A DNA stretch of 64,000 bases, from positions 2,232,001 to 2,296,000 of the forward strand of contig NZ_CP063191.1 in the NCBI RefSeq assembly GCF_028609845.1, read 5' to 3'. The stretch comes from Corynebacterium heidelbergense. GTDB taxonomy: Bacteria; Actinomycetota; Actinomycetes; Mycobacteriales; Mycobacteriaceae. Position 1 is the stretch's first letter. The number at the start of each line of letters is the position of its first letter. The notes under the pieces are model-generated. The model saw only the letters and a program-made list of their open reading frames with translations, searched no databases and was not told the DNA's origin. Positions 1 through 64,000 of the stretch are shown here, piece by piece. The translations under genes were made by a program, and so were the position numbers.

Positions 1-275
1 ATGAAGCAGAGGCGCCGCAGTTGACCGTCCTGGCCCGAACCTTCCCCACCCACGAACAGGCCGTGGCGGCCGTCGATGCCGCAGCACCCATAGATTCCAC
101 CCAGAAGGCCCTGGACCCTGCTGGCTGGAGTGGAGGCCGATGTGGGGGACCCGGTGGGGGTTCCGTCTACGCCGTGTGGAAAGGTTCCACGGCCGTCATC
201 GTCACCGCCGCCCAAGAGCAGTCCGTGAAGGCCCAACAAGTGGCCGAGCAGACCATCCGCGCGTTGGCGCTCTGA
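1..275 (+). CDS. C-terminal end of an unknown protein (cut by window start)
   Basis: The frame is open from base 3 to the TGA at 273-275, so this is the last ~90 residues of a gene that begins outside the window. A TTG at 21 could act as a start, but nothing marks it and continuous coding from the left is more likely. The tail has Ala-rich helices and a hydrophobic strand (VYAVWKGSTAVIVTAA), like a small soluble or secreted domain. I do not recognise a family. It converges with the 50-residue membrane protein gene that ends at 290. Confidence 0.5.
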   Translation, partial: EAEAPQLTVLARTFPTHEQAVAAVDAAAPIDSTQKALDPAGWSGGRCGGPGGGSVYAVWKGSTAVIVTAAQEQSVKAQQVAEQTIRALAL

Positions 276-289
276 GTCCACCTACACGC

Positions 290-442
290 TCACACCGCCA
301 CGTCGTGATAGGGCATGTGCGCGCTCACCCAAGGAAAGACCACTTCCATTAACAGGAAGAACGCCGCCACCAGGAAGACCAGGACCACGAGTAGTCGCAC
401 GGGCAGGGGCCCGGGGATTCGACGCCAGATCCATGCGTACAT
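290..442 (-). CDS. Small membrane protein downstream of sortase (50 aa)
   Basis: A 50-residue protein beginning MYAWIWRRIPGPLPVR, followed by one strongly hydrophobic helix (about residues 17-38) and ending in FPWVSAHMPYHDVAV. The basic N-terminus before the helix suggests the N-terminus stays in the cytoplasm. The start lies one base after the sortase stop, with a GGGGGAG ribosome-binding site inside the sortase end, so the two are probably co-translated. Proteins of this shape recur beside sortase-like genes in actinobacteria (from memory). The function is unknown; a role as a membrane partner of the sortase is inference. Confidence 0.75.
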   Translation of the reverse strand: MYAWIWRRIPGPLPVRLLVVLVFLVAAFFLLMEVVFPWVSAHMPYHDVAV

Positions 443-443
443 C

Positions 444-1238
444 TCAGGCTCCCCCAGTCAGTTCAGGGGGAACATATCCCGGGGACTTGAGGTCATGGCG
501 GGCCAGGACAGCGTGCACGATCATCCGCTCCCTGTTCGAGAACTGGGGGTGGCAGGTAGTCAGGGTGAGCAGCGGAAGGTCCCCCGGCTGCGCCGCCGAA
601 CGGGGCTGGCCGGGGACGGGATTGACCACCTCCACGTCCTGCGGGTTAGTGATGCTGCGCCCGTTCACGTCGGCATAAGCGCCACTCGTTGCCGCCTCCG
701 CCGCCGGTTGAGGCAGGCAGCCCGCCGCTACCTGACCGGCCTGTTGCGCAGGGGTATCGATCGGCAGCACCCGGTAAACGTTCCAGCTTCCCGCCGTCTC
801 CACCACTATCGCATCGCAAGAATGCAGCAAACCGAGGTCGTTGAAGGGGGCCCCGCGGCCCACCCGGTGTCCCGCTAGTGCGAAGTTCCCTGGTTCCCCG
901 GCTTGTGCGGTATCCGGGTAGTGCCCTGGCCCTCTCGCTAGATCCGCCTGGGTAACCCCCTCCACCACGGCAAAGGAAAAATCGCTACCGAAGGAGGGGA
1001 TGTACAGCCGCGCGATGGCGCTGCCGTCCTGAGGCACGGTAAGCGGCCGGGGGTTCTCGTCGCTCCACTGCTGCCGCAACCGATCTTCGGCGGCCTGCTG
1101 TTCCTGCTTAGCCTCCACGTTGGTCCACCAGACTTCGTAGACGGCGAACAGGCCGACGATGACCCCGAGGGTGATGAGCAGCTCCCCCAGCACGGAGAGG
1201 GGATCCAGCCGCCGAGCTGCAGCGGAGTGTGCGGGCAT
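444..1238 (-). CDS. Class E sortase
   Basis: Membrane-anchored cysteine transpeptidase of the sortase family, which attaches proteins with a C-terminal sorting signal to the wall. An N-terminal membrane helix (about residues 15-36, LGELLITLGVIVGLFAVYEVWW) is followed by a linker and the beta-barrel. The catalytic His lies in LAGHR, Cys229 in TLTTC, and Arg236 or Arg238 in the following NRER. The TLTTC form and overall shape match actinobacterial class E. The start at 1238 is preferred over an upstream start at 1304, which would overlap bioD; a TATACT hexamer lies 7 nt upstream, suggesting a leaderless transcript. No sortase substrate is recognisable nearby. Confidence 0.85.
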   Translation of the reverse strand: MPAHSAAARRLDPLSVLGELLITLGVIVGLFAVYEVWWTNVEAKQEQQAAEDRLRQQWSDENPRPLTVPQDGSAIARLYIPSFGSDFSFAVVEGVTQADLARGPGHYPDTAQAGEPGNFALAGHRVGRGAPFNDLGLLHSCDAIVVETAGSWNVYRVLPIDTPAQQAGQVAAGCLPQPAAEAATSGAYADVNGRSITNPQDVEVVNPVPGQPRSAAQPGDLPLLTLTTCHPQFSNRERMIVHAVLARHDLKSPGYVPPELTGGA

Positions 1239-1245
1239 GGGCCCC

Positions 1246-1251
1246 AGTATA
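1246..1251 (-). promoter_or_regulatory. -10 hexamer TATACT for the sortase
   Basis: TATACT lies 7 nt before the ATG at 1238 with no Shine-Dalgarno between them, which fits a leaderless transcript starting at or next to the ATG. Confidence 0.5.
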
Positions 1252-1257
1252 GGAAGA

Positions 1258-1932
1258 CTATTGCGCCCCTGGCAGCCGCAACCACTCTCCCGCTCCGGCA
1301 GCAAAGCCCTCCCGACTCAACCTCCCCGCTCCCTCCGGGATGCTCCCCAGCCACTGCCCCCCGCCCAAATCCCGCAATCCCTCCAGCGTGCTCCGCGTGG
1401 CCAATCCGGGATCCGCCGGGATGCTCCCGCCTATTAACCCAGCACACACCACCCCGCGATGTGCCAACGCCTCCACGGTCAACCCCGCATGATTCAGGCT
1501 GCCCAGCCCGGTGGAGGTCACCACCACTATCGGTGCCCCCAGATCCAAGGCCACATCGGCGATCGTCCAGCCCGGGCCCAGTTCCACCAGGACCCCGCCG
1601 GCGCCCTCCACTATGACGCAGCGCTCGGGGCTGGCGGCGTCCAACTGCCGGATCCGCTCCACCACCTCCCCCCGATCCAGAAATGCCATTCCGGCCCGGC
1701 GCGCGGCGGGCACGGGCGCGAGCGGCTCCGGGTATCCCGCGAAGGTGTGCACGCGAGTGATCCCGGTGAGGCGGGTGATCTCGCGGGCATCGCTATCCCC
1801 CTGGGTAGTTCCGGTCTGGGCGGGTTTCACCACCTCCACTCGGTAGCCCTGGGCCCGATAGTTGGCGGCTAGAGCGGCCGTGGCAACCGTCTTGCCCACG
1901 TCGGTCCCCGTTCCCGTCACACAGAGGATCAT
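1258..1932 (-). CDS. bioD: ATP-dependent dethiobiotin synthetase
   Basis: Closes the ureido ring of dethiobiotin from 7,8-diaminononanoate, CO2 and ATP, the penultimate step of biotin synthesis. The N-terminus has the BioD P-loop (GTGTDVGKT, residues 7-15), then VVKPAQTGT, and VIVEGAGGVLVEL around residue 105. At 224 aa it has normal family length. Its ATG overlaps the bioA stop by 4 bp (ATGA), so bioA and bioD are translationally coupled. Neither bioF nor bioB is in the window; corynebacteria often lack bioF, but that cannot be judged here. Confidence 0.95.
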   Translation of the reverse strand: MILCVTGTGTDVGKTVATAALAANYRAQGYRVEVVKPAQTGTTQGDSDAREITRLTGITRVHTFAGYPEPLAPVPAARRAGMAFLDRGEVVERIRQLDAASPERCVIVEGAGGVLVELGPGWTIADVALDLGAPIVVVTSTGLGSLNHAGLTVEALAHRGVVCAGLIGGSIPADPGLATRSTLEGLRDLGGGQWLGSIPEGAGRLSREGFAAGAGEWLRLPGAQ

Positions 1933-3275
1933 GCCGTCACCGCCTGTCGCATAGCCCGGCCGATCAGCCGGATTTCCTCGTCACTGCAGATAAACGGGGG
2001 CATGGTGTAGAGCAAACGACCAAATGGGCGTAGCCACACCCCCATGTCCACAAGGGTCTGCGTCATCCGGGGCAGCTCCACCTCTCCGAGCATCTCCACC
2101 ACGCCGATGGCCCCCAAAACGCGCACGTCCACAACCCCTGGCGCGCCCCGCAGCGGCGCCATCTCCTCCTCCAGCAACTGGGCGAAACGGCGCACGCGCG
2201 GGCGCCAGTAGCCCGATTCATACAGGTCCAACGCGGCCAGGGACACCGCGCAGGCCAGGGGATTGCCCATGAAGGTCGGCCCGTGCATGAGTGCCCCGCC
2301 GCCGGGTTCGGAATCCACCGCCCGCGCTACCCGATCCCCCGCCAAGGTCGCGGCGAAGCTCATGAAACCGCCGGTCAACGCCTTCCCGACGCACAGAATG
2401 TCCGGGCGCACCCCAGCGGTGAAACACGCGAAGCTCTCCCCCGTCCGGCCGAAACCCGTGGCGATCTCGTCCGCGATGAGCAGGGTTCCCGTCTCCTCGC
2501 AGATCCGCCGCAACCCGCTGATCAGCTCCGGGTGGTGAAAGCGCATACCCCCGGCGCCTTGCACCAGCGGTTCCACGATGATCCCGGCGATACCGTGCGG
2601 GCTGGTGGCCGCGTTGTGCCGGTGGATGGTCGCGGCGATGTCCTCCAGGTAGTCCGCGATAGTTCTTGGGGACGCCAACAGCCCCGGCGGGGCCGGAACA
2701 AACACCTGCGGTGTCAGGGTCCCCCGCCACAGGCGGTGCATGCCGCCGTCTGGGTCGCAGACCCCCATGGGCCCCTGGGTGTCCCCGTAGTAGCCGCCGC
2801 GCCACGTGAGGAAGCGATCGCGCTGGGGCCTGCCCATTCCCCGCTGGTATTGCAGCGCCATCTTCAACGCCACCTCCACCGCTACGGACCCGGAATCGGA
2901 GTAGAACACGCTGGTGAGCGGCGGCCCCCCCAACGCGCGAGGGCCATTGACCAGCCCCAGCAGCCGCTCGGCGAGCTCGGCGGCCGGTTGGTGGGTCAGC
3001 CCGCCGAACATGACGTGGCTCATTGTGTCGATCTGCCGGTGCGCCGCGGCCACGATGTGGGGGTGGGAATGACCGTGGCAGGCGGCCCACCAGGAGCTCA
3101 TGCCGTCCAGGACCTCCCGGCCGTCCGCCAGGGTCAGCCGGGTCCCCCGCGCCGAGCGGACGGGCAACTGCGGTTGAGCGTTGAAGCGGGGGGAATAGGG
3201 GTGCCACACGTGGGCCTGATCGGCTGCGCGGATGCGATCGGGCGCCCAGTGTTGGCGTCCATCATGGACATCCAC
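1929..3275 (-). CDS. bioA: Adenosylmethionine-8-amino-7-oxononanoate aminotransferase
   Basis: PLP-dependent class III aminotransferase converting 8-amino-7-oxononanoate to 7,8-diaminononanoate with S-adenosylmethionine as amino donor. Visible marks are HVWHPYS near the N-terminus, DGMSSWWAACHGH, the LIADEIATGFGRTG segment and the PLP lysine in CVGKALTGG. The GTG at 3275 is chosen because a GGAGG lies about 13 nt upstream and the protein (448 aa) then matches family length. Longer in-frame readings up to 3371 would run into the tRNA-Ser gene. It is first in an operon with bioD. Confidence 0.93.
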   Translation of the reverse strand: MDVHDGRQHWAPDRIRAADQAHVWHPYSPRFNAQPQLPVRSARGTRLTLADGREVLDGMSSWWAACHGHSHPHIVAAAHRQIDTMSHVMFGGLTHQPAAELAERLLGLVNGPRALGGPPLTSVFYSDSGSVAVEVALKMALQYQRGMGRPQRDRFLTWRGGYYGDTQGPMGVCDPDGGMHRLWRGTLTPQVFVPAPPGLLASPRTIADYLEDIAATIHRHNAATSPHGIAGIIVEPLVQGAGGMRFHHPELISGLRRICEETGTLLIADEIATGFGRTGESFACFTAGVRPDILCVGKALTGGFMSFAATLAGDRVARAVDSEPGGGALMHGPTFMGNPLACAVSLAALDLYESGYWRPRVRRFAQLLEEEMAPLRGAPGVVDVRVLGAIGVVEMLGEVELPRMTQTLVDMGVWLRPFGRLLYTMPPFICSDEEIRLIGRAMRQAVTA

Positions 3276-3370
3276 AGTGACTAACCGACCTCCGAGAGAA
3301 GAAAAGGGGGATGACCAAACCCCAGCCTGCGGAAGCGGTCTTCCACGGGCTGGGGGGTACGGCCATCTCA

Positions 3371-3461
3371 TGGCGGTGGCGAGGGGATTTGAACCCCTGG
3401 TTGGGGATTACCCAACACTCGCTTTCGAGGCGAGCACCTTCGGCCGCTCGGACACGCCACC
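3371..3461 (-). tRNA. tRNA-Ser (anticodon CGA)
   Basis: On the minus strand the acceptor GGTGGCG pairs with CGCCACC. There is a long variable arm typical of Ser, a TTCAAAT T-loop and an anticodon loop CTCGAAA with CGA. The 3' CCA is encoded at 3371-3373. Confidence 0.95.
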
Positions 3462-3521
3462 AGTGAAGTTGGTTCACTGCTAGTGAACCTGACCCAGGGT
3501 AACACCGGGGTTGAGGGCAGC

Positions 3522-3563
3522 AAAAAAGCCGCTCCCGGCCGAAGTGATCCGATCGGGGGCGGC
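3522..3563 (-). terminator. Rho-independent terminator after the MT0933-like gene
   Basis: On the minus strand GCCGCCCCC and GGGAGCGGC form a stem with one mismatch, followed by six T. It sits 18 bp past the stop of the small gene at 3581. Confidence 0.75.
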
Positions 3564-3580
3564 CTTTAGGTGTGGGGGCT

Positions 3581-3742
3581 TTACTCGCCGCCGAGGGCCT
3601 TGTCGATGCCCTTGTCCACGCCTTCCTTCACCTTGTCGGCCTTGCCGCCATCGACGCGCTGGTCGACCTGACCGTGGGCGGCATCCTTGATCTTGTCGCT
3701 GTTGTCGCCGGCCATTTCCTTAGCCTTATCCATGAAACCCAT
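3581..3742 (-). CDS. MT0933-like (Rv0909-type) small antitoxin-family protein, 53 aa
   Basis: A 53-residue, highly charged, helical protein starting MGFMDKAKEMAGDNSDKIKD and ending in repeated D-K-V/G-K-E/D stretches. This pattern matches the small actinobacterial family named after the M. tuberculosis MT0933/Rv0909 antitoxin. The start at 3742 has an AAGGAG site 10 nt upstream; an in-frame longer reading would overlap tadA. It lies 25 bp after tadA and is closed by a terminator. No toxin-like partner is adjacent, so a true antitoxin role is doubtful; a stress or CsbD-like role is equally possible. Confidence 0.65.
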   Translation of the reverse strand: MGFMDKAKEMAGDNSDKIKDAAHGQVDQRVDGGKADKVKEGVDKGIDKALGGE

Positions 3743-3767
3743 ATAACTACACTCCTTGAAAAAACTT

Positions 3768-4346
3768 TTATTCGTTCGGTTCGCGCCCGTAGGCACCCTC
3801 AACCGTAGTTGCGCCCGGCCCGGCTGCGCCACCGCCTCGGCGCAAAGAGTGGAAAAACCGCTGCATGAGGCGCTCGCAGTCCGGCGCGAGGACGCCGCCA
3901 GTGACCTCGGCGCGGTGGAGGGGGGACTCCCGGGGCAAGTCCCACACACTGCCACAGGCCCCCGTTTTCGGTTCGTAGGCGCCAAAGACGATCTCCCCCA
4001 CCCGAGCGCCCAGCGCCGCACCCGCGCACATGGAGCACGGCTCCAAGGTCACCACCAGAGTGCACTGGGTTAGGCGCCAGGCATCGCCGAGTGCACGGGC
4101 CGCCCGACGTAGGGCGAGAATCTCCGCGTGGGCCGTGGGGTCCGCGTCCGCTTCCCGCCGGTTTGTTGCCGCGGCCAGTTCTGTACCCGCTGGCCCAACC
4201 ACGATCGCGCCGACGGGCACATCCCCATCGGGCGTGCCTGCGGCGACGTCCAGTGCCCGGCGCATGAGGGTTTCCCGCCTGCGCAGAGGCAGTGGGCGGG
4301 GCAGGCCGGCCCCGATCGAGGCAAAGCCCCCCTCCTGTGGCTTCAT
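3768..4346 (-). CDS. tadA: tRNA-specific adenosine(34) deaminase
   Basis: Deaminates adenosine 34 of tRNA-Arg(ACG) to inosine so that one tRNA reads CGU, CGC and CGA. The zinc/catalytic motif HAE (His73, Glu75) and PCSMC (Cys104, Cys107) are intact. At 192 aa it is longer than many TadA proteins because of a ~20-residue N-terminal extension and a Gly-rich C-terminus. The ATG overlaps the stop of the upstream gene by 4 bp, so the two are coupled. Its substrate tRNA is encoded twice at 6103-6333. Confidence 0.93.
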   Translation of the reverse strand: MKPQEGGFASIGAGLPRPLPLRRRETLMRRALDVAAGTPDGDVPVGAIVVGPAGTELAAATNRREADADPTAHAEILALRRAARALGDAWRLTQCTLVVTLEPCSMCAGAALGARVGEIVFGAYEPKTGACGSVWDLPRESPLHRAEVTGGVLAPDCERLMQRFFHSLRRGGGAAGPGATTVEGAYGREPNE

Positions 4347-4855
4347 TCCAGTTCGAGGTCGGCGACCTGGGCCAGTTCCTCCGCGAATCCCAGCTCCTCG
4401 GCCACGCGGAGCAGTTGTTCGGAGGCGTAGAGCTCCTCATCGTCGAAGATCACGCTGAGTACCTGCTCGGAGGCGCCCAGGTCCTCCAGGAGGTCGAACT
4501 CCCCCTCCGGCCAGGGTTCTTCGGACTCCTCCGCTTCCTGCTCGTCGGGGGTATCCACGTCCAACTCGTCCAGCATGTCCGTGGCGAGGTAGTCGTCGAG
4601 CGCGGCCGTGGCGTCCGAAATAAGCAACCGGACCTTGCCGGGAACGGGGCGGATAATGGCGCACCAATCGTCGTCCACACACACCAGGCCCACGACGGGA
4701 CCTTCGGATCGGGAACTGCGCAGATGGCTGGCCAGCTCGTCCAGGCTGTTGGTGGCGGAGTCCGGCAGCTCCCGGACCTCCCAGTGGGCCCCGTCGCTGA
4801 GGGCCGCGACGGCGAAGGTTGGGCCGTCGAGCTCGTCATCTGCGTAGTCTGTCAT
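4343..4855 (-). CDS. tRNA adenosine deaminase-associated protein
   Basis: A 170-residue acidic protein (MTDYADDELDGPTFAVAAL...) with a strongly acidic middle (EQEAEESEEPWPEGEFD) and C-terminus. It overlaps tadA by 4 bp. This pair is conserved in actinobacteria (Rv3753c-Rv3752c in M. tuberculosis, from memory) and the family is named for that linkage; its biochemical role is unknown. The ATG at 4855 is chosen over an upstream start at 5059, which would run into tyrA. TACCGT lies 8 nt upstream and there is no Shine-Dalgarno. Confidence 0.85.
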   Translation of the reverse strand: MTDYADDELDGPTFAVAALSDGAHWEVRELPDSATNSLDELASHLRSSRSEGPVVGLVCVDDDWCAIIRPVPGKVRLLISDATAALDDYLATDMLDELDVDTPDEQEAEESEEPWPEGEFDLLEDLGASEQVLSVIFDDEELYASEQLLRVAEELGFAEELAQVADLELE

Positions 4856-4863
4856 GCCCCCCA

Positions 4864-4876
4864 ACGGTAGTAGCGT
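4864..4876. promoter_or_regulatory. Divergent -10 hexamers between the tadA operon and tyrA
   Basis: Minus-strand TACCGT (4864-4869) lies 8 nt before the ATG at 4855. One base away, plus-strand TAGCGT (4871-4876) lies 18 nt before the tyrA GTG. Only 39 bp separate the two genes, so the promoters must be interlocked. Confidence 0.45.
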
Positions 4877-4894
4877 TGTGCCAAACTGGGTAGC

Positions 4895-5941
4895 GTGAAT
4901 GCGATTTCGAAGCCCACGCCGGTTAATCCGCGTCTCAGCAGTCTGCCGGGCGAGAGCTTCCCCGTGTGCATCATCGGGTTGGGGTTGATCGGGGGGTCCC
5001 TGATGCGGGATTTGGCGGCTGCGGGGTGGCCGGTTTTCGGGTGGAATCGCAGCGCGCACACGGTGAAGGTCGCAAACCGCAGTGGGTTTGATGTTTCGGG
5101 GGATTTGGACGCCACCCTCCGGCGCGCCGAGGCGGAGAAGGCGCTGGTGGTCCTCGGTGTCCCCATGCCCGCGCTACCGCGCATGCTGGAGGCCATTGCA
5201 CAGTATGCGCCCTCCGTGGGCTTCACGGATGTGACCAGCGTGAAGGCCGAGGTCCACGAGTTGGTGGAGCAACACGGGTTGACCGACCGCTTCGTCGGCG
5301 GGCACCCCATGGCGGGGACCGCCAACAGTGGGTGGGATGCAACGATGAGTGGGCTCTTCGACGGTGCCGTATGGGTCATTACATATGACAACGCCAAGAA
5401 CCGGGGCCAGAGGGGAGCCCGATTGTGGCTGGATACATGGCGCAGAACGGTGCAGATGGCCGAGGCCGTGGGGGCGGCCGTGGTGCCCACGGTGGCGCGA
5501 CGGCACGATTCGGCGGTGGCCCGGATCTCCCACCTGCCACACGTCTTGGCCGAGGCTTTGGCCGTGACGGGGGACATGGGGGGACCGCTGAGCTTGACGC
5601 TCGCGGCGACGAGTTTTCGCGATGGCACGAGGGTGGCTGGGACGGAACCGGAGCTGGTGCGGGCAATGTGCGAGAACAACAGGGAAGCCCTGGTGAAGGC
5701 CTTGGACGAGGCGCTCGCGCTGCTGCAGAGAGCCCGGGAGGACATCGCTTCCCCCGGCCAAGACCTGCACCGCCTAGCCACGGAGGGCCACGCCGCGCGA
5801 ATGCGGTTCGAGGCGCGTGCCGGGCGCAAGGTCAAGGATGCCCCGCGTCGGCCCATCATTCGGGTCCAGCCCGGCGCGCCGGGCTGGACGGATCAGTTGA
5901 GCAGCGCCGAATCCATGGGTGCGCAGATCGGCATCTTCTGA
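4895..5941 (+). CDS. tyrA: Prephenate (or arogenate) dehydrogenase
   Basis: Oxidative decarboxylation in tyrosine synthesis. The N-terminal NAD(P)-binding fold shows CIIGLGLIGGSL (residues 25-36), and the catalytic region has GGHPMAG and HDSAVARISHLPH. At 348 aa with no ACT domain it resembles the actinobacterial form. Corynebacterial TyrA enzymes can use arogenate, and the sequence alone does not separate the substrates. The GTG at 4895 is the start; an ATG 4 nt later is out of frame. It is transcribed away from the tadA operon. Confidence 0.9.
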   Translation: MNAISKPTPVNPRLSSLPGESFPVCIIGLGLIGGSLMRDLAAAGWPVFGWNRSAHTVKVANRSGFDVSGDLDATLRRAEAEKALVVLGVPMPALPRMLEAIAQYAPSVGFTDVTSVKAEVHELVEQHGLTDRFVGGHPMAGTANSGWDATMSGLFDGAVWVITYDNAKNRGQRGARLWLDTWRRTVQMAEAVGAAVVPTVARRHDSAVARISHLPHVLAEALAVTGDMGGPLSLTLAATSFRDGTRVAGTEPELVRAMCENNREALVKALDEALALLQRAREDIASPGQDLHRLATEGHAARMRFEARAGRKVKDAPRRPIIRVQPGAPGWTDQLSSAESMGAQIGIF

Positions 5942-5987
5942 CTTTTTCGCCCCACAGGGCGCTTGGGGGGCGCGGGAACCCGGTTTT

Positions 5988-6021
5988 GTAAGGCTTTTGC
6001 AGTTTTGCTCAAAAGCTTTAC
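5988..6021. other. AT-rich inverted repeat downstream of tyrA
   Basis: GTAAGGCTTTTG and CAAAAGCTTTAC form a 12-bp stem (one G-T pair) with a 10-nt loop, followed on the plus strand by a run of A. It sits 47 bp after tyrA and 82 bp past the 3' end of tRNA-Arg. It could end transcription from either side, but there is no clean T-run for tyrA. Confidence 0.4.
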
Positions 6022-6102
6022 GAAAAAAGGGGGGCGCTTTGCGTAATATATGGGCATCATCGCACGGAAAAGGGCCCTGCCTGATCGGCAAGGCCAGTAG
6101 AG

Positions 6103-6178
6103 TGGTGCGCCCGGAGGGATTCGAACCCCCAACCTTCTGATCCGTAGTCAGATGCTCTATCCGTTGAGCTACGGGCGC
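6103..6178 (-). tRNA. tRNA-Arg (anticodon ACG), copy with encoded CCA
   Basis: GCGCCCG/CGGGCGC acceptor stem, anticodon stem TCTGA/TCAGA with loop CTACGGA giving ACG, and T-loop TTCGAAT. ACCA is encoded at the 3' end (6103-6106). The mature A34 would be converted to inosine by TadA. Confidence 0.95.
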
Positions 6179-6260
6179 AACGAAGCTTTACAGTACACCC
6201 GCACTCGGTGGCCACCAAATTATTGCCAATTCCCCAGTTGAGGTGCGATTTTATCCAGTG

Positions 6261-6333
6261 TGCGCCCGGAGGGATTCGAACCCCCAACCTTCTGATCCGT
6301 AGTCAGATGCTCTATCCGTTGAGCTACGGGCGC
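6261..6333 (-). tRNA. tRNA-Arg (anticodon ACG), copy without encoded CCA
   Basis: The body is identical to the copy at 6103-6178, but the bases after the discriminator A read CAC rather than CCA, so CCA must be added after transcription. The two copies are 82 bp apart in the same orientation. Confidence 0.95.
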
Positions 6334-6493
6334 ATAGGGTACTCCAACGAGGTGCAACATCCGGGCACGTTCCCATACGGACCACCACAGGCGCACCACA
6401 CGCCCCACAACACTATCCGCGGTTGTATGCCCCGAGCCTCACCACAAGATCTCGGGCAACCTGGGCAGCCTCGGTTGTTGTTCCTCGTCGGAG

Positions 6494-6585
6494 TGGCGGA
6501 GACGAGAGGATTTGAACCTCCGGTCCCCTGTGAGGGGGACAACTCATTAGCAGTGAGCCCCATTCGGCCGCTCTGGCACGCCTCC
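6494..6585 (-). tRNA. tRNA-Ser (anticodon GCT)
   Basis: The acceptor GGAGGCG pairs with CGTCTCC (one G-T), there is a long variable arm, the anticodon loop CTGCTAA gives GCT, and the T-loop is TTCAAAT. The 3' CCA is encoded at 6494-6496. Confidence 0.95.
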
Positions 6586-6657
6586 ACTGATCACTAGCGT
6601 GATCGGCGTTGAGTTTACACATGGCCCTCGGGTGGCTCCAAAAGGGGTCCGGGCGGG

Positions 6658-6663
6658 TACGCT
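6658..6663 (+). promoter_or_regulatory. -10 hexamer TACGCT for pat
   Basis: TACGCT lies 6 nt before the ATG at 6670 with no Shine-Dalgarno between, fitting a leaderless transcript. Confidence 0.45.
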
Positions 6664-6669
6664 AGCCCC

Positions 6670-7773
6670 ATGATCCGCAGCGACCTGGCTGGAGTGCCAC
6701 CGTATGTTCCCGGGAAAAAGCCACCTCACGCACTGGTGGTCGCCAGTAACGAGACCACCCAGGGGCCGCTGCCCTCCGTCGCCCAGGCCATCGCAGACGC
6801 CGCCGGTGCGGTCAATCGTTATCCGGACATGTCCGTCACTGCCCTTCGCGCCGCCATAGCGGCTTGGTTCGCCAAGTCCGCCGAGGGGCTGCGGATCGAT
6901 ATGGACAACATCGCCACCGGCAACGGCTCCACCGCACTGTGCCAGCAGGCCATTCAGGCGACGTGTCACGACGGCGACGAGGTCCTCTTCGCGTGGCGCA
7001 GCTTCGAGGCCTACCCCATCCTCTCCCAGGTGGCGGGCGCGAAACCCGTTATGGTGCCGCTGACGGAAGATCACCGGCACGACTTCCCGGCGATGCTGAA
7101 GGCCATCACGGATCGCACTCGCCTCATCTTCGTGTGCAACCCCAACAATCCCAGCGGGACGGTGATGACCCACGCGGAAGTCCTCGATTTCCTCCACCAG
7201 GTTCCGCAGCGGATCACCGTCATCCTGGACGAGGCTTACATGGAGTACGACCGCAGCCCGGAGGCGGTGAATGCGGCGGAAATCCTGCGCCTTTTCCCCA
7301 ACGTGGCCGTGTGCCGGACGTTCTCCAAAGCCTACGGCTTGGCCGGGTTGCGGCTGGGCTACATGGTGGGCGGGGCCGAATTCATCATGGCCGTGAATAA
7401 GGTGGCCTTGCCCTTCGGGGTCAATGCCCTGGCGCAGGCAGCCGGTCTGGCCAGCATCGATGCCACCGATGATGAGCTGAAAGATCGGGTGGACGCCACG
7501 GTCACCCAGCGCGAGCGACTACTTCAAGCCGTGCCGGAAGAGCTTCGCATCCCGAGCCAGGGGAACTTCATCCTGCTGCCGCTCGGCGCGCAGGCAGAAG
7601 CAGTGGATGCAGAGCTGAAAAAGGAAGGCGTTGTGGCCCGCTGCTTCCCCGGGGAGGGAGTGCGCATTACTGCGACGACCGCCGAGGAGACAGATAAGGT
7701 CATTGCGGCGTTGACGCCCGCGCTGGCAACTGTTGGCGGCGCCCGGTGGGGTGGGCGTCCCCAAGAATCCTGA
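6670..7773 (+). CDS. pat: Aromatic-amino-acid / histidinol-phosphate-type aminotransferase (Pat/HisC2)
   Basis: Class I/II PLP aminotransferase of the HisC subgroup, 367 aa. It has NRYPDMS, the NPNNPSG segment, VILDEAYMEY and the PLP lysine in FSKAYGLAGLRLGY. The MIRSDLAGVPPYVPGKKP start is typical of the actinobacterial Pat/HisC2 enzymes that transaminate phenylpyruvate and other aromatic keto acids, rather than the HisC of the his operon. Proximity to tyrA fits a role at the end of Phe/Tyr synthesis. The stop is followed two bases later by the next start. Confidence 0.88.
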   Translation: MIRSDLAGVPPYVPGKKPPHALVVASNETTQGPLPSVAQAIADAAGAVNRYPDMSVTALRAAIAAWFAKSAEGLRIDMDNIATGNGSTALCQQAIQATCHDGDEVLFAWRSFEAYPILSQVAGAKPVMVPLTEDHRHDFPAMLKAITDRTRLIFVCNPNNPSGTVMTHAEVLDFLHQVPQRITVILDEAYMEYDRSPEAVNAAEILRLFPNVAVCRTFSKAYGLAGLRLGYMVGGAEFIMAVNKVALPFGVNALAQAAGLASIDATDDELKDRVDATVTQRERLLQAVPEELRIPSQGNFILLPLGAQAEAVDAELKKEGVVARCFPGEGVRITATTAEETDKVIAALTPALATVGGARWGGRPQES

Positions 7774-7775
7774 GC

Positions 7776-8537
7776 ATGTTGGACCCCACCCGCATCCCCC
7801 ATGTCATGGCCGCGCTCCAACGGACCTGGGAAGCGCAGCCAAACCTCACGCTGACGGAATTGCTGGCGAGGCTGGCGGCCCGCGGGGTTAGCCGGGTGAC
7901 CACCGACGAGGAATTCCTTGCACTGCTGGGGCAGGAGATCGCTGAGCACCCCGAGAAGATCGAGGGTGCCGCAGCGGAGATTGAGGTGCGCGCGATCGTG
8001 CGGACCGAGGGCCCGGCGCGGACCTTTACAATCGACCCCTGGGTGGTAGCCACCCACGGGTATGCTCCGCGGGCCCACCGCAACGCTGCCCGGAGCGGTG
8101 CGCAACAGCGAGCCCCGGAGCAGCCGACCGCGTGGGACTATCGCTCCATCGACCGCTGCCGCCCTGGCGCTCCACTGCGCATCACAGATGCCAACGGGGT
8201 GCAGCAACGGCTGGGGGTCGTGCGCGAGCTGCAGGTCATCGAACGCGGATTGGCGCACGAGGAACCTCCAGCTCCGGTGGACCTCAGCGGGCTGCGCCGG
8301 GGATCGGACGGCGCCCACTCGGCGTGGCTGGTGCTGTTTTCCACAGGAAGCACTGTGCTGGCGGAGCACCGCCTGCACGTGGCCCGGGTTGGCGGGCGGC
8401 ACGTAGAGTTTGCCGCCCATCCATGGGTGGAGCTGCGCCAGTGCCGTGTGGGGGCGGAGCTGCGGGTGGACTCACCTGTCTCCGTGGACTGGAGCGGCCT
8501 AGGACTCGTCCGGCGCATCACCCCGTTGCGGGCATAG
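7776..8537 (+). CDS. Conserved hypothetical protein (253 aa)
   Basis: I do not recognise this protein. It starts MLDPTRIPHVMAALQRTW, with an N-terminal helical part (about 1-60) and then a beta-rich part that contains two similarly built halves (IDPWVVATHG... and FAAHPWVELRQC...). It has no signal peptide or membrane helix. The ATG at 7776 sits two bases after the pat stop, so the genes are probably one transcript, although no strong ribosome site is visible. The C-terminus converges with the SGNH hydrolase gene 8 bp away. A possible DNA- or cofactor-binding role would be guesswork. Confidence 0.6.
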   Translation: MLDPTRIPHVMAALQRTWEAQPNLTLTELLARLAARGVSRVTTDEEFLALLGQEIAEHPEKIEGAAAEIEVRAIVRTEGPARTFTIDPWVVATHGYAPRAHRNAARSGAQQRAPEQPTAWDYRSIDRCRPGAPLRITDANGVQQRLGVVRELQVIERGLAHEEPPAPVDLSGLRRGSDGAHSAWLVLFSTGSTVLAEHRLHVARVGGRHVEFAAHPWVELRQCRVGAELRVDSPVSVDWSGLGLVRRITPLRA

Positions 8538-8545
8538 ACCGCGGG

Positions 8546-9385
8546 CTAGACCGCCTTCGCCACTTGGGTGGCGACGAAATCGGAACCGGCGTGGCTGGGG
8601 TGGAACATCATGTGGTAGTCCGGAGTAGTGGTATCGATCACACCAGCAACCCAACGCTCCTGGTCAGCAGCGCAGGAGTTGTGATCGGCAGAGGGATCCT
8701 TGACTTCCACGTAGCGGGCGCCAATCTCCCGGGAAGCATCAATCTGGTTTTGACGATTCCAATTTTCTGCGTCGCGCAGGATAGGGATTGGAAACCCGGC
8801 TGGCATGTTAGGCACCACGTTGACCGAGCAATACATGGCCGAAACAGGATCGGAAACCGACAGCTGTCCTTGGATGACGAGCTGAGCATTGGGGGCAACA
8901 CTTCGGATACGATTTGCAGCTTCGTGCATGTCTGCGATGTATGCGGCTCGGACGGCGCCAGGATCGGCTACGTTAACCCCGTCGTTGACAGCAAAAGGCC
9001 CAAAGTTGTTCATACCGAGGGCCAAGACCACAGAACGAGTTCCAGGATGGATATCTCCGGTCCGAATGGCGGAGTCCACCCGGGTCAGGGCACTGCGAGA
9101 AGTCTGAGCGGTACAAGACCAGTCATCCACGGCAAGCTTGGTTTTTTCTGCGAGCAGTCGCGGGGCATTGTCCGGCGCCTGAAGACATCCTTCACGGGAC
9201 GGGTAGCCGTCCATGGCCGCTGGGTTGAATCCTCGGGAGAAGTTGCGGGCCTGGTCGGGATTGGCGGTGAAACTATCGCCGAAATAAACGACGTTACCCT
9301 GTGGCGCAGCCTGGACGGGAGCGTTAGTCAGGGTCGACACCGCAGCGCATGCTACGAGTGCAGCAGCCAGATTTTTTCTATTCAT
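8546..9385 (-). CDS. Secreted SGNH/GDSL hydrolase, paralogue A
   Basis: A 279-residue exported esterase/lipase-fold protein. The signal peptide (MNRKNLAAALVACAAVSTL...APVQA) has a likely cut near residue 27. The nucleophile block GDSFTANPD follows at once, the block III Asn is in LGMNNFGP, and the catalytic His is in MMFHPSHAG near the C-terminus. A GGAGGA site lies upstream of the ATG. Its closest relative here is the next gene, so the two arose by tandem duplication. Related corynebacterial proteins are thought to act on envelope lipids or acyl groups; the substrate is unknown. Confidence 0.85.
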   Translation of the reverse strand: MNRKNLAAALVACAAVSTLTNAPVQAAPQGNVVYFGDSFTANPDQARNFSRGFNPAAMDGYPSREGCLQAPDNAPRLLAEKTKLAVDDWSCTAQTSRSALTRVDSAIRTGDIHPGTRSVVLALGMNNFGPFAVNDGVNVADPGAVRAAYIADMHEAANRIRSVAPNAQLVIQGQLSVSDPVSAMYCSVNVVPNMPAGFPIPILRDAENWNRQNQIDASREIGARYVEVKDPSADHNSCAADQERWVAGVIDTTTPDYHMMFHPSHAGSDFVATQVAKAV

Positions 9386-9569
9386 AGTTGAAGTTCATCC
9401 TCCTGGCTTACCCCCTTCTCGGGCATGCCCATGGTTCGTGAAAAGTAGGCGTCAAGCGTTCCGGGCCACGTCTACGACGGGTGATCGAGCTAATGCCCAA
9501 GCTGTTCTAGTATGTCAAGACTTGGCCAGATAAAGTAAACTCGCCAACTTGCCGGGCAACTCCAGTTCG

Positions 9570-9582
9570 GGGAGCTTTACGC
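9570..9582. other. Motif shared upstream of both SGNH genes (copy A)
   Basis: GGGAGCTTTACGC lies 185 bp upstream of SGNH gene A. A near copy, GGGAGCTTTCGC, lies at 10594-10605, 121 bp upstream of SGNH gene B, preceded in both by a similar AACTT/AGTTC-type stretch. The 245 bp between the two SGNH genes holds no other gene. Confidence 0.35.
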
Positions 9583-9630
9583 AACTGTGCTTTACCGGTC
9601 GCTATCCCCGGGGTTTCCACTGACAAGTCC

Positions 9631-10473
9631 TCAAACAGATTTGGCAACTTCACCGGCGACGAATTCGGAACCTGCACGGCTCGGGTGGAACATCATATGG
9701 TAGTCGGGCGTCGTCGTATCGACGACTCCTGCTACCCATCGCTCCTGGTCAGGAGCGCACGAACTATGACCGGCGGAAGGGTCTTTAATTTCTACGAATC
9801 GAGCGCCGATCTCTCTTGCAGCCGTGCGCTGAGCGTCCCGCGAAAAGTTCTCGATGTCCCGAAGAAGCGGGATGGGGAATCCTCCTGGCAGGTTCGGGAC
9901 CACGTTAACTGAGCAGTACATTGCGGATGCTGGGTCGCTCACCGAGAGTTGGCCTTGGACAAGGATTTTCGCGTTCGGAGCCACTCCGCGAATTTTCTCG
10001 GCTGCCGCCTTCATATCCCCGATCATGCCGTTCTTGACTGCCCCCGGATCGAGGATATTAGTGCCCTCGGCTACACCCGCAGGGCCGTAGTTGTTGATGC
10101 CTACAGCCAAAACGACTGCTCGCGTGTTCGGGTTCAGGTCTCCCGTTTGGACAGAGCGATCTAGTCGGCCAAGCATCGAGCGGGATGTCTGACCCGCACA
10201 CGACCAATCAGCCACCGCCAGTCCGGTTTTCTGTGCTAGTAAACGTGGAGCATTGTCAGGGGTCTGGAGGCAGCCCTCGGTTGTTGGGGTTCCCTGGCGC
10301 GCGACATCTGGGCTCACCCCGTTGGCCAGCACTCGCCAGAAATCCGGGTTGGCAGTGAAACTATCCCCCGCGTATACGACATTTCCACCCGGCGCTGCCT
10401 GAGCCGGCGCTGCGGTGAACATCCCGCAACCTGCAATTACAGCAGCAGCGATGCCGCCCAGCTTGTTTCTCAT
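9631..10473 (-). CDS. Secreted SGNH/GDSL hydrolase, paralogue B
   Basis: A 280-residue paralogue of the gene at 8546. Signal peptide MRNKLGGIAAAVIAGCGMF...APAQA, then GDSFTANPD, VGINNYGP and MMFHPSRAG, keeping the Ser/Asn/His blocks. Long segments are identical to paralogue A (for example GQLSVSDP and MYCSVNVVPN), while the region after the GDS block differs most. A GAAGGA site precedes the ATG and a TATATT -10-like hexamer lies at 10537-10542. Each copy has its own upstream region, so they may be regulated separately. Confidence 0.85.
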   Translation of the reverse strand: MRNKLGGIAAAVIAGCGMFTAAPAQAAPGGNVVYAGDSFTANPDFWRVLANGVSPDVARQGTPTTEGCLQTPDNAPRLLAQKTGLAVADWSCAGQTSRSMLGRLDRSVQTGDLNPNTRAVVLAVGINNYGPAGVAEGTNILDPGAVKNGMIGDMKAAAEKIRGVAPNAKILVQGQLSVSDPASAMYCSVNVVPNLPGGFPIPLLRDIENFSRDAQRTAAREIGARFVEIKDPSAGHSSCAPDQERWVAGVVDTTTPDYHMMFHPSRAGSEFVAGEVAKSV

Positions 10474-10593
10474 GACGTCCCAATCCTTCGTTGGAGGCTA
10501 GCTTTCTGACATGTCCCGTACAAGATTCATCGAGAGAATATAGGAGAACGTTACTTGCGCGCTAGACGAAATTCAGACGCCTCCCCCAACTTA

Positions 10594-10605
10594 GGGAGCT
10601 TTCGC
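10594..10605. other. Motif shared upstream of both SGNH genes (copy B)
   Basis: GGGAGCTTTCGC, the partner of the motif at 9570-9582, lies between SGNH gene B and tRNA-Ser(TGA). Confidence 0.35.
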
Positions 10606-10616
10606 GGGTCTGTGAG

Positions 10617-10701
10617 CGGAAGTAGAGGGATTTGAACCCCCGGACGGTTTCCCGTCGCTGGTTTTCAAGACCAGTGCATTCGGCCGCTCTGCCATACTTC
10701 C
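10617..10701 (-). tRNA. tRNA-Ser (anticodon TGA)
   Basis: GGAAGTA/TACTTCC acceptor, anticodon stem CTGGT/ACCAG with loop CTTGAAA giving TGA, long variable arm and TTCAAAT T-loop. The bases after the discriminator G read CTC, so CCA is not encoded. Confidence 0.93.
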
Positions 10702-10827
10702 CGGAGCACCAACCACTACTCAAACCTGCAGAAGGTGCCAGTAGAGCTCACCTTATCGCACTACCCAGTCCTACTGAATCACAAGCCCAGTTGACTATTC
10801 GCACCACAGGATGAATGTGACCCTGGC

Positions 10828-10833
10828 TACAGT
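10828..10833 (+). promoter_or_regulatory. -10 hexamer TACAGT for the quinone oxidoreductase
   Basis: TACAGT lies 6 nt before the ATG at 10840 with no Shine-Dalgarno, fitting a leaderless transcript. Confidence 0.45.
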
Positions 10834-10839
10834 GGGGCC

Positions 10840-11844
10840 ATGGGCACGCTAATGCACGCCATCCGCCAGGCCGGCTCCAACGGCCCCTCCTCCCTCCACT
10901 GGGGCTCGGCCGAACGCCCCCGCCCCGCCGATGGGGAAGCCCTGGTCCGCATCACCCACGCGGGTGTCAATCGCGCCGACACGCTGCAGGCGCAGGGGCA
11001 CTATCCCCCGCCACCGGGGGTCACAGACATTCTCGGACTGGAGGGCGCGGGCCTCATCGAGGATCCCAACAACGGCACCCGTCCGGACGGGACCCCGTGG
11101 AAAGCCGGGGATGAGGTGGCCTTCCTCCTTTCCGGCGGAGGCTACGCCGAGTACGCCGCCGTTCCCCACGGCCAGCTCCTCCCCATTCCCGCCGGGTTCA
11201 GCCTGGAACAGGCCGCAAGCGTGGTGGAAGTTGCCTGCACCGTCTGGAGCAACATCTGCATGACCGCCCATCTCCGCGAGGGGCAGCGCATCCTGTTCCA
11301 CGGCGGAGGCGGTGGCATCGGCCTCTTCGGACTCCAGTTGGCCAAGGCCCTGGGCGCGACGGTGGCGACCACGGCCGGTTCCGCCGAGAAGCTCGCCACT
11401 TGCCAGGAGTACGGCGCAGACATCCTCATCAACTACCGGGAGGAGGACTTTGCTGGAGTCCTAGCCAGGTGCGGGGGCGTGGACGTCATCCTGGACATCA
11501 TCGGCGCCAAATACCTCGCCCGTAATATCGATGCGCTGGCCCCCGACGGTCACCTCGTGATCATCGGTATGCAGGGCGGGGTGCGGGCCGAACTGCCGAT
11601 TAACAAGCTGCTGGCCAAGCGGGGCAACATCTCCGCTACGGGTCTGCGCTACCGAGACCGGGAAGACAAGGCGCGGGTGGTGCGGGAGACCGTGTCCAAT
11701 GTGTGGCCGATGCTGGAAGACGGGCGAATCCGCTGCCACATCGACCGCGTCATCCCCGCCGAACAGGCCGCCGCAGCGCACCGCGCACTGTTGTCCGGGG
11801 AGGTCACGGGCAAGATCGTCCTGAAGCTGCCGGAGGCGCATTAG
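10840..11844 (+). CDS. NAD(P)H quinone oxidoreductase, zinc-free MDR family
   Basis: A 334-residue medium-chain dehydrogenase/reductase of the quinone oxidoreductase branch. The N-terminal GroES-like domain has the family signature GVNRADTLQAQG and GLEGAG, and the Rossmann domain has GGGGGIGLFGLQLAK around residue 150. Zinc-binding cysteines are absent, as usual for this branch. It probably reduces quinones or enals with NADPH. In M. tuberculosis the equivalent (Rv3777) also precedes a Rv3778c-like gene, matching the order here. Confidence 0.85.
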   Translation: MGTLMHAIRQAGSNGPSSLHWGSAERPRPADGEALVRITHAGVNRADTLQAQGHYPPPPGVTDILGLEGAGLIEDPNNGTRPDGTPWKAGDEVAFLLSGGGYAEYAAVPHGQLLPIPAGFSLEQAASVVEVACTVWSNICMTAHLREGQRILFHGGGGGIGLFGLQLAKALGATVATTAGSAEKLATCQEYGADILINYREEDFAGVLARCGGVDVILDIIGAKYLARNIDALAPDGHLVIIGMQGGVRAELPINKLLAKRGNISATGLRYRDREDKARVVRETVSNVWPMLEDGRIRCHIDRVIPAEQAAAAHRALLSGEVTGKIVLKLPEAH

Positions 11845-11860
11845 CCGCTGGGGGGCGGAA

Positions 11861-13294
11861 CTACTGGCTCAGAGAGGCCACCGCGCGCAGCAGCTGATCC
11901 ACGTCGTGGTGGGTATTGAACACGTTGAGGCCCACGCAAATGGCCCCGTCGTTCTGCTCGAACACGCCCATATGCCGAAATAGCTCGCTGTCCCCGGGGC
12001 GCACCACGGTGGTCAGCACCCCGCTGCCCAGCAACCGCTGATGGACCACCTGCACAGGCACCCCCGCCACCACAAAACTCAACCGGGGCAGCCGATCCAC
12101 GTGGTCATAACCGCTGGTATCTTCCGCATCCCCGTCCACACCGATGATGTGCACCCCGCCCTGGGCCTGCAGACCGTCTAGGAGGTGGCGGGTGAGTCCG
12201 TGAAGGTAGCGCTCGGCCTCCGGCAGCGAGGTTTTCAATCGACGACGCCGAGTCCCGCGCGCTTCCTCATCTAATCCCCCGAGGTGTTCCACCGTCGCCG
12301 GCACACCGCCCAGCAACCCCTCGCTGAGGCCCCCCGCTTCCAGCAGCGCTCGCGCCCGCACGGAAACCTCTGGCACGTCGGCACCCGCCGCCTGGGCCAG
12401 CCCAGTGGAGGTGGCTGTGGCGGGGAAGCGTTCTGCGCTCTCGAACGGGGTCACCTGCTTCCCCCGGCGGCCGCGCCGCCCGGTACCCCGGGCATAGGGG
12501 GTGGTGCCCAGCCCCCAACTCTGCGCTGCCGTGAGATGTCGCGGCAGCGTCGCGGCGATGGCGTCCACATCCCGAAATATCAATGCGCCGACATCCGGGC
12601 CGCCGAGGGCCTTGACGTCCACGGTCAAAATATCCGCCCCCAAAGCATCCACATCGATGGGCCGGAAGGGGGCGGCGGCGGTGACATCCACGACCAAGAC
12701 CCCGGGGGACGTGGCCCGAAGCGTCTGGGCGATGGAGCGAACGTCCGTGACCGTGCCCACATACGAGTTTGCCGCGGCGACGGCCACCACGGCCGTATCG
12801 GGGGTGATCAGCTCCGCGAACTGCCAGGCCGGCAGGATTCCCGTGGCCAGGTCCGGCTCTGCCCACCGCACCCGAGCGCCGTAGAGGTCGGCCGCGCGGT
12901 GCCAGGGGCGGAAGTTGTCCGCGTCGTCGATGCGGGAGAGCACGACCTCCTGCCCCAAGCGCAATTTGCGACTCATCAGGCTGGCCAACTGATCCACCAA
13001 CACCGCCCGGGAAGGACCCAAGATGACGCACTCCGGGCGAGCCCCCGTGAGGTCCGCAATGGCCGTTCGCGCGGCGTCGATAAAAGACTCCCCAATCCGA
13101 CGGCCCGGGTGGGGCACGCGGGAATGGGAACCGCTGGCAGCTTCCGGGGGCGCCAACAGCGGGGCGATGCGAAACGAGCGACTGACCGCTGCGGATACCC
13201 GCTCCGGAATTTGCGGGTTATCCTGCGCGTTCATGTAAACCCAACCGTCGGAGAGGGAGTTGTAGAGCCCGCGCACCCGGGGGTTATCGAACAT
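11861..13294 (-). CDS. Class V aminotransferase-fold protein (cysteine desulfurase-like, Rv3778c type)
   Basis: A 477-residue PLP enzyme of the NifS/SufS fold. Lys228 in TVDVKALGG is the likely Schiff-base residue, Asp203 in VVDVTAAAP the ring-nitrogen partner, and AAANSYVGT is typical of the fold. It lacks a clear catalytic Cys loop as in SufS, so sulfur release is not assured. A disordered, Arg-rich insert lies near residues 270-345. The start has an AGGAG site. It converges with the quinone oxidoreductase and is divergent from wzm, a conserved arrangement next to galactan export genes; its substrate is unknown. Confidence 0.8.
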   Translation of the reverse strand: MFDNPRVRGLYNSLSDGWVYMNAQDNPQIPERVSAAVSRSFRIAPLLAPPEAASGSHSRVPHPGRRIGESFIDAARTAIADLTGARPECVILGPSRAVLVDQLASLMSRKLRLGQEVVLSRIDDADNFRPWHRAADLYGARVRWAEPDLATGILPAWQFAELITPDTAVVAVAAANSYVGTVTDVRSIAQTLRATSPGVLVVDVTAAAPFRPIDVDALGADILTVDVKALGGPDVGALIFRDVDAIAATLPRHLTAAQSWGLGTTPYARGTGRRGRRGKQVTPFESAERFPATATSTGLAQAAGADVPEVSVRARALLEAGGLSEGLLGGVPATVEHLGGLDEEARGTRRRRLKTSLPEAERYLHGLTRHLLDGLQAQGGVHIIGVDGDAEDTSGYDHVDRLPRLSFVVAGVPVQVVHQRLLGSGVLTTVVRPGDSELFRHMGVFEQNDGAICVGLNVFNTHHDVDQLLRAVASLSQ

Positions 13295-13406
13295 GTCAGG
13301 CTCCTCTCGGCATCGTGGTCAACCCACACGATAGTAGCCAGATCGCAGGACCGTAGCCATGGCGCAGGCTCGGATTGGCAGGCCGGGGCGGTACACTTTA
13401 TAACCC

Positions 13407-14282
13407 ATGAGTACGTCCCCAGACCTCGCGCGCATCACCGCTGCCGCCAGCGGCGAGCACCCCGCTTCGAGGTCCACCACCTTCTCGGCAGCATGGAAGG
13501 ACCTCCGCCAGGGGTTTGGACAGCGCGAACTGTGGCTGGCCCTGGGATGGCAGGACATCAAACAGCGCTACCGACGCTCCACCCTGGGCCCCCTGTGGAT
13601 CACCATCGCCACGGGTGTGATGGCCTTTGCCTTGGGGCTGCTGTACTCCCAGCTATTCGGCATGAACATCGCCGAGTTCCTTCCCCACGTGGCCGTGGGC
13701 CTGATCATGTGGGGATTTATCGCCGGCTGCATCAAGGACGGCTCGGAGGTGTTCATCGCCAACGAGGGGCTGATCAAGCAGCTACCCAGCGCGCTCTCTG
13801 TCCACGTGTACCGCCTGGTCTGGCGCCAATTCCTATTCTTGCTGCACAACCTGGTGATCTGGGTGGCCTTGTTGCTCATCTTCCAGATACCCGTGGGCTG
13901 GAAAGTGCTCTACGCCGTACCCGCGATGGCGGTCCTCGTGGCCAACGGGGTGTGGGTCACCATGTTCTTCGGCATCGTCGCCACCCGCTTCCGGGACGTC
14001 GCGCCGCTGCTGGATTCGCTGGTGCAGCTGGCCTTCTACATGACCCCCATCGTGTGGACCGCCAAGACCCTGGAACGCCAGGGCGGGGCGGTAGCGGAAC
14101 GGGCCTTCCTGGCGAAGCTGAACCCGCTTTACCACTATCTCGAGATCGTCCGTGCGCCCATGATTCACGAGCCCCTGGACCCCATGAGCTGGTGGGTCGT
14201 GCTGGGGTTCACCGGCGTGGGCCTACTGCTGGCGCTCCTGGCGATGAAACAGTGGCGGTTCCGAGTGAGCTACTGGGTATAA
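13407..14282 (+). CDS. wzm: Galactan/O-antigen-type ABC exporter permease
   Basis: A 291-residue ABC-2 permease with about six membrane helices. It has the N-terminal amphipathic segment LGWQDIKQRYRRSTLGPLW characteristic of Wzm/RfbD polysaccharide exporters. With Wzt it is expected to flip the lipid-linked galactan precursor of arabinogalactan across the membrane. TACACT lies 9 nt before the ATG and there is no clear Shine-Dalgarno. The next gene, wzt, starts 55 bp later. Confidence 0.9.
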   Translation: MSTSPDLARITAAASGEHPASRSTTFSAAWKDLRQGFGQRELWLALGWQDIKQRYRRSTLGPLWITIATGVMAFALGLLYSQLFGMNIAEFLPHVAVGLIMWGFIAGCIKDGSEVFIANEGLIKQLPSALSVHVYRLVWRQFLFLLHNLVIWVALLLIFQIPVGWKVLYAVPAMAVLVANGVWVTMFFGIVATRFRDVAPLLDSLVQLAFYMTPIVWTAKTLERQGGAVAERAFLAKLNPLYHYLEIVRAPMIHEPLDPMSWWVVLGFTGVGLLLALLAMKQWRFRVSYWV

Positions 14283-14337
14283 GGGCAATGCCAACAGCGA
14301 CCCCGCCTGTGGCCGGGAAAGGACGAGTGAACAACCC

Positions 14338-15129
14338 GTGGTAAGCATCGACACTTACGACGCCTGCGTGGACTTCCCCATCTTCGACGCCAAATCCCGC
14401 TCGATGAAGCAGACCTTCCTCGGTGCCGCCGGGGGAAGCATCGGGCGCAACAGCTCCAACACCGTCATGGTGGAGGCCTTAAAGAACGTCAACCTGCACC
14501 TTCAAGAGGGCGACCGGGTCGGGCTCGTTGGCCACAACGGGGCCGGGAAGTCCACGCTGCTGCGGCTGCTGTCCGGGATCTACGAGCCGACCCGCGGGTC
14601 CGCCGTGGTGCGCGGCCGCGTGGCCCCGGTGTTCGACCTCGGCGTGGGCATGGACCCGGAAATTAGCGGCTACGAGAACATCGTGATTCGGGGCCTCTTC
14701 CTGGGCCAGTCCCGCAGGGCCATGAAGCGCCGGATGGACGAGATCGCGGAGTTCAGCGAGCTCGGCGAGTACCTCTCCATGCCCCTGCGCACCTATTCCA
14801 CCGGCATGCGCATCCGGTTGGCCCTGGGTGTGGTGACCTCCATCGAGCCGGAGATCCTCTTGCTGGATGAAGGAATCGGGGCGGTGGACGCGGCCTTCAT
14901 GGCCAAGGCCCGCCGCAAGCTGACGGAGATGGTCAGCCGCTCCGGGATCCTGGTGTTCGCCTCCCACTCCAACGAGTTCCTCGCCCAGCTTTGCGATACC
15001 GCCCTGTGGATCGACCACGGGGAGGTACGCCAGGCGGGCGAGGTGGATGAGGTCGTGGGGGCCTACGAGGGCCCGGAGGCGCGGGATCACGTGCGCCGCG
15101 TGCTCAAGGAGCTCGGCCGGGCGAGCTAG
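14338..15129 (+). CDS. wzt: Galactan/O-antigen-type ABC exporter ATPase
   Basis: A 263-residue ATP-binding partner of Wzm. Walker A GHNGAGKST at residues 65-73, signature YSTGMRIRLA and Walker B ILLLDEG are intact. It lacks the C-terminal carbohydrate-binding domain of some O-antigen Wzt proteins, consistent with the short mycobacterial RfbE form. The GTG start is preceded by GGAAAGGA about 15 nt upstream. The stop lies in a CTAG shared with the converging photolyase gene. Confidence 0.9.
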   Translation: MVSIDTYDACVDFPIFDAKSRSMKQTFLGAAGGSIGRNSSNTVMVEALKNVNLHLQEGDRVGLVGHNGAGKSTLLRLLSGIYEPTRGSAVVRGRVAPVFDLGVGMDPEISGYENIVIRGLFLGQSRRAMKRRMDEIAEFSELGEYLSMPLRTYSTGMRIRLALGVVTSIEPEILLLDEGIGAVDAAFMAKARRKLTEMVSRSGILVFASHSNEFLAQLCDTALWIDHGEVRQAGEVDEVVGAYEGPEARDHVRRVLKELGRAS

Positions 15130-16616
15130 CCGACCACCCGCGCCTCGGCCTTCACGTCCTCGTAGGCGGCCAGCGCCGTCTTCCGGGACTCCTTCACGTC
15201 CACCTGCGGTTCGGGGTAGGCCGGGGTGAACCGCTCCGGCACCCAGCGTTTGACGTACTCCGCATCCGGGTCGACCTTCTCCTCCTGCGTCAGTGGATTG
15301 AAGATGCGGAAGTAGGGGCTGGCATCATCGCCACAGCCCGCGACCCACTGCCAGTTGAATGGGTTGGAAGCCGGATCGGCGTCCACTAGCGTGTCCCAAA
15401 ACCACTCCTCACCGTGGCGCCAATGGATGCCCAGGTTCTTCGTCAGCCAGGAGCCAACGACCATGCGGACCCGGTTGTGCATCGTCCCGGTGTGCCACAG
15501 CTCCCGCATCCCGGCATCCACCAACGGAACCCCAGTCAAGCCCCGCTGCCATTCCCGCAGTTGCTCGGCGTGCTCTGCCTCCGGCAGTTGCATCGGGTCC
15601 TGCGGATCCGGCCCCGGCGCCCAGGCCCAGGGGAAGTTATCGAACTGTCGGCGCACATTGGTCCGCGCCATGTCCGGCAGCACCGCCAGCCGATGCGCGG
15701 CGAAGTCCCGCCACAGCAGCTCCTGCTGAAAGGTGCGCATCGGCTTCTCCTCAGCCTCCTCGTGGGCCAGCGCATCCTCGGCGGCGACCCACAGGCGGGC
15801 GACACTGATCTCCCCAAACCGCAGGTGAGGGGATAGGTTGCTCGTCGCAGGAACCGCCGGGAAGTCCCGACGCGTCGCGTAGTCGCCGAACTGGCCCTGG
15901 TGGTCTAAGAACCTCGCCAAACGCTCGTGGGCGCCGTCCTCCCCGGGCTGCCACGCCTCTCGGAAACCCGCGGCCCAATCCCGCTCGGTATCCAGCAGGC
16001 CGAGTTCCTCCACCTTCCCCGCACCCGTCGGCAGCTCCAGCCGCGCGCCGTCCCCCACCGGCTGCGGCGGGTCCCCCAGCCGCCCACCCACCCCAGCGGC
16101 CTCCAGGACCTCCCGGGCCCGGCGCGCAAAGGGGGTGTACACCTTGAAAGTCTTGTGATCGTTCGTCTGAATACTGCCGGGCTCTGTGAGGTAATGGCCC
16201 TCATAGGTGCGGATCTCCGCTGGCCCCGCGAGGGTCTTTTCCAGCTCCTCGCGCACCTGTGCGTCCAACTCCACCAGCGGTTGGTGGTAACGGTCGTGCC
16301 ACACTGCCCGGGTGGCACCCACGTCGGCCGCCAGCTCGGGCACGATCGTGCGGGGATCCCCGGCGCGCACGAACAGGGGAATTCCCAGCTCGGCCAGCTT
16401 CTCCCGATGGCGCGTCAAGCTGTGGTGCAGCCACCACTTACTGGCTGCCCCCAATGGCCGGGTGCGCGCCGCCCTGGCGTCCTCAAGAACAAAGAGGGCA
16501 ACCACGCCCCCACCGGATTCGGAATCGCCGGCCTCCCGGGCCCACGCGGCGGCCTGACGCAGGGGCAGGTGATCGGCCGTGCGCAGGTCCTCGCGAAACC
16601 ACACCAGAGTGGTCAT
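15126..16616 (-). CDS. phr: Deoxyribodipyrimidine photolyase
   Basis: A 496-residue light-driven repair enzyme for cyclobutane pyrimidine dimers, binding FAD and an antenna pigment. The N-terminus MTTLVWFREDLRTADHLPL is the typical photolyase start. The FAD domain shows TGVPLVDAGMREL, GTMHNRVRMVVGSWLTKNL and NPFNWQWVAGCG with DASPYFRIFNP. Its ATG overlaps the stop of the upstream CNNM gene by 4 bp, so it is translated as part of that operon, which is an unusual partner. Confidence 0.93.
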   Translation of the reverse strand: MTTLVWFREDLRTADHLPLRQAAAWAREAGDSESGGGVVALFVLEDARAARTRPLGAASKWWLHHSLTRHREKLAELGIPLFVRAGDPRTIVPELAADVGATRAVWHDRYHQPLVELDAQVREELEKTLAGPAEIRTYEGHYLTEPGSIQTNDHKTFKVYTPFARRAREVLEAAGVGGRLGDPPQPVGDGARLELPTGAGKVEELGLLDTERDWAAGFREAWQPGEDGAHERLARFLDHQGQFGDYATRRDFPAVPATSNLSPHLRFGEISVARLWVAAEDALAHEEAEEKPMRTFQQELLWRDFAAHRLAVLPDMARTNVRRQFDNFPWAWAPGPDPQDPMQLPEAEHAEQLREWQRGLTGVPLVDAGMRELWHTGTMHNRVRMVVGSWLTKNLGIHWRHGEEWFWDTLVDADPASNPFNWQWVAGCGDDASPYFRIFNPLTQEEKVDPDAEYVKRWVPERFTPAYPEPQVDVKESRKTALAAYEDVKAEARVVG

Positions 16617-17767
16617 TTCTGCCCTTCCGTCGTCCTGGCCCCGGCGGCAGCGGAGGAAGCGTGCCCGCCCTCCCGCACGGCCCCCCGATCCCGAGCCTGG
16701 GCGCCGCTTACTCGCGCCCGCAGTTCCTGGGCGGCCTCCCCGGAGGGCAGCAACGTCGTCACGATGGAGCTCAGGGTGATGGCTCCCACGAACTCCTTAC
16801 CCCGGGTGACCACCGCAATGTGCTCGCTTCGGTCGCGCATCGTGGTGAGGGCCTCGTAAACCAGTTTGTCGGCGTCCAGCGTCAACACCGGCCGGACGTG
16901 GGGAGCCACCGGCGCCGCCAAGTCCTCGTTGAAGGTATCCCGCACATGCACCACCCCGGTGGGCACCTGGGTCTTCGCCGGCGCCGCCTTGCCCCCCGTG
17001 CGCTGCAGCACCAGCAGGCGCTTGCTGTTGTGCTCGGCGGAGGCTTTACGCACCGCGCCGCAGGTGGCGTCCCCCGGCACGACGACCGGTTGCTTGGCCT
17101 CCTGGACCAGCTCCGCGATCTTGATCCGCTGCAGGTCCACCAGGCCAGTGATCTGCTCTTCGATGTCGTGGGTGATGGACCCGGCAGAGGCGGAGAGCTC
17201 CACCAACTGCCGGATCGTATCGATATCCCGGCCCCCCACGGCGGCGCGGTCCACGGGCTCCACCCCCGAGGCCTTCACCATGCGGTTGGCCAGGAAGTTC
17301 ACGAACACGAGGATCGGCCGGGTCAGCCAGATGAAGGCCCGCGACGGTAGGGCCACCAGCTTGGCGGAACGCTCCGGGTGCGTAATGGCCCAGCTCTTCG
17401 GGGCCATCTCCCCCACCACGAGGTGCAGGAAGGTGACGAAGAGCAGGGCGAGAACGAAGCTCACCGCGCTGGTTACCCCCTCCGGCAGGCCCACGGCGTG
17501 GATGGGCTTTTCCAGCAGGTGGTGCACGGCCGGCTCGGTGATGGCACCGAGGGCGAAGGTGCAGGCGGTGATGCCGAGCTGGGATCCGGCGAGCATGATG
17601 GTCAGCTCGTTGACACCGCGCAGGGCGGCGCGGGCGGCGCGGGAGTTCTCCGCATCCATCTCCAGGCGGTTGCGGCGCGCCCCGAGCAGGGAGAATTCGA
17701 GGACAACGAAGAAAGCGCTGCCAATGATGAAAACAATGGTCAGCAATAGGGCGAGCGATGGATTCAT
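16613..17767 (-). CDS. CNNM/DUF21-type membrane protein with CBS domains (CorC/hemolysin family), short form
   Basis: A 384-residue membrane protein. The DUF21 transmembrane domain (about residues 1-190) has LAGSQLGITACTFALGA and VVGEMAPKSWAI, and a CBS pair follows (about 205-345). The C-terminal tail is disordered and lacks the CorC_HlyC domain found in its neighbour. Members of this family are linked to Mg2+/Co2+ transport or efflux; this is inferred for the pair. The ATG directly follows the TAG of the upstream paralogue with no gap. Confidence 0.85.
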   Translation of the reverse strand: MNPSLALLLTIVFIIGSAFFVVLEFSLLGARRNRLEMDAENSRAARAALRGVNELTIMLAGSQLGITACTFALGAITEPAVHHLLEKPIHAVGLPEGVTSAVSFVLALLFVTFLHLVVGEMAPKSWAITHPERSAKLVALPSRAFIWLTRPILVFVNFLANRMVKASGVEPVDRAAVGGRDIDTIRQLVELSASAGSITHDIEEQITGLVDLQRIKIAELVQEAKQPVVVPGDATCGAVRKASAEHNSKRLLVLQRTGGKAAPAKTQVPTGVVHVRDTFNEDLAAPVAPHVRPVLTLDADKLVYEALTTMRDRSEHIAVVTRGKEFVGAITLSSIVTTLLPSGEAAQELRARVSGAQARDRGAVREGGHASSAAAGARTTEGQK

Positions 17768-19204
17768 CTAGCGCACCTCCTGGCCATCGTCGTCGTATTC
17801 GGCTCGGTCGCCCGGTCGGTCCGCACTGAGGTCCTCGTGGTCTTGGTCTGTGTCAGGGTTGGTGAGGTGGATGAGCTCCACCCGAACTTGGCTGGGCACG
17901 AAGCGGTCGATCTCCAATACGGTGAGGTGGAGTTGGCGGCCGATCTGCTCGTCTTCGGCGTATTCGCGCGGATCCACGGGCAGGACCACTTCCACGTCCT
18001 CCCCCACTGCGGGCAGGTCCCCGAGCTCGGTGATGAGCAGGCCACCCAGGGTTTCCACGTCCACTGCGGGCAGGTCGTGGCCGATGGCGCGCTCGACCTC
18101 GTCGAGGTGCACGTCCCCGCCCATGGTCCAGGTGTTTTCGTCGATCTCGACGATGAGCTGTTCCGGTTCGTCGTCGTGCTCGTCGTGGATTTCGCCGACG
18201 AGCTCTTCGGCTAGGTCTTCGATGGTAATGACACCGGAGAACACGCCGTATTCGTCGATCACGCACGCGATCTCGTCGCGACTGGTCTTCAGCAACTCCA
18301 GGGCGTCCGGCAACATCATGACGGTGGGGACCACCACGGGTTCCCGCATGACTTCGGAGATGGGGGTCTCATCGGCGATGTCCGGGTCCAGCACGTCGGC
18401 GAGGTGGACCACGCCGAGGGGTTGCTCGTCGTCGCTGACCACGGGGTAGCGGCTGTGGTCGGTCACCATCATCTGGCGGATGGCCCCCACCCCCACCTCG
18501 GCGCCGACGGTGCCGACGTTGGAGCGCGGGATCATGGCGTGTTCCACGTCCCGTTCGGGGAAGTCCAGGATGCGGTCGAGGAGGATGGAGACGTCCTCCG
18601 GCAGGTCCCCGGATTCGCGGGAGTCCGCGACGATGCGGGTGAGGTCGTCCGATGTTGCGGTGGCGTCCACGTCCTCCACCGGTTTGATGCCGAAGAGGCG
18701 AAGGACGCCGTTGGATGCCCACTCGAAGAAGGAAATGAGCCAGCCAAAGAGGCCCAAATAGATTCTTGTGGACGCCGCCAGCCCCTTCGCGAGCGGTTCT
18801 GGATTGGCCACTGCCAGGTTCTTCGGGTATAGCTCGCCGATGACCATCTGCACGATGGTGGCGACAGCCAGCGTTGCCACCGTAGCTGCTGTTACGGCTG
18901 TCGCGTTGTCGCTGTCTCCGGTAATGAGTTGCCCGAGCGCGCCACCTACCATGGGCCCACCCACCAAACCAACCAGAAGACCTGTCACCGTGATACCCAG
19001 CTGAGCGCCAGACAGCATGAAAGATGTGCGTTTTGTTACCTGCAGCGTTCGAGCCGCGGCTTTGTCGCCCTGGTCGGCGAGCGCCGCGAGGCGGGCGCGG
19101 TCCACCGACATGAAAGCGAATTCTTGGGCCACGAAGTAGCCGTTGGCTGCGATGATGAGCAGGATGAGCAGGATTCCTGCGATCAGGGACAGCACTGCGC
19201 TCAT
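17768..19204 (-). CDS. CNNM/DUF21-type membrane protein with CBS and CorC_HlyC domains, long form
   Basis: A 478-residue membrane protein. The DUF21 domain (about residues 1-200) has LSGAQLGITVTGLLVG and VIGELYPKNLAV. Two CBS repeats follow (about 215-340, with IPRSNVGTV and VIDEYGVFSGVITIEDL), then a C-terminal CorC_HlyC domain (about 350-440). It is the first gene of an operon with the short paralogue and photolyase. Such long/short DUF21 pairs are frequent in actinobacteria and may form a heterodimer. Confidence 0.87.
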   Translation of the reverse strand: MSAVLSLIAGILLILLIIAANGYFVAQEFAFMSVDRARLAALADQGDKAAARTLQVTKRTSFMLSGAQLGITVTGLLVGLVGGPMVGGALGQLITGDSDNATAVTAATVATLAVATIVQMVIGELYPKNLAVANPEPLAKGLAASTRIYLGLFGWLISFFEWASNGVLRLFGIKPVEDVDATATSDDLTRIVADSRESGDLPEDVSILLDRILDFPERDVEHAMIPRSNVGTVGAEVGVGAIRQMMVTDHSRYPVVSDDEQPLGVVHLADVLDPDIADETPISEVMREPVVVPTVMMLPDALELLKTSRDEIACVIDEYGVFSGVITIEDLAEELVGEIHDEHDDEPEQLIVEIDENTWTMGGDVHLDEVERAIGHDLPAVDVETLGGLLITELGDLPAVGEDVEVVLPVDPREYAEDEQIGRQLHLTVLEIDRFVPSQVRVELIHLTNPDTDQDHEDLSADRPGDRAEYDDDGQEVR

Positions 19205-19431
19205 CGGCTACCGCCCCGATCGGTGGTGCGGTTGGGTCTTCGGTTGTGGCTGGGCATCAACTGGCGCCGGGAGCCGGTACTCGGAGGCTCCTCAGGGCCA
19301 GGTGCAGAATGCTGGGAAAACGGCATGCGTTCATAGTAGCGGCAACGGGCCTGGGGCAACCCATCGCGAAAGGTCACCTCCCACCGTGGCGCATCGGGGG
19401 GCAGAGCAGGCGGCGTGTAAGGATGGGGGCC

Positions 19432-20355
19432 ATGGTTGCTCCCCACAGCGAACGCTTCGCGCTGCGCGCCGAGGATTCGGTCGCAGCGGTCATCGTCACC
19501 CATCGGCGGGCCGATCAATTGCGCCACAGCCTAGAGCTGGTGGCGAACCAGTCCAAGCCGGTGAGCTACATCATCGTTGTGGACAACGGCCGGGAGCAGG
19601 CTGTGCAAGAGACCGTACAGCAGCTGTGCGGGGATCGCGGGGTCTACCTGCCGAGTGCCACGAACCTGGGCGGGGCGGGCGGGTTTGCCTATGGCTTCTT
19701 GACGGCCCTCGCGCTGGGTGCGGATGCCATCTGGTGTGCCGACGACGATGGCCGCCCGGCGGACACCGAGGTGCTGCGCACCCTCACGGAGGTGGCGGTG
19801 AACTATGGGTTGGCAGAAGTGTCCCCGGTGGTGTGCAACATCGACGAACCGGAGCGCTTGGCCTTTCCCCTGCGGCAGGGCCTAGTGTGGCGGCGCTTCC
19901 GTAAGGAATTGGAGGGGGACTTTCTACCGGGGATCGCCAGCCTGTTCAACGGAGCGCTGCTGAGCAGCAAGCTGCTGGAGGTGGTGGGGGTTCCCGATTA
20001 CCGCTTGTTCATCCGGGGCGATGAGGTGGAGTTTCACCGGCGTTTGGTGCGCTCCGGGCTGCCATTCGGCACCTGCCTGACGGCGGCTTATGTGCATCCG
20101 GACGGGTCTGCGGAGTTCAAGCCCATTCTGGGCGGGCGAATGCACACGCAGTACCCGGACAACGAGGTTAAGCGCTACTTCACCTATCGCAATCGGGGAT
20201 ACGTGATGAGCCAGCCGGGTATGCGAAAGCTCCTGCCCCAGGAGTACGCCCGGTTTGGGTGGTTCTTCCTGGTGCAGGAGCGTGATCCGCACGGTTTTGC
20301 GGAATGGTTCAAGCTGCACGCCCGGGGGCGGGGAGAGAAGTTCTTCCGCCCCTGA
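19432..20355 (+). CDS. glfT1: Galactofuranosyltransferase GlfT1
   Basis: GT2-fold enzyme that adds the first galactofuranose residues to the decaprenyl-PP-GlcNAc-rhamnose acceptor in arabinogalactan synthesis. The DDD cluster in WCADDDGRPAD binds UDP-galactofuranose, and RNLGGAGG-like (TNLGGAGGFAYG), SPVVCNID, PGIASLFNGAL and LFIRGDEVEFHRR match the M. tuberculosis Rv3782 protein as I recall it. The ATG at 19432 has an AAGG 9 nt upstream; an in-frame ATG at 19423 is the alternative. Unlike the compact mycobacterial cluster, it is separated from wzm-wzt by three minus-strand genes. Confidence 0.92.
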   Translation: MVAPHSERFALRAEDSVAAVIVTHRRADQLRHSLELVANQSKPVSYIIVVDNGREQAVQETVQQLCGDRGVYLPSATNLGGAGGFAYGFLTALALGADAIWCADDDGRPADTEVLRTLTEVAVNYGLAEVSPVVCNIDEPERLAFPLRQGLVWRRFRKELEGDFLPGIASLFNGALLSSKLLEVVGVPDYRLFIRGDEVEFHRRLVRSGLPFGTCLTAAYVHPDGSAEFKPILGGRMHTQYPDNEVKRYFTYRNRGYVMSQPGMRKLLPQEYARFGWFFLVQERDPHGFAEWFKLHARGRGEKFFRP

Positions 20356-20366
20356 GCGGGAATTTG

Positions 20367-21602
20367 TTAGTGCTCGGCGGCGGCGTGCTTGCCACCAGCC
20401 TGCGGCGTGGAGTTCCGGGGCGCGTCGCTGGCGGGCTTGGCGACGGTTGCCTCCTGTTCGCGCTCCCGATCATCTCTGCGATCGTCGGGTTCGTCTTCGG
20501 CGTGAGGTGAGACCTCCCGGTAACCCATGTCCGGGAAGGGATCGTGCCCCGCGAGGTAACGCACCGCGGAATTGCCCGCGGCCACCACCGGCACGGCGAA
20601 CAGGGCCCCAGCAATGCCGAAGATGTAGGTCGCTGCTGCGACGACCACAATGACGACCAGCGGGTGCAGAGCCACGGCGCGGCCCATGAGGAAGGGCTGC
20701 AGGATGTGGGCCTCGCACTGATGGACGACGATCACGATGATGACCATAATCAGCGCGGTCACCGGCCCCTGGTCCACAAAGGCCACGAGGGCGGGGATCA
20801 CGCCGCTGATCAGCGCGCCGACGATGGGGATGAAGGACAAGAGGAAAACCACGAAGGCCATGGGGAAGGCAAAGGGGACGCCTAAGACCAGCGCGCCCAC
20901 GCCCACCCCCGTGGCGTTGATGAGGGCGACCAGCACCTGCGTGTGGGAGTACACGCTGACGCTGCGCCAGGCGCGCCGCATGGCCTGGTTGGTGGGCTCG
21001 CGAGCGGCCTGTGGCAGGAACCAGAGACAAAACTGCCACATCTTTTGCCCGTGGTGAAGGAAGAAGAATAGGGCGATAAGGCAAATAAGCAAACCGGCAA
21101 AGGAATCTACGACGGTATGCCCGGCTTCCACTGCACCCGAGACAACTTCCTTTCCGGACCCGCCCATCGATTCCTTGGCCTGGGCGATGGCTGCTTCCAG
21201 CCGGTCGCTGGTCACGTGGAATGGGCTGTTGGCCAGGGAGTTCAGTAGTTCCCGGCCGCCGTTGCGGGCACTATCGGCCATCTGGGGAATACCGCTGGCT
21301 AGCTGAGTGGTCAGCAGGGCCACGGCGCCGCCGATCACGCCGAGCACGGCGAAGATGGTGGCCAAGGAGGCCAGCGCGCGGGGCCACCGAAACTTCCGGT
21401 TGAGGAAGTTGGTGATGGGCATGAGCATCGCAGCCAGCAGCACCGCAACAAGCAGCGGGATGATGACGATGAGAAGTTGGCTGACTACTTTGCCGAGCAA
21501 TACAAGACCGCCCGCCATCAGCAGGAGGCACGCCGACCACGCGGCTGAGAGCACCACGGGATACGGCAAGTGCTCCACTTTGGGAATGAGTCTGCGCACC
21601 AT
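20367..21602 (-). CDS. AI-2E family transporter (YdiK/PerM type)
   Basis: A 411-residue membrane protein with about eight helices arranged as in the AI-2E family: paired N-terminal helices, a long soluble stretch near residues 100-165, then PFAFPMAFVVFLLSFIPIVGALISG and ILQPFLMGRAVALHPLVVIV. The C-terminal ~60 residues are charged and disordered. The family name comes from autoinducer-2 export in E. coli, and most members have unknown cargo, including Na+/H+ antiport in some. A GGAAGGA site precedes the ATG. It converges with glfT1 with an 11-bp gap. Confidence 0.85.
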   Translation of the reverse strand: MVRRLIPKVEHLPYPVVLSAAWSACLLLMAGGLVLLGKVVSQLLIVIIPLLVAVLLAAMLMPITNFLNRKFRWPRALASLATIFAVLGVIGGAVALLTTQLASGIPQMADSARNGGRELLNSLANSPFHVTSDRLEAAIAQAKESMGGSGKEVVSGAVEAGHTVVDSFAGLLICLIALFFFLHHGQKMWQFCLWFLPQAAREPTNQAMRRAWRSVSVYSHTQVLVALINATGVGVGALVLGVPFAFPMAFVVFLLSFIPIVGALISGVIPALVAFVDQGPVTALIMVIIVIVVHQCEAHILQPFLMGRAVALHPLVVIVVVAAATYIFGIAGALFAVPVVAAGNSAVRYLAGHDPFPDMGYREVSPHAEDEPDDRRDDREREQEATVAKPASDAPRNSTPQAGGKHAAAEH

Positions 21603-21709
21603 AGGCAGGGGGTCCTTCCGGGAACTACGTATATTGCTAATAGATCGCGTTGAACCTTACCCCGGGGGTGCGCAAACTGGGAAGTCACGTAGGTTCAAAG
21701 CCCCCAGGG

Positions 21710-22150
21710 TTACCGACGGAAGATGAGGAACCGCTGGATCGCGAAATTGATCACCGTCGCCATGCCCTGGGCGATGATGAAGCTCACGATTCGCACGCCC
21801 AACGGCGGCAACCCGGTGGTATTTAGCCACGGAATCGTAAGTCTGTACAGGCCCCATTGCACCGCAAAGGTCAGCAAGTAGGTGAGCATGGTCACCGCAA
21901 AGCGGCGGAAGGACTTCTCGGCCTGGAATGTCCACCGGCGATTGATGAAGTATGCGGTGAGCGTACCGAGGATGAAGCCCACGGCCTTAGAGACCCCGTC
22001 GGACCAGTCCAGAAGGAAGTGGGTACCCGCCGTGGTGCCGAAGTCCACGATGGCGGAGAAGGCACCTACGGCAATGAATCGGAAGAGCTGCTGGTTGAGC
22101 GTCGCCGGGTTGCGGACGGTCTGTTCGGCCATCACCTCGGTGGTGGTCAT
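21710..22150 (-). CDS. GtrA family membrane protein (146 aa)
   Basis: Four predicted membrane helices with the GtrA pattern: LFRFIAVGAFSAIVDFGT, GTLTAYFINRRWTF, a middle helix pair and VINFAIQRFLIFRR at the end. GtrA proteins are thought to help move lipid-linked sugars across the membrane for polysaccharide glycosylation. It lies 8 bp after a second GtrA gene, so the two are co-transcribed and may work as a pair in envelope glycan synthesis beside the galactan genes. Confidence 0.88.
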   Translation of the reverse strand: MTTTEVMAEQTVRNPATLNQQLFRFIAVGAFSAIVDFGTTAGTHFLLDWSDGVSKAVGFILGTLTAYFINRRWTFQAEKSFRRFAVTMLTYLLTFAVQWGLYRLTIPWLNTTGLPPLGVRIVSFIIAQGMATVINFAIQRFLIFRR

Positions 22151-22158
22151 AACTGGGG

Positions 22159-22890
22159 CTACTCCTTGGTATTCCTATGGTTGTGGGTATTCCTATGGTT
22201 GTGGGTATTCCTATGGTTGTGCGCGGCTTGAGCGCCGCGCTTATCGCGCACCACGCGGAAAGTCCAGAACTTGTTGAACAGGAAGTTGGCGGGAATGGCG
22301 AACATCACGCCAATGAGGTTGCCCCAGTAGGCCCGGGTACGCAGCCCGGTAGAGTTATCGAAGACGTCGTGGGGCAGCGACAGCGGGGAGTTGTAGTTCA
22401 CCAGGGCCGTACAGACCACCAGCGTGATGAGCAGGCCAAAAACGCCCACGGCCATGAACTGCGGCAATTGCTTCCACCACGGCTTCTTCTCCAGGCCGCC
22501 GAACGTCCAATAACGGTTGAGGATGAAGTTCCAGATATTCGCCACGACGAAAGCTACCACGGAAAACAGGTGGTACCAGCGCACGTGGAACTGCGTGCCC
22601 AGGAGGTTCAGTAAGGGGTCCTGCACATCCGCATTGAAGGCCCACAGGGAGAACTTCTTCACCGCCACAACAGCGGCCTGGTTCACAACCACGCCGGAGG
22701 CCCCGACGATGCCGAAGCGCAGGAATTGCCGGGCCAGCCGCTTGCTGCGCTGCCGGGTGGAGGGGCGCTGCGCTGCAGGGGCTGCGGTGTCCTCCACCTG
22801 GGGCCCCCTCGCCCGGGTGCCCGTGACCGTCGTTGCGGGCGAGATAAGAGCATCTGTGGTGTCGCTCGACGCGGAGTACTTACTGGACAA
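22159..22890 (-). CDS. GtrA family membrane protein with His/Asn-rich repeat tail (243 aa)
   Basis: GtrA fold with an extra ~60-residue disordered N-terminus, then LRFGIVGASGVVVNQAAV, FVVANIWNFILNRYWTF and FAIPANFLFNKFWTFRVV. The C-terminus is a threefold repeat HNHRNT followed by KE, encoded by three identical 18-bp DNA units. The TTG at 22890 is the first start in the frame. A mannosyl- or galactosyl-lipid flipping role is possible from context; the repeat tail is unlike the family norm. Confidence 0.83.
   Translation of the reverse strand: MSSKYSASSDTTDALISPATTVTGTRARGPQVEDTAAPAAQRPSTRQRSKRLARQFLRFGIVGASGVVVNQAAVVAVKKFSLWAFNADVQDPLLNLLGTQFHVRWYHLFSVVAFVVANIWNFILNRYWTFGGLEKKPWWKQLPQFMAVGVFGLLITLVVCTALVNYNSPLSLPHDVFDNSTGLRTRAYWGNLIGVMFAIPANFLFNKFWTFRVVRDKRGAQAAHNHRNTHNHRNTHNHRNTKE
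22168..22221 (-). repeat. Three perfect 18-bp tandem repeats inside the GtrA gene
   Basis: Unit GGTATTCCTATGGTTGTG (plus strand) occurs three times without change at 22168, 22186 and 22204. Because 18 is a multiple of three, copy-number change would lengthen or shorten the HNHRNT tail without a frameshift. Confidence 0.95.
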
Positions 22891-22997
22891 GGGCCTTTTA
22901 CTCGTTTCGGGGGCTTGCTGCTGGTCTGGGGGCGCGTTTCCAGTAGATTACGCCCGCCAAAGCGCTAACCATAACATTGGCAGCCCCCGCCCGTCCG

Positions 22998-24317
22998 TCA
23001 CCGCTGCAACAAGAAACGGTACATCTCCAGCCGTTCCACCAGGGAGCGTTGGGGAACCAGCGGAATCGGGCCACTGGTGGGTCGCGTCTGCCAGCCGTCC
23101 GCCCCAGCGAGGGCCAGCAGCTTCCCCGTGGCGCGGGACAGCGTGCGGATCTCCTCCGCCGTCAGCGCATCGGAGGCGGAGCGGCCCTTCTCTACGGGCC
23201 CCAGGTGCGCTGGGTCCGTGGCGTCCCCACGGCAAAAACCGAGACGGGACAGGAAGGCCACGCTGGCGCGGTCGGTCCCGGCGGAGTCCACGAGGGCGGA
23301 CAGGGCGACGATGCGTGCCCACGCGGCGGCCCGGCCCAGGCGAGTGCGCTCCACGGGGGCATCTGCCAGTAGTTCCGCCGAGCGCTCGGTCACGGGCGCC
23401 GGTCGGTCCAGGTCCAGGGCCTGCAGTAGCGGGATGAAGTCGAACAGCTCTCCGTGGCGCAGCAGAGCCCGCAGCTCCTTATCCACGCTGGATAGGACGT
23501 TCTCCACCGAATCCTCACCGGCCAGGGTGAAGTTGGTGTGGGTGACATCCACTACCTCCGGGATGCCCAGGGGGTGGGGCGGGAAACCGGACGGGGGCTG
23601 TGCCGCCGCGCTGGGCTCGGAGGTGGCGTCCGAAAGATCATCGGGCTCATCGGCGAGGAATTCGGCGGTGAGCAGCACAGCATCCGGTCCGGATTCCCCA
23701 CCTCCCCCGGGCCTGGGCGCGGTTTGCCCGGGGACGATATGGGAAAGCAGGTCCTCCTCGGCGGGGCTGGTGGTTGCCGCGGCGCCCTCCCAATGACCGA
23801 CGACGCCACTCACCGGATCCACCATCACATCCGACACGCTGAGGAAGAACTCGTACCCCCCGGTGCGCAGCACCCCCACACCCCCGCGATCCAGGGCGGC
23901 GCCAACCTCCGTTCCGATCGAATGCTTCGCGCGGGAGTAGGTTCGCAACACCCCGGACTGGCGCACGCGCAGCTCCCAGCCAGCGTCGCCATCGTCCCCT
24001 TGCGGCCACTCGTAGCAGGTGAGGATGGCCTCCACGAGATCCGCCACACTCATGCAACCGCTGACCGACAGCAACCGGGTGTAGTGCCCCAGCCCCGAAA
24101 GATGGTGATCCACGTTGACCAGAAGGCGGAGGCAGGTGCGGTCAGCCGACGGGCGGATGTAGGGCGCACCGGAAGGGTGTGGGATGGGGGACGACGCCGA
24201 CGCCCGCGCGCTGCCCGAAGCCCCCGCCCCGGCAGCACCAGTGGGCATGGGGAAGGCCAGGACAGTGCCCCGCGTGTGCCTCACCGGCCCTCCCGCCGCG
24301 ATGTGCTGCGCAATCAT
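22998..24317 (-). CDS. Unknown protein, possibly pRiA4b ORF-3-like fold
   Basis: A 439-residue soluble protein I do not recognise with certainty. Residues ~65-165 (LRLLVNVDHHL, then LLSVSGCMSVADLVEAILTCYEWP and WELRV) look like the pRiA4b ORF-3-like fold, in which a strand, the phrase M-x-x-A-D-L and an aromatic-W segment recur; this is a weak match. The middle is disordered and the C-terminal ~150 residues are helical. The ATG at 24317 overlaps the upstream stop by 4 bp, so the pair is coupled. A longer reading to 24425 would overlap the upstream gene much more. Confidence 0.6.
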   Translation of the reverse strand: MIAQHIAAGGPVRHTRGTVLAFPMPTGAAGAGASGSARASASSPIPHPSGAPYIRPSADRTCLRLLVNVDHHLSGLGHYTRLLSVSGCMSVADLVEAILTCYEWPQGDDGDAGWELRVRQSGVLRTYSRAKHSIGTEVGAALDRGGVGVLRTGGYEFFLSVSDVMVDPVSGVVGHWEGAAATTSPAEEDLLSHIVPGQTAPRPGGGGESGPDAVLLTAEFLADEPDDLSDATSEPSAAAQPPSGFPPHPLGIPEVVDVTHTNFTLAGEDSVENVLSSVDKELRALLRHGELFDFIPLLQALDLDRPAPVTERSAELLADAPVERTRLGRAAAWARIVALSALVDSAGTDRASVAFLSRLGFCRGDATDPAHLGPVEKGRSASDALTAEEIRTLSRATGKLLALAGADGWQTRPTSGPIPLVPQRSLVERLEMYRFLLQR

Positions 24318-24949
24318 GCACCCCAGCGTAACGGCGCCTTCGCCAACTCGCCGGGCGAAGTGCCTTGCGCGTCCGGCAGCCTGCGGGCCCGAACCTTCTC
24401 GAAAGCGGCCCACTCCCGCAGCCAAATCCGCAGGCCACGGGCCACGTCCATGACGGCGGTGACGGCGTCCAGGGCGGGCCCCGCCAAGTCCTTCGGGGCA
24501 TGCCCGGAAACTCGGGAGATCTCGGCGATCACCGGCCAGGCCGGTTGGCGCTTGCCAGGGTTCGCGTTCGCGAAGTCCCGACGGGCGGTCTCCAGCGCTT
24601 CTGCCACAGCCACGTAGGTGGCCGGTAGGTCGATGCGCAGTTCCTGGGGGATTTCCGGGATCGGCGTCGCCTCAGGGTTGGCGGATGTGTCGCTGCTGTC
24701 GGCTACGGGAACCTCGTCGGCTAAAAGGACGGGCCAATGTACCAACGAGCGCAGCACCGCAGCCGGATCCGTCCGCTCGGGCAGCCACTCGGCCGTCGCC
24801 GCGAAACCGCTCACGCCCTCCGGGGTGAGCAGCCAGGCCCCCGAAAAGTCCCCCCGGGTGATGTTGGGGTCGGTTTCCACCTGCCAGACGGCGGTGACAT
24901 CCCCGCGCCGGGCGATGACGAGGACGGGGTCGAAGTCAGCGGTGCTCAT
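24314..24949 (-). CDS. Unknown protein, coupled to the next gene (211 aa)
   Basis: A soluble protein starting MSTADFDPVLVIARRGDVTAVWQVE. The first ~85 residues look like an alpha/beta domain, then comes a Pro-rich linker and a helical C-terminus (about 120-195). I see no known motif. It overlaps the following gene by 4 bp and is divergent from a 103-residue gene on the other strand. The ATG at 24949 is backed by TACACT 8 nt upstream; a longer start at 25042 would run into the divergent gene region. Confidence 0.6.
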   Translation of the reverse strand: MSTADFDPVLVIARRGDVTAVWQVETDPNITRGDFSGAWLLTPEGVSGFAATAEWLPERTDPAAVLRSLVHWPVLLADEVPVADSSDTSANPEATPIPEIPQELRIDLPATYVAVAEALETARRDFANANPGKRQPAWPVIAEISRVSGHAPKDLAGPALDAVTAVMDVARGLRIWLREWAAFEKVRARRLPDAQGTSPGELAKAPLRWGA

Positions 24950-24957
24950 GGCGCACA

Positions 24958-24963
24958 AGTGTA
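24958..24963 (-). promoter_or_regulatory. -10 hexamer TACACT for the 24949 gene
   Basis: TACACT lies 8 nt before the ATG at 24949, and no Shine-Dalgarno is visible. Confidence 0.45.
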
Positions 24964-25030
24964 CTGACGCCTCGGCCGCAGCCCTGGCGGGTTGTTGGCG
25001 CGGATCCTCGGGGGTCGGCCAGGACGCCGG

Positions 25031-25036
25031 TAGCAT
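25031..25036 (+). promoter_or_regulatory. -10 hexamer TAGCAT for the 25045 gene
   Basis: TAGCAT lies 8 nt before the ATG at 25045, and no Shine-Dalgarno is visible. Confidence 0.4.
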
Positions 25037-25044
25037 GGGCAACC

Positions 25045-25356
25045 ATGGCCGGATTCCTCAATCGCATCGCAGGCGCTATCACCCCCAACAGGCGCCGCAA
25101 GCACGTCCAGTCCGATGAGACGGCCCCACCCCAGCGCGTTGGCGGCGTTGGCACAAACACCACCTACGAAGCCGCCGAGCGCACAGCCTCCCCGCTGAAC
25201 AACTACATGACCCGGCTCATGGCCCAAGAGCTACCCATGCTGGATAGCACCAGCCGCCGCCGCGTCAACGAACTTCTGCGGGAATACACAGGACCCACGA
25301 TCGAAAGTGTGGAGGACCTGCCCGAAGAAGTCCGGGAGATCATGGAACTGCGCTGA
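25045..25356 (+). CDS. Conserved hypothetical protein (103 aa)
   Basis: A small soluble protein with a basic N-terminus ([20 protein letters not shown]) and a helical C-terminal half containing [22 protein letters not shown] and [13 protein letters not shown] do not recognise a family. It lies 55 bp upstream of dprE1 on the same strand. TAGCAT lies 8 nt before the ATG, but dprE1 appears to have its own promoter, so co-transcription is uncertain. Confidence 0.6.
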
Positions 25357-25398
25357 CCCGCGCCCATCGCGTTCCCACTACCTAGCGGCCCCACCGCC

Positions 25399-25404
25399 TA
25401 TCGT
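25399..25404 (+). promoter_or_regulatory. -10 hexamer TATCGT for dprE1
   Basis: TATCGT lies 7 nt before the ATG at 25412. A GGAG is present but only 4 nt from the ATG, too close for a good ribosome site. Confidence 0.45.
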
Positions 25405-25411
25405 GGAGCGT

Positions 25412-26824
25412 ATGAGACTCGAAACGAGCACAAAGACACTCACCGGTTGGGGCCGCACCTCCCCCACCACAGCTCAAGTGCTGTCCACGAGGGACGTGGA
25501 CGTTATTGCTGCGGCCGTGGCCCAGGTGGCCGACAGCAACGCGGATAAGCCCACCCACCTGCAGCGCGGCGTCATCGCCCGCGGTATGGGCCGGAGCTAC
25601 GGGGACCCCGCCATGAACGCCGGCGGCCTGGTCATCGACATGCAAGAGCTCAACGAGATTCACAACATCGACCCGGATACCGCCATCGTGGACGTGGACG
25701 CCGGCGTGACCCTGGATCAGTTGATGAAGGCCGCCCTGCCCTACGGCCTGTGGGTGCCCGTGCTGCCCGGGACCCGCCAGGTCACCGTGGGAGGGGCAAT
25801 CGGCCCGGATATCCACGGCAAGAACCACCACTCTGCGGGCTCCTTCGGTGACCACGTCACCAGCCTGGAACTGCTGGTCGCCGACGGTCGAGTGCTCCAC
25901 CTCGAACCCGAGGGCTCCCCGGATGACCCCACGGGGGAGTTGTTCTGGGCCACCATCGGCGGCATGGGGCTGACCGGCATTATTCTACGGGCCAGCATCA
26001 AGATGACCCGCACCGAAACCGCCTACTTCATCGCGGACGGGGACCGCACCCAGTCCCTGGAGGAGACCATCGAATTCCACTCCGACGGCTCCGAGAAGAA
26101 CTACACCTATTCTTCCGCGTGGTTTGACGCGATCAGCGCCCCGCCGAAGTTGGGCCGCGCCGCCATTTCCCGAGGCAGTCTGGCCACCCTAGAGCAGCTC
26201 AAGGAGCTCAGTCCGAAGCTGGCCAAGGACCCGCTAAAGTTCAACGCTCCCCAACTGGCCACCGTGCCGGACATCTTCCCGAACTTCACGATGAACAAGC
26301 TGTCCATGATCGCCGTGGGCGAGCTGTGGTGGCTGAAGTCCGGGACCTACCGCAACCAGGTGCAGAACCTCACGCAGTTTTACCAACCCTTGGACCTCAT
26401 CGGGGAGTGGAACCGCGGATACGGCGCCAAGGGCTTTCTGCAGTACCAGTTCGTTGTACCCACGGAAGCTGTGGAGCCGTTCAAGCAGATCGTGCGGGAC
26501 ATCCAAACCTCCGGGCACTACTCCGCTCTCAACGTCTTCAAACTCTTCGGCAAGGGCAACCGAGCCCCGCTCTCCTACCCCATGCCGGGTTGGAACGTGT
26601 GCGTGGACTTCCCGATCAAGAAGGGCCTCGGGGCCTTCCTGGACGAGCTGGACCAGCGGGTCATGGAGTTTGGCGGGCGGCTGTACCTAGCCAAGGAATC
26701 CCGCACCAGCGCGGAGAACTTCCACAAGATGTACCCCGGACTGCCCGGGTGGTTGGAGACCCGGCGGCGCATCGACCCGACCGGCATATTCGCCTCCGAC
26801 ATGTCCCGCCGACTGGAGCTCTAA
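25412..26824 (+). CDS. dprE1: Decaprenylphosphoryl-beta-D-ribose 2-oxidase
   Basis: FAD oxidase that, with DprE2, epimerises decaprenyl-phospho-ribose to decaprenyl-phospho-arabinose, the only arabinose donor for arabinogalactan. The protein is 470 aa. The VAO-type FAD domain has [17 protein letters not shown] and [20 protein letters not shown]. In the substrate domain Cys397 in [10 protein letters not shown] corresponds to the cysteine trapped by benzothiazinones in M. tuberculosis. dprE2 follows after 99 bp with its own strong ribosome site. No aftA gene follows, unlike the mycobacterial order. Confidence 0.95.
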
Positions 26825-26923
26825 CACAGGGGCTAATCGGCCCCGAGGAGGGCTTGCCCCCCTCCCCGCACCTCTCATCCACTCTCAGAACACGCACCAG
26901 CACCAACGCACCTAGGAGAATCA

Positions 26924-27682
26924 ATGATCGACGCCGTGGGTAAACCCCAAACCATCCTGCTCCTCGGCGGGGCCTCGGACATGGGCCTAGCAGTCGTAGA
27001 GGAGTTCCTGTCCCGAGGCCCGGCGCGCGTCATCCTCGCCGCCCGGGATAGCGAGGACCTCACCAGCGCAACCGAGCGGGTTAAGGCCGCCGGGGCTTCC
27101 GAAGTCACACCAGTAAAGTTCGACGCGGTTGACTTCGCCTCCCACCCTGCGGTCTTTGACGAGATCTGGGCCCAGGGGGACGTGGACCTGGCCATCGTGG
27201 CCTTCGGCATCCTTGGGGATAATGAGCAGCAGTGGCAGGACCAGCGCCAGGCCGTCCTCGCAGCTCAGGTGAACTACACGGGCCCGGTGAGCGTGGGTGT
27301 GCTGCTAGCGGAGAAGATGAGGCGGCAGGGCCACGGGCAGATTGTGGTGTTCTCCTCCGTGGCCGGGGAGATGGTTCGCCGCTCCAACTTTGTCTACGGT
27401 TCCGCGAAGGCGGGTGTGGACGGCTTCTACCGGATGCTGGGGGAGGCTCTGCGCGGCACTGGCGTGAAGGTTCTCACGGTCCGCCCGGGTCAGGCCCGCA
27501 CAAACATGACGAAGCACCTCGACGATGCACCCCTCACGGTGGATAAAGAGGACGTCGCCCGGGCTATTGGCAAGGCAGTGGATAACCGCAAGACCCTGAT
27601 CTGGGTACATCCCCTGTTCCAGCCGATCATGCTTATCCTCAAGCACCTGCCTATGTTCGTCATCCGCAAGCTGCCCCTGTAA
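26924..27682 (+). CDS. dprE2: Decaprenylphosphoryl-2-keto-ribose reductase
   Basis: A 252-residue short-chain dehydrogenase that reduces the keto intermediate made by DprE1. It shows LLGGASDMG for NAD(P)H binding, VVFSSVAGE and the catalytic YGSAK (Tyr and Lys), and ends in a hydrophobic helix (PMLILKHLPMFVIRKLPL). A TAGGAG site precedes the ATG. A hairpin follows 33 bp after the stop, suggesting the dprE1-dprE2 transcript ends here. Confidence 0.95.
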   Translation: MIDAVGKPQTILLLGGASDMGLAVVEEFLSRGPARVILAARDSEDLTSATERVKAAGASEVTPVKFDAVDFASHPAVFDEIWAQGDVDLAIVAFGILGDNEQQWQDQRQAVLAAQVNYTGPVSVGVLLAEKMRRQGHGQIVVFSSVAGEMVRRSNFVYGSAKAGVDGFYRMLGEALRGTGVKVLTVRPGQARTNMTKHLDDAPLTVDKEDVARAIGKAVDNRKTLIWVHPLFQPIMLILKHLPMFVIRKLPL

Positions 27683-27714
27683 CTGGCCGCCCAGATGGTT
27701 TGGCGGGTATCCCA

Positions 27715-27741
27715 GGTGCCCAGGCGCGGGGGGTGGGCACC
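27715..27741 (+). terminator. Hairpin after dprE2
   Basis: GGTGCCCA and TGGGCACC form a perfect 8-bp stem with an 11-nt loop. No T-run follows, so it is only a possible terminator. The 304 bp between dprE2 and the lipoprotein gene hold this hairpin and the inverted repeat at 27836-27854 but no gene. Confidence 0.4.
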
Positions 27742-27835
27742 ACACAGGAGGGAGTGAAGCCAATATACCGACTCCGTTGCCACCCACCGACCCAATGTCG
27801 AGCTGTAGATTCCCTGGCATGGTTGTATGGATAGG

Positions 27836-27854
27836 GTTTGCATACTCTGCAAAC
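27836..27854. promoter_or_regulatory. Perfect inverted repeat upstream of the lipoprotein gene
   Basis: GTTTGCA and TGCAAAC flank a 5-nt spacer, about 133 bp before the ATG at 27987. It has the size of a dimeric repressor site; the protein that binds it is unknown. Confidence 0.4.
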
Positions 27855-27986
27855 ATGGGTGGCGGGCCCGCCCGGCTCGGCCGTACCGGTCCGGTCCATT
27901 CGTAGACCACCCCCCTCCCCTGCCTAGCTTCCCCCATTCAACTCCCACTGACCCCCATTCCTTTCCCCGCTTTGGAGCCTCCCCAC

Positions 27987-29429
27987 ATGCGCAAGACCCT
28001 CGGTGTCCTCGCTGCCACTTCCGCCGCCGCCCTCCTCGCGGCTTGTTCCAGCTTCGGCGATGATCTCCCCCAGCTAGACGTGTCCAAGCCGGAGGTCCTC
28101 GCCGACAAGGATCGCTCCGGCGTGGACGTCTCCCAGCGCTTCTTCGATAACGCCCCCGCCGCCGTGGTCACCGGCACCAACCCCGCGGACAAGGACCGGG
28201 CCACGAAGCTCGCCGTGGACGCGGGAGTACCCCTGTTGACCGTCACGCCCGAGACGCGGGATGCCGTCAGCGCGGAAATTGGGCGCCTGGGGGCCGGGAA
28301 GGTTGTGGCCGTCGATTCTTCCGGGGAGGCCAAGAATGTTCCGCTCCCCGGGGGCAAGGATGTCTCTATTGAGGACGCCACCTCCACCGACGTGGACGTA
28401 CCGCACAAGGACCACAAGAATTCCTTCCCCCCGGTCCTCGTGACGGGTCAGACTAGCCCCGCCGCTTCCGCCACCGCGCGGGCTGCGGGTGCCGAACTTA
28501 CCAACCTGGCCTACCCGGACCCCCGAGTCTCCAAGGAGGCCTCTGACCTAGTCAAGGACAAGAACCCCCTGGCCCTGGGGTCCCAGTTCGGCTCTAGCGA
28601 AAAGTTGGCGGGGGAGATGTCCATGACCGGCAATGGGGAGCTGCCCGGTGGCGGGGAGCTCGTCTTCCCCGGTCGCCGCATGATCGCCCTCTACGGGCAC
28701 CCCTCCGGACCGGCCCTCGGTGCGATGGGCGAGCAGGACCCGCAGGCCTCCGTCAAGCGGGTGCAGGACCTGTGCGAGCAGTACAAACAGTTCGCCCAGG
28801 AGCCGGTGATTCCCGCTTTCGAGATCATCGCCACTGTCGCGGCCTCCGAGCCCGGACCCGATGGAAACTTCACCAATGAGAGCGACGTCAGCGAGCTGCG
28901 CCCCTATGTGGACGCCATCACGAAGGCCGGCGGGTATGCAGTGCTAGACCTACAGCCCGGCCGGGGCAGCTTCCTGGAACAGGCCAAGCTCTACGAGGAA
29001 CTTTTGAAGCAACCCAACGTGGGCCTTGCTCTTGACCCAGAGTGGAAGATCGGCCCCGGAGAGATGCCAATGCAGCGCGTAGGTAGCGCGGAAGCCGCCG
29101 AGATCAACGAGGCCTCCCAGTGGCTGTCCACCTTGGTCCGCGACAATAAGCTTCCCCAGAAGGCGCTCGTCATTCACCAGTTCCAGTTGCAGATGCTGCG
29201 CGACCGGGAGCAGATCGACACCAACCACCCCGAACTTGCCTTCGTGCTGCACGCCGACGGTCACGGTACGACAGAAGAGAAGTTCGAGACCTGGAATGTC
29301 ATGCGCCAGGACTTGGACCCGGCCTTCTTCATGGCCTGGAAGAACTTCTTCGATGAGGACAAGCCCATGTTTGACCCCCAGCAGACCATGGACGTGCAGC
29401 CCCGCCCCTGGTTCGTGTCCTACCAGTAG
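27987..29429 (+). CDS. Lipoprotein with CWB2-like N-terminal part and TIM-barrel-like C-terminal part
   Basis: A 480-residue exported lipoprotein. The signal ends in the lipobox LLAAC (Cys about residue 20). Residues ~50-190 carry two repeats resembling cell-wall-binding repeat 2 (AAVVTGTNPADKDRATKLAVDAGVPLL-type, here shortened). The C-terminal ~270 residues look like a TIM barrel, with LDLQPGRG, LALDPEWK and VLHADGHG. A TTTGGAG site supports the ATG at 27987. It may bind or modify wall glycans; the enzymatic role is inference. Confidence 0.7.
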   Translation: MRKTLGVLAATSAAALLAACSSFGDDLPQLDVSKPEVLADKDRSGVDVSQRFFDNAPAAVVTGTNPADKDRATKLAVDAGVPLLTVTPETRDAVSAEIGRLGAGKVVAVDSSGEAKNVPLPGGKDVSIEDATSTDVDVPHKDHKNSFPPVLVTGQTSPAASATARAAGAELTNLAYPDPRVSKEASDLVKDKNPLALGSQFGSSEKLAGEMSMTGNGELPGGGELVFPGRRMIALYGHPSGPALGAMGEQDPQASVKRVQDLCEQYKQFAQEPVIPAFEIIATVAASEPGPDGNFTNESDVSELRPYVDAITKAGGYAVLDLQPGRGSFLEQAKLYEELLKQPNVGLALDPEWKIGPGEMPMQRVGSAEAAEINEASQWLSTLVRDNKLPQKALVIHQFQLQMLRDREQIDTNHPELAFVLHADGHGTTEEKFETWNVMRQDLDPAFFMAWKNFFDEDKPMFDPQQTMDVQPRPWFVSYQ

Positions 29430-29440
29430 CTCGGCGCTAC

Positions 29441-30958
29441 TTACTGGCTTTCGTCGCGAGCGTCGAAGCGGATGAAAACCACAATAGCCAACGCCACCAG
29501 GCTCAGCCCCGCCGCGACCGCGAAGGCCAAACCCACTCCGCGGGCAATGGCGTCCTGCTGCGACACAGCGCCCGCGGAGGCGGCCCCGAGGGTCATGATC
29601 GCGACGAACACCGCCGTGCCCACTCCCCCTGCCACCTGTTGGAAAGAGTTGACGATCGCCTGGCCGTGAGCCGCGATCCGATCCGGCACGGAGGCCAGGG
29701 CATTACTCATCATGGGTGTGAGTACCAGGGCCACGCCGGCATTGAGCGCGATCGCACAGACCATGAGGTACCACAGCGCCGCGGTGGAACCCATGGCGGC
29801 CATGCCCACGAGGGACAGGCTAAGAAGGGCGGCTCCGGGGATGGTGAGGATGCGCGTGCCCCTGGCGTCGTAAATACGACCCACCACCGGGCCCAACAGC
29901 GCCATGACAATACCGCCCGGCAGGGAGATCAACCCCGTGGCCAATTTGGACAACCCCACCACCTGCTGGGCATAAATGGGGATAAGAATGATGAACGCGA
30001 ACAGCAGGCCGAAGCTGAGTAGCAGCACGACGGTAGAGAACACGAAGTTCCGATCGCCCAGCGGCTCCAGGTTCAACAGTGGGCCGGGGCCCCTCCCGGC
30101 CTCCTCGGCACGGGCCAAGGAGCGCTGCCGCCGGAAGAAAACGCCGAGGATGAGCACCCCCACGACCAGGAGGCACACCCTACCCATCGGGAACCCGTTC
30201 GCAAGCTGGGACAAGCCAGCCAGCCCGTAGATCGCGGTGGCGAACCCCACCGCAGACAGCAGGACGCTCGGCACATCCAGGCCGGGGCGGGTGGGCTCCG
30301 TGAAGTTCCGGATGAGCCACAGCCCCGCGATGAAGGAGGCAAGAACCAGAGGCAGCATGGCCAGGAAAATCCACCGCCAACTGCCGGTCTGCAGAATGAG
30401 GCCGGACACGGCCGGGCCCACGGCCGGAGCGACCGCGATGACCACGCTCACCAGCCCAAAGACCTGGCCGCGGCGCTCGATGGGCACGAGCTGCATGATG
30501 GTCGTCATCAACATCGGCAGGACCAGGGCCGTGCCGGAGGCTTGGATGATGCGGGCCAGCAGAAGAATCGGGAAGGCCGGTGCCGCCGCGGCCAACACCG
30601 TGCCCGCTAAAAACAGCGACAGCGCCGCGACATAGACCCGGCGCAGCGTGAAGCGGGAGAGGATGTATCCCGTCATAGGGATTACCACCGCCATCGTGAG
30701 CATGAAGCCCGTGCTCAGCCACTGCGCGGACTCGGCGGAGACCCGGAAGTAGCGCATGAGCTCCGGCAGTGCTACGGACAGGGTGGTTTCGTTAAGAATC
30801 ACCACGAAGGCCGCCACCACCAGCACCCCGATGAGCAGACGGGCGTTCGGTGCCGGGCTGCCGCTGGGGGTGTTTGGGTCACCGGCGGCGCCGGAAACAC
30901 TCGGGGTGGGGTTATTCAGATTCGGGCTGTTCAGCCCCGGGGTTGTCTCTACCCTCAC
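29441..30958 (-). CDS. MFS multidrug exporter, DHA2 (EmrB/QacA) type
   Basis: A 14-helix major facilitator after a ~40-residue disordered N-terminus. The first helix has VVILNETTLSVALPELMRYF, followed by QWLSTGFMLTMAVVIPMTGYILSRF with the motif A-like loop, and VVIAVAPAVGPAVSGLIL (motif C). This matches proton-driven DHA2 drug exporters. The GTG at 30958 has GGTGG just upstream; a GTG at 30967 is the alternative. Either start lies inside the end of pspA (about 47 bp overlap), so expression probably depends on pspA. Confidence 0.83.
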   Translation of the reverse strand: MRVETTPGLNSPNLNNPTPSVSGAAGDPNTPSGSPAPNARLLIGVLVVAAFVVILNETTLSVALPELMRYFRVSAESAQWLSTGFMLTMAVVIPMTGYILSRFTLRRVYVAALSLFLAGTVLAAAAPAFPILLLARIIQASGTALVLPMLMTTIMQLVPIERRGQVFGLVSVVIAVAPAVGPAVSGLILQTGSWRWIFLAMLPLVLASFIAGLWLIRNFTEPTRPGLDVPSVLLSAVGFATAIYGLAGLSQLANGFPMGRVCLLVVGVLILGVFFRRQRSLARAEEAGRGPGPLLNLEPLGDRNFVFSTVVLLLSFGLLFAFIILIPIYAQQVVGLSKLATGLISLPGGIVMALLGPVVGRIYDARGTRILTIPGAALLSLSLVGMAAMGSTAALWYLMVCAIALNAGVALVLTPMMSNALASVPDRIAAHGQAIVNSFQQVAGGVGTAVFVAIMTLGAASAGAVSQQDAIARGVGLAFAVAAGLSLVALAIVVFIRFDARDESQ

Positions 30959-31712
30959 GTGATCCACCGCTGGTCAATTCGCCTTTCTTCATCTCCGCGC
31001 GAATCTGCTCCAGGCGGGAGTTCGCGCGCATATCCGTGCTCGCCGCGGCAACCTCGTCCATCCGGCCCTGCACCGAATCCTGGACTAGCTCCTGGGATCC
31101 CAGGGCCGTGGCGTAGCGTTGCTCGATCTTGTCGCGGACCTGATCCAAGGTGGGCACGCTGGCATCTGGGTCCGTCCCCGTGATGCTATCCATCTGCTGA
31201 ATGGACTGAGCCGTGGCCTCCTGCATCTTGGCCTGGTCCGCCTGAGCACGCAGTTCGGAGATCTGTCCCAGTTGCTCCTGGAGCCGCGCGTCTGACTGCT
31301 GCTGCTGCGCGGCGGCCTGCTCTGCTGCGGCCTTAGCCCCGGCGTGCATCTGCTTGGTCTCGTCGATCTGCTGCTCAACCGAAACTAATTGCGATGCTAA
31401 CAGTGCTGCGGTTTGGTTGAGCTGCTGGGCCTTGGCGGCATCCCCGGCGGCCTGGGCGGCATCGGCCTGCATCATCGCAGACTTCGCGTTGTCCTGCAGG
31501 CGGGCGGCATCCTCCTGCAGGCGACTGAGCTTCATCTCGAGCTGGCGGCAATTGCCGATGACGGCGGCCGCCTGCTCCGTGATGGCTCGATGCTGGCGGC
31601 GGGCCTCGTCCGCAGCTTGTTGGATTTGCACCTTGGGGTCGGCGTTCTCGTCAATCTTCGCGTCGAGGGACTGGGTGAGATACTTCCAGCCCTTAGAGAA
31701 GGGGTTCGGCAT
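30912..31712 (-). CDS. pspA: PspA/IM30 family membrane-stress protein
   Basis: A 266-residue, almost wholly helical coiled-coil protein of the PspA/Vipp1 family. The N-terminus is MPNPFSKGWKYLTQSLDAKI, and long Gln/Ala-rich coiled coil runs from about residue 25 to 185. These ESCRT-III-like proteins coat and stabilise damaged membranes. The C-terminus is disordered (SREGRDNPGAEQPESE). An AAGGAG site lies upstream of the ATG. No pspBC or clear Psp regulator is nearby, and the tail overlaps the MFS start. Confidence 0.88.
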   Translation of the reverse strand: MPNPFSKGWKYLTQSLDAKIDENADPKVQIQQAADEARRQHRAITEQAAAVIGNCRQLEMKLSRLQEDAARLQDNAKSAMMQADAAQAAGDAAKAQQLNQTAALLASQLVSVEQQIDETKQMHAGAKAAAEQAAAQQQQSDARLQEQLGQISELRAQADQAKMQEATAQSIQQMDSITGTDPDASVPTLDQVRDKIEQRYATALGSQELVQDSVQGRMDEVAAASTDMRANSRLEQIRAEMKKGELTSGGSREGRDNPGAEQPESE

Positions 31713-31981
31713 GGCGGGAGGGGCTCCTTACGTGGTTATAGGTGGTTGGTGTGTCGAAGGAATGCTACCGGGTACCGGGGTGGGGTGTGGGTTTCGCGCT
31801 GGGCTTGGCTTCTACAGCAGAAAAACGGGGCTTGTATTCAACCGGAATTGAACATTTGCTCGGGTGATCCTGGCATTGGCCTGAAATACCTAAACGCTTT
31901 TCATTTCCAACAGCGGCCTTTAGGAGACCAATTTATCCCTCTGAACAGCGAGAATAGGCTCCGTCATCGCATACCCCGTTG

Positions 31982-32030
31982 TTGCTATGGGGCGGCTAGA
32001 TAGCTGCTGAAACTTACATACCCATAGCAA
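31982..32030. promoter_or_regulatory. Widely spaced perfect 10-bp inverted repeat upstream of the alcohol dehydrogenase
   Basis: TTGCTATGGG (31982-31991) and CCCATAGCAA (32021-32030) are perfect arms 29 nt apart, ending 30 bp before the -10 hexamer TAGACT. It may be a pair of operators or a leader-region hairpin. The rest of the 361-bp gap between pspA and the alcohol dehydrogenase shows no gene. Confidence 0.45.
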
Positions 32031-32060
32031 TAGGGACCGAGGCCGCAGCGGTGACCAGCG

Positions 32061-32066
32061 TAGACT
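32061..32066 (+). promoter_or_regulatory. -10 hexamer TAGACT for the alcohol dehydrogenase
   Basis: TAGACT lies 7 nt before the ATG at 32074 with no Shine-Dalgarno, fitting a leaderless transcript. Confidence 0.45.
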
Positions 32067-32073
32067 CGCATCC

Positions 32074-33117
32074 ATGGATGTTGCATGCTACCAAGCTCCC
32101 GGGGCCGGAGAGCCCCTAGTCAAGGCCACCCTCACCCGGCGCGAACTGCGCGACGACGACTGCCTGCTGGAAATCGAATGGGCCGGAATTTGCCACTCCG
32201 ATATCCACACTGTCAACGGGGACTGGCCACACGATAACTTCCCCCTCACCCCCGGACACGAAATCATCGGCAAAATCGTGGACACCGGCAGCGCCGTGAA
32301 AAAATTCGCCAAGGGCGACACGGTCGGCATCGGCTGCCTCGTCGACTCCTGCGGCCACTGCGATCCCTGCGAACAGGGCCAGGAAAACTACTGCGCCAAC
32401 GGTGCCACCGGCACCTACAACGGCGTGGACCGCCACGACGGCACCATCACCCAGGGCGGCTACTCCACCCACATCGTCTGCCGGGAAGACTTTCTCGTCC
32501 GCATCCCGGAGAACATGGACAACCTCGCCGGAGCCACTCCCCTGCTGTGCGCCGGCATCACCACTTACTCCCCGCTGCGGCACTGGGGCGTTGGCCCCGG
32601 CTCCAAGGTGGGCATCATCGGCATGGGCGGCCTAGGCCACGTCGCCGTGAAGCTGGCCAATGCCATGGGCGCGGAGGTCACCGTCTTCTCCCACAGCCTG
32701 TCCAAGAAGGACGACGGCATGAAGTTCGGTGCCAAGAACTACGTGGCCACCGCCGACGAGGGCTTCAACGAGCCCTACAAGAGCCACTTCGACCTCATCC
32801 TCAACACCGTCTCCGCCCCCCTGGACCTCCAGCCGTTCGCGGAAATGCTGGCGCTGGACGGCACCCTCTGCCTGCTGGGCTTGCCCCCCAAGCCGGTAGA
32901 GATGGCCGGGCCGCTGCTCGTCGGTAAGCGCCGCAGCCTCGCCGGTTCCGCCATCGGTGGGATCCAGGAAACCCAAGAGATGATCGACTTCTGCGCCGAG
33001 CACGACATCAGCGCCGAGGTAGAGGTCATCCCCGCGGAGAAAATCAACGAGGCCTACGAGCGGGTCTTGGACTCCGACGTCCGGTACCGCTTCGTCATCG
33101 ACGCCGCGACCTTCTAG
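32074..33117 (+). CDS. NAD(P)-dependent zinc alcohol dehydrogenase, cinnamyl-alcohol-dehydrogenase type
   Basis: A 347-residue medium-chain alcohol/aldehyde reductase. Catalytic zinc ligands are Cys40 (GICHSD) and His62-Glu63 (GHE); structural zinc ligands are Cys93, 96, 99 and 107. The nucleotide site IIGMGGLGH is around residue 180. It resembles YahK/AdhC enzymes that reduce a broad range of aldehydes with NADPH. A terminator follows. The upstream inverted repeat suggests control by a dedicated regulator. Confidence 0.9.
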   Translation: MDVACYQAPGAGEPLVKATLTRRELRDDDCLLEIEWAGICHSDIHTVNGDWPHDNFPLTPGHEIIGKIVDTGSAVKKFAKGDTVGIGCLVDSCGHCDPCEQGQENYCANGATGTYNGVDRHDGTITQGGYSTHIVCREDFLVRIPENMDNLAGATPLLCAGITTYSPLRHWGVGPGSKVGIIGMGGLGHVAVKLANAMGAEVTVFSHSLSKKDDGMKFGAKNYVATADEGFNEPYKSHFDLILNTVSAPLDLQPFAEMLALDGTLCLLGLPPKPVEMAGPLLVGKRRSLAGSAIGGIQETQEMIDFCAEHDISAEVEVIPAEKINEAYERVLDSDVRYRFVIDAATF

Positions 33118-33145
33118 GGCCTTCTAGTCCATCCCCCTCATTCCC

Positions 33146-33192
33146 CCGGCCAGTTGCCTCTCCCCCTGTGGCTGCTGGCCGGTTTTCTTTTT
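33146..33192 (+). terminator. Rho-independent terminator after the alcohol dehydrogenase
   Basis: CCGGCCAG and CTGGCCGG form a perfect 8-bp stem, followed directly by TTTTCTTTTT on the plus strand. Confidence 0.9.
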
Positions 33193-33208
33193 GCTGGCCC
33201 TGTTCTTG

Positions 33209-33589
33209 CTAGCCCTGCTCTTCCTGGCCGGCTTGCTGCTCAGCGATCTGGGCGCGAACATCGTCCATGTTCAGTGCCTCCGCCTGCGCGATGAGATCCT
33301 CTAGCGCCTGCGGGGGCATGAGCCCGGCCTCCCTAGCCAGTAGCACCCCATCGCGGAACATCATCAGCGTGGGAATGGACTGCACCTGCAACGCCGCGGA
33401 AAGCTCCTGGTTGGCCTCCGTGTCGACCTTGCCGAAGGTGTAGTTCTCGTACTTCTCCGAGACCTGCTCGAAGATCGGGCCGAACCGCTTACACGGCCCG
33501 CACCATTCCGCCCAGAAATCCAGCAAGACAATGCCGTTCTGTTCCACGGTGCTCTTGAAGTTCTCGGACGTAATTTCCTTCGTTGCCAC
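33209..33589 (-). CDS. Thioredoxin
   Basis: A 126-residue thioredoxin with the active site WCGPC (Cys30, Cys33), FWAEWCGPC and the cis-proline loop SIPTL. The C-terminal ~20 residues (MDDVRAQIAEQQAGQEEQG) extend past the usual fold. The GTG at 33589 has an AGGAGGG site about 6 nt upstream; the longer reading to 33652 lacks one. It is single and not next to trxB. It reduces disulfides in cytosolic partner proteins. Confidence 0.92.
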   Translation of the reverse strand: MATKEITSENFKSTVEQNGIVLLDFWAEWCGPCKRFGPIFEQVSEKYENYTFGKVDTEANQELSAALQVQSIPTLMMFRDGVLLAREAGLMPPQALEDLIAQAEALNMDDVRAQIAEQQAGQEEQG

Positions 33590-33771
33590 GGCGGGCCCTC
33601 CTGACCTAGTTCGCTTCACACACGTTCTCGCGTGCGTATCGGCCTTCAACACTAACCGGCTAGGGGGCTATTCCCGTGCGGCGGCGGGGTGCTGGGGGTG
33701 TTGGGCGGGCAGGTGGACCGTGGGGGGTAGGCAGGTGAGCAATTCGTCACCCGGTGCGTCTTGGGGTGCGC

Positions 33772-33777
33772 TAATTT
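33772..33777 (+). promoter_or_regulatory. -10 hexamer TAATTT for the DUF4442 gene
   Basis: TAATTT lies 8 nt before the ATG at 33786, and no Shine-Dalgarno is visible. Confidence 0.4.
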
Positions 33778-33785
33778 GGTGTTTC

Positions 33786-34292
33786 ATGGGTTCTCAATAC
33801 GACGCCAACTACAACCCCTCCAACACTTATAAGCTGTGGCAGAAGTGGTCCAAGAAGCCCTTCGGTTCCCGCATCTTCTCCCTCGGCGCGAGCCTGTGGG
33901 CCCCTTACTTCGTGACGGTCCTCCCCCACGTGCACGAGATGCGTCCGGGCTACGCCAAGGTGCACGTGCCCAAGTGGTGGCTGGTGAACAACCACATCGG
34001 TACCTTCCATGCCATCGCCGCCTGCAATGCCGCGGAGATGGCCATGGGGATGCTGGCGGAGGCCTCTCTGCCCAGCACCCACCGGTGGCTGCCGATGGGC
34101 ATGCGCACCCAGTACAAGGCCAAGACAAAGGGGGCTCTCACGGCAACGGCAACGGCCGAGCTCCCCGATTTCTCCACGATCACTCGGGAGAGCGGTGGAC
34201 AGAAAGTGCCGGTGATCATCCATTTTGAGGACGCGGAGGGCAAGGAATCCGTCTACGCCGAAATCGATATCTGGGTTACCGCCAAAAAGTAA
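33786..34292 (+). CDS. DUF4442 hotdog-fold protein (possible acyl-CoA thioesterase)
   Basis: A 168-residue protein with the hotdog pattern: RPGYAKVHVPKWWLVNNHIGTFHAIAACNAAEMAMGM (the N-x-x-G-T-x-H core before the long helix), then two late beta strands (ATATAELPDF, VIIHFEDAEGK). This matches the DUF4442 group of hotdog proteins, often tentatively called acyl-CoA thioesterases. The end overlaps the converging crcB gene by 17 bp. The substrate is unknown; fatty-acid or mycolate metabolism is a guess. Confidence 0.75.
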   Translation: MGSQYDANYNPSNTYKLWQKWSKKPFGSRIFSLGASLWAPYFVTVLPHVHEMRPGYAKVHVPKWWLVNNHIGTFHAIAACNAAEMAMGMLAEASLPSTHRWLPMGMRTQYKAKTKGALTATATAELPDFSTITRESGGQKVPVIIHFEDAEGKESVYAEIDIWVTAKK

Positions 34293-34710
34293 GGCCCATC
34301 CAGGCCCCGGCGGCGTAACACAGCACCGCCGCGAGAACCATAAGGAGCGTCCACCCCGCGCGCTCCCAGCGAGCCCGTCGGCGCGCGGAGGCGGATAGAC
34401 CTGGGGGTAGCGGGCGGATGACCTCAACCATGGCGGTGGAGAACGTGGTGAAACCCCCGCACAACCCGGTGCCCACCAGGGCGGCGAGAAGCCCCACTGC
34501 CCCCGCTCCGCCATGCCCCACCTGTCCGGTGGAGATGGCGCCGCTTAACAGGCCCAGTACCCCCGCGCCCGCCGCGTTGATGATGCACAGGGAGGCCAAG
34601 GGCGCGATTCTCCGTTTGAGCCGACTGTCCACCAAGTAGCGGGCCACAGCTCCCGCCGCCCCACCCAGGCCGACTGCCAGGGCACTGAGAAGCCCGAACC
34701 ACGTGTTCAT
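34276..34710 (-). CDS. crcB: Fluoride channel subunit CrcB/Fluc, copy 1
   Basis: A 144-residue, four-helix fluoride exporter subunit. It has GGAAGAVARYLVD in helix 1, INAAGAGVLG in helix 2 and the family phenylalanine box GGFTTFST in helix 3 with both Phe present. It overlaps the second crcB by 4 bp, the usual arrangement for a heterodimeric Fluc channel that lets F- leave the cell. Plausible start ATG at 34710. Confidence 0.92.
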   Translation of the reverse strand: MNTWFGLLSALAVGLGGAAGAVARYLVDSRLKRRIAPLASLCIINAAGAGVLGLLSGAISTGQVGHGGAGAVGLLAALVGTGLCGGFTTFSTAMVEVIRPLPPGLSASARRRARWERAGWTLLMVLAAVLCYAAGAWMGLTFWR

Positions 34711-35204
34711 TTCTTCTGCCCCCGTCCCCGCCCGTGGCCGGTGAGCGTCGCTTCACCCAGGCGCCAACCCGCCAATGCGCCCACCAGGCCAAGTGCCTGG
34801 CTCAGGGCGATATACCCGGCGGCACCCAGGGCTGCCCCCGCCAGGGCTACGGAATCCCCGGAGCTGCCAGGAATCCCAACAACCGCAGCCAGGGCGGAGT
34901 AGCTCGTGAGCCCACCCATAGCGCCCGTGCCGAACAGAGCGTAGTGCCGTTGGGTGATGCGGGATCGCGAGGCGGAGGCACCCGCCGCGAGCCACCCCAG
35001 CACCACAGCCCCGAGGACGTTGACCGCCAGCAGGCCGGGACGTCCCCACCCGGACCAGCCGGTGAGCGGTACCGCGCCATCAACAACGATCCAGCGCAGC
35101 AGGCTACCGGCCAGACCGCCGAGGGCCACCAGTGCGATTGCGGGGAGGGGTTGCCGGGAGTTCGCGCCCGCCACGGGCGAGAAAGCTTCTCGTCTGTCCT
35201 TCAT
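34707..35204 (-). CDS. crcB: Fluoride channel subunit CrcB/Fluc, copy 2 with changed Phe box
   Basis: A 165-residue paralogue with GGLAGSLLRW, VNVLGAVVLGWLA and GAMGGLTSYSALA. The box that reads GGFTTFST in copy 1 is GGLTSYSA here, so both Phe positions are replaced (Leu and Tyr). Heterodimeric channels often have one degenerate chain, so this is probably the accessory subunit. It is first in the pair and lies 21 bp after dnaB on the same strand, yet is probably on its own transcript. Confidence 0.88.
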   Translation of the reverse strand: MKDRREAFSPVAGANSRQPLPAIALVALGGLAGSLLRWIVVDGAVPLTGWSGWGRPGLLAVNVLGAVVLGWLAAGASASRSRITQRHYALFGTGAMGGLTSYSALAAVVGIPGSSGDSVALAGAALGAAGYIALSQALGLVGALAGWRLGEATLTGHGRGRGQKK

Positions 35205-35225
35205 TAGGCTCCGTTCCGTGTGCGC

Positions 35226-36755
35226 CTACATAGGCCCGGGCGCCACCGGGCCCGCGCGGTACTCACTGAACTTGGAGAACGCTAGCTGGTGGGCGACCAC
35301 GATCGTGCCGATGGGGCCGCCGCGGTGCTTGGCCAGAATGATGTCCGCCTCGCCGGCGCGCTCGTGATCGAGGTTCTGGCTATCCGGGCGGTTGAGCAAC
35401 ATGACCATGTCCGCATCCTGTTCCAAGGAGCCGGACTCACGCAGGTCGGAGACACGCGGCAGGGCATCGTCTCCACGGGACTCCACCCCACGGTTGAGCT
35501 GGGAGATGGCCACCACGGGCACGTCCACCTCCTTGGCCAGAAGTTTGAGCTGGCGGGAAAACTCGGAGACCTCCTGTTGCCGCGATTCGACGCGCTTCCC
35601 GGAGGTCATGAGCTGCAAGTAGTCCACGACGATGAGGGAGAGATCATGCTGCTGCTTGAGCCTGCGGGCCTTGGCCCGGATCTCCATCATCGTCAGATTG
35701 GGGGAATCGTCGATGTAGATCGGCGCCGATTCGATCTCCCCCACCCGGAGGGTAAGCCGCTCCCAGTCGGCAGTCTCCAGCTTTCCGCCGCGCATCGCGG
35801 AGAGGCGGACATCTGATTCCGCCGCGAGGATGCGCATCATGATCTCCGACTTGCTCATCTCCAGGCTGAACAACACGCTGGCCTTGTTCTGCCGGATGGA
35901 GGCATGGCGCATGAAGTCCAAAGCCAGGGTGGACTTCCCCACACCCGGGCGAGCGGCCACGATGATCATCTGGCCGCCGTGCAGGCCATTGGTCATGTCG
36001 TCCAAATCCTTGAAACCGGTTTCGATGCCCCGGGCCCCGGCGGTACCCGATTCCAACTCGTCCAGCTCGTCCATCGTGGGATCGATGAGGCTGGCGAAGA
36101 CCTCGTAGTCCTCCGTGGAGGCGTCGTTAGTTATCGCGAACATCTGCTGCTGAGCATCGTCGACAACGCTTTCCACCTCCGCGCCCTCGATCCCCGAATA
36201 GCCCAGTTGGACAATGCGGGTACCCGCCATGACCAGCTTGCGCAGGGTGGACTTTTCCTTCACGAGGTTCGCGTAGTAGCCCACGTTGGCGGAGGTGGGT
36301 GTGCGCGACATGATGTTGTGCAGATACGGGGCGCCCCCGATGGCCTCCAGGCGGCCATCGCGATCCAACCGCCCGGCCACGATGACCGGATCGATATCCT
36401 TGCCCTCCCCGTACAGGCGGGTGATCGTGTCGAAGACTGTCGCGTGGGCCGGGCGGTAGAAGTCCTCCGCCATGAGCACCTGCACCACTTCGGCGACGGC
36501 ATCCTTACTCATGAGCATGCCCCCGAGCACGCCCTGCTCCGCCTCTATGTTCTGCGGCATCTCGCGCCCGAGGTCCCGGTAATCCGACCCATGTACCTGG
36601 CCCCCATCCCCGCTGGCGTGCCGGCCATAGGTGCCCCTCCCCCGCCCGGGTGCACCCGCACCGGCACCCCGGCGCGCGCCTGCGTCCACCGGATCAAAGG
36701 GTTCTTCCGGCGGGGGTACGTCGTCAAAGGAGATGGAAGGTTCCTCGGGGCTCAT
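35226..36755 (-). CDS. dnaB: Replicative DNA helicase DnaB
   Basis: Hexameric 5'-3' helicase of the replication fork, 509 aa with no intein. A disordered ~70-residue N-terminus precedes the N-terminal helical domain (QNIEAEQGVLGGMLMSKDAV). The RecA-like domain has Walker A ARPGVGKST and VDYLQLMTS for Walker B, and later QLNRGVESR. The ATG at 36755 has TAAGAT 8 nt upstream. It is the last gene of the rpsF-ssb-rplI-dnaB order but is separated from rplI by 762 bp containing a DnaA-box cluster. Confidence 0.96.
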   Translation of the reverse strand: MSPEEPSISFDDVPPPEEPFDPVDAGARRGAGAGAPGRGRGTYGRHASGDGGQVHGSDYRDLGREMPQNIEAEQGVLGGMLMSKDAVAEVVQVLMAEDFYRPAHATVFDTITRLYGEGKDIDPVIVAGRLDRDGRLEAIGGAPYLHNIMSRTPTSANVGYYANLVKEKSTLRKLVMAGTRIVQLGYSGIEGAEVESVVDDAQQQMFAITNDASTEDYEVFASLIDPTMDELDELESGTAGARGIETGFKDLDDMTNGLHGGQMIIVAARPGVGKSTLALDFMRHASIRQNKASVLFSLEMSKSEIMMRILAAESDVRLSAMRGGKLETADWERLTLRVGEIESAPIYIDDSPNLTMMEIRAKARRLKQQHDLSLIVVDYLQLMTSGKRVESRQQEVSEFSRQLKLLAKEVDVPVVAISQLNRGVESRGDDALPRVSDLRESGSLEQDADMVMLLNRPDSQNLDHERAGEADIILAKHRGGPIGTIVVAHQLAFSKFSEYRAGPVAPGPM

Positions 36756-36763
36756 GGCCCCTC

Positions 36764-36769
36764 ATCTTA
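36764..36769 (-). promoter_or_regulatory. -10 hexamer TAAGAT for dnaB
   Basis: TAAGAT lies 8 nt before the dnaB ATG on the minus strand, suggesting dnaB has its own leaderless promoter between the DnaA-box cluster and the gene. Confidence 0.45.
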
Positions 36770-36876
36770 TAGTTCCGCCGGGACAGAGGAAGATCCGCTC
36801 TGGTGCGCTCTGCGGGGCCCCTCCCCTGCTCCGGTGGGCTTTCCCTACCCGGGCCCACCGGCGCTGGTTGGAGCGG

Positions 36877-37176
36877 TTATCCACAGGCACTTCCCTACCT
36901 TCTTGTGGATAACTTGTGGACAGTGTGTGCAGAAATCCTCTTTCCCCAGGTCACCCTGTGGAAAACAACCGCCGTCCCATGCCCCTGACCAGCGACGTTA
37001 GACATTTGCCCAGCTCAGCAGGCCTTCTTGCCGAGCCTGCGGAAAAACCGTTCCCGTGGATAACTTTCAACCCAGTGTGCACATTTACGCGGAAGTTCCG
37101 CCCACTACCCCCCGTATTTACCTCCGAGTAACTCCGGATTTGGCCCGAAAACCCGGTCACCAGCAAGTTTTCCACA
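36877..37176. other. Cluster of DnaA-box sequences between dnaB and rplI
   Basis: Two perfect DnaA boxes: TTATCCACA (36877-36885, plus) and TGTGGATAA (36904-36912, minus). Three one-mismatch boxes: TGTGGAAAA (36957-36965), CGTGGATAA (37055-37063) and TTTTCCACA (37168-37176). A weaker TGTGGACAG lies at 36915-36923. Six within 300 bp is far above chance. The remaining stretch to 37517 holds a hairpin (37261-37287, CGGAAGC/GCTTCCG stem) and no convincing gene. It could regulate dnaB, titrate DnaA, or mark an origin-like site. Confidence 0.75.
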
Positions 37177-37517
37177 ACCCTCACCGCTGCCCCGAAGACG
37201 AGCCGCCAAAGCCGGCGCTCGAAAGCCGCCGCCCCCGAACGAAGAGAAGCGACCCCCGCCCGGAAGCCGCCGTTGGCGGTGCTTCCGAGAAGGGGCCGCT
37301 CCTCGTAGGCACCGACTCTCGTCGGCGCCGCGCTGTTGTCTATGTGTTGCTGCGTGGAGCACACGAAGGGTATCGAGCAAAGCCGTCGGAGTCCACGGGT
37401 AGTTCCCGTCTTGGATAGCGGTTGTCTAGGCCGCCGTCCGGGGAACCCCCGTCAAAACTGCGCCGATTCCTTGCCCACGGATCCCAGAACCCGTGCTCTC
37501 GTGGTTCGGTGAGCCTT

Positions 37518-37970
37518 CTACTCGGCCACTACCTCGATGCCAAGCTTCGCATCCACTTCCGGGTGCAGGGTGACCTCCAGGACGTAGCGTCCAGTGCTCT
37601 TGATGTGGTTCTTCGGCAGCTTGATGCTGTTGCGCTCGAGCTGACGGCCATTCGTGGCCTTTACCGCACTGAGCACGTCCCGTTCGGTTACGGAACCGAA
37701 CAACCGGCCACCCTCCGCGCTGCGGACGGGGATCTTCACGTTGTCCAGGGCCTCGAGCTCGGCCTTGACTTCCTTGGCGTGATCCAGGTCGCGGATGGTC
37801 CGCGCTTCCTGGGCCCGCTTGATGGTCTCGATGTTCTTCTCGGCACCGCGCGTGGCGGCGATGGCGAACCCGCGGGGCAGCAGGTAGTTACGCCCGTAGC
37901 CAGCCTTGACTTCCACGATGTCTCCTGCGACACCGAGGTTATCAACGCTGGTGGTGAGGATCAGCTTCAT
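37518..37970 (-). CDS. rplI: 50S ribosomal protein L9
   Basis: A 150-residue protein with the L9 start MKLILTTSVDNLGVAGDIVEVKAGYGRNYLLPRGFA shortened here to its recognisable core GRNYLLPRGFA, the connecting helix and a C-terminal domain ending VTLHPEVDAKLGIEVVAE. It binds 23S rRNA near the L1 stalk and limits frameshifting. It is preceded by ssb and followed by the long gene-free stretch before dnaB. Confidence 0.96.
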   Translation of the reverse strand: MKLILTTSVDNLGVAGDIVEVKAGYGRNYLLPRGFAIAATRGAEKNIETIKRAQEARTIRDLDHAKEVKAELEALDNVKIPVRSAEGGRLFGSVTERDVLSAVKATNGRQLERNSIKLPKNHIKSTGRYVLEVTLHPEVDAKLGIEVVAE

Positions 37971-38072
37971 GATCCAACCTTTCGTTGAGCTGGGGTTTGC
38001 AAACGGGGTGTGGTTACGAGCGCATTGTCAGCGGGTATGCATGGCGCACAGTAGCGTTAGGCTTCGAGCCAA

Positions 38073-38681
38073 TCAGAACGGCGGTTCCTCGTCGCCGTCT
38101 CCGAAGCCGCTCTGCGGGGCGGAGTTCCAGGGGTCCTCCTCCGTAGAGGCGTTGCGCCCACTGAATCCTTGGTTTTGCTGGGGGCCGTTGTTGTTGCCCC
38201 CCATGCCATTCGAGCCTTGGCCACCGGCGTTGCCGCCGCCTCGTGGGCCGCCCTGTCCCCCTCCGCCGGACATGCCGCCGGAGTTGGATCCGTATCCGCC
38301 CTGGCTGCCGCCGCGCGGGGTCTTGGAGACCTGTGCGGTGGCGTATTTCAGGGAGGGGCCGACCTCATCGACCTCGACTTCGAACTGCGTACGCTTCTCG
38401 CCCTCGCGGGTTTCGTAGGAGCGCTGCCGCAGCTTGCCGGTGACAACGATGCGATCGCCCTTGTTTAGGGAGTTCGCGACGTTCTCGGCGGCCTGTCGCC
38501 ACACGTTGCAGCTCAAGAACAGGGCTTCGGCGTCCACCCACTGCCCGGACTGCTGGTCGTACCGCCGCGGGGTGGAAGCAACGCGGAAGCTGGCCACGGC
38601 GGCACCGCTTTGGGTGTACCGCAGCTCGGGGTCCGCGACGAGGTTGCCTACCACTGTGATCGGGGTTTCGCCCTGTGCCAT
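38073..38681 (-). CDS. ssb: Single-stranded DNA-binding protein
   Basis: A 202-residue SSB. The OB fold (1-120) has [24 protein letters not shown] and [29 protein letters not shown] Gly/Asn-rich linker follows, and the acidic tip ends EEPPF, close to the usual DDIPF that binds replication proteins. Gene order rpsF-ssb-rplI with no rpsR between ssb and rplI is the corynebacterial pattern. Confidence 0.96.
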
Positions 38682-38747
38682 GTGCTCAAGCCTTCTTTAC
38701 GTGTCGTGTGGAGACGTGTGTTGTGCTGAAAATGCGCTGGTAAGGGT

Positions 38748-39032
38748 CTAATCCTTGCGGAGCACCTTGGTGCGCAGGATCGAATCATTGATGTTGAGCA
38801 CGCGGTCGAGCTCCTGCACGGTACCAGATTCGCAGTTAAGGTCCAGCACCACGTAGATGCCCTCTTCCTTCTTCGCGATGGGGTACTCCAGGCGACGCTT
38901 GCCCCAGATATCGACCTTTTCCACCGTACCGTTTTCCTTGCGGACAATGTTCAGAAACTTGTCCAGGGACGGGGCTACGGCGCGTTCATCCTGAGATGGG
39001 TCGAGAATGATCATGACCTCGTATTGACGCAC
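38748..39032 (-). CDS. rpsF: 30S ribosomal protein S6
   Basis: A 94-residue S6 with [22 protein letters not shown] and [23 protein letters not shown]. The GTG at 39032 is preferred over two ATG codons just upstream because a strong AGGAGGTGA ribosome site overlaps those. It is first gene of the operon with ssb and rplI; a hairpin at 39139-39166 separates it from the genes upstream. Confidence 0.96.
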
Positions 39033-39138
39033 GGACCTCATCACCTCCTATGGTCTGTTTTGTAGTGTTCGGCCATGTCCGTCGTACGTGGGCATGGCAG
39101 GAGGGTCGTTGCGTCAGCAACTTGCCCATGCTAGCTGA

Positions 39139-39166
39139 CCCGGGGGTGGTTTTTAAAAACCCCGGG
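39139..39166. terminator. Strong palindrome between the 59-residue membrane gene and rpsF
   Basis: CCCGGGGG and CCCCGGG arms enclose a centre of T and A runs (TTTTTAAAAA), near-perfectly self-complementary. It lies just past the stop at 39174 on the minus strand, so it may end that transcript or attenuate read-through into rpsF. Confidence 0.6.
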
Positions 39167-39173
39167 ATCGTCC

Positions 39174-39353
39174 TTAGGCCGCCCAGAAGATCGCGATGGT
39201 CACCGGTACGAGGGTTAGGCAGAGTACTGCGGCGGTGAACAGGGACCACACTAGGGCGCGGGGTTTTCCGTAGGAGTACGTGATATAGGCCCCGGCGATG
39301 CAGCAGAAGCCCACGAACACGCTGGCCATGGTCACGAACATTGCGGTTGTCAT
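39174..39353 (-). CDS. Small two-helix membrane protein (59 aa)
   Basis: A 59-residue protein starting MTTAMFVTMASVFVGFCC with two hydrophobic helices (about residues 4-25 and 34-58) joined by a short basic loop SYGKPRA. Its ATG overlaps the stop of the upstream glycosyltransferase by 4 bp (ATGA), so it is translated with it. Unknown function; coupling to a membrane transferase and then to ponA suggests an accessory envelope role, which is inference. Confidence 0.75.
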   Translation of the reverse strand: MTTAMFVTMASVFVGFCCIAGAYITYSYGKPRALVWSLFTAAVLCLTLVPVTIAIFWAA

Positions 39354-40948
39354 ACGCCCGGATCTCCCGTGGGGGTCGCTGTGGTGTGGGTCTGTTCGAC
39401 GCCCCGGTCCGTGGCGTCCTGACCCTTATTATGGACGCCCATCCTGCCGGAACCTAGCGCCCCACCCCGACGGTCCCCGCCGCACCGGCGGCGCCCGTCT
39501 AACGGACCGGCCAGAGGATCGGCGCCGTCGTGGGCCGCACGGACCTCATCCCACCCGGAGCGGGTCTGCCGCAGAACCACCCCCGCCATCCACAGCAGCA
39601 GGCCGATGCGCAGGACGGTGACGGTGTCCACCAGATAATGCGGTGCCGCCTGCTTCGGCGGCAGGAACTGCCACATCCGCAGGTACCAATACACGGCTTC
39701 CACCGCAGCCCACCCGAACACCAGCCGCCAGCGCGGCAGGGCCAGGACCAGCAGGGGCAGCAGCCACAGCGAGTACTGGGGGCTCCACACCTTGTTCGTG
39801 ACCAGGAAGGCCAACACCGACAGGAAGGCGACCTGCGCCAGCCGCGGTTGCTTCTCCGCGCCCAGGACCAGGTAGGCCAGAGCGGCCAGGCACGCCCCGA
39901 GTGACAACAACCCGATTGCGTTCAACACCGCCGGGGAGCCCTGCAGCACGTGCGTGCTCAGCCAGGAGCGGGGCCCGGCGATGTGCTCCGCCACGGCATA
40001 GAGGGTCGAACCCTCCAATCCGCGCGCCGAGTTCATTCGGAAGAACTCCGCCCATCCGGCGGGGGCCACGATCATGATCGGCACGTTCACCAGCAGCCAG
40101 GCTATGACGGCCGCCACCCCGAAGCGCACCAGCGCCCCATAGGCCCGGGCGCGCAGGCACAGCAGGACAATGGCCCCCGCGATGAACACCGGCCACAGCT
40201 TCAGGGCCACCCCCACCGCCAGCGCTACCCCCGCACCGGCCGGTTTATTGCGGGACCACAGCCACAATCCCGCCACCGCGGCGAGGACGCTGAGGGTATC
40301 GAAGTTGGTGAAGGCATGGACGATGACGAGTGGACTGGCTGCCATGAGCACGGCGTCCCACACCCGCCGCCCGGCGAGGAGGCCCGTCAACCCCACCGCG
40401 GCCATCCACGCGGCCGCGAGAAACACCGCACTGACGCCGAAGTACACGGCCACATCCGTCGCTCCCGGCAATCCCAGGGCCCGCCACCCGGCCCCAACGG
40501 GACGGGCCAGCACCGCCGCAAACCACTGAAACAGGCCCGTGACCACGGGGTATTCCATGTAGCGCGTCTGCCCCGCCTCTTGCCAGGAGTGGAGATAGGG
40601 GAAGGCGAGCTGGTCCAGGCCCCGGGCCGAAAAGAGGCTGACGGTATCCGAGTAGCACGCGCTGGTGAATTGTCGGTTGCCGGACCAGTCCACGCCCCCG
40701 GCCGCCACCGCGCCCCCACCCACGGGCGAGCGCAGGCACTGGGCTTTTTGCATCCAGCCCAAGCTCAGGAACGCCGCAGCGGTGAGGAGTAGAACCCGCA
40801 GTGGGGTCCCCCACTGCACTCGGCCCACCAGGGCGTGGTCCCCCATCGGGCCGCCGAGGAACCCGATGAACCCGCGGGCCAGCGGCTCAGTCTGCCCGGG
40901 CAGAATTCGGGTGCTATCGGACTCAACCGGCCCGTGCCTGCGGCCCAC
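39350..40948 (-). CDS. Polytopic membrane glycosyltransferase, GT87/DUF2029-like (Rv0051 type)
   Basis: A 532-residue protein with about 10-12 helices. The pattern YLHSWQEAGQTRYMEYPVVTG near residue 118, with acidic residues in an external loop, is typical of polyprenyl-phosphate mannose or arabinose dependent GT-C enzymes. Position between ponA and rpsF matches M. tuberculosis Rv0051. The substrate sugar is unknown. The GTG at 40948 lies 7 bp after the ponA stop, and the C-terminal ~60 residues are charged and probably disordered. Confidence 0.78.
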   Translation of the reverse strand: MGRRHGPVESDSTRILPGQTEPLARGFIGFLGGPMGDHALVGRVQWGTPLRVLLLTAAAFLSLGWMQKAQCLRSPVGGGAVAAGGVDWSGNRQFTSACYSDTVSLFSARGLDQLAFPYLHSWQEAGQTRYMEYPVVTGLFQWFAAVLARPVGAGWRALGLPGATDVAVYFGVSAVFLAAAWMAAVGLTGLLAGRRVWDAVLMAASPLVIVHAFTNFDTLSVLAAVAGLWLWSRNKPAGAGVALAVGVALKLWPVFIAGAIVLLCLRARAYGALVRFGVAAVIAWLLVNVPIMIVAPAGWAEFFRMNSARGLEGSTLYAVAEHIAGPRSWLSTHVLQGSPAVLNAIGLLSLGACLAALAYLVLGAEKQPRLAQVAFLSVLAFLVTNKVWSPQYSLWLLPLLVLALPRWRLVFGWAAVEAVYWYLRMWQFLPPKQAAPHYLVDTVTVLRIGLLLWMAGVVLRQTRSGWDEVRAAHDGADPLAGPLDGRRRCGGDRRGGALGSGRMGVHNKGQDATDRGVEQTHTTATPTGDPGV

Positions 40949-40955
40949 CGGAGTG

Positions 40956-43202
40956 CTAGCGGTTCAACAGATCGTTAATGACCTGGCCCAGGTTCGGCGG
41001 GGGCGGACCCGGTGCGGGAGCCGGGGCCGGTGGCGGTGGCGGTGGGGCCTGCTGCTGCACCGGCGCGGGTTGGGTTCCAGCGCCCGCACCCGTTCCACTG
41101 GTTCCGCCGGTCCCTGCGCCCGAGGTGCCACCTCCCCCGGCGGCAGTGCCGCCGGAGTAGCTGTTGTAACTGCGGGAGGAGGCACTGTTGGCACCGGCGG
41201 CTTCGTCGGTGAAGGACTCAACGTCCGCGTTCTGCAGCGCGGTGTCCATCGTCTTCTTCCAGATCGTGGCCGGGGTACCGGAGCCGTACATGATGCCGCC
41301 GTACTGATTTCGGATCGGTGCACCGTCCTTTGCACCCACCCACACGGCGGTGGCCAGCTGAGGGGTGGCGCCGATCATCCAGGCGTCCTTGTTCTCCCCG
41401 GTATCTCCCAATTGGGCGGTACCGGTCTTTGCGGCGGACGGGCGCCCGCCGGCCAAGGAGTTGCCATTGGAGTAGGCGGCGATGGGCCCCATGGCCTCAA
41501 TCACGTTGCTCGCCACATCCGGTTTGACCACCTGTTCCCCCTTGGGATTGGTGTTGTCCAGCAGCACTTCTCCCTCGGAATTTTCGACCTTTTCGACGAA
41601 GTGAGGGCGGAAGTACTTGCCCTTGTTGGCTAGAGTGGCCAGGGCGGATGCCATGTCCAGGGGACGGGTGGGGTACATACCCAGCGCAATTCCCTCGAAG
41701 GGAGGCCCGCCGTTTTCGCTGAGGGTCTTGCCCAATCCCGGTATCTCGGTGGCAACGCCTAGTCGGTGCGCCATATCCGCAACGTCCTGGGGCCCGCCTT
41801 GCAGAGCCTTTTCCACGCGAATGTAGGACGTGTTCAGTGAGCGCTTGAGGGCCTCCGCGGCACTGCAGCGGCCACAGCCTGCCCCATCGACGTTGGTAAC
41901 GGTCGCGTCTCCGGTCTCGACTGGTGACGAATCGAAGGTGTCATAGATGCTGCCGCCCTGGTCCAAGTACGCGGCGAGCGTGAAGATCTTGAACGTGGAG
42001 CCGGTTTGAAGCCCGGCATTCGCGTGGTCCCAGCCCACGGGATCATCACCGCCGTAATAGGCGCGAATGCCGCCGCTCTTCGGATCCACAGAGACTACTG
42101 CGCCGAGGAGATCCTGCTGAAGCGAGGCGAACTGCTGGTGCACTTCGTCCACGGCGGCGTTTTGGGCCACCGGGTCGATGGTTGTCGTGATCTTGAGGCC
42201 GCCCGTGTTGACCTGGTCCTCGTTGATGCCAGCCGCCGTCAGTTCGTCGATGACGCGCTGCTTGATCAAGCCGTTGGTGCCCTCCGCCACGCTGGTCTGC
42301 TGGGCAAGGGCGGGGTCCTGGACCTGCGGGTATACGGCAGCGGCCCGCTGGCCCTGGTTCAAAGCACCAATGGTGACCATGCCGTCCATGACGTAGTTCC
42401 AGCGCGCCTCGGCCTCGGGGCGGTTCGTCCAGGGATCGAGGCGGGAGGGAGCCTGGATGGAGGCGGCGAGAATGGCACCCTCTTCCGGCGTGAGGTCCTT
42501 GACGTCTTTATTGAAGTAGGCCTTGGAGGCAGCACCGATGCCGTAGGCATTACGACCAAAATAAATGGTGTTCAGATAAGCCTGGAGGATTTGATCCTTG
42601 TTCCAATCCCGGGCCATCTTCGCGGAGATGACTAACTCCTTGGCCTTGCGGACAAGGCTGAAGTCATCGCCGACCAGTGCGTTCTTCACATATTGCTGGG
42701 TGATGGTGGAACCACCACCGGCCCCGGACTTGCCGAAGATTTGTCCCAGGGCAGCGCGCCCAAAGCCCGTGATGGAGAAGCCGGGGTTGTCGTAGAAGTT
42801 GCGATCCTCTGCAGCAAGTACCGCGTCGCGGACGGGCTTGGGGATTTCCTCGATCTTGACGTTCTGGCGATTGCCCTCCGGGGGGACGATGCGGGCTAGC
42901 TCCGTCTGATTGTCGGACGCCATAATGTAGGAAATCTGGTTGTTGACCAGCTCCTCCGGCTCCGGCACGCGAGTGACTGCATAGGCCGCGAAGAATGCCA
43001 CGATCGGAACGATGATCATGACAGCCATCACGGCGGCGACAACCTTCAGCGCCTTCTTCCAGAAGCTGGCGCTGCTCAATTCGTTCTTTTTGCGACGGCG
43101 GGCCGTGATGTTGCCCTGGGTTGCGACGCGCCGGTCGCCCCGGGCCCTGCTGCGGGCCCGGTGGCCATTCTTTCGCGACGGCGGCTGCTTATCAGTGCTC
43201 AA
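40956..43202 (-). CDS. ponA: Class A penicillin-binding protein (bifunctional)
   Basis: A 748-residue peptidoglycan synthase: short cytosolic N-terminus, one membrane helix (VVAAVMAVMIIVPIVAFFAAY), GT51 glycosyltransferase domain (AAEDRNFYDNPGF, GGGSTITQQYVKN), then transpeptidase domain with STFK (in LQTGSTFK), RSLNTS (SxN) and KTGT. The residue before the STFK glycine is Thr where Pro is usual. A disordered Gly- and Pro-rich tail (about 130 residues) follows. The TTG at 43202 has GGAG 10 nt upstream and is preferred to a longer reading to 43283. Confidence 0.93.
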   Translation of the reverse strand: MSTDKQPPSRKNGHRARSRARGDRRVATQGNITARRRKKNELSSASFWKKALKVVAAVMAVMIIVPIVAFFAAYAVTRVPEPEELVNNQISYIMASDNQTELARIVPPEGNRQNVKIEEIPKPVRDAVLAAEDRNFYDNPGFSITGFGRAALGQIFGKSGAGGGSTITQQYVKNALVGDDFSLVRKAKELVISAKMARDWNKDQILQAYLNTIYFGRNAYGIGAASKAYFNKDVKDLTPEEGAILAASIQAPSRLDPWTNRPEAEARWNYVMDGMVTIGALNQGQRAAAVYPQVQDPALAQQTSVAEGTNGLIKQRVIDELTAAGINEDQVNTGGLKITTTIDPVAQNAAVDEVHQQFASLQQDLLGAVVSVDPKSGGIRAYYGGDDPVGWDHANAGLQTGSTFKIFTLAAYLDQGGSIYDTFDSSPVETGDATVTNVDGAGCGRCSAAEALKRSLNTSYIRVEKALQGGPQDVADMAHRLGVATEIPGLGKTLSENGGPPFEGIALGMYPTRPLDMASALATLANKGKYFRPHFVEKVENSEGEVLLDNTNPKGEQVVKPDVASNVIEAMGPIAAYSNGNSLAGGRPSAAKTGTAQLGDTGENKDAWMIGATPQLATAVWVGAKDGAPIRNQYGGIMYGSGTPATIWKKTMDTALQNADVESFTDEAAGANSASSRSYNSYSGGTAAGGGGTSGAGTGGTSGTGAGAGTQPAPVQQQAPPPPPPAPAPAPGPPPPNLGQVINDLLNR

Positions 43203-43468
43203 CGAGACTCGTCTCCAAATCGACGGCGGGTGGTGCAAAGAGCTGCGGCGCCTGGCGCGTCGAGACCACGCGAGACCCCGCACCGGTGGATCTCCTATAC
43301 ATTACGCATAAGCGCGAACCTTCACCTATTCCCCTGGTATCAATTTCTCCAGCTAACGCGGGGGAGGCAGCTCGGCGTCTGCGAGGCCCCCGGGGACTGA
43401 ATCGGTACAAGACCCAGCTTGATCGGTTCACCTGCCGTGCCTGGGCCGGTCGGAGTGCCCTCCTGCAC

Positions 43469-43474
43469 TAATTT
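43469..43474 (+). promoter_or_regulatory. -10 hexamer TAATTT for ino1
   Basis: TAATTT lies 8 nt before the ino1 ATG; no Shine-Dalgarno is seen. The 280 bp between ponA and ino1 holds no gene. Confidence 0.45.
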
Positions 43475-43482
43475 AAGGCGCT

Positions 43483-44628
43483 ATGACATCTTCTGCACAC
43501 AATCCCTCCCCGGCGTCCCCCAGTGCCGAGAACTCCAGCTCTGCGGGTTCGGTGAACATTGCCATCGTCGGGCTCGGCAACTGCGCCACCTCCCTGATCC
43601 AGGGGCTGCAATTCTACCGGGATGCCGCTGCCAACGAGGACATCCCGGGCCTAATGCACACCGTCTTCGGCCCGTACCACGTAGGCGACGTCCGCGTCGT
43701 CGCCGGGTTTGACGTAGACGCCGACAAGGTAGGCCTGGATATTTCCGAGGCGATCGTCTCCGGCCAGAACCAGACCATCAAAATCGCCGATGTGCCCCAC
43801 CTGGGCGTTCCCGTCCAGCGGGGCCACACGCTGGACGGCCTCGGCCGCTACTACCGCGAAACCATTACGGAGTCCGATGCCGAGCCGGTGGACGTCGTCG
43901 CCGCCCTCAAGGAGGCCAAGGCCGACGTTGTGGTCAGCTACCTGCCCGTGGGATCCGAGGAGGCCGACCGCTTCTACGCCCAGTGCGCCATCGACGCCGG
44001 CTGTGCCTTCGTCAACGCACTGCCCGTGTTCATCGCCTCCGACCCCGAATGGGCCGAGAAGTTCCGCGCTGCGGGCCTGCCCATCATTGGCGATGACATC
44101 AAGAGCCAGGTGGGTGCCACGATTACCCACCGCGTGCTCGCCCGCCTCTTCGAGGAGCGCGGCGTTCGTCTGGAGCGCACCATGCAGCTCAACGTCGGTG
44201 GGAACATGGACTTCAAAAACATGCTGGAGCGCGAGCGTCTCGAGTCGAAGAAGATCTCCAAAACCCAGTCGGTGACCTCTAACCTCAAAAAGGGCCCATT
44301 GGCCGGCAAGGTGGACGACCGCAATGTCCACATCGGCCCCTCTGACTACGTCGGGTGGCTGGACGACCGCAAGTGGGCCTATGTTCGTCTAGAGGGCTCC
44401 GCCTTCGGGGAGGTCCCGCTGAACCTGGAGTACAAGCTCGAAGTGTGGGACTCTCCGAACTCCGCGGGCATCATCATCGATGCCGTTCGTGCCGCGAAGA
44501 TCGCGTTGGACCGCGGAATAGCCGGACCAGTGGATGCGGCTAGCAGCTACCTCATGAAGTCCCCGCCGGTGCAGTTGCCGGACGATGTAGCCCGAACCCA
44601 ACTTGAGGAATTCATCACAGGAGCGTAA
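43483..44628 (+). CDS. ino1: Inositol-1-phosphate synthase
   Basis: Converts glucose 6-phosphate to myo-inositol 1-phosphate with NAD, the entry to phosphatidylinositol, mannosylated glycolipids and mycothiol. It is the 381-residue actinobacterial type, with [18 protein letters not shown] for [32 protein letters not shown] and KISKTQSV, and a central active-site lysine region intact. The N-terminal ~20 residues are low-complexity. The divergent ponA and the following MarR and Usp genes form a conserved neighbourhood. Confidence 0.95.
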
Positions 44629-44676
44629 CGCAACCCCAGTTAGCTTTCGGTTGCTTAGTCAGCCGGAAGTGTCGGG

Positions 44677-44682
44677 TAAGTT
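44677..44682 (+). promoter_or_regulatory. -10 hexamer TAAGTT for the MarR gene
   Basis: TAAGTT lies 7 nt before the ATG at 44690, with no clear Shine-Dalgarno. Confidence 0.45.
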
Positions 44683-44689
44683 ATTTTCT

Positions 44690-45145
44690 ATGGCCCAGAC
44701 ACCGCTCGAAATTGCGAAGCAGCTTCGCCCCGGTCTCACCCGGTTGTTTTTGCTGTACTTCCGCAAATCCATGAACTCGCACATCAGCACTGCGCAGATG
44801 TCGATCATGATGATTCTGGCTGAACACGGCCCCCTTCGGATCAGCCAGATCGCCGCGATGGAAGCGATCCGGATGCCCACCGCCTCCAACGCTGTGAACC
44901 AGTTGGAGTCCATGAACATCGTCACCCGTGTGCGGGATGTCAGCGACCGCCGGGGGGTGCGGGTCGAGCTGACGGAAAAGGGCCGCGCCGATCTGAATCA
45001 GATGAGTGAAGACCGTTCCCAGCAACTGGCCAGCATGGTAGCCGGTCTTTCTGCTGAAGAACTCGCCCAGGTAGAAGAGCTAATACCCGTGATCAACCTT
45101 ATCCTCGAGCGCTACTCCGAGGTGGCCGAGGAAGAGATCCGGTAG
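44690..45145 (+). CDS. MarR family transcription regulator (MalR-like)
   Basis: A 151-residue winged-helix dimer protein. The DNA-binding part shows STAQMSIMMILAEHGPLRISQIAAMEAIRMPTAS and the wing SDRRGVRVELTEKGR, split from the dimer helices at both ends. Gene order ino1-marR-usp resembles the C. glutamicum malR-cg3316 pair (from memory), whose regulator acts in envelope stress and malic enzyme control. TAAGTT lies 7 nt upstream of the ATG. Confidence 0.87.
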   Translation: MAQTPLEIAKQLRPGLTRLFLLYFRKSMNSHISTAQMSIMMILAEHGPLRISQIAAMEAIRMPTASNAVNQLESMNIVTRVRDVSDRRGVRVELTEKGRADLNQMSEDRSQQLASMVAGLSAEELAQVEELIPVINLILERYSEVAEEEIR

Positions 45146-45159
45146 GGGTCCCCGGTCGT

Positions 45160-46185
45160 ATGGCCTCGTCATCCACCGCCCCCACCCCTCCGGACACCTC
45201 TGGGCCGCAGATCATGCCAGCAGTTCCCATCAACTCCGACTCCTCGCCCGCATCCACCGAGCAGCGGAAGAAGAAGGATGGGCCACTGCGCATCCTCATG
45301 ACGTGGAGCCCAGATAGCTCTGGCGATGAGACTGCCCAGTTCGCCGCCTGGCTGGCCCGTACCCAGCCGGTGGAAATCCGCACTGCCACAGTGATCTCCC
45401 GAGCCTGGTCGAACCAGCCCAACGCCCAGCAGCGCAAAGAATACAACAAGTGGCTCCAGCTGGAATCGGAGGCCAACGCCCGCGCGGCTCAGTCCGCGCT
45501 TCTCGCGGCTGGGGTTCCCCGCCGCATGCTCGACGCGGAGCTGCCCTCCGCCATCATGGTGGACCACTCGGAGACTACGGCGCTCATCACCGCCGCCCAG
45601 GACTTTCACGCGGACGTCGTGCTCATCGGCTCCCACCCCGCTGCCCCCCGCGGGCGCTTCCGGATCGGTTCTACGGCAGATGCCCTATTGCACTGCGCTC
45701 CCCTGCCACTGGGCCTAGCGCCCCGCGCCCCCAAACTTTCGAAGCGTGGGGTCACCAGGGTCAACTGCGCTTATGTGGACACGGAACAATCCCACCAGGC
45801 GCTGCGTAAAGCGGCGGATCTCGCGGCCCGCTGGGGCGTGCCCCTGCGCCTGGTGGCCTTCTCCCCTCGGGGGGCCACGATGCACCCCACCGCCGTGCCC
45901 TTCAACGACACTTCCATGATGGTCGAGTGGCGCGAACAGGCCCTGGCTCTATTGGACCGGGGCCGGGATCGGGCCCTCGCCCGGCACGGGAATCTTAGCG
46001 TCGAGACCGAGACAGGCAGCGGTTACGCCTGGTCCGGGGCGCTCAGCGCGCTGAAGTGGAAGAAGGGCGATCTCCTCGTCCTGGGGTCCTCGGTGCTGGG
46101 TGACTTTAACCGCGTGTTCATCGGACCCTCCACCAACCAGATTTTGCGATACGCGCCGGTGCCGGTCCTCGTCAGTCCCGTGTAG
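45160..46185 (+). CDS. Tandem universal stress protein
   Basis: A 341-residue protein with two Usp domains after a ~40-residue disordered start: the first around 45-185 (RILMTWSPDSSGDE, HADVVLIGSHP), the second around 200-340 (NCAYVDTEQSHQALRKAADLAARWG, DLLVLGSSVLGDFNRVFIGPSTNQIL). The second half has the GSS-x9-GPST nucleotide loop, while the first is degenerate. It starts 14 bp after the marR stop with GGTAGGGG ahead, so the two are one operon. Confidence 0.88.
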   Translation: MASSSTAPTPPDTSGPQIMPAVPINSDSSPASTEQRKKKDGPLRILMTWSPDSSGDETAQFAAWLARTQPVEIRTATVISRAWSNQPNAQQRKEYNKWLQLESEANARAAQSALLAAGVPRRMLDAELPSAIMVDHSETTALITAAQDFHADVVLIGSHPAAPRGRFRIGSTADALLHCAPLPLGLAPRAPKLSKRGVTRVNCAYVDTEQSHQALRKAADLAARWGVPLRLVAFSPRGATMHPTAVPFNDTSMMVEWREQALALLDRGRDRALARHGNLSVETETGSGYAWSGALSALKWKKGDLLVLGSSVLGDFNRVFIGPSTNQILRYAPVPVLVSPV

Positions 46186-46240
46186 TCCGCAGCCCGTTCC
46201 GCGTAGTCCGCAGCCCGTCCCCGTGTAGTCTGCGACCTGT
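46179..46240 (+). repeat. Three 19-bp imperfect direct repeats after usp
   Basis: CGTGTAGTCCGCAGCCCGT at 46179, CGCGTAGTCCGCAGCCCGT at 46200 and a more diverged CGTGTAGTCTGCGACCTGT at 46222, spaced 21-22 bp. The first includes the usp stop codon. Confidence 0.8.
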
Positions 46241-46260
46241 CCCGTGCCGGAAACGGGGTT

Positions 46261-46266
46261 TATGCT
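46261..46266 (+). promoter_or_regulatory. -10 hexamer TATGCT for the 46274 gene
   Basis: TATGCT lies 7 nt before the ATG at 46274, which favours that start over an in-frame ATG at 46262 inside the hexamer. Confidence 0.45.
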
Positions 46267-46273
46267 GGGGTGC

Positions 46274-46714
46274 ATGAAGGATCTGCCAGGCAAGAAGGAC
46301 CTGCCGCCCAGCGATCGGCCCGGTCCCCCTAGCCAGTTGGATTACGAAGCCGATCCGCTGCTACGCCTGGAGCACAACGAGCGCTCCACGCGGCAGGCCA
46401 TCCGGTACTTCATCGCCGTTCCCGTGGTCACTCTGCTAACAGCGCTGGTGATCGCCCTGATCTCCCGAGGTCTGGGCGGGCCCTATTGCGACGATGGGGT
46501 GGGCTGGCTGTGCAGCAGATCCGCACAAATTTGGTTCGCGGTGCTGCCCGGCCTCATCTCCATCGGCGGGTTTTTCGGGGCGGCCTGGATCTGCTACCTC
46601 AAGTGGAAAAACCATACCCGCTGGCGCCCGTGGATCGGCGTGGTGTGGTTCCTTATGCCGTTTATGCTCATGTGGGTGACCTCCACCGGAGCCTTGCTGC
46701 TCCTGGGGCACTAA
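46274..46714 (+). CDS. Membrane protein of unknown function (146 aa)
   Basis: A charged N-terminal ~45 residues (MKDLPGKKDLPPSDRPG...) precede three hydrophobic helices (about 47-65, 85-105, 118-140) with a Cys-containing loop YCDDGVGWLCSRSAQ between the first two. I recognise no family; the layout fits a small actinobacterial integral membrane protein. It converges with leuS, with a terminator-like hairpin between. Confidence 0.7.
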   Translation: MKDLPGKKDLPPSDRPGPPSQLDYEADPLLRLEHNERSTRQAIRYFIAVPVVTLLTALVIALISRGLGGPYCDDGVGWLCSRSAQIWFAVLPGLISIGGFFGAAWICYLKWKNHTRWRPWIGVVWFLMPFMLMWVTSTGALLLLGH

Positions 46715-46718
46715 AAGA

Positions 46719-46742
46719 AGCCCACTCCCCCCTGGGGGTGGC
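46719..46742 (-). terminator. Terminator between leuS and the membrane protein gene
   Basis: On the minus strand CCACCCCC and GGGGGGAGTGG pair with a small bulge, followed by a T-rich run (TTCTTTT). It can end leuS transcripts and may act in both directions. Confidence 0.6.
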
Positions 46743-46751
46743 ACGCAGCCC

Positions 46752-49718
46752 CTACTTGGCAACGATGTTGACCATCTTCCCGGGCACCACGATAATCTTC
46801 ACGATCTGCTTGCCCTCAATGTGCGGGCGCACCTTCTCCTCCGCCAGCGCGGCGGCCTCCAAGTCCTCCTTGGGGGCATCCGGGGCCACGTGAATTCGGC
46901 CGCGTACCTTGCCCATGACCTGCACCGGGATCTCGATGGTGCTGTCCACCAGCCACTTCTCCTCGAAGCTGGGGAAGGGCTCGTAGGCCAGGGTGCCCTC
47001 GTGCCCCAGGCGCTGCCACATCTCCTCGGCGATGTGCGGTGCCACGGGCGCGAGCATGAGCACCAGCGGTTCCACCGTGGCCCGGGGAGCCCCGTCCGCC
47101 TTGGCATACGTCTTGGTGAGGTAATTGACGTACTCGATGAGCTTGGCCACGGCGGTGTTGTCCCGCAGCTCCGAATAGTCCTCGAGTACCCCGGCGATCG
47201 TGCGATGCATCATCCGCAGGTCATCGTCGGTCGCGGCCGCCTCCGTGACCGCCGGGCTCCCCATGGTTTCGTCCACGGCCAGGCGCCACGCGCGCTGCAG
47301 GAAGCGCTGGGAACCAACCACGTCCTTCGTGGCCCACGGCCGGGAGGTGTCCAGCGGACCCATGGCCATCTCGTAGACGCGGACGGTATCCGCCCCGAAC
47401 TCGTCACACATCTCATCCGGGGAGACGGCGTTCTTCAGGGACTTGCCCATCTTGCCGTATTCCTGGGTGACCTCCTGGCCGTCGTAGAAGAAGCGGCCAT
47501 CCTTCTCCTCCACCTGCTCCGCAGGAACATAGACCCCCCGGGCATCCGTGTAGGCGTAGGCCTGAATGTACCCCTGGTTGTACAGGCGGTAGTAGGGCTC
47601 GAAGCTACTCACATGCCCCAGGTCGAACAGGACCTTGTGCCAGAAGCGGCTGTACAGCAGGTGCAGCACCGCGTGCTCCACCCCGCCGACGTACAGGTCC
47701 ACGCCGCCGGAGGGCCGCCCCTTCCGGGGGCCCACCCAGTAGCGCTCGTTGTCCGGGTCCACGAACTTCTCCTCGTTCGTGGGGTCCATGTAGCGCAACT
47801 GGTACCAGCTCGATCCGGCCCACTGCGGCATAACGTTGGTGTCCCGGTAGTAGGTCTGCTCCCCCCGGCCGTCGCCGAGGTCTAGCTGGACCTCCACCCA
47901 CTCCCGGGCTTTGGCCAGCGGCGGCTGCGGCTCGGTATCCCGGTCCTGCGGGTCGAAACTCACCGGGCGGTAGTCCTCCACCTCCGGCAGCACGACCGGT
48001 AGCTGGTCCTCGGGGAGCGGATGGACCACGCCATCGGCGTCGTAGACGATGGGGAAGGGCTCCCCCCAGTAGCGCTGGCGGGCGAACAGCCAATCCCGCA
48101 GCTTGTACTGGATCGTCCCGCGGCCGCTGCCCTGCTGCTCCAGCCAGGCGATAGCCGCAGCCTTGGCGTCCGCCAGGCCCAGGCCGTTGAGGTCCAGGCC
48201 GCTATCATTGGAGCTGTTGATGGCCACCCCCGGTGCGGTGAGGGCCTCGGTCAGCTCACCGTCCTCACCGCCAGCGATCGCCACCACCTGTCGCAGCGGC
48301 AACTGCATCACTTTGGCGAACTCGAAGTCCCGCTCGTCGTGCGCGGGCACGGCCATGATGGCACCCGTGCCGTATCCGGTGAGCACATAGTCCGCGATGA
48401 ACACCGGCACGTTCTGTCCACTGACCGGATTCGCGGCGGATACCCCCAGGTAAACGCCAGTTTTCTCCTTGCTTTCCTGGCGCTCCAAGTCGCTCTTGGC
48501 GGAGATGGCCTCCCGGTAGGCGGCCACGGCCTCCGCCGGGTTCCGGTGCCCCCCGGTCCACTGGCTGGGGGTATCCGCCGCGTAGGCCTCCCCCCCGGCC
48601 GCGGCCAGGATCTCATCTACCAGCTCGTGTTCCGGCGCCAACACCAAATACGTCGCGCCAAACAGCGTGTCCGGGCGCGTGGTGAACACGTCGATGCCGC
48701 GCTGGGTGGGGGTGGCGTCCTGACCCAAAGAAGAAGAGGGACCACCGGATTGCGCACCGCCGCCGAGCACCGGGAGGGGGAAGCGCACCTCGGCGCCCCG
48801 GGACCGGCCGATCCAGTTGCGCTGCATGGACTTAACCTTCTCCGGCCAATCCAAGTACTCCAGGTCATCGATGAGCCGATCGGAGTAGGCGGTGATGCGC
48901 ATCATCCACTGCTGCAGATTTTTGCGGAACACGGGGAAGTTCCCGCGATCGGAGCGCCCGTCGGCCGTGACCTCCTCGTTGGCCAGCACGGTTCCCAGGC
49001 CCGGGCACCAATTGACGGTGGAGTTACTGCGGTACACCAGCCGGTAGCTATCCAGAATTTCCTGTCGCTCGGCGGGGGAGAGGTCCGCCCAATCCTCCCG
49101 CTCGCGGGACAGCTTGTCCTCCAGCTCCGCGATGGGTCGGGCGCGGCCCGTGGATCCGGCGGCGTTGGGGGCCTCCGGGTCGAACCAGGAGTTGTATATC
49201 TGCAGGAAGATCCACTGCGTCCACCGGTAGTAGTCCTCGTCCGTCGTGGCGATGGCGCGCCGCTTGTCGTGGCCGAAGCCGAAACGGCCGAGTTGGCGCT
49301 CCATGTTCTCGATGTTGGCCATCGTGGTAGTGCGGGGGTGGGTGCCGGTTTGCACGGCATATTGCTCCGCAGGTAGGCCGAAGGCGTCGTAGCCGAGGGT
49401 GTGCAGCACGTTGGCCCCGCGCATCCGGTGGAAGCGGGCGAAGACGTCCGTGGCGATGTAGCCGAGGGGGTGGCCCACGTGGATACCCACGCCGGAGGGG
49501 TAGGGGAACATGTCCTGCACGAACATCCGCTCGCCGGGAACGTCGGCGGCCGAGGCCCCCTCCCGGGCGAGGAGTCCCACGGGGTTGGGGGCGTTGAAGG
49601 TCCCCTGTTGCGTCCAGTATTCCTGCCATTTCCGCTCGATTTCAGCGGCGAGCTCCGGGGTGTAGCGGTGCGGCGTGGCGGAGTCAGTGCTGGTACTGAG
49701 CGAACCGGGGTTAGTCAT
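46752..49718 (-). CDS. leuS: Leucine-tRNA ligase
   Basis: Class Ia synthetase, 988 aa, longer than many bacterial LeuRS because of insertions (a low-complexity one near residue 320, [16 protein letters not shown]). HIGH appears as HVGH in [14 protein letters not shown] and KMSKS as KMGKS. The editing domain has the [19 protein letters not shown] stretch shortened here to [21 protein letters not shown] lies 8 nt before the ATG at 49718. It is divergent from the SdpI gene with 41 bp between starts. Confidence 0.95.
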
Positions 49719-49726
49719 GGTTGGTC

Positions 49727-49751
49727 ATTGTAATAGACCCAGTAATAGACT
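49727..49751. promoter_or_regulatory. Divergent -10 hexamers for leuS and the SdpI gene
   Basis: TACAAT on the minus strand (49727-49732) lies 8 nt before the leuS ATG, and TAGACT on the plus strand (49746-49751) lies 8 nt before the ATG at 49760. Confidence 0.5.
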
Positions 49752-49759
49752 TATTTGCC

Positions 49760-50338
49760 ATGACTGTGCTGCCCGCTGCCTTCGGCTGGATCCTCGCTAG
49801 TGTCGCCTTCCTGGTGGGTGCTGCGCTGCTGGTGATGGGGCTGTTGGGGGCGACGGGTCGGCTGCCGGGTAACTCCGTGTTCGGGCTGCGGATCCCGGAG
49901 GTGCGCAAGTCCAAGGAGAATTGGCAGCTTGCCCATAAGATCGCGGCGCCCTCCTGGATCGGGGCGGGATGCGCTTGGGTGGCGGCCGGGGCCCTGGTGC
50001 TGCGCGGCGGGGGATGGTTGCTGCTGCTCGCCGCGGCGCTGGCGCTGGTGGGGTTGTTCCTCATGGGCATGGGTGCAGGCTTGGCCGCGAGCACCATGGC
50101 CCGGCGCGAGCAGGTGGCCGCCGAGCAGGCCGGGGACGGTTGCGGCGGGGCCGGGGGAGGTTGTTGTTCGACGCCACCAGCCCCCTCGCCGGCCGCGTGC
50201 GCCAGCGGGGAGGCCTGCGGGTCCTGCGGGTTGAACGGGGCCTGCGAAAGCGCGGGCCACGGTGGTGTCCCGGCGCCGGACGTGGACCTCTCCGCCGCGC
50301 GCCGGGCTGCCGCCGAGCAGGACCAGCAGCGGGCCTAG
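49760..50338 (+). CDS. SdpI-like membrane protein with Cys-rich C-terminal tail
   Basis: A 192-residue protein. Helix 1 (about 5-30) is followed by TGRLPGNSVFGLRIPEVRKSKENWQLAHKIAAPS, which matches the SdpI/YfhL core (N-x-x-x-G-I/L-R-x-P, then W-x-x-A-H), and two more helices (about 72-112). The last ~80 residues contain seven Cys (GCGG...GGGCC...AACASGEACGSCGLNGACE) in a Gly/Ala/Ser-rich tail, unlike standard SdpI, which ends after the helices. The ATG at 49760 follows TAGACT by 8 nt. Confidence 0.75.
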   Translation: MTVLPAAFGWILASVAFLVGAALLVMGLLGATGRLPGNSVFGLRIPEVRKSKENWQLAHKIAAPSWIGAGCAWVAAGALVLRGGGWLLLLAAALALVGLFLMGMGAGLAASTMARREQVAAEQAGDGCGGAGGGCCSTPPAPSPAACASGEACGSCGLNGACESAGHGGVPAPDVDLSAARRAAAEQDQQRA

Positions 50339-50369
50339 CAGCTGGACCTGCCCCGGGGAGGGTGTGCTC

Positions 50370-50375
50370 TAGGCT
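50370..50375 (+). promoter_or_regulatory. -10 hexamer TAGGCT for the ribokinase gene
   Basis: TAGGCT lies 8 nt before the ATG at 50384; no Shine-Dalgarno is visible. Confidence 0.4.
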
Positions 50376-50383
50376 TAGGGGCC

Positions 50384-51412
50384 ATGAGGGACTACGTGCC
50401 AGGCGGCCTACCGCAAACCGGGGTGATTATTTGCGGAAGCACCAACGTGGATACGTTCGTGCACGTCGCCGATTTTCCTAGGCCGGGGGAGACCGTACTG
50501 GCCACGCCGGGGGTTCAGGGTCTGGGCGGGAAGGGGGCGAATCAGGCGGTTGCCTGTGCCCAGTTCGGCGTTCCCGCCGTGTTCATCTCTGCGGTGGGTC
50601 GGGACGCCCTGGGCACCCTTGCGCTGGACGAACTGTCCCGGCGGGGCGTGGACACTTCTCTGGTGCGGCGCGACCCGCAGGCTCCGACGGGGCAGGCGTT
50701 CATCATGACGGACCCGGGCGGGGAGAACATCATTGTGGTGACCTCCGGGGCGAATTTCGGCGTGAGCCCGGCGCGGATGGCGGCCGAACTTGCTCGGCAG
50801 GGGAATTCCGAAACCGCGCTGGATTCGGTCGAAGACGGTGGAAGAGGCGGTGGGGGAGAGGGCGGGGAGCTGATTCTCCTGGCCCAGGGGGAGCTGAGAC
50901 CCGAGCACACCGAGGAGTTGCCGCTCCTAGCCCGGTGCCTGGGTGCGCGCCTTGTGCTCAACCTGGCTCCCGTGAGCACGCGAAGCCCGGAATTGCTTGC
51001 AGCGGCGGACCTGCTGATCCTCAACGAGGTAGAGGCCGCCGACCTGCTGGGAATGCAGCCCCCGGCAGCCGAGGATCTCGAGCCGCTGCTCCTGGCGCTC
51101 CGGGAACGCCGCTGGCGGGCGGTCGTGACGCTCGGGGCCCGCGGAGCCGCCATCGTGGACGGCGAGCACATCACCCACGTGCCCGCCGTGAAGGTCCCCA
51201 CCGTGGTGGACACCACCGGTGCTGGGGACGCCTTTGCCGGGACCCTCGCGGCGGCGCTCGCGGAGGGCTCGGACCTGCAAACCGCCAGCCGCTTCGCCGT
51301 CGCCGCCGGTTCCCTGGCCACCCAACGCCCGGGGGCGGCGAGCTCCTATGCCAGCGGCGCTGTCGTGAGATCCACTGCACACTCGAGCGGAAGCGTTGAA
51401 CGGCGGCGCTAG
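50384..51412 (+). CDS. rbsK: Ribokinase (PfkB family)
   Basis: A 342-residue sugar kinase phosphorylating ribose. It has GSTNVDTFVHVADFPRPGET (N-terminal PfkB motif), GGKGANQAVACAQFG, NEVEAADLLG and the catalytic DTTGAGDAFAGTL. A Gly/Glu-rich insertion (about residues 146-163) is unusual. It is followed by a nucleoside hydrolase and a transporter on the same strand, fitting use of ribose released from nucleosides. TAGGCT lies 8 nt upstream. Confidence 0.9.
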   Translation: MRDYVPGGLPQTGVIICGSTNVDTFVHVADFPRPGETVLATPGVQGLGGKGANQAVACAQFGVPAVFISAVGRDALGTLALDELSRRGVDTSLVRRDPQAPTGQAFIMTDPGGENIIVVTSGANFGVSPARMAAELARQGNSETALDSVEDGGRGGGGEGGELILLAQGELRPEHTEELPLLARCLGARLVLNLAPVSTRSPELLAAADLLILNEVEAADLLGMQPPAAEDLEPLLLALRERRWRAVVTLGARGAAIVDGEHITHVPAVKVPTVVDTTGAGDAFAGTLAAALAEGSDLQTASRFAVAAGSLATQRPGAASSYASGAVVRSTAHSSGSVERRR

Positions 51413-51489
51413 GTCACGAAAGGTGGCGTCCTCCCACCCCCTTAACAACCGCACCCACGATCACGCACCAAAGCACACAAGGAACGAGT

Positions 51490-52551
51490 ATGGAGAAGCA
51501 CAAGATCATCCTGGACTGCGATCCGGGGCACGACGATGCCGTGGCGATGCTGCTGGCCTGGGGAAATCCCGGAATCGAGCTGCTGGGCGTCACCACCGTC
51601 GCCGGGAATCAGACCCTGGAGAAGGTCACCCACAACGCCCGCGCCGTGGCCCGGGTGGGCAACATGCGGGGCATCCCCATCGCCGCCGGAGCCCACCGCC
51701 CCCTGATTGGACCCCAGGTTATTCCCGCCGAAATCCACGGCGATAGCGGAATGGACGGGCCGCAACTGCCCCAGCCGGATCCCACCGACCAGCGCCTGGA
51801 CCCCCGCCACGCCGTCACCCTCATGGCGGACCTCGTGCTCGCCGAGGAGCCGAACACCGTCACCATCGTGGCCACCGGGGCCCAAACCAACCTGGCCCTG
51901 TTCGCCCGGATGTACCCCGAGCTGGTGGAACGCGTCCGGGGGATCACCTTCATGGGCGGCGGACACCACACCGGGAACATGACCCCCGCCGCAGAGTTCA
52001 ACATCCTCGCCGACCCGGAGGCCGCCGCCGTTGTCCTGGAGGAACGCTGGCCGGTGACGATGGTGGGGTTAGACGTCACCCACAAAGTGCTGGCAGTGCC
52101 CGAGCGCATGGCCCAACTGCACGCCGTGGGCACCGATGTGGCCACCTTTATCGCCGAGCTAGTGGAGTTCTTCGGCGCGGCCTATCGACGCGAACGGCGC
52201 TACCCGGGCCCGCCGCTGCACGATCCCCTCGCCGTCGCCGCGATCGCGGATCCGGGAGTGCTGCGCACCATCGCGGCCCCCATCGCCGTGGAAACCACCG
52301 GGCGGCACACGCGCGGACAGACCGTCGTGGACCTGCGCAACACGTGGGGAGCCCAGGCTGGGGGCGCGGACCCCTCGGCACTTGGGCTGGCGGATTCCAC
52401 CGGCCAGCCGGGGGAGGACACGCCGGGCTACGGGACAGGTGGCGCGCACCACCGCGTCGCCGTGGACGTGGACACCGATCGCTTCTTCCACCTGCTCACC
52501 CATGCCCTTGGGCGCATCGGGAACACCAACTTCCGCGAGCCCAGGCCCTAG
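51490..52551 (+). CDS. Inosine-uridine-type nucleoside hydrolase
   Basis: A 353-residue enzyme that splits nucleosides into base and ribose. The Ca2+-binding DCDPGHDDA (DxDxxxDD) lies near the N-terminus, with GVTTVAGNQTLEKVTHNA and MGGGHHTGNMTPAAEFNILADPEAA. Typical family length is about 310; a slightly long C-terminus is present. An AAGGAACGAG precedes the ATG. Together with rbsK and the following transporter it forms a nucleoside-salvage unit in which the base-sugar partner is not fixed by sequence. Confidence 0.92.
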   Translation: MEKHKIILDCDPGHDDAVAMLLAWGNPGIELLGVTTVAGNQTLEKVTHNARAVARVGNMRGIPIAAGAHRPLIGPQVIPAEIHGDSGMDGPQLPQPDPTDQRLDPRHAVTLMADLVLAEEPNTVTIVATGAQTNLALFARMYPELVERVRGITFMGGGHHTGNMTPAAEFNILADPEAAAVVLEERWPVTMVGLDVTHKVLAVPERMAQLHAVGTDVATFIAELVEFFGAAYRRERRYPGPPLHDPLAVAAIADPGVLRTIAAPIAVETTGRHTRGQTVVDLRNTWGAQAGGADPSALGLADSTGQPGEDTPGYGTGGAHHRVAVDVDTDRFFHLLTHALGRIGNTNFREPRP

Positions 52552-52613
52552 ACCCCCCTTGGGCGGCCCCGCCGCCGCCCATCCATGACCGGAAAGACCC
52601 CCGCACCATCCCC

Positions 52614-53624
52614 ATGACCACCGCACTCCGCTCCGCCTATCACCGCATCCTCAACTACCGCCCGGACCTGCTGATCATGCTCATCGCAGCCGGTGTGGTG
52701 CTCGCGCTGCTCTTCCCCGTCAGCGGGCACGCAGCTCAGTTCGCCGGATGGGTCACGAAGGCGGCCGTGGCCCTATTGTTCTTCCTCTACGGGGCCCGGC
52801 TGAGCCCGCGCGAGGCCCTGCAGGGCCTCGCGCATTGGCGGTTACATCTGCTGATCTTCGCCTTCACCTTCCTCGTCTTCCCTCTGCTGGGCCTCGCGCT
52901 CATGCCCCTCAAGGCAATTACGGGGGAGGGCCTCTACCTGGGGATCCTGTTCACCACTTTGGTGCCGAGCACCGTGCAGTCCTCCGTGGCCTTCACCTCC
53001 ATTGCCCGCGGGAACGTGGCGGCCTCCATCGTGGCCGCCAGCGCCTCCAGCCTGCTCGGGGTGGTCCTCACGCCGCTGCTCGTCCTGGCGCTGATGTCCA
53101 CCGGGGAGGGGTTGCATATCGATGGGCACACCTTTATCGACATTGGCCTGCAATTACTGCTGCCCTTTGCGCTGGGTCAGGTGGCGCGCGCGGTGCCTGG
53201 CGTCGTCGCCTTCGCATCCTCCCCCGTGACCAAAAACGTGGACAAGATCTCCATCGGCCTCGTGGTGTACGTCTCCTTTTCCGAAGGGGTTGTGGAGGGG
53301 GTATGGCACCAGGTGAGCTGGGTCATGCTTTTCGCCCTCATTCTCGGATCCATCGCGGTGGTATATGCAATGTTGTGGCTCACTTCATTCACCGCCACAA
53401 AGCTGGGCTTCGGCTACCGAGACCAGGTCGCAATCCAATTCGCCGGCACCAAGAAATCCCTGGCCGCGGGCCTGCCCATGGCAGCAGTGATGTTCGGTGG
53501 GGGCAACCTCGGCCTGCTCATCCTCCCCCTTATGATTTTCCACCAGGTACAGCTAGTCATCTGTTCCATGCGGGCCAGCAAATACGCCCGCGATCTAGAC
53601 GAGAACAAAAACCACGCCGAATAA
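52614..53624 (+). CDS. Bile acid:sodium symporter (SBF/YfeH-like) family transporter
   Basis: A 336-residue transporter with about 9-10 helices: FLYGARLSPREALQGL (family core with the Asn/Gly-rich turn), VPSTVQSSVAFTSIARGN (the P-S/T-x-x-Q-S crossover) and VAIQFAGTKKSLAAGLPMA, which match the YfeH group of sodium-solute symporters. The start is 62 bp after the nucleoside hydrolase stop, with GGAAAGA upstream. No MFS uridine transporter is present, so this gene may supply uptake or export for the same pathway. Confidence 0.85.
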   Translation: MTTALRSAYHRILNYRPDLLIMLIAAGVVLALLFPVSGHAAQFAGWVTKAAVALLFFLYGARLSPREALQGLAHWRLHLLIFAFTFLVFPLLGLALMPLKAITGEGLYLGILFTTLVPSTVQSSVAFTSIARGNVAASIVAASASSLLGVVLTPLLVLALMSTGEGLHIDGHTFIDIGLQLLLPFALGQVARAVPGVVAFASSPVTKNVDKISIGLVVYVSFSEGVVEGVWHQVSWVMLFALILGSIAVVYAMLWLTSFTATKLGFGYRDQVAIQFAGTKKSLAAGLPMAAVMFGGGNLGLLILPLMIFHQVQLVICSMRASKYARDLDENKNHAE

Positions 53625-53721
53625 AAGGGGCAGCAGGGCGCCCCAAAGGCCCGGTCGAATGTCTATCATTAGAGCTTTATCGGTGACATCTGCCGTCCGC
53701 CGACCTTCGGCCGTTCCCCAA

Positions 53722-53763
53722 GACCGGGGAATAATCGAGGGCACTGCGGGGAATTCCCCGGTC
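53722..53763. promoter_or_regulatory. Inverted repeats upstream of the sulfonate-type ABC operon
   Basis: GACCGGGGAAT (53722-53732) and ATTCCCCGGTC (53753-53763) are perfect 11-bp arms with a 20-nt spacer. Inside is a perfect 12-bp palindrome GGGGAATTCCCC (53748-53759), and GGGAATAA (53727-53734) is complementary to TTATTCCC at 53774-53781. The set lies 21-98 bp before the permease start candidates and has the look of operators or a structured leader. Confidence 0.5.
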
Positions 53764-53819
53764 ACCGTCCGGGTTATTCCCTGTTGAACCATAGTCCCCA
53801 ACGCGAAAACACCACCACT

Positions 53820-54809
53820 ATGCCTGCAGTCCCGTCACAGCAGAACACCGGCACCGGCGACAGCGCCCCAGGGCGTGCAGCCTCCGGGCCCGGAGGCGCG
53901 GAAACCGGAGCACCAGAGGCCGGCTCCGCCGCCAAACCCCACAGACCCGGAGGCCAAGAAAAGCCGGGGCGGTCGCGGCAGCCCGCCCTGAAGCGCCCGC
54001 GCCACCGGCTGTCCCAGTTCCGGCTCGGCCACCTCCTGCTTTTCCTCGCCCTGCTGGCGGCCTGGTGGATCGTCACCGCCACCGGCCTGGTCAAACCTCT
54101 GTTCCTGCCCTCCCCGGGCGCGGTGTGGCATTCCTTCGTGCAATCCAACACCTGCCGCCCCGTCGCCGAGGGGCAGACGGCGGAGATCTGCGGCGAGCAG
54201 AACTACTTCCTCTGGCAGCACTTGCTGGCCAGCCTGGAGCGCATCGCCGTCGGTGTGGGCGTGGGGTTCCTTGCCGGCACGGCCCTGGGGTTCCTCATGG
54301 GCACCATCGGCTGGCTCGGCAAGCTCCTGGACCCCTACCTGAACTTTCTGCGCTCCCTGCCGCCGCTGGGCTACATCGGCCTGCTGATTGTGTGGTTCGG
54401 CATCGGGGATGTGTCCAAGGTGTGGCTGCTGTTCCTCGCCGCCTTCCCCCCGATCGCGATGTCCACCCTCGTCGGCGTGCGCGGGGTGCAGAAGGACCGC
54501 ATCCTCGCCGCCCGCTCCCTGGGGGCCTCCCGGGCCCAGGTGCTCACCCGGGTTATCCTGCCCTCCGCGCTGCCGAGCATCCTCAACGGGCTGCGCGTGG
54601 CCACTGGTTTTGCGTGGACCACCGTCGTAGCCGCCGAGCTCAACAACGGCATCCCCGGCATCGGCGCGCTGGCCTACATCTCCGGTACGCAGTTGAATAC
54701 CCCCCTCACCATCTGCTGCATAATCATCATTGGTATCGCCGCCGTGCTGCTGGACATGGGCCTCAAACGCCTGTCCACCGCGCTCGTGCCGTGGCAGGGA
54801 AAGGCCTAA
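53820..54809 (+). CDS. ABC transporter permease, sulfonate/taurine type (SsuC/TauC)
   Basis: A 329-residue membrane permease with a long disordered N-terminus (about 60 residues, Gly/Pro/Ala-rich) and about six helices. The EAA-like loop ARSLGASRAQVLTRVILPSALPSILNGLR shortened to ARSLGASRAQVLTRVILP and the LPPLGYIGLLIVWFG segment are typical. Start is uncertain: the ATG at 53820 is chosen, and an in-frame TTG at 53784 is the alternative; neither has a clear ribosome site. It is the first gene of a permease-SBP-ATPase operon. Confidence 0.85.
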   Translation: MPAVPSQQNTGTGDSAPGRAASGPGGAETGAPEAGSAAKPHRPGGQEKPGRSRQPALKRPRHRLSQFRLGHLLLFLALLAAWWIVTATGLVKPLFLPSPGAVWHSFVQSNTCRPVAEGQTAEICGEQNYFLWQHLLASLERIAVGVGVGFLAGTALGFLMGTIGWLGKLLDPYLNFLRSLPPLGYIGLLIVWFGIGDVSKVWLLFLAAFPPIAMSTLVGVRGVQKDRILAARSLGASRAQVLTRVILPSALPSILNGLRVATGFAWTTVVAAELNNGIPGIGALAYISGTQLNTPLTICCIIIIGIAAVLLDMGLKRLSTALVPWQGKA

Positions 54810-54815
54810 ACCACC

Positions 54816-55943
54816 ATGAACAAGCACCACAACGCGACTCCCTCCACCGATTCGCCTCGCCGCCACCGCTCCCTCTGGCGGACCGCCGCCGCGGTGGGGG
54901 CCGCTGCCCTGAGCCTGAGCCTCGCCGCGTGCGTGGGGCCGCCAGCCAGCCACTGGGCCAAGCAGGCACAACAGGAGTGCCCGTGGCAGCCCGACAGCTC
55001 CATCCGCACCACCGCGACCATCGCCTACCAGGGGATTCCCAATGGGGATCTCATCGTTAAGGACCGGCGGATCCTGGAGACCTGCATGCCCAACGCCAAG
55101 GTGGAGTGGAAGCGCTTCGATGCCGGCGCCGACGTCCTGCAAGGCTTCGGCTCCGGATCGCTCGACCTGGGGCTGCTGGGTAGCTCCCTGGTGGCGCGCG
55201 GGGCCAGCGAGCCATTGGAGCTGGACCTTGTGGTCCCGTGGGCCTTCGATGTTATTGGGGACGCCGAGGCCCTGGTCGTGAAGGACACGAACGCCAAGCA
55301 GATCACCGATCTGCGGGGCAAGACCATTGCCGCGTCCTTCGGGTCCACCTCCCACTTCAGCCTGCTCAACGCCCTCAAGGGGGCCGGGATGGACGCGAAC
55401 CGGGACGTGAAGCTCATCAACCTGGCCCCGGACAAGATGCTCTCCGGGTGGCAGTCCAACCAAATCGACGCCGCCTGGGTGTGGGACCCCACGCTGAGCC
55501 AGTTGGCTAAGGACGGGCACATTATCACCAGCTCCAAGGCCACGGCCGAGGCCGGAGCGCCCACCTACGACATGGCCGCAGGTACCCGGCAGTTCGTGGA
55601 GGGCAATACCCAATTCATGGAGCAGTGGGCCCGCGCCCAGAACTACGCGGCAGAAGAGATCGCCAAGGACCCGAAGGCGGCTGCAGCATCCATCGCGGTG
55701 GAACTCGGCGCCAGCGGCGCGGATGTGGAAAAGCAGCTCCGCGGATACGAGTACCCCACCGCCGCCAAGCAGGCCTCCCCGGCGATCCTGGGCGGCAAGG
55801 CGGGGGAGACCCTGACGAGTACGGCCGATTTCCTCAAGCAAAACAACCTCATCGATGCCCCGGCGGGCGAAGCGACGTTCCGCCGCGTCCTTGCCCCCCA
55901 GCCCGCCGCGGCCGCCTCGGCTCCGGCGGCCAACCAGAAGTAA
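54816..55943 (+). CDS. ABC substrate-binding lipoprotein, taurine/sulfonate type (TauA-like)
   Basis: A 375-residue exported protein. The signal ends in SLAAC (lipobox, Cys about residue 36). The mature part has IAYQGIPNGDLIVKD, VEWKRFDAGADVLQGFGSGSLDLGLLGSS and VVPWAFDVIGDAEALVVK, matching TauA-type proteins that bind taurine or alkylsulfonates. The permease ends 6 bp upstream and the ATPase follows after 14 bp. No sulfonate monooxygenase gene is nearby, so substrate is inferred from family only. Confidence 0.87.
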   Translation: MNKHHNATPSTDSPRRHRSLWRTAAAVGAAALSLSLAACVGPPASHWAKQAQQECPWQPDSSIRTTATIAYQGIPNGDLIVKDRRILETCMPNAKVEWKRFDAGADVLQGFGSGSLDLGLLGSSLVARGASEPLELDLVVPWAFDVIGDAEALVVKDTNAKQITDLRGKTIAASFGSTSHFSLLNALKGAGMDANRDVKLINLAPDKMLSGWQSNQIDAAWVWDPTLSQLAKDGHIITSSKATAEAGAPTYDMAAGTRQFVEGNTQFMEQWARAQNYAAEEIAKDPKAAAASIAVELGASGADVEKQLRGYEYPTAAKQASPAILGGKAGETLTSTADFLKQNNLIDAPAGEATFRRVLAPQPAAAASAPAANQK

Positions 55944-55957
55944 AGAGGAGTTGGCAC

Positions 55958-56788
55958 ATGACCTCCACCGAAAAAGCCAGCGTAAGCCCCCGGGTGCAAC
56001 TGGGTGACGTGGAACAGACCTACACCACGGACGCCGGGGAGCAGGTGCATGCGCTCACCCCCACGTCAGTGACCGTGGAACCCGGCGAATTCGTGTGCAT
56101 CGTCGGCCCCTCGGGCTGCGGCAAAACCACGCTTCTGCGAATGATTGCGGGCTTCCTTCGGCCCACCCATGGGCAAGTGCTGCTGGACGACCGACCGATC
56201 TCCGGGCCCGGGCCAGACCGAGGGGTGGTCTTCCAGCACGCCAACCTGTTCCCCTGGCTCACCGTGGAGCAGAACGTGGAACTCTCCGGGCGCTTCCGCA
56301 AGATTTCCGAGAAGAACCGCCGCGCTGAGGCCGAACGGTATCTGGACATGGTCAACCTGTCGGAGTTCGGCTCCAAGCGGCCCTATGAGCTCTCCGGCGG
56401 CATGCAGCAACGCGCCCAGATCGCCCGAGTGCTGGCGGGGAACCCCTCCATTCTGCTCATGGACGAGCCCTTCGGTGCCCTGGATGCCCTGACGCGGGAG
56501 ACGCTCCAGCACGAGCTCATCGACATCTGGCGCAAGGACAAGAAGACGGTGTTCTTCGTGACCCACTCCGTGGACGAGGCGGTATTGCTGTCCTCCCGGG
56601 TGTGGGTGATGAGCGCCCGCCCGGGGCGGATTATCGAGGATATTCCCAGCAATGTGGGCGATCCCACCGCACCCTTCGATCCGGCGGAATTGCGCACGGA
56701 CCCGGAGTTCCAGCGTCTGCGCAAGCACATCGCGGAGGCCATCTACGCAGCCCAGGGGGCCACGCTGAAATCGGCGGCAGGGGAGTAG
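55958..56788 (+). CDS. ABC transporter ATPase, taurine/sulfonate type (TauB-like)
   Basis: A 276-residue importer ATPase. Walker A GPSGCGKTT, Q-loop in VFQHANLFPWLTVEQNV, signature LSGGMQQRAQIARVL, Walker B ILLMDEPFGALDALTR and the switch His in FVTHSVDEA are all intact. The FPWLTVEQNV form is typical of TauB/SsuB. An AGAGGAG site lies 8 nt upstream of the ATG. It completes the importer operon. Confidence 0.93.
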   Translation: MTSTEKASVSPRVQLGDVEQTYTTDAGEQVHALTPTSVTVEPGEFVCIVGPSGCGKTTLLRMIAGFLRPTHGQVLLDDRPISGPGPDRGVVFQHANLFPWLTVEQNVELSGRFRKISEKNRRAEAERYLDMVNLSEFGSKRPYELSGGMQQRAQIARVLAGNPSILLMDEPFGALDALTRETLQHELIDIWRKDKKTVFFVTHSVDEAVLLSSRVWVMSARPGRIIEDIPSNVGDPTAPFDPAELRTDPEFQRLRKHIAEAIYAAQGATLKSAAGE

Positions 56789-56812
56789 GGCCGAGACCTT
56801 GAAGCCCCGCCG

Positions 56813-56835
56813 AGCGGGAAGCTAGCGCTCCCGCT
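56813..56835. terminator. Hairpin in the convergent gap of the ABC ATPase and Nudix genes
   Basis: AGCGGGA and TCCCGCT form a perfect 7-bp stem with a 9-nt loop that extends into the end of the Nudix gene. No long T-run follows. Confidence 0.35.
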
Positions 56836-57370
56836 TCCGGTAACCTATCCGGGGCACGTAGCCCTGGGGGTGCTTGAGCTGAGCCACGGCGTCCGCGATG
56901 ACCAGGCGGAACCTGGGGGAAACGGGGGGCATGTTGCTGATGGGGTAGAAGCCGACGGCGGTGGACTCGTCATCGCCGATGATGGGCTGCACCTCCTGCG
57001 CGCCAGCCGACCCACCTGCGATCCGGCAGCGCATGGCGGTGTCCATGTACTGCACCACGTCCCCGTTGGGGTACGTCACGGGCCCCACGGCGCCCACGCC
57101 CAGCAGTGCTTCCACCTCCACCTCCAGCCCGGTTTCCTCGCGCACCTCCCGCACGGCGGCGACATGGGGTTCCTCCCCGGGGTCCACGATCCCGGTCACC
57201 GGCGTCCACTGCCCGTCATCGGCGCGCCGGACCAGCAGCACCTCTGGAACCGCCCACAGCGGGGCATCCTCGGCCACGTCCTTAAGCACCACAGCCGTCA
57301 CCCCCGGCAGGAACAGGGGGGCGTGCCCAATCTTGCGGCGCAGCTGAACAATGAAATCGGGGATTGCCAT
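56822..57370 (-). CDS. Nudix hydrolase (182 aa)
   Basis: Pyrophosphohydrolase with an intact Nudix box: G at GIVDPGEEPHVAAVREVREETGLEVEV shortened to GEEPHVAAVREVREETG, with the metal-binding REVREE. The substrate is not identifiable; nucleoside diphosphate derivatives are general for the family. The ATG at 57370 has TACACT 7 nt upstream and is preferred to a longer reading to 57427 that would overlap the next gene. It is probably a separate transcript from the CCA enzyme. Confidence 0.85.
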   Translation of the reverse strand: MAIPDFIVQLRRKIGHAPLFLPGVTAVVLKDVAEDAPLWAVPEVLLVRRADDGQWTPVTGIVDPGEEPHVAAVREVREETGLEVEVEALLGVGAVGPVTYPNGDVVQYMDTAMRCRIAGGSAGAQEVQPIIGDDESTAVGFYPISNMPPVSPRFRLVIADAVAQLKHPQGYVPRIGYRKRER

Positions 57371-57377
57371 GTCCCAC

Positions 57378-57383
57378 AGTGTA
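57378..57383 (-). promoter_or_regulatory. -10 hexamer TACACT for the Nudix gene
   Basis: TACACT lies 7 nt before the ATG at 57370. Confidence 0.45.
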
Positions 57384-57402
57384 GGCACCGCATCTCCCCG
57401 GG

Positions 57403-58887
57403 CTACTCCTCCTGGCGCCGCTGCCACCAGGCCCGCAGCTCCGCCAGGGCCTCCTCCCGGCCCAGGGGACCCCGGTCTAACCGCAGTTCTTTGAGGTAGG
57501 CCCAGGCCTCCCCAACCACGGGCCCAGGCCGCACGCCCAACTCCCGCATGATCTCATTGCCGTCCAAGTCCGGGCGCACAGCGGCGAGATCCTCCTGCTC
57601 TCGCAACTGCGCGATTCGCTCCTCCAACCCGTCGTACGTCCGCTGCAGCCGCTCGGACTTCCGCCGGTTTCGGGTGGTGCAGTCCGCCCGCACGAGCAGG
57701 TGCAGCAAGGGCAGCAGGTCCCCGGCGTCCGCAACATATCGCCGCACGGCCGAATCGGTCCATGCCCCTTCCCCGTAACCGTGGAACCGCATGTGCAAAA
57801 AGACCAACTGGGAGATATCCGCGATGTGCTGCTTGGAGAACTTCAGCGCGCGCAGCCGCTTGCGCACCATCTTCGCCCCCACCACTTCGTGGTGGTAGAA
57901 GGTCACGGCCCCCGACTCGGTAAAGGCCCTGGTGGCCGGCTTGCCCACGTCGTGCATGAGCGCGGCCCAGCGCAGCTCCAGGTTGGGCTTCACCCCACGA
58001 TCCCGCTCCAACTCCACTGCATTGCGCAACACCCGTAGCGAGTGGGCGTAAACGTCCTTGTGGGTGCGGTGCTCGTCCTGAGTCAGCTTCAGCGCGGGCA
58101 GCTCCGGCATGATGTACTCCGCCAGGCCCGTCTCCACCATGAGGTCCAGGCCGCGCCAGGGTTCCGCACCCAGCATGAGCTTGTTCAACTCCGCGGCCAC
58201 CCGTTCCGCGGTGATGCGAGTGATCTCCTCGGCCATCTCGCGCATCGCCCGGGTCACGCCCGGGTTGGCGTCGAAACCTATTTGAGAGACAAAACGGCAG
58301 GCGCGCAACATCCGCAGCGGATCATCCCGAAAGCTGACCTGGGGGGCATCGGGCGTGTCCAGCACCTGCCGCGCCGCATCCTGCAGGCCGCCGAGCGGGT
58401 CCACAAAATCGTGCTGGCCGTCCGGGCTCAAGCGCAGGGCCATGGCGTTGACCCGGAAATCCCGGCGCACCAGGTCCTCCGCCACGCTGTTGCCGTAGGT
58501 GACCTCCGGGTTGCGGGACTGGCCGTCGTATTGATCGGCCCGGAAGGTGGTGATCTCCACCTCAGTTCCCTCCACCAGCGCGGAGACGGTGCCGTAGTCA
58601 ATCCCCGTTTCCCACACCGTGCTGGCCAGGGGGCGCAGCAACTCCACGATGCGCTGTGGACGGGCGGATGTGGTGAAGTCCACATCCGGGCTCACCCTGC
58701 CCAGGAAGGCATCGCGCACGCTGCCGCCCACCAGGTACAGCTCTTCGCCAGCTCCTTCAAAGGCGCTGGCCAGCCGCCTGAGCAGGGGGTCGTAGGCCTG
58801 CAGACTACGCCACGCAGTGGCCAGCAGACGGGCATCTTCCACGGGGTTTGCATTCGGGCTGCAGGGCGGCTGGGCGGGCTTTGTCAC
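57403..58887 (-). CDS. cca: CCA-adding tRNA nucleotidyltransferase with HD domain
   Basis: A 494-residue class II nucleotidyltransferase (Rv3907c/PcnA type) that adds or repairs the tRNA 3' CCA. The catalytic GGSVRDAFLGR and DVDFTT, then RRDFRVNAMA, RRDFRVNAM with the ERAVEEL-type neck, and a C-terminal HD domain with MHDVGK. The GTG at 58887 has TAGACT 7 nt upstream and gives normal length. tRNA-Arg copy 2 and tRNA-Ser(TGA) in this window lack encoded CCA and so depend on it. Confidence 0.92.
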   Translation of the reverse strand: MTKPAQPPCSPNANPVEDARLLATAWRSLQAYDPLLRRLASAFEGAGEELYLVGGSVRDAFLGRVSPDVDFTTSARPQRIVELLRPLASTVWETGIDYGTVSALVEGTEVEITTFRADQYDGQSRNPEVTYGNSVAEDLVRRDFRVNAMALRLSPDGQHDFVDPLGGLQDAARQVLDTPDAPQVSFRDDPLRMLRACRFVSQIGFDANPGVTRAMREMAEEITRITAERVAAELNKLMLGAEPWRGLDLMVETGLAEYIMPELPALKLTQDEHRTHKDVYAHSLRVLRNAVELERDRGVKPNLELRWAALMHDVGKPATRAFTESGAVTFYHHEVVGAKMVRKRLRALKFSKQHIADISQLVFLHMRFHGYGEGAWTDSAVRRYVADAGDLLPLLHLLVRADCTTRNRRKSERLQRTYDGLEERIAQLREQEDLAAVRPDLDGNEIMRELGVRPGPVVGEAWAYLKELRLDRGPLGREEALAELRAWWQRRQEE

Positions 58888-58894
58888 CCCGGAG

Positions 58895-58904
58895 AGTCTA
58901 CTAT
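58895..58904. promoter_or_regulatory. Overlapping divergent -10 hexamers for cca and the alpha/beta hydrolase
   Basis: Minus TAGACT (58895-58900) serves cca, and plus TACTAT (58899-58904) serves the hydrolase. They share two bases, each 7 nt from its start codon, with 24 bp between the two start codons. Confidence 0.55.
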
Positions 58905-58911
58905 CCGCATC

Positions 58912-60159
58912 ATGCGCACCCGCACCTCCCCAAAGCGTAAAGGCATCATGCGTCCCACCGCGGACGGCAGCGAATTCCGCCTCGCCTACGCGCGCACCGG
59001 CCCGGTTCTGCTCGAGGATCAGCGCACCCAGGGTACCCCGATGGTCGTCATCCCCGGCGGCCCCGGCGTAGGTTCCCTGGTGCCCTACGCCAGCCTCATG
59101 AGCTGGGCAGAACGCTCCAACATCGATCTCATCATGGTGGAGCACCGCGGCGTGGGCTTCTCCCGCAAGGCCGCCCACGGCAAGGCCCTCACCCAAGAGG
59201 ACATGTGGCTGCGCCTCGTGGTTGAAGACATCGAACAGGTGCTCAACGCCGAGGGCATTCGCCAGGCCGTAATTTACGGCGCCTCTTACGGCAGTTATGT
59301 CGCGCAGCTCTTCGCCGTCACGCACCCGGAGCGGGTTTCCGGGCTGGTGCTGGATTCCCCGGTCATGGGGGCCGGGGACTACGCGGACATCCGCGCCCAC
59401 GCCCGGGACCTGTTCTGGGACGGCACCCACGAGCCCACCAGCAAAATCGCCGAGAAGCTGCGCTGTGCGGTTGAGGCCGGGTGCGTAGATCAGGTGGCCC
59501 TGGGGTTGGCGGTACGGATGGTGTTCAACGTGATGGGGGAGCAGGGCGTGGCCCAGCTGGCGCTGCTGGCCTGTCGGCGCAGCGGGGCCCGGCTGATCAA
59601 CGCGCTGCCCCGCGCGCACCGGCTCATCAGCAATATCCACGGCCCCTTCGTCGTGGAGTCCACCCCCGTGGGCACGATCGCCTACCGCGAACTCAACTAC
59701 GCCCCCGCCCCCGATGGCCTGCCCTTCGACCCCGGGACGGAACAAGCGGAGGATGCGGAGAGCTTCCCGAGCTTCCAAGGGGAGTCGGCCGATTTGTGGT
59801 CCCAGGTCCCCGAGCTGCACGTTCCTATCGCGATCCTGTCCGGCGCATGGGATCTGGTGGCACCCCCGCCGAACGCCCGCAAGCTGGCCGAGCGATGCCC
59901 GCAGGCCCAGCTCATCGAGGTTCCCGGGGCGGGGCACAGTTTCGTCGACGCCCGCTCGGAAATGGTCCGGGAACTGCTGCAGGTGGTCGGGGAGCGCGGC
60001 GTGGAGGGGCTGCGGGAGCATCACGACCGGCTGGAGGATTTGGGCGCTAAGGTGCCGCCGTTTTCCATGCCGCGCGCGGTGCGACTGTTGCTGGGCTCCG
60101 TTCGAATTATGGACGCCATGTCCCGCGCGTCACATGGCTGGCGCCAACGGATGGGGTAG
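58912..60159 (+). CDS. Alpha/beta hydrolase, proline iminopeptidase-like (S33)
   Basis: A 415-residue hydrolase with the oxyanion segment VVIPGGPGVGS, VEHRGVGFS, the nucleophile elbow GASYGSYVAQ (Ser), Asp in LSGAWDLVAPP and His in PGAGHSFVD. It resembles S33 peptidases/esterases that release N-terminal residues or cleave amide and ester bonds. No signal peptide is evident. It is divergent from cca with only 24 bp between the start codons, so both promoters must compete or be coordinated. Confidence 0.85.
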   Translation: MRTRTSPKRKGIMRPTADGSEFRLAYARTGPVLLEDQRTQGTPMVVIPGGPGVGSLVPYASLMSWAERSNIDLIMVEHRGVGFSRKAAHGKALTQEDMWLRLVVEDIEQVLNAEGIRQAVIYGASYGSYVAQLFAVTHPERVSGLVLDSPVMGAGDYADIRAHARDLFWDGTHEPTSKIAEKLRCAVEAGCVDQVALGLAVRMVFNVMGEQGVAQLALLACRRSGARLINALPRAHRLISNIHGPFVVESTPVGTIAYRELNYAPAPDGLPFDPGTEQAEDAESFPSFQGESADLWSQVPELHVPIAILSGAWDLVAPPPNARKLAERCPQAQLIEVPGAGHSFVDARSEMVRELLQVVGERGVEGLREHHDRLEDLGAKVPPFSMPRAVRLLLGSVRIMDAMSRASHGWRQRMG

Positions 60160-60176
60160 CGGGAGTGTCCACCCGT

Positions 60177-60182
60177 TAAAGT
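60177..60182 (+). promoter_or_regulatory. -10 hexamer TAAAGT for the mutT4-like gene
   Basis: TAAAGT lies 7 nt before the ATG at 60190. Confidence 0.45.
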
Positions 60183-60189
60183 GGTGGGA

Positions 60190-61296
60190 ATGAGTGGCAG
60201 CCAGGGATCAGGAGATGGGCGCCGGCGGCGCCGGCGCTCCCGGTCGCGGGCGCGTTCGCGCAATTCGGGGGGCAACCAGCAGCAACAAGGTTCGAAGTCG
60301 GCCGTCGCTGGAGGCAATTCGTCGGGGTCCGGGAGCTCTTCTGCGTCGGGCAGCTCAGCCGAGTCGAAGGCCAATACTGGGCCAACGGGGGTCGGCAAGG
60401 GCGGGCAGAAGGGCGCGAGCGACCGCCGGGGGAACACCGCAAACCGTGGGGGCGGAGGGCGCGGTGGCTCTGGGCGGGGTAGCTCTGGGCGCAAAGATAC
60501 GGGTCGCGCCAGCAACCGGACCGGCGGACATCGCTCCGGGGCCGGCCGCGGAGGCGGGGGCCGTAGGGACGGCGGCCGCGACGGGAATCGCACCGGCCGG
60601 TCCCATGCCCCGCAGCATGGCCGCTCCCCCGGAGGCCGGTCTACCGGTCGCCCCGGCGCGCCGACCACCCATACCCACCGGTCCAGCTCTCCGGCCGCAG
60701 GCCGGACCCACTCCGGCGGCCTGCCCTCCGGGGGTGTGGGTCGGCGTAGTCCAGCCACCCCTTATTCTGCGGAGCATCCCCAGCACAGCGAGCTGCCCTT
60801 GTCCGTGGAGACCTCCGCCGGCGGGCTTGTGCTCTCTGGGCTGGCGGAGGCCGTGCGTTCCGACGGGTCAGTGGACCTCACCCGCATCTACGTAGCCCTC
60901 ATCGGGCGACTGGATCGACGCGGCCGCCTGCTGTGGTCCATGCCCAAGGGGCACGTCGAACCGGAGGAATCCCAGCACGCCACGGCGGAGCGGGAGGTTT
61001 GGGAGGAGACCGGGGTGTCCGGAGAGGTCATTGCGGACCTCGGCACCATCGACTATTGGTTTGTCTCTGATGGCACCCGGATACACAAGACCGTGCACCA
61101 CCATTTGCTGCGCTTCGTGGACGGGGACCTCAACGACGAGGACCCGGAGGTCACCGAGGTGGCGTGGCTGCCGGTGGACCAGCTCGTGGAGCATCTGGCG
61201 TACGCCGACGAACGGCGATTGGCCCGCACGGCCTTCGAGCGCCTGCCCGAGTACGCCCGAGCCGAAGCCGAGGCGGGGAGGGCCACGCCGCGATAG
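60190..61296 (+). CDS. Nudix hydrolase with long Arg/Gly-rich N-terminus (MutT4/Rv3908 type)
   Basis: A 368-residue protein. The first ~205 residues are disordered and full of Arg, Gly and Ser with RGG-like and SRS-like clusters ([26 protein letters not shown]). The C-terminal ~150 residues are a Nudix domain with the box [22 protein letters not shown]. Rv3908-type Nudix proteins sit next to the CCA enzyme gene and a DUF6049 gene, as here. TAAAGT lies 7 nt before the ATG; a GTG at 60181 is a less likely start. Confidence 0.87.
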
Positions 61297-61314
61297 GTTG
61301 ACGGCGGCGCACAC

Positions 61315-64000
61315 ATGATGAGTGCTAGACGTAGGGCGAGGGCAAAGGCACCAGCGGCGATGAGTACGGACCCGGTGGGGAAGGCGGCAGCGGCGGCGGC
61401 ATCGTCGGGTGCCGCACCGGCTGAAGACGGCTCTGCCGGTTCCGCGCAAAGACGCACCCGGTGGTTCTTGCCTTTCCGGCATTCGGCGCTTGGACATACC
61501 CTGCTGGCCACTGCCGTTGCCGTGGGCGTGGGCAGCATGGGCCCTGGGCCCCTCGCTGTCCCCGCGGCCCAGGCCCAATCTCTACCTACCGCGTCGGCAG
61601 ACTCTCGAGGCACCCCTGTTCCCCACAATCCGCAGGACCAGGACGAGGCCGCCGTCTGGGCCAACCCCAACGGCCGGTCCACGGACCCACACACGGCGCT
61701 CGCCGTGACCCTCACGCGCGCTGACCCCCCGGTGATTACGGCGATCGCGGACAATTCTGGCACCGGCTCGGCCCGCGTCGACCGGGACCCCACGTACACT
61801 CTGCGCCTGAAGAACCACGGCTCCGCCCCGGCCACCAACCTCTCCGTACAGCTACTGCACAGCACTGCTGCGAGCACCGAACAGTTGCGGCTTGCCCAGT
61901 TGTCCAACGTGGGTGAGTACCCATCCACGAGCCGCCGGGTGGACATCCCCGGCACCCTGGCCCCCGGGCAGAGCCGGGACGTCCCCCTCACGCTCAAGCT
62001 CACCTCCGGTTCAACCACGGCCACCAGCGCCCCCGGCCAGGGTGAGGTTAACGTCCCCGGGATTACTGGCCCGGGCACCTACCCCCTGGCTTTCGCGGTG
62101 AGTGCCCAGCTCTCCCCGCAGAGCCAATCCAGCGGCACCGGTGACGCCCAGCTCGCGGCGGTGACACGCACCACTCTCAGTATCACGGGTCAGGCCAAAC
62201 GGGATCAGAGTTCCCCCCTGACCTTCCTTTGGCCCCTGGCCGCCGAAACGCATGTCGCCGCTGGGAACACAGGGGATGCCCCCAACCGGGCCCCGCTCTA
62301 CCTCACCGATGAACACCTGGCCCAGGAGATTTCCCCGGGTGGGCGGCTACGGGGCCTGCTGGATGCGTACAAGACAGCAGTGGAAGGACCAAACGGGAGT
62401 GATCTCCGGGCCTCTAGCTGCCTGGCTATCGATCCCGATCTGCTGGACACAGTAGATGCCATGACGGCTGGGTACATGGTCGGTTCGGAGGTGCCCAGCC
62501 GGGTGAAGGACCAGAAGCGGTTGCGGGACTCCTGGGGGGAAATTTTCAGCGGTAAGGACACCGACGCGGTACCGGGGACCGGCAGCGGCGCGGCCCGGTC
62601 CTGGTTGGCGGATTTGCGCCAACTAGTGGAAAAGGGCTGCAGCGTTTCCCTGCCCTACGCCGGGGCCGGCTTCGACTCGCTTGCCGCCGCTGGTCAGGAC
62701 TGGCTGGCCGTCCACGCCTACGGGCGCGGACCGGAGACCATTCACCGAGTTCTTGGCGTATATCCCCTGCAAAACGTCGTTATCCCCGGCGCGGAGGGCA
62801 TGGACGCCGGGCACCTAGACATGCTCGCGGCGGGCGCCTCTGAAGGCATCAATGCCTCTATGAACACTCGGTTCGAGGTCATGCAGCGCGGCGCCCCCGC
62901 CTTCCCCCCAGATGCGCAGGTCACAGCGGTGGTCGCGGACAACACGGTCCGTACCTTGCGGGAGGCCCAGGTGCCCCAGGCGGGTGCCGAGGGCGCGGAT
63001 TCGGCGGCACCCCCTGGCAATCCCGCAGCAAAACAGGGCTGGAACGACCGCCTGTTCACCCTCACCCCGCCCCCGGATTCCCAGGCGCCCCTTCCACCGG
63101 GGCACCGTTTCCGCGCGCTGACCTATTCGGGGGCCCTCGGGGCCGTCCTCGCCGCAACCGGGGAGCACCCGGAGGTCGCGGGCTACACCAACCCGCAGTC
63201 TCGCTACGACCTGGCCGCGGACTCGCCGACCGCGCGGATGGGAGATGCCCTCGCTGCGCTCGATTCCGAACTAGCCCCGGGCAAGCCGGTCTTGGCGGTC
63301 CCGCCGGCACTGTGGACGGTGGATGCCGACGGGGCCTCGGCCTTCCTCCAGGCAGTGGGTACTGCATTCCGCCAGCAGCGGGCCACGCCGGCGGGCTTCG
63401 GGGATGCTCTGACGCCGAGGGGCGTTGCCCCAGAACAGTTGGCCCAGGGGACCCCCACCGTGCCCTTTGTGGACCCGGGGGAACCCTATGCCGCACACGC
63501 CCAGCGCATCTCCCAGCTAGAACGCTATGTGGAGCAGCTAACCCTGTTCATGCGCAACGATCCGAACATCACCTTGACCCGGGAAGTGTTCACCCGCCCG
63601 CTGTTCATCGACCTGGTCCGGGCGACCAGTAGTTACCGCAGCCGGGAGAAAACTGCCTGGTCGCAGTCGTGGGACGAGCGAGGCCATCGGTTGGACGTGG
63701 TGCGCGATGTCACTGCCACTTTGCGCCACAGCGTATCCCTCTTGCCGCCCAGCAACGTCTTTACCCGCACTTCCGCGGCATCCCCGCTTCTCGTCGTGGC
63801 CCGCAACGGGCTGCCCCTGCCGGTGTCCGCGACAGTCGGCTATCGGGTGCGCAATGGCCAACCCATTTCGCTATCGGTCCCCGCAGAGCAGGTGGTTCCG
63901 GCCCGTGGGTCCATCACATTGCCTGTGACAACGGACGCTGGTTCCGCCAATCACCAGACCGATTTGACCCTGTGGCTGGCCACTCCTTCCGGGGACCAGA
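61315..64000 (+). CDS. Large secreted DUF6049-type protein (Rv3909-like), cut by window end
   Basis: The frame is open from the ATG at 61315 (or the next codon, ATG 61318) to the window edge, about 895 codons, with no stop, so the gene continues. A charged N-terminus precedes a long hydrophobic signal (HTLLATAVAVGVGSMGPGPLAV) ending near AAQA. An immunoglobulin-like part with VTAIADN/TLRLKNHGSAPATNLSVQLL follows. Its position between mutT4 and (by synteny) murJ matches Rv3909, thought to act with MurJ in lipid II flipping. No clear ribosome site precedes it; it may be coupled to mutT4, 18 bp upstream. Confidence 0.85.
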   Translation, partial: MMSARRRARAKAPAAMSTDPVGKAAAAAASSGAAPAEDGSAGSAQRRTRWFLPFRHSALGHTLLATAVAVGVGSMGPGPLAVPAAQAQSLPTASADSRGTPVPHNPQDQDEAAVWANPNGRSTDPHTALAVTLTRADPPVITAIADNSGTGSARVDRDPTYTLRLKNHGSAPATNLSVQLLHSTAASTEQLRLAQLSNVGEYPSTSRRVDIPGTLAPGQSRDVPLTLKLTSGSTTATSAPGQGEVNVPGITGPGTYPLAFAVSAQLSPQSQSSGTGDAQLAAVTRTTLSITGQAKRDQSSPLTFLWPLAAETHVAAGNTGDAPNRAPLYLTDEHLAQEISPGGRLRGLLDAYKTAVEGPNGSDLRASSCLAIDPDLLDTVDAMTAGYMVGSEVPSRVKDQKRLRDSWGEIFSGKDTDAVPGTGSGAARSWLADLRQLVEKGCSVSLPYAGAGFDSLAAAGQDWLAVHAYGRGPETIHRVLGVYPLQNVVIPGAEGMDAGHLDMLAAGASEGINASMNTRFEVMQRGAPAFPPDAQVTAVVADNTVRTLREAQVPQAGAEGADSAAPPGNPAAKQGWNDRLFTLTPPPDSQAPLPPGHRFRALTYSGALGAVLAATGEHPEVAGYTNPQSRYDLAADSPTARMGDALAALDSELAPGKPVLAVPPALWTVDADGASAFLQAVGTAFRQQRATPAGFGDALTPRGVAPEQLAQGTPTVPFVDPGEPYAAHAQRISQLERYVEQLTLFMRNDPNITLTREVFTRPLFIDLVRATSSYRSREKTAWSQSWDERGHRLDVVRDVTATLRHSVSLLPPSNVFTRTSAASPLLVVARNGLPLPVSATVGYRVRNGQPISLSVPAEQVVPARGSITLPVTTDAGSANHQTDLTLWLATPSGDQ

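Follow-up and report, generated by a model that had tools for sequence, protein, structure and literature searches.

An array of DnaA boxes lies upstream of dnaB, the gene for the replicative helicase, in the Corynebacterium chromosome analyzed here (G000), and we consider it likely that this array is a conserved DnaA-responsive control region of dnaB. The window, which is the whole stretch of 64,000 nucleotides under study, corresponds to C1:2232001-2296000 of a 2,313,070-bp contig that begins with dnaA. Clusters of this type probably tie the supply of helicase to the start of replication. The array belongs to a known kind of DnaA site; what is new is the Corynebacterium case, its wide conservation and the natural tests offered by gene order, and within the library searched no description was found of the Corynebacterium cluster or of its conservation throughout the class. 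To our knowledge, the control of initiation is less well understood in Actinobacteria than in E. coli, and a conserved DnaA site before dnaB would connect the initiator with the supply of helicase in a way that lends itself to direct testing.

The array occupies the gap of 762 bp between rplI and dnaB (window positions 36756-37517). Both genes are on the minus strand: dnaB, the presumed target, at 35226-36755 (TIGR00665, E 1.7e-151, above the cut-off) and rplI, the upstream neighbour, which encodes ribosomal protein L9, at 37518-37970 (TIGR00158); together with ssb and rpsF they were identified by NCBIfam models. The initial annotation described two perfect inverted boxes 18 bp apart and three boxes with one mismatch, and all of them were recovered: the perfect boxes (TTATCCACA) at 36877..36885 on the plus strand and 36904..36912 on the minus strand, and the one-mismatch boxes at 36957..36965 (TTTTCCACA, minus strand), 37055..37063 (TTATCCACG, minus strand) and, distal and toward rplI, 37168..37176 (TTTTCCACA, plus strand). 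The perfect boxes are convergent, with 18 bp between them and 27 bp from start to start, and the one at 36877, the nearest to dnaB, points toward its partner. A sixth, weaker box had also been reported, which is perhaps the one at 36915..36923 (CTGTCCACA, minus strand, two mismatches), 11 bp from the 36904 box; a putative weak site, again with two mismatches, lies another 11 bp beyond, at 36926..36934 (TTCTGCACA, minus strand), and a further two-mismatch site is at 37038. In total, the gap contains two perfect, three one-mismatch and three two-mismatch boxes, and the array extends from about 120 to about 420 bp upstream of the dnaB start. On the minus strand, which is the direction of dnaB, the boxes at 36926, 36915 and 36904 follow one another at 11-bp steps, and the last of them then faces the perfect box at 36877.

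A possible -10 element of the TANNNT type (TATAAGAT, minus strand) was recognized by eye at 36764..36771, 8-16 nt before the dnaB start, and such an element, also read by eye, stands directly before the dnaB start in several relatives; a sigma-70 promoter scan of the region gave no match. The distance between the last box and the putative -10 element, judged by eye, varies (about 50 nt in G015 and about 105 nt in G000). A terminator-like hairpin is located between rplI and the boxes (37248..37271, minus strand), so that dnaB would have its own promoter; the hairpin signal is weak, with three hairpins found on both strands of the region against 0.9 expected. A search of the gap for structured RNA returned just two Rfam matches, both far below the gathering scores, and no similar DNA was found in plasmids. 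The genome also encodes a second DnaB-like helicase, 52% identical to the main one and possibly part of a mobile element (C1:520911-522194). The paralogues of dnaB do not carry the cluster: one weak box precedes the second copy of G000, and none precedes the paralogue of G028.

The window contains 17 boxes with no more than one mismatch, whereas 4.6 would be expected, and none of 100 shuffles reached this number. In the whole genome there are 17 perfect boxes, 71 copies of TTDTCCACA and 52 of TTATCCACB, and at three places only on this chromosome do at least three of these 123 strong boxes fall within 300 bp: in the dnaA-dnaN stretch, upstream of dnaA and in the rplI-dnaB gap. When 123 sites were placed 5000 times uniformly, which ignores the fact that intergenic DNA is AT-richer, 78 placements had at least three sites in 300 bp and none had five. 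The genome-wide count proposed in the initial annotation therefore identifies no similar cluster outside the origin in G000.

As had been anticipated from synteny, dnaA lies beyond the right edge of the window: the contig opens with dnaA (1-1695), followed in this order by dnaN, the gene for a RecF/SMC-type protein and gyrB (Pfam). On a closed circle, which the layout of the contig suggests, dnaA and dnaB are 44.3 kb apart, and the cluster is thus not beside dnaA-dnaN, as oriC would be. The suggestion that the array might be an accessory origin, or a relic of one, found no support. The number of boxes would suit such a role, as would the local GC content, which is 48-62% in 60-bp windows over 36860-37160, with its lowest value of 48% at the cluster, against about 65% around it. 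However, dnaA, where the origin is expected, has two box clusters, one on each side; no switch in the GC skew, itself weak throughout, coincides with the array; and the presence of the array goes with dnaB, so we regard an origin here as very improbable. We think it just as improbable that the array is a DARS-like site reactivating ADP-DnaA: it has at least three boxes in mixed orientation and the DARS core is reported to consist of three DnaA boxes (PMC4585315), but the link to dnaB would be left unexplained.

The cluster is conserved in Corynebacterium. In fact, dnaB was found in 71 of 71 genomes, 70 of which were read (G046, with 203 bases at a contig end, was left out). Strong boxes, defined as TTDTCCACA or TTATCCACN, were counted within 1 kb of dnaB codon 64: at least three are present in 55 of the 70 genomes, and at least two perfect boxes occur within the same range in 50 of 70. 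Over the rplI-dnaB interval, at least three strong boxes are found in 67 of 70 genomes, that is, the 55 and 12 more, composed of G003 and G019, whose clusters were counted separately from both 1-kb tallies, and ten genomes with the cluster 1.7-2.3 kb from dnaB. Among the remaining three, two perfect boxes are present in G048 and likewise in G056, and G058, where rplI and dnaB are 18.6 kb apart, has no cluster beside either gene. Conservation upstream of dnaB in related genomes, which the initial annotation had named as a check, is thus observed. The number of boxes reaches nine in this genus, extending some 400 bp upstream, and in 68 Corynebacterium upstream regions (a set for 8-mers and motifs that leaves out G003 and G019) each of the six 8-mers with the widest distribution overlaps the box.

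The geometry of the cluster recurs across Corynebacterium and is not fixed. Among 57 genomes with at least two strong boxes near dnaB, the box nearest to dnaB is on the strand opposite to the gene in 54, as is the 36877 box; convergent pairs are spaced at 14-16 bp in 26 and at 67-69 bp in 35, and 31 have a tandem pair at 10-12 bp.

Genomes in which rplI and dnaB are apart give the strongest indication that dnaB is the gene to which the boxes belong: in 19 of these, 54 boxes lie in the 800 bp before dnaB codon 64 and none in the 800 bp after rplI. These genomes were picked by eye, with rplI and dnaB separated by at least about 2.8 kb or on different contigs and the dnaB side already read; 20 were picked and G183 was left out (15 bases). 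G071, with rplI 3.6 kb from dnaB, would have qualified and is not in the set; it has no box near dnaB. Moreover, in 16 Corynebacterium genomes ORFs of at least 150 residues stand between rplI and the cluster and the cluster still adjoins dnaB; three such ORFs, in three of the 16 genomes, were scanned and carry Pfam domains. When gene order changes, then, the boxes stay with dnaB, the exceptions being G011, G045 and G058.

The ten genomes without a strong box near dnaB had initially been read as evidence that the cluster is independent of this gene. That interpretation has been largely withdrawn, because in eight of the ten the gene between the cluster and dnaB is a co-directional GH15 or trehalase-like gene (Pfam) and because, across the class, it is dnaB that the boxes accompany. 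In G063 and G064 the dnaB start overlaps the stop codon of the GH15 gene, which indicates that the cluster heads an operon including dnaB; in G008, G032, G043, G068 and G026 about 40-180 bp separate the GH15 gene from the nearest possible start of dnaB, and in G007 no possible dnaB start was found near it. In eight of these ten genomes the distance from rplI to the start of the cluster is 107-301 bp, while in G008 and G063 other ORFs also lie between rplI and the cluster.

The two other separated genomes have opposite-strand genes between the cluster and dnaB, TatD-like and ThiF-like in G011 and alpha-amylase-like in G045. Both clusters are intact and flanked by convergent genes, and that of G045 is a tight array with a convergent pair at its end. 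Intact clusters that opposite-strand genes cut off from dnaB count against the control of this gene as the explanation. In a dnaB tree of 58 rows G011 and G045 belong to separate lineages, and G051 is a near neighbour of G011, whose rearrangement may therefore be recent. The GH15-dnaB operon and the opposite-strand inserts are natural contrasts by which a promoter role of the cluster could be told from titration.

The G011 and G045 clusters also bear on another explanation, in which the array is an origin-proximal DnaA reservoir, similar to datA or to the DnaA-box clusters (DBCs) of B. subtilis, that titrates or inactivates DnaA: it would act after its own early duplication and delay re-initiation, and its position before dnaB would be secondary. 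Besides the clusters kept between convergent genes, the large number of boxes agrees with such a function, and so does early copying: in 39 Corynebacterium genomes dnaB is 33-183 kb from dnaA (median 83 kb; nine assemblies are multi-contig, and distances across a contig end assume a circular contig), so dnaB and its cluster would be copied early. DnaA-box clusters whose presence restrains initiation are described in reviews for S. coelicolor and B. subtilis (PMC5742627, PMC5295017), and these share with the array the presence of origin-proximal boxes outside oriC. The Corynebacterium cluster, however, stays with dnaB when rplI and dnaB move apart, the G011 case may be of recent origin, and G058 has no cluster at rplI or dnaB. 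E. coli datA, which stimulates the hydrolysis of DnaA-ATP, has an IHF-binding site between its boxes, and none matching the E. coli consensus with at most one mismatch is present in the gap, a difference that may not apply to Actinobacteria, which may not use one. In the number of its boxes outside oriC, about five according to PMC4585315, datA resembles the array. Altogether, we hold it unlikely that the array is primarily a reservoir.

Weaker versions of the cluster are present upstream of dnaB across much of the class. Two sets were considered, one of 68 named non-Corynebacterium loci and one of the 69 class genomes, out of 115, with a dnaB match (G000 excluded; one of the 69 offers 556 bases upstream only). 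Upstream of dnaB, 54 of the 68 named loci and 61 of the 69 class genomes have one or more boxes with a single mismatch at most, whereas 14 and 8 have none; two or more are present in 39 of 68 and 49 of 69. With 400 permuted motifs, the mean number of loci with at least two matches was 0.2 in the set of 68 and 0.5 in the set of 69, and the largest numbers were 7 and 16; the permuted motif that ranked highest for both Corynebacterium and the class, ATTATCCAC, is the box itself shifted in register by one base, and the permuted motif TCCACAATT likewise overlaps it. Of all 8-mers, the two with the widest distribution among the 68 named loci do not derive from the box. Tandem pairs in the 69 class genomes recur at 12 and 11 bp and convergent pairs at 35, 15 and 14 bp; all eight members of family f17 have a perfect box that is faced, 35 bp away, by TTCTCCACA or TTGTCCACA. 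The lower GC content of the gap relative to the window average might have pointed to a chance cluster in AT-richer intergenic DNA; this explanation was rejected as almost certainly wrong, given the conservation in genus and class and the permuted-motif controls.

A control function for the array is consistent with what is reported for mycobacteria. DnaA of M. tuberculosis in vitro enriched five regions, including Rv0057 upstream of dnaB, DnaA of M. smegmatis bound the homologues of those five regions in ChIP-seq, and dnaB was under-expressed in an M. tuberculosis DnaA mutant with less binding upstream of dnaB (Hicks et al. 2020, PMC7738170). Here too, several boxes are found upstream of dnaB. 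Unlike Corynebacterium, where 50 of 70 genomes have at least two perfect boxes, the Mycobacterium and Mycolicibacterium loci, which are those of relatives and not the M. tuberculosis sequence itself, carry boxes such as TTGTCCACA, TTCTCCACA and TAATCCACA and no perfect one. In Caulobacter, a member of another phylum, dnaB is likewise preceded by DnaA boxes, which are predicted, and a review assigns it to the DnaA regulon with DnaA-dependent expression (PMC8203912). Thus, among the roles that the initial annotation had listed, the coupling of dnaB to DnaA is the best supported: the boxes accompany dnaB when gene order changes, and DnaA binding is reported for the mycobacterial counterpart, together with less dnaB mRNA in the weaker-binding mutant. 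The S. coelicolor and B. subtilis clusters, on the other hand, are those reported to restrain initiation.

According to the mechanism that we propose for the control of dnaB, DnaA would occupy the box array, some of whose boxes are in tandem at 11-bp steps, with the convergent pair nearest to dnaB, and bound DnaA would most likely stimulate a dnaB promoter near the start codon; the level of the initiator and the supply of helicase would thereby rise together. For the G000 species we infer the binding of DnaA to the boxes, the activating sign and the position of the promoter. The many boxes would also hold some DnaA near the origin, and such a reservoir effect is likely to arise as a by-product; titration of DnaA is a possible second function, since G011 and G045 keep the cluster and the origin is near. 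Some other observations count against control of dnaB as well: up to nine boxes exceed the need of a simple operator, the distance from box to -10 element is variable, and there are loci without boxes, among them G071.

A broader reading, on which we are doubtful, combines both functions in a class-wide and ancient multi-box complex that would be at the same time a switch for dnaB and a main non-origin reservoir of DnaA near oriC. The recurrent geometry would then be given by the 11-bp tandem boxes and the convergent pair next to the gene, and the dual role would let the cluster survive where a rearrangement severed dnaB.

Other groups of boxes were observed outside the gap. Within the window, 27538-27641 contains three one-mismatch boxes in 104 bp (TTATCCACC, TTATCCACT and TTATCCTCA). 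Elsewhere in G000, a perfect box and a TTGTCCACA box, 18 bp from start to start, lie at C1:97036-97062 (L157:1037-1063), about 160 bp before an ORF similar to methyladenine glycosylases, which might be another DnaA target. Among the matches listed for other genomes (those of G033, G045, G015 and G054), G045 has five perfect boxes in 218 bp about 28 kb from dnaA (C1:27936-28153), a candidate DnaA site, and divergent perfect pairs at 14-16 bp at 312153, 1179245, 1626950 and 2071677, which are candidates too. Four perfect boxes at exact 19-bp steps in G015 (C1:895654-895719) are probably a tandem repeat. Finally, both G033 (C1:2583297-2583357) and G015 (C1:403411-403451) have a tandem perfect pair at a distance of some 11-17 kb from dnaA, toward dnaB, and its occurrence in two species possibly indicates a second conserved site.
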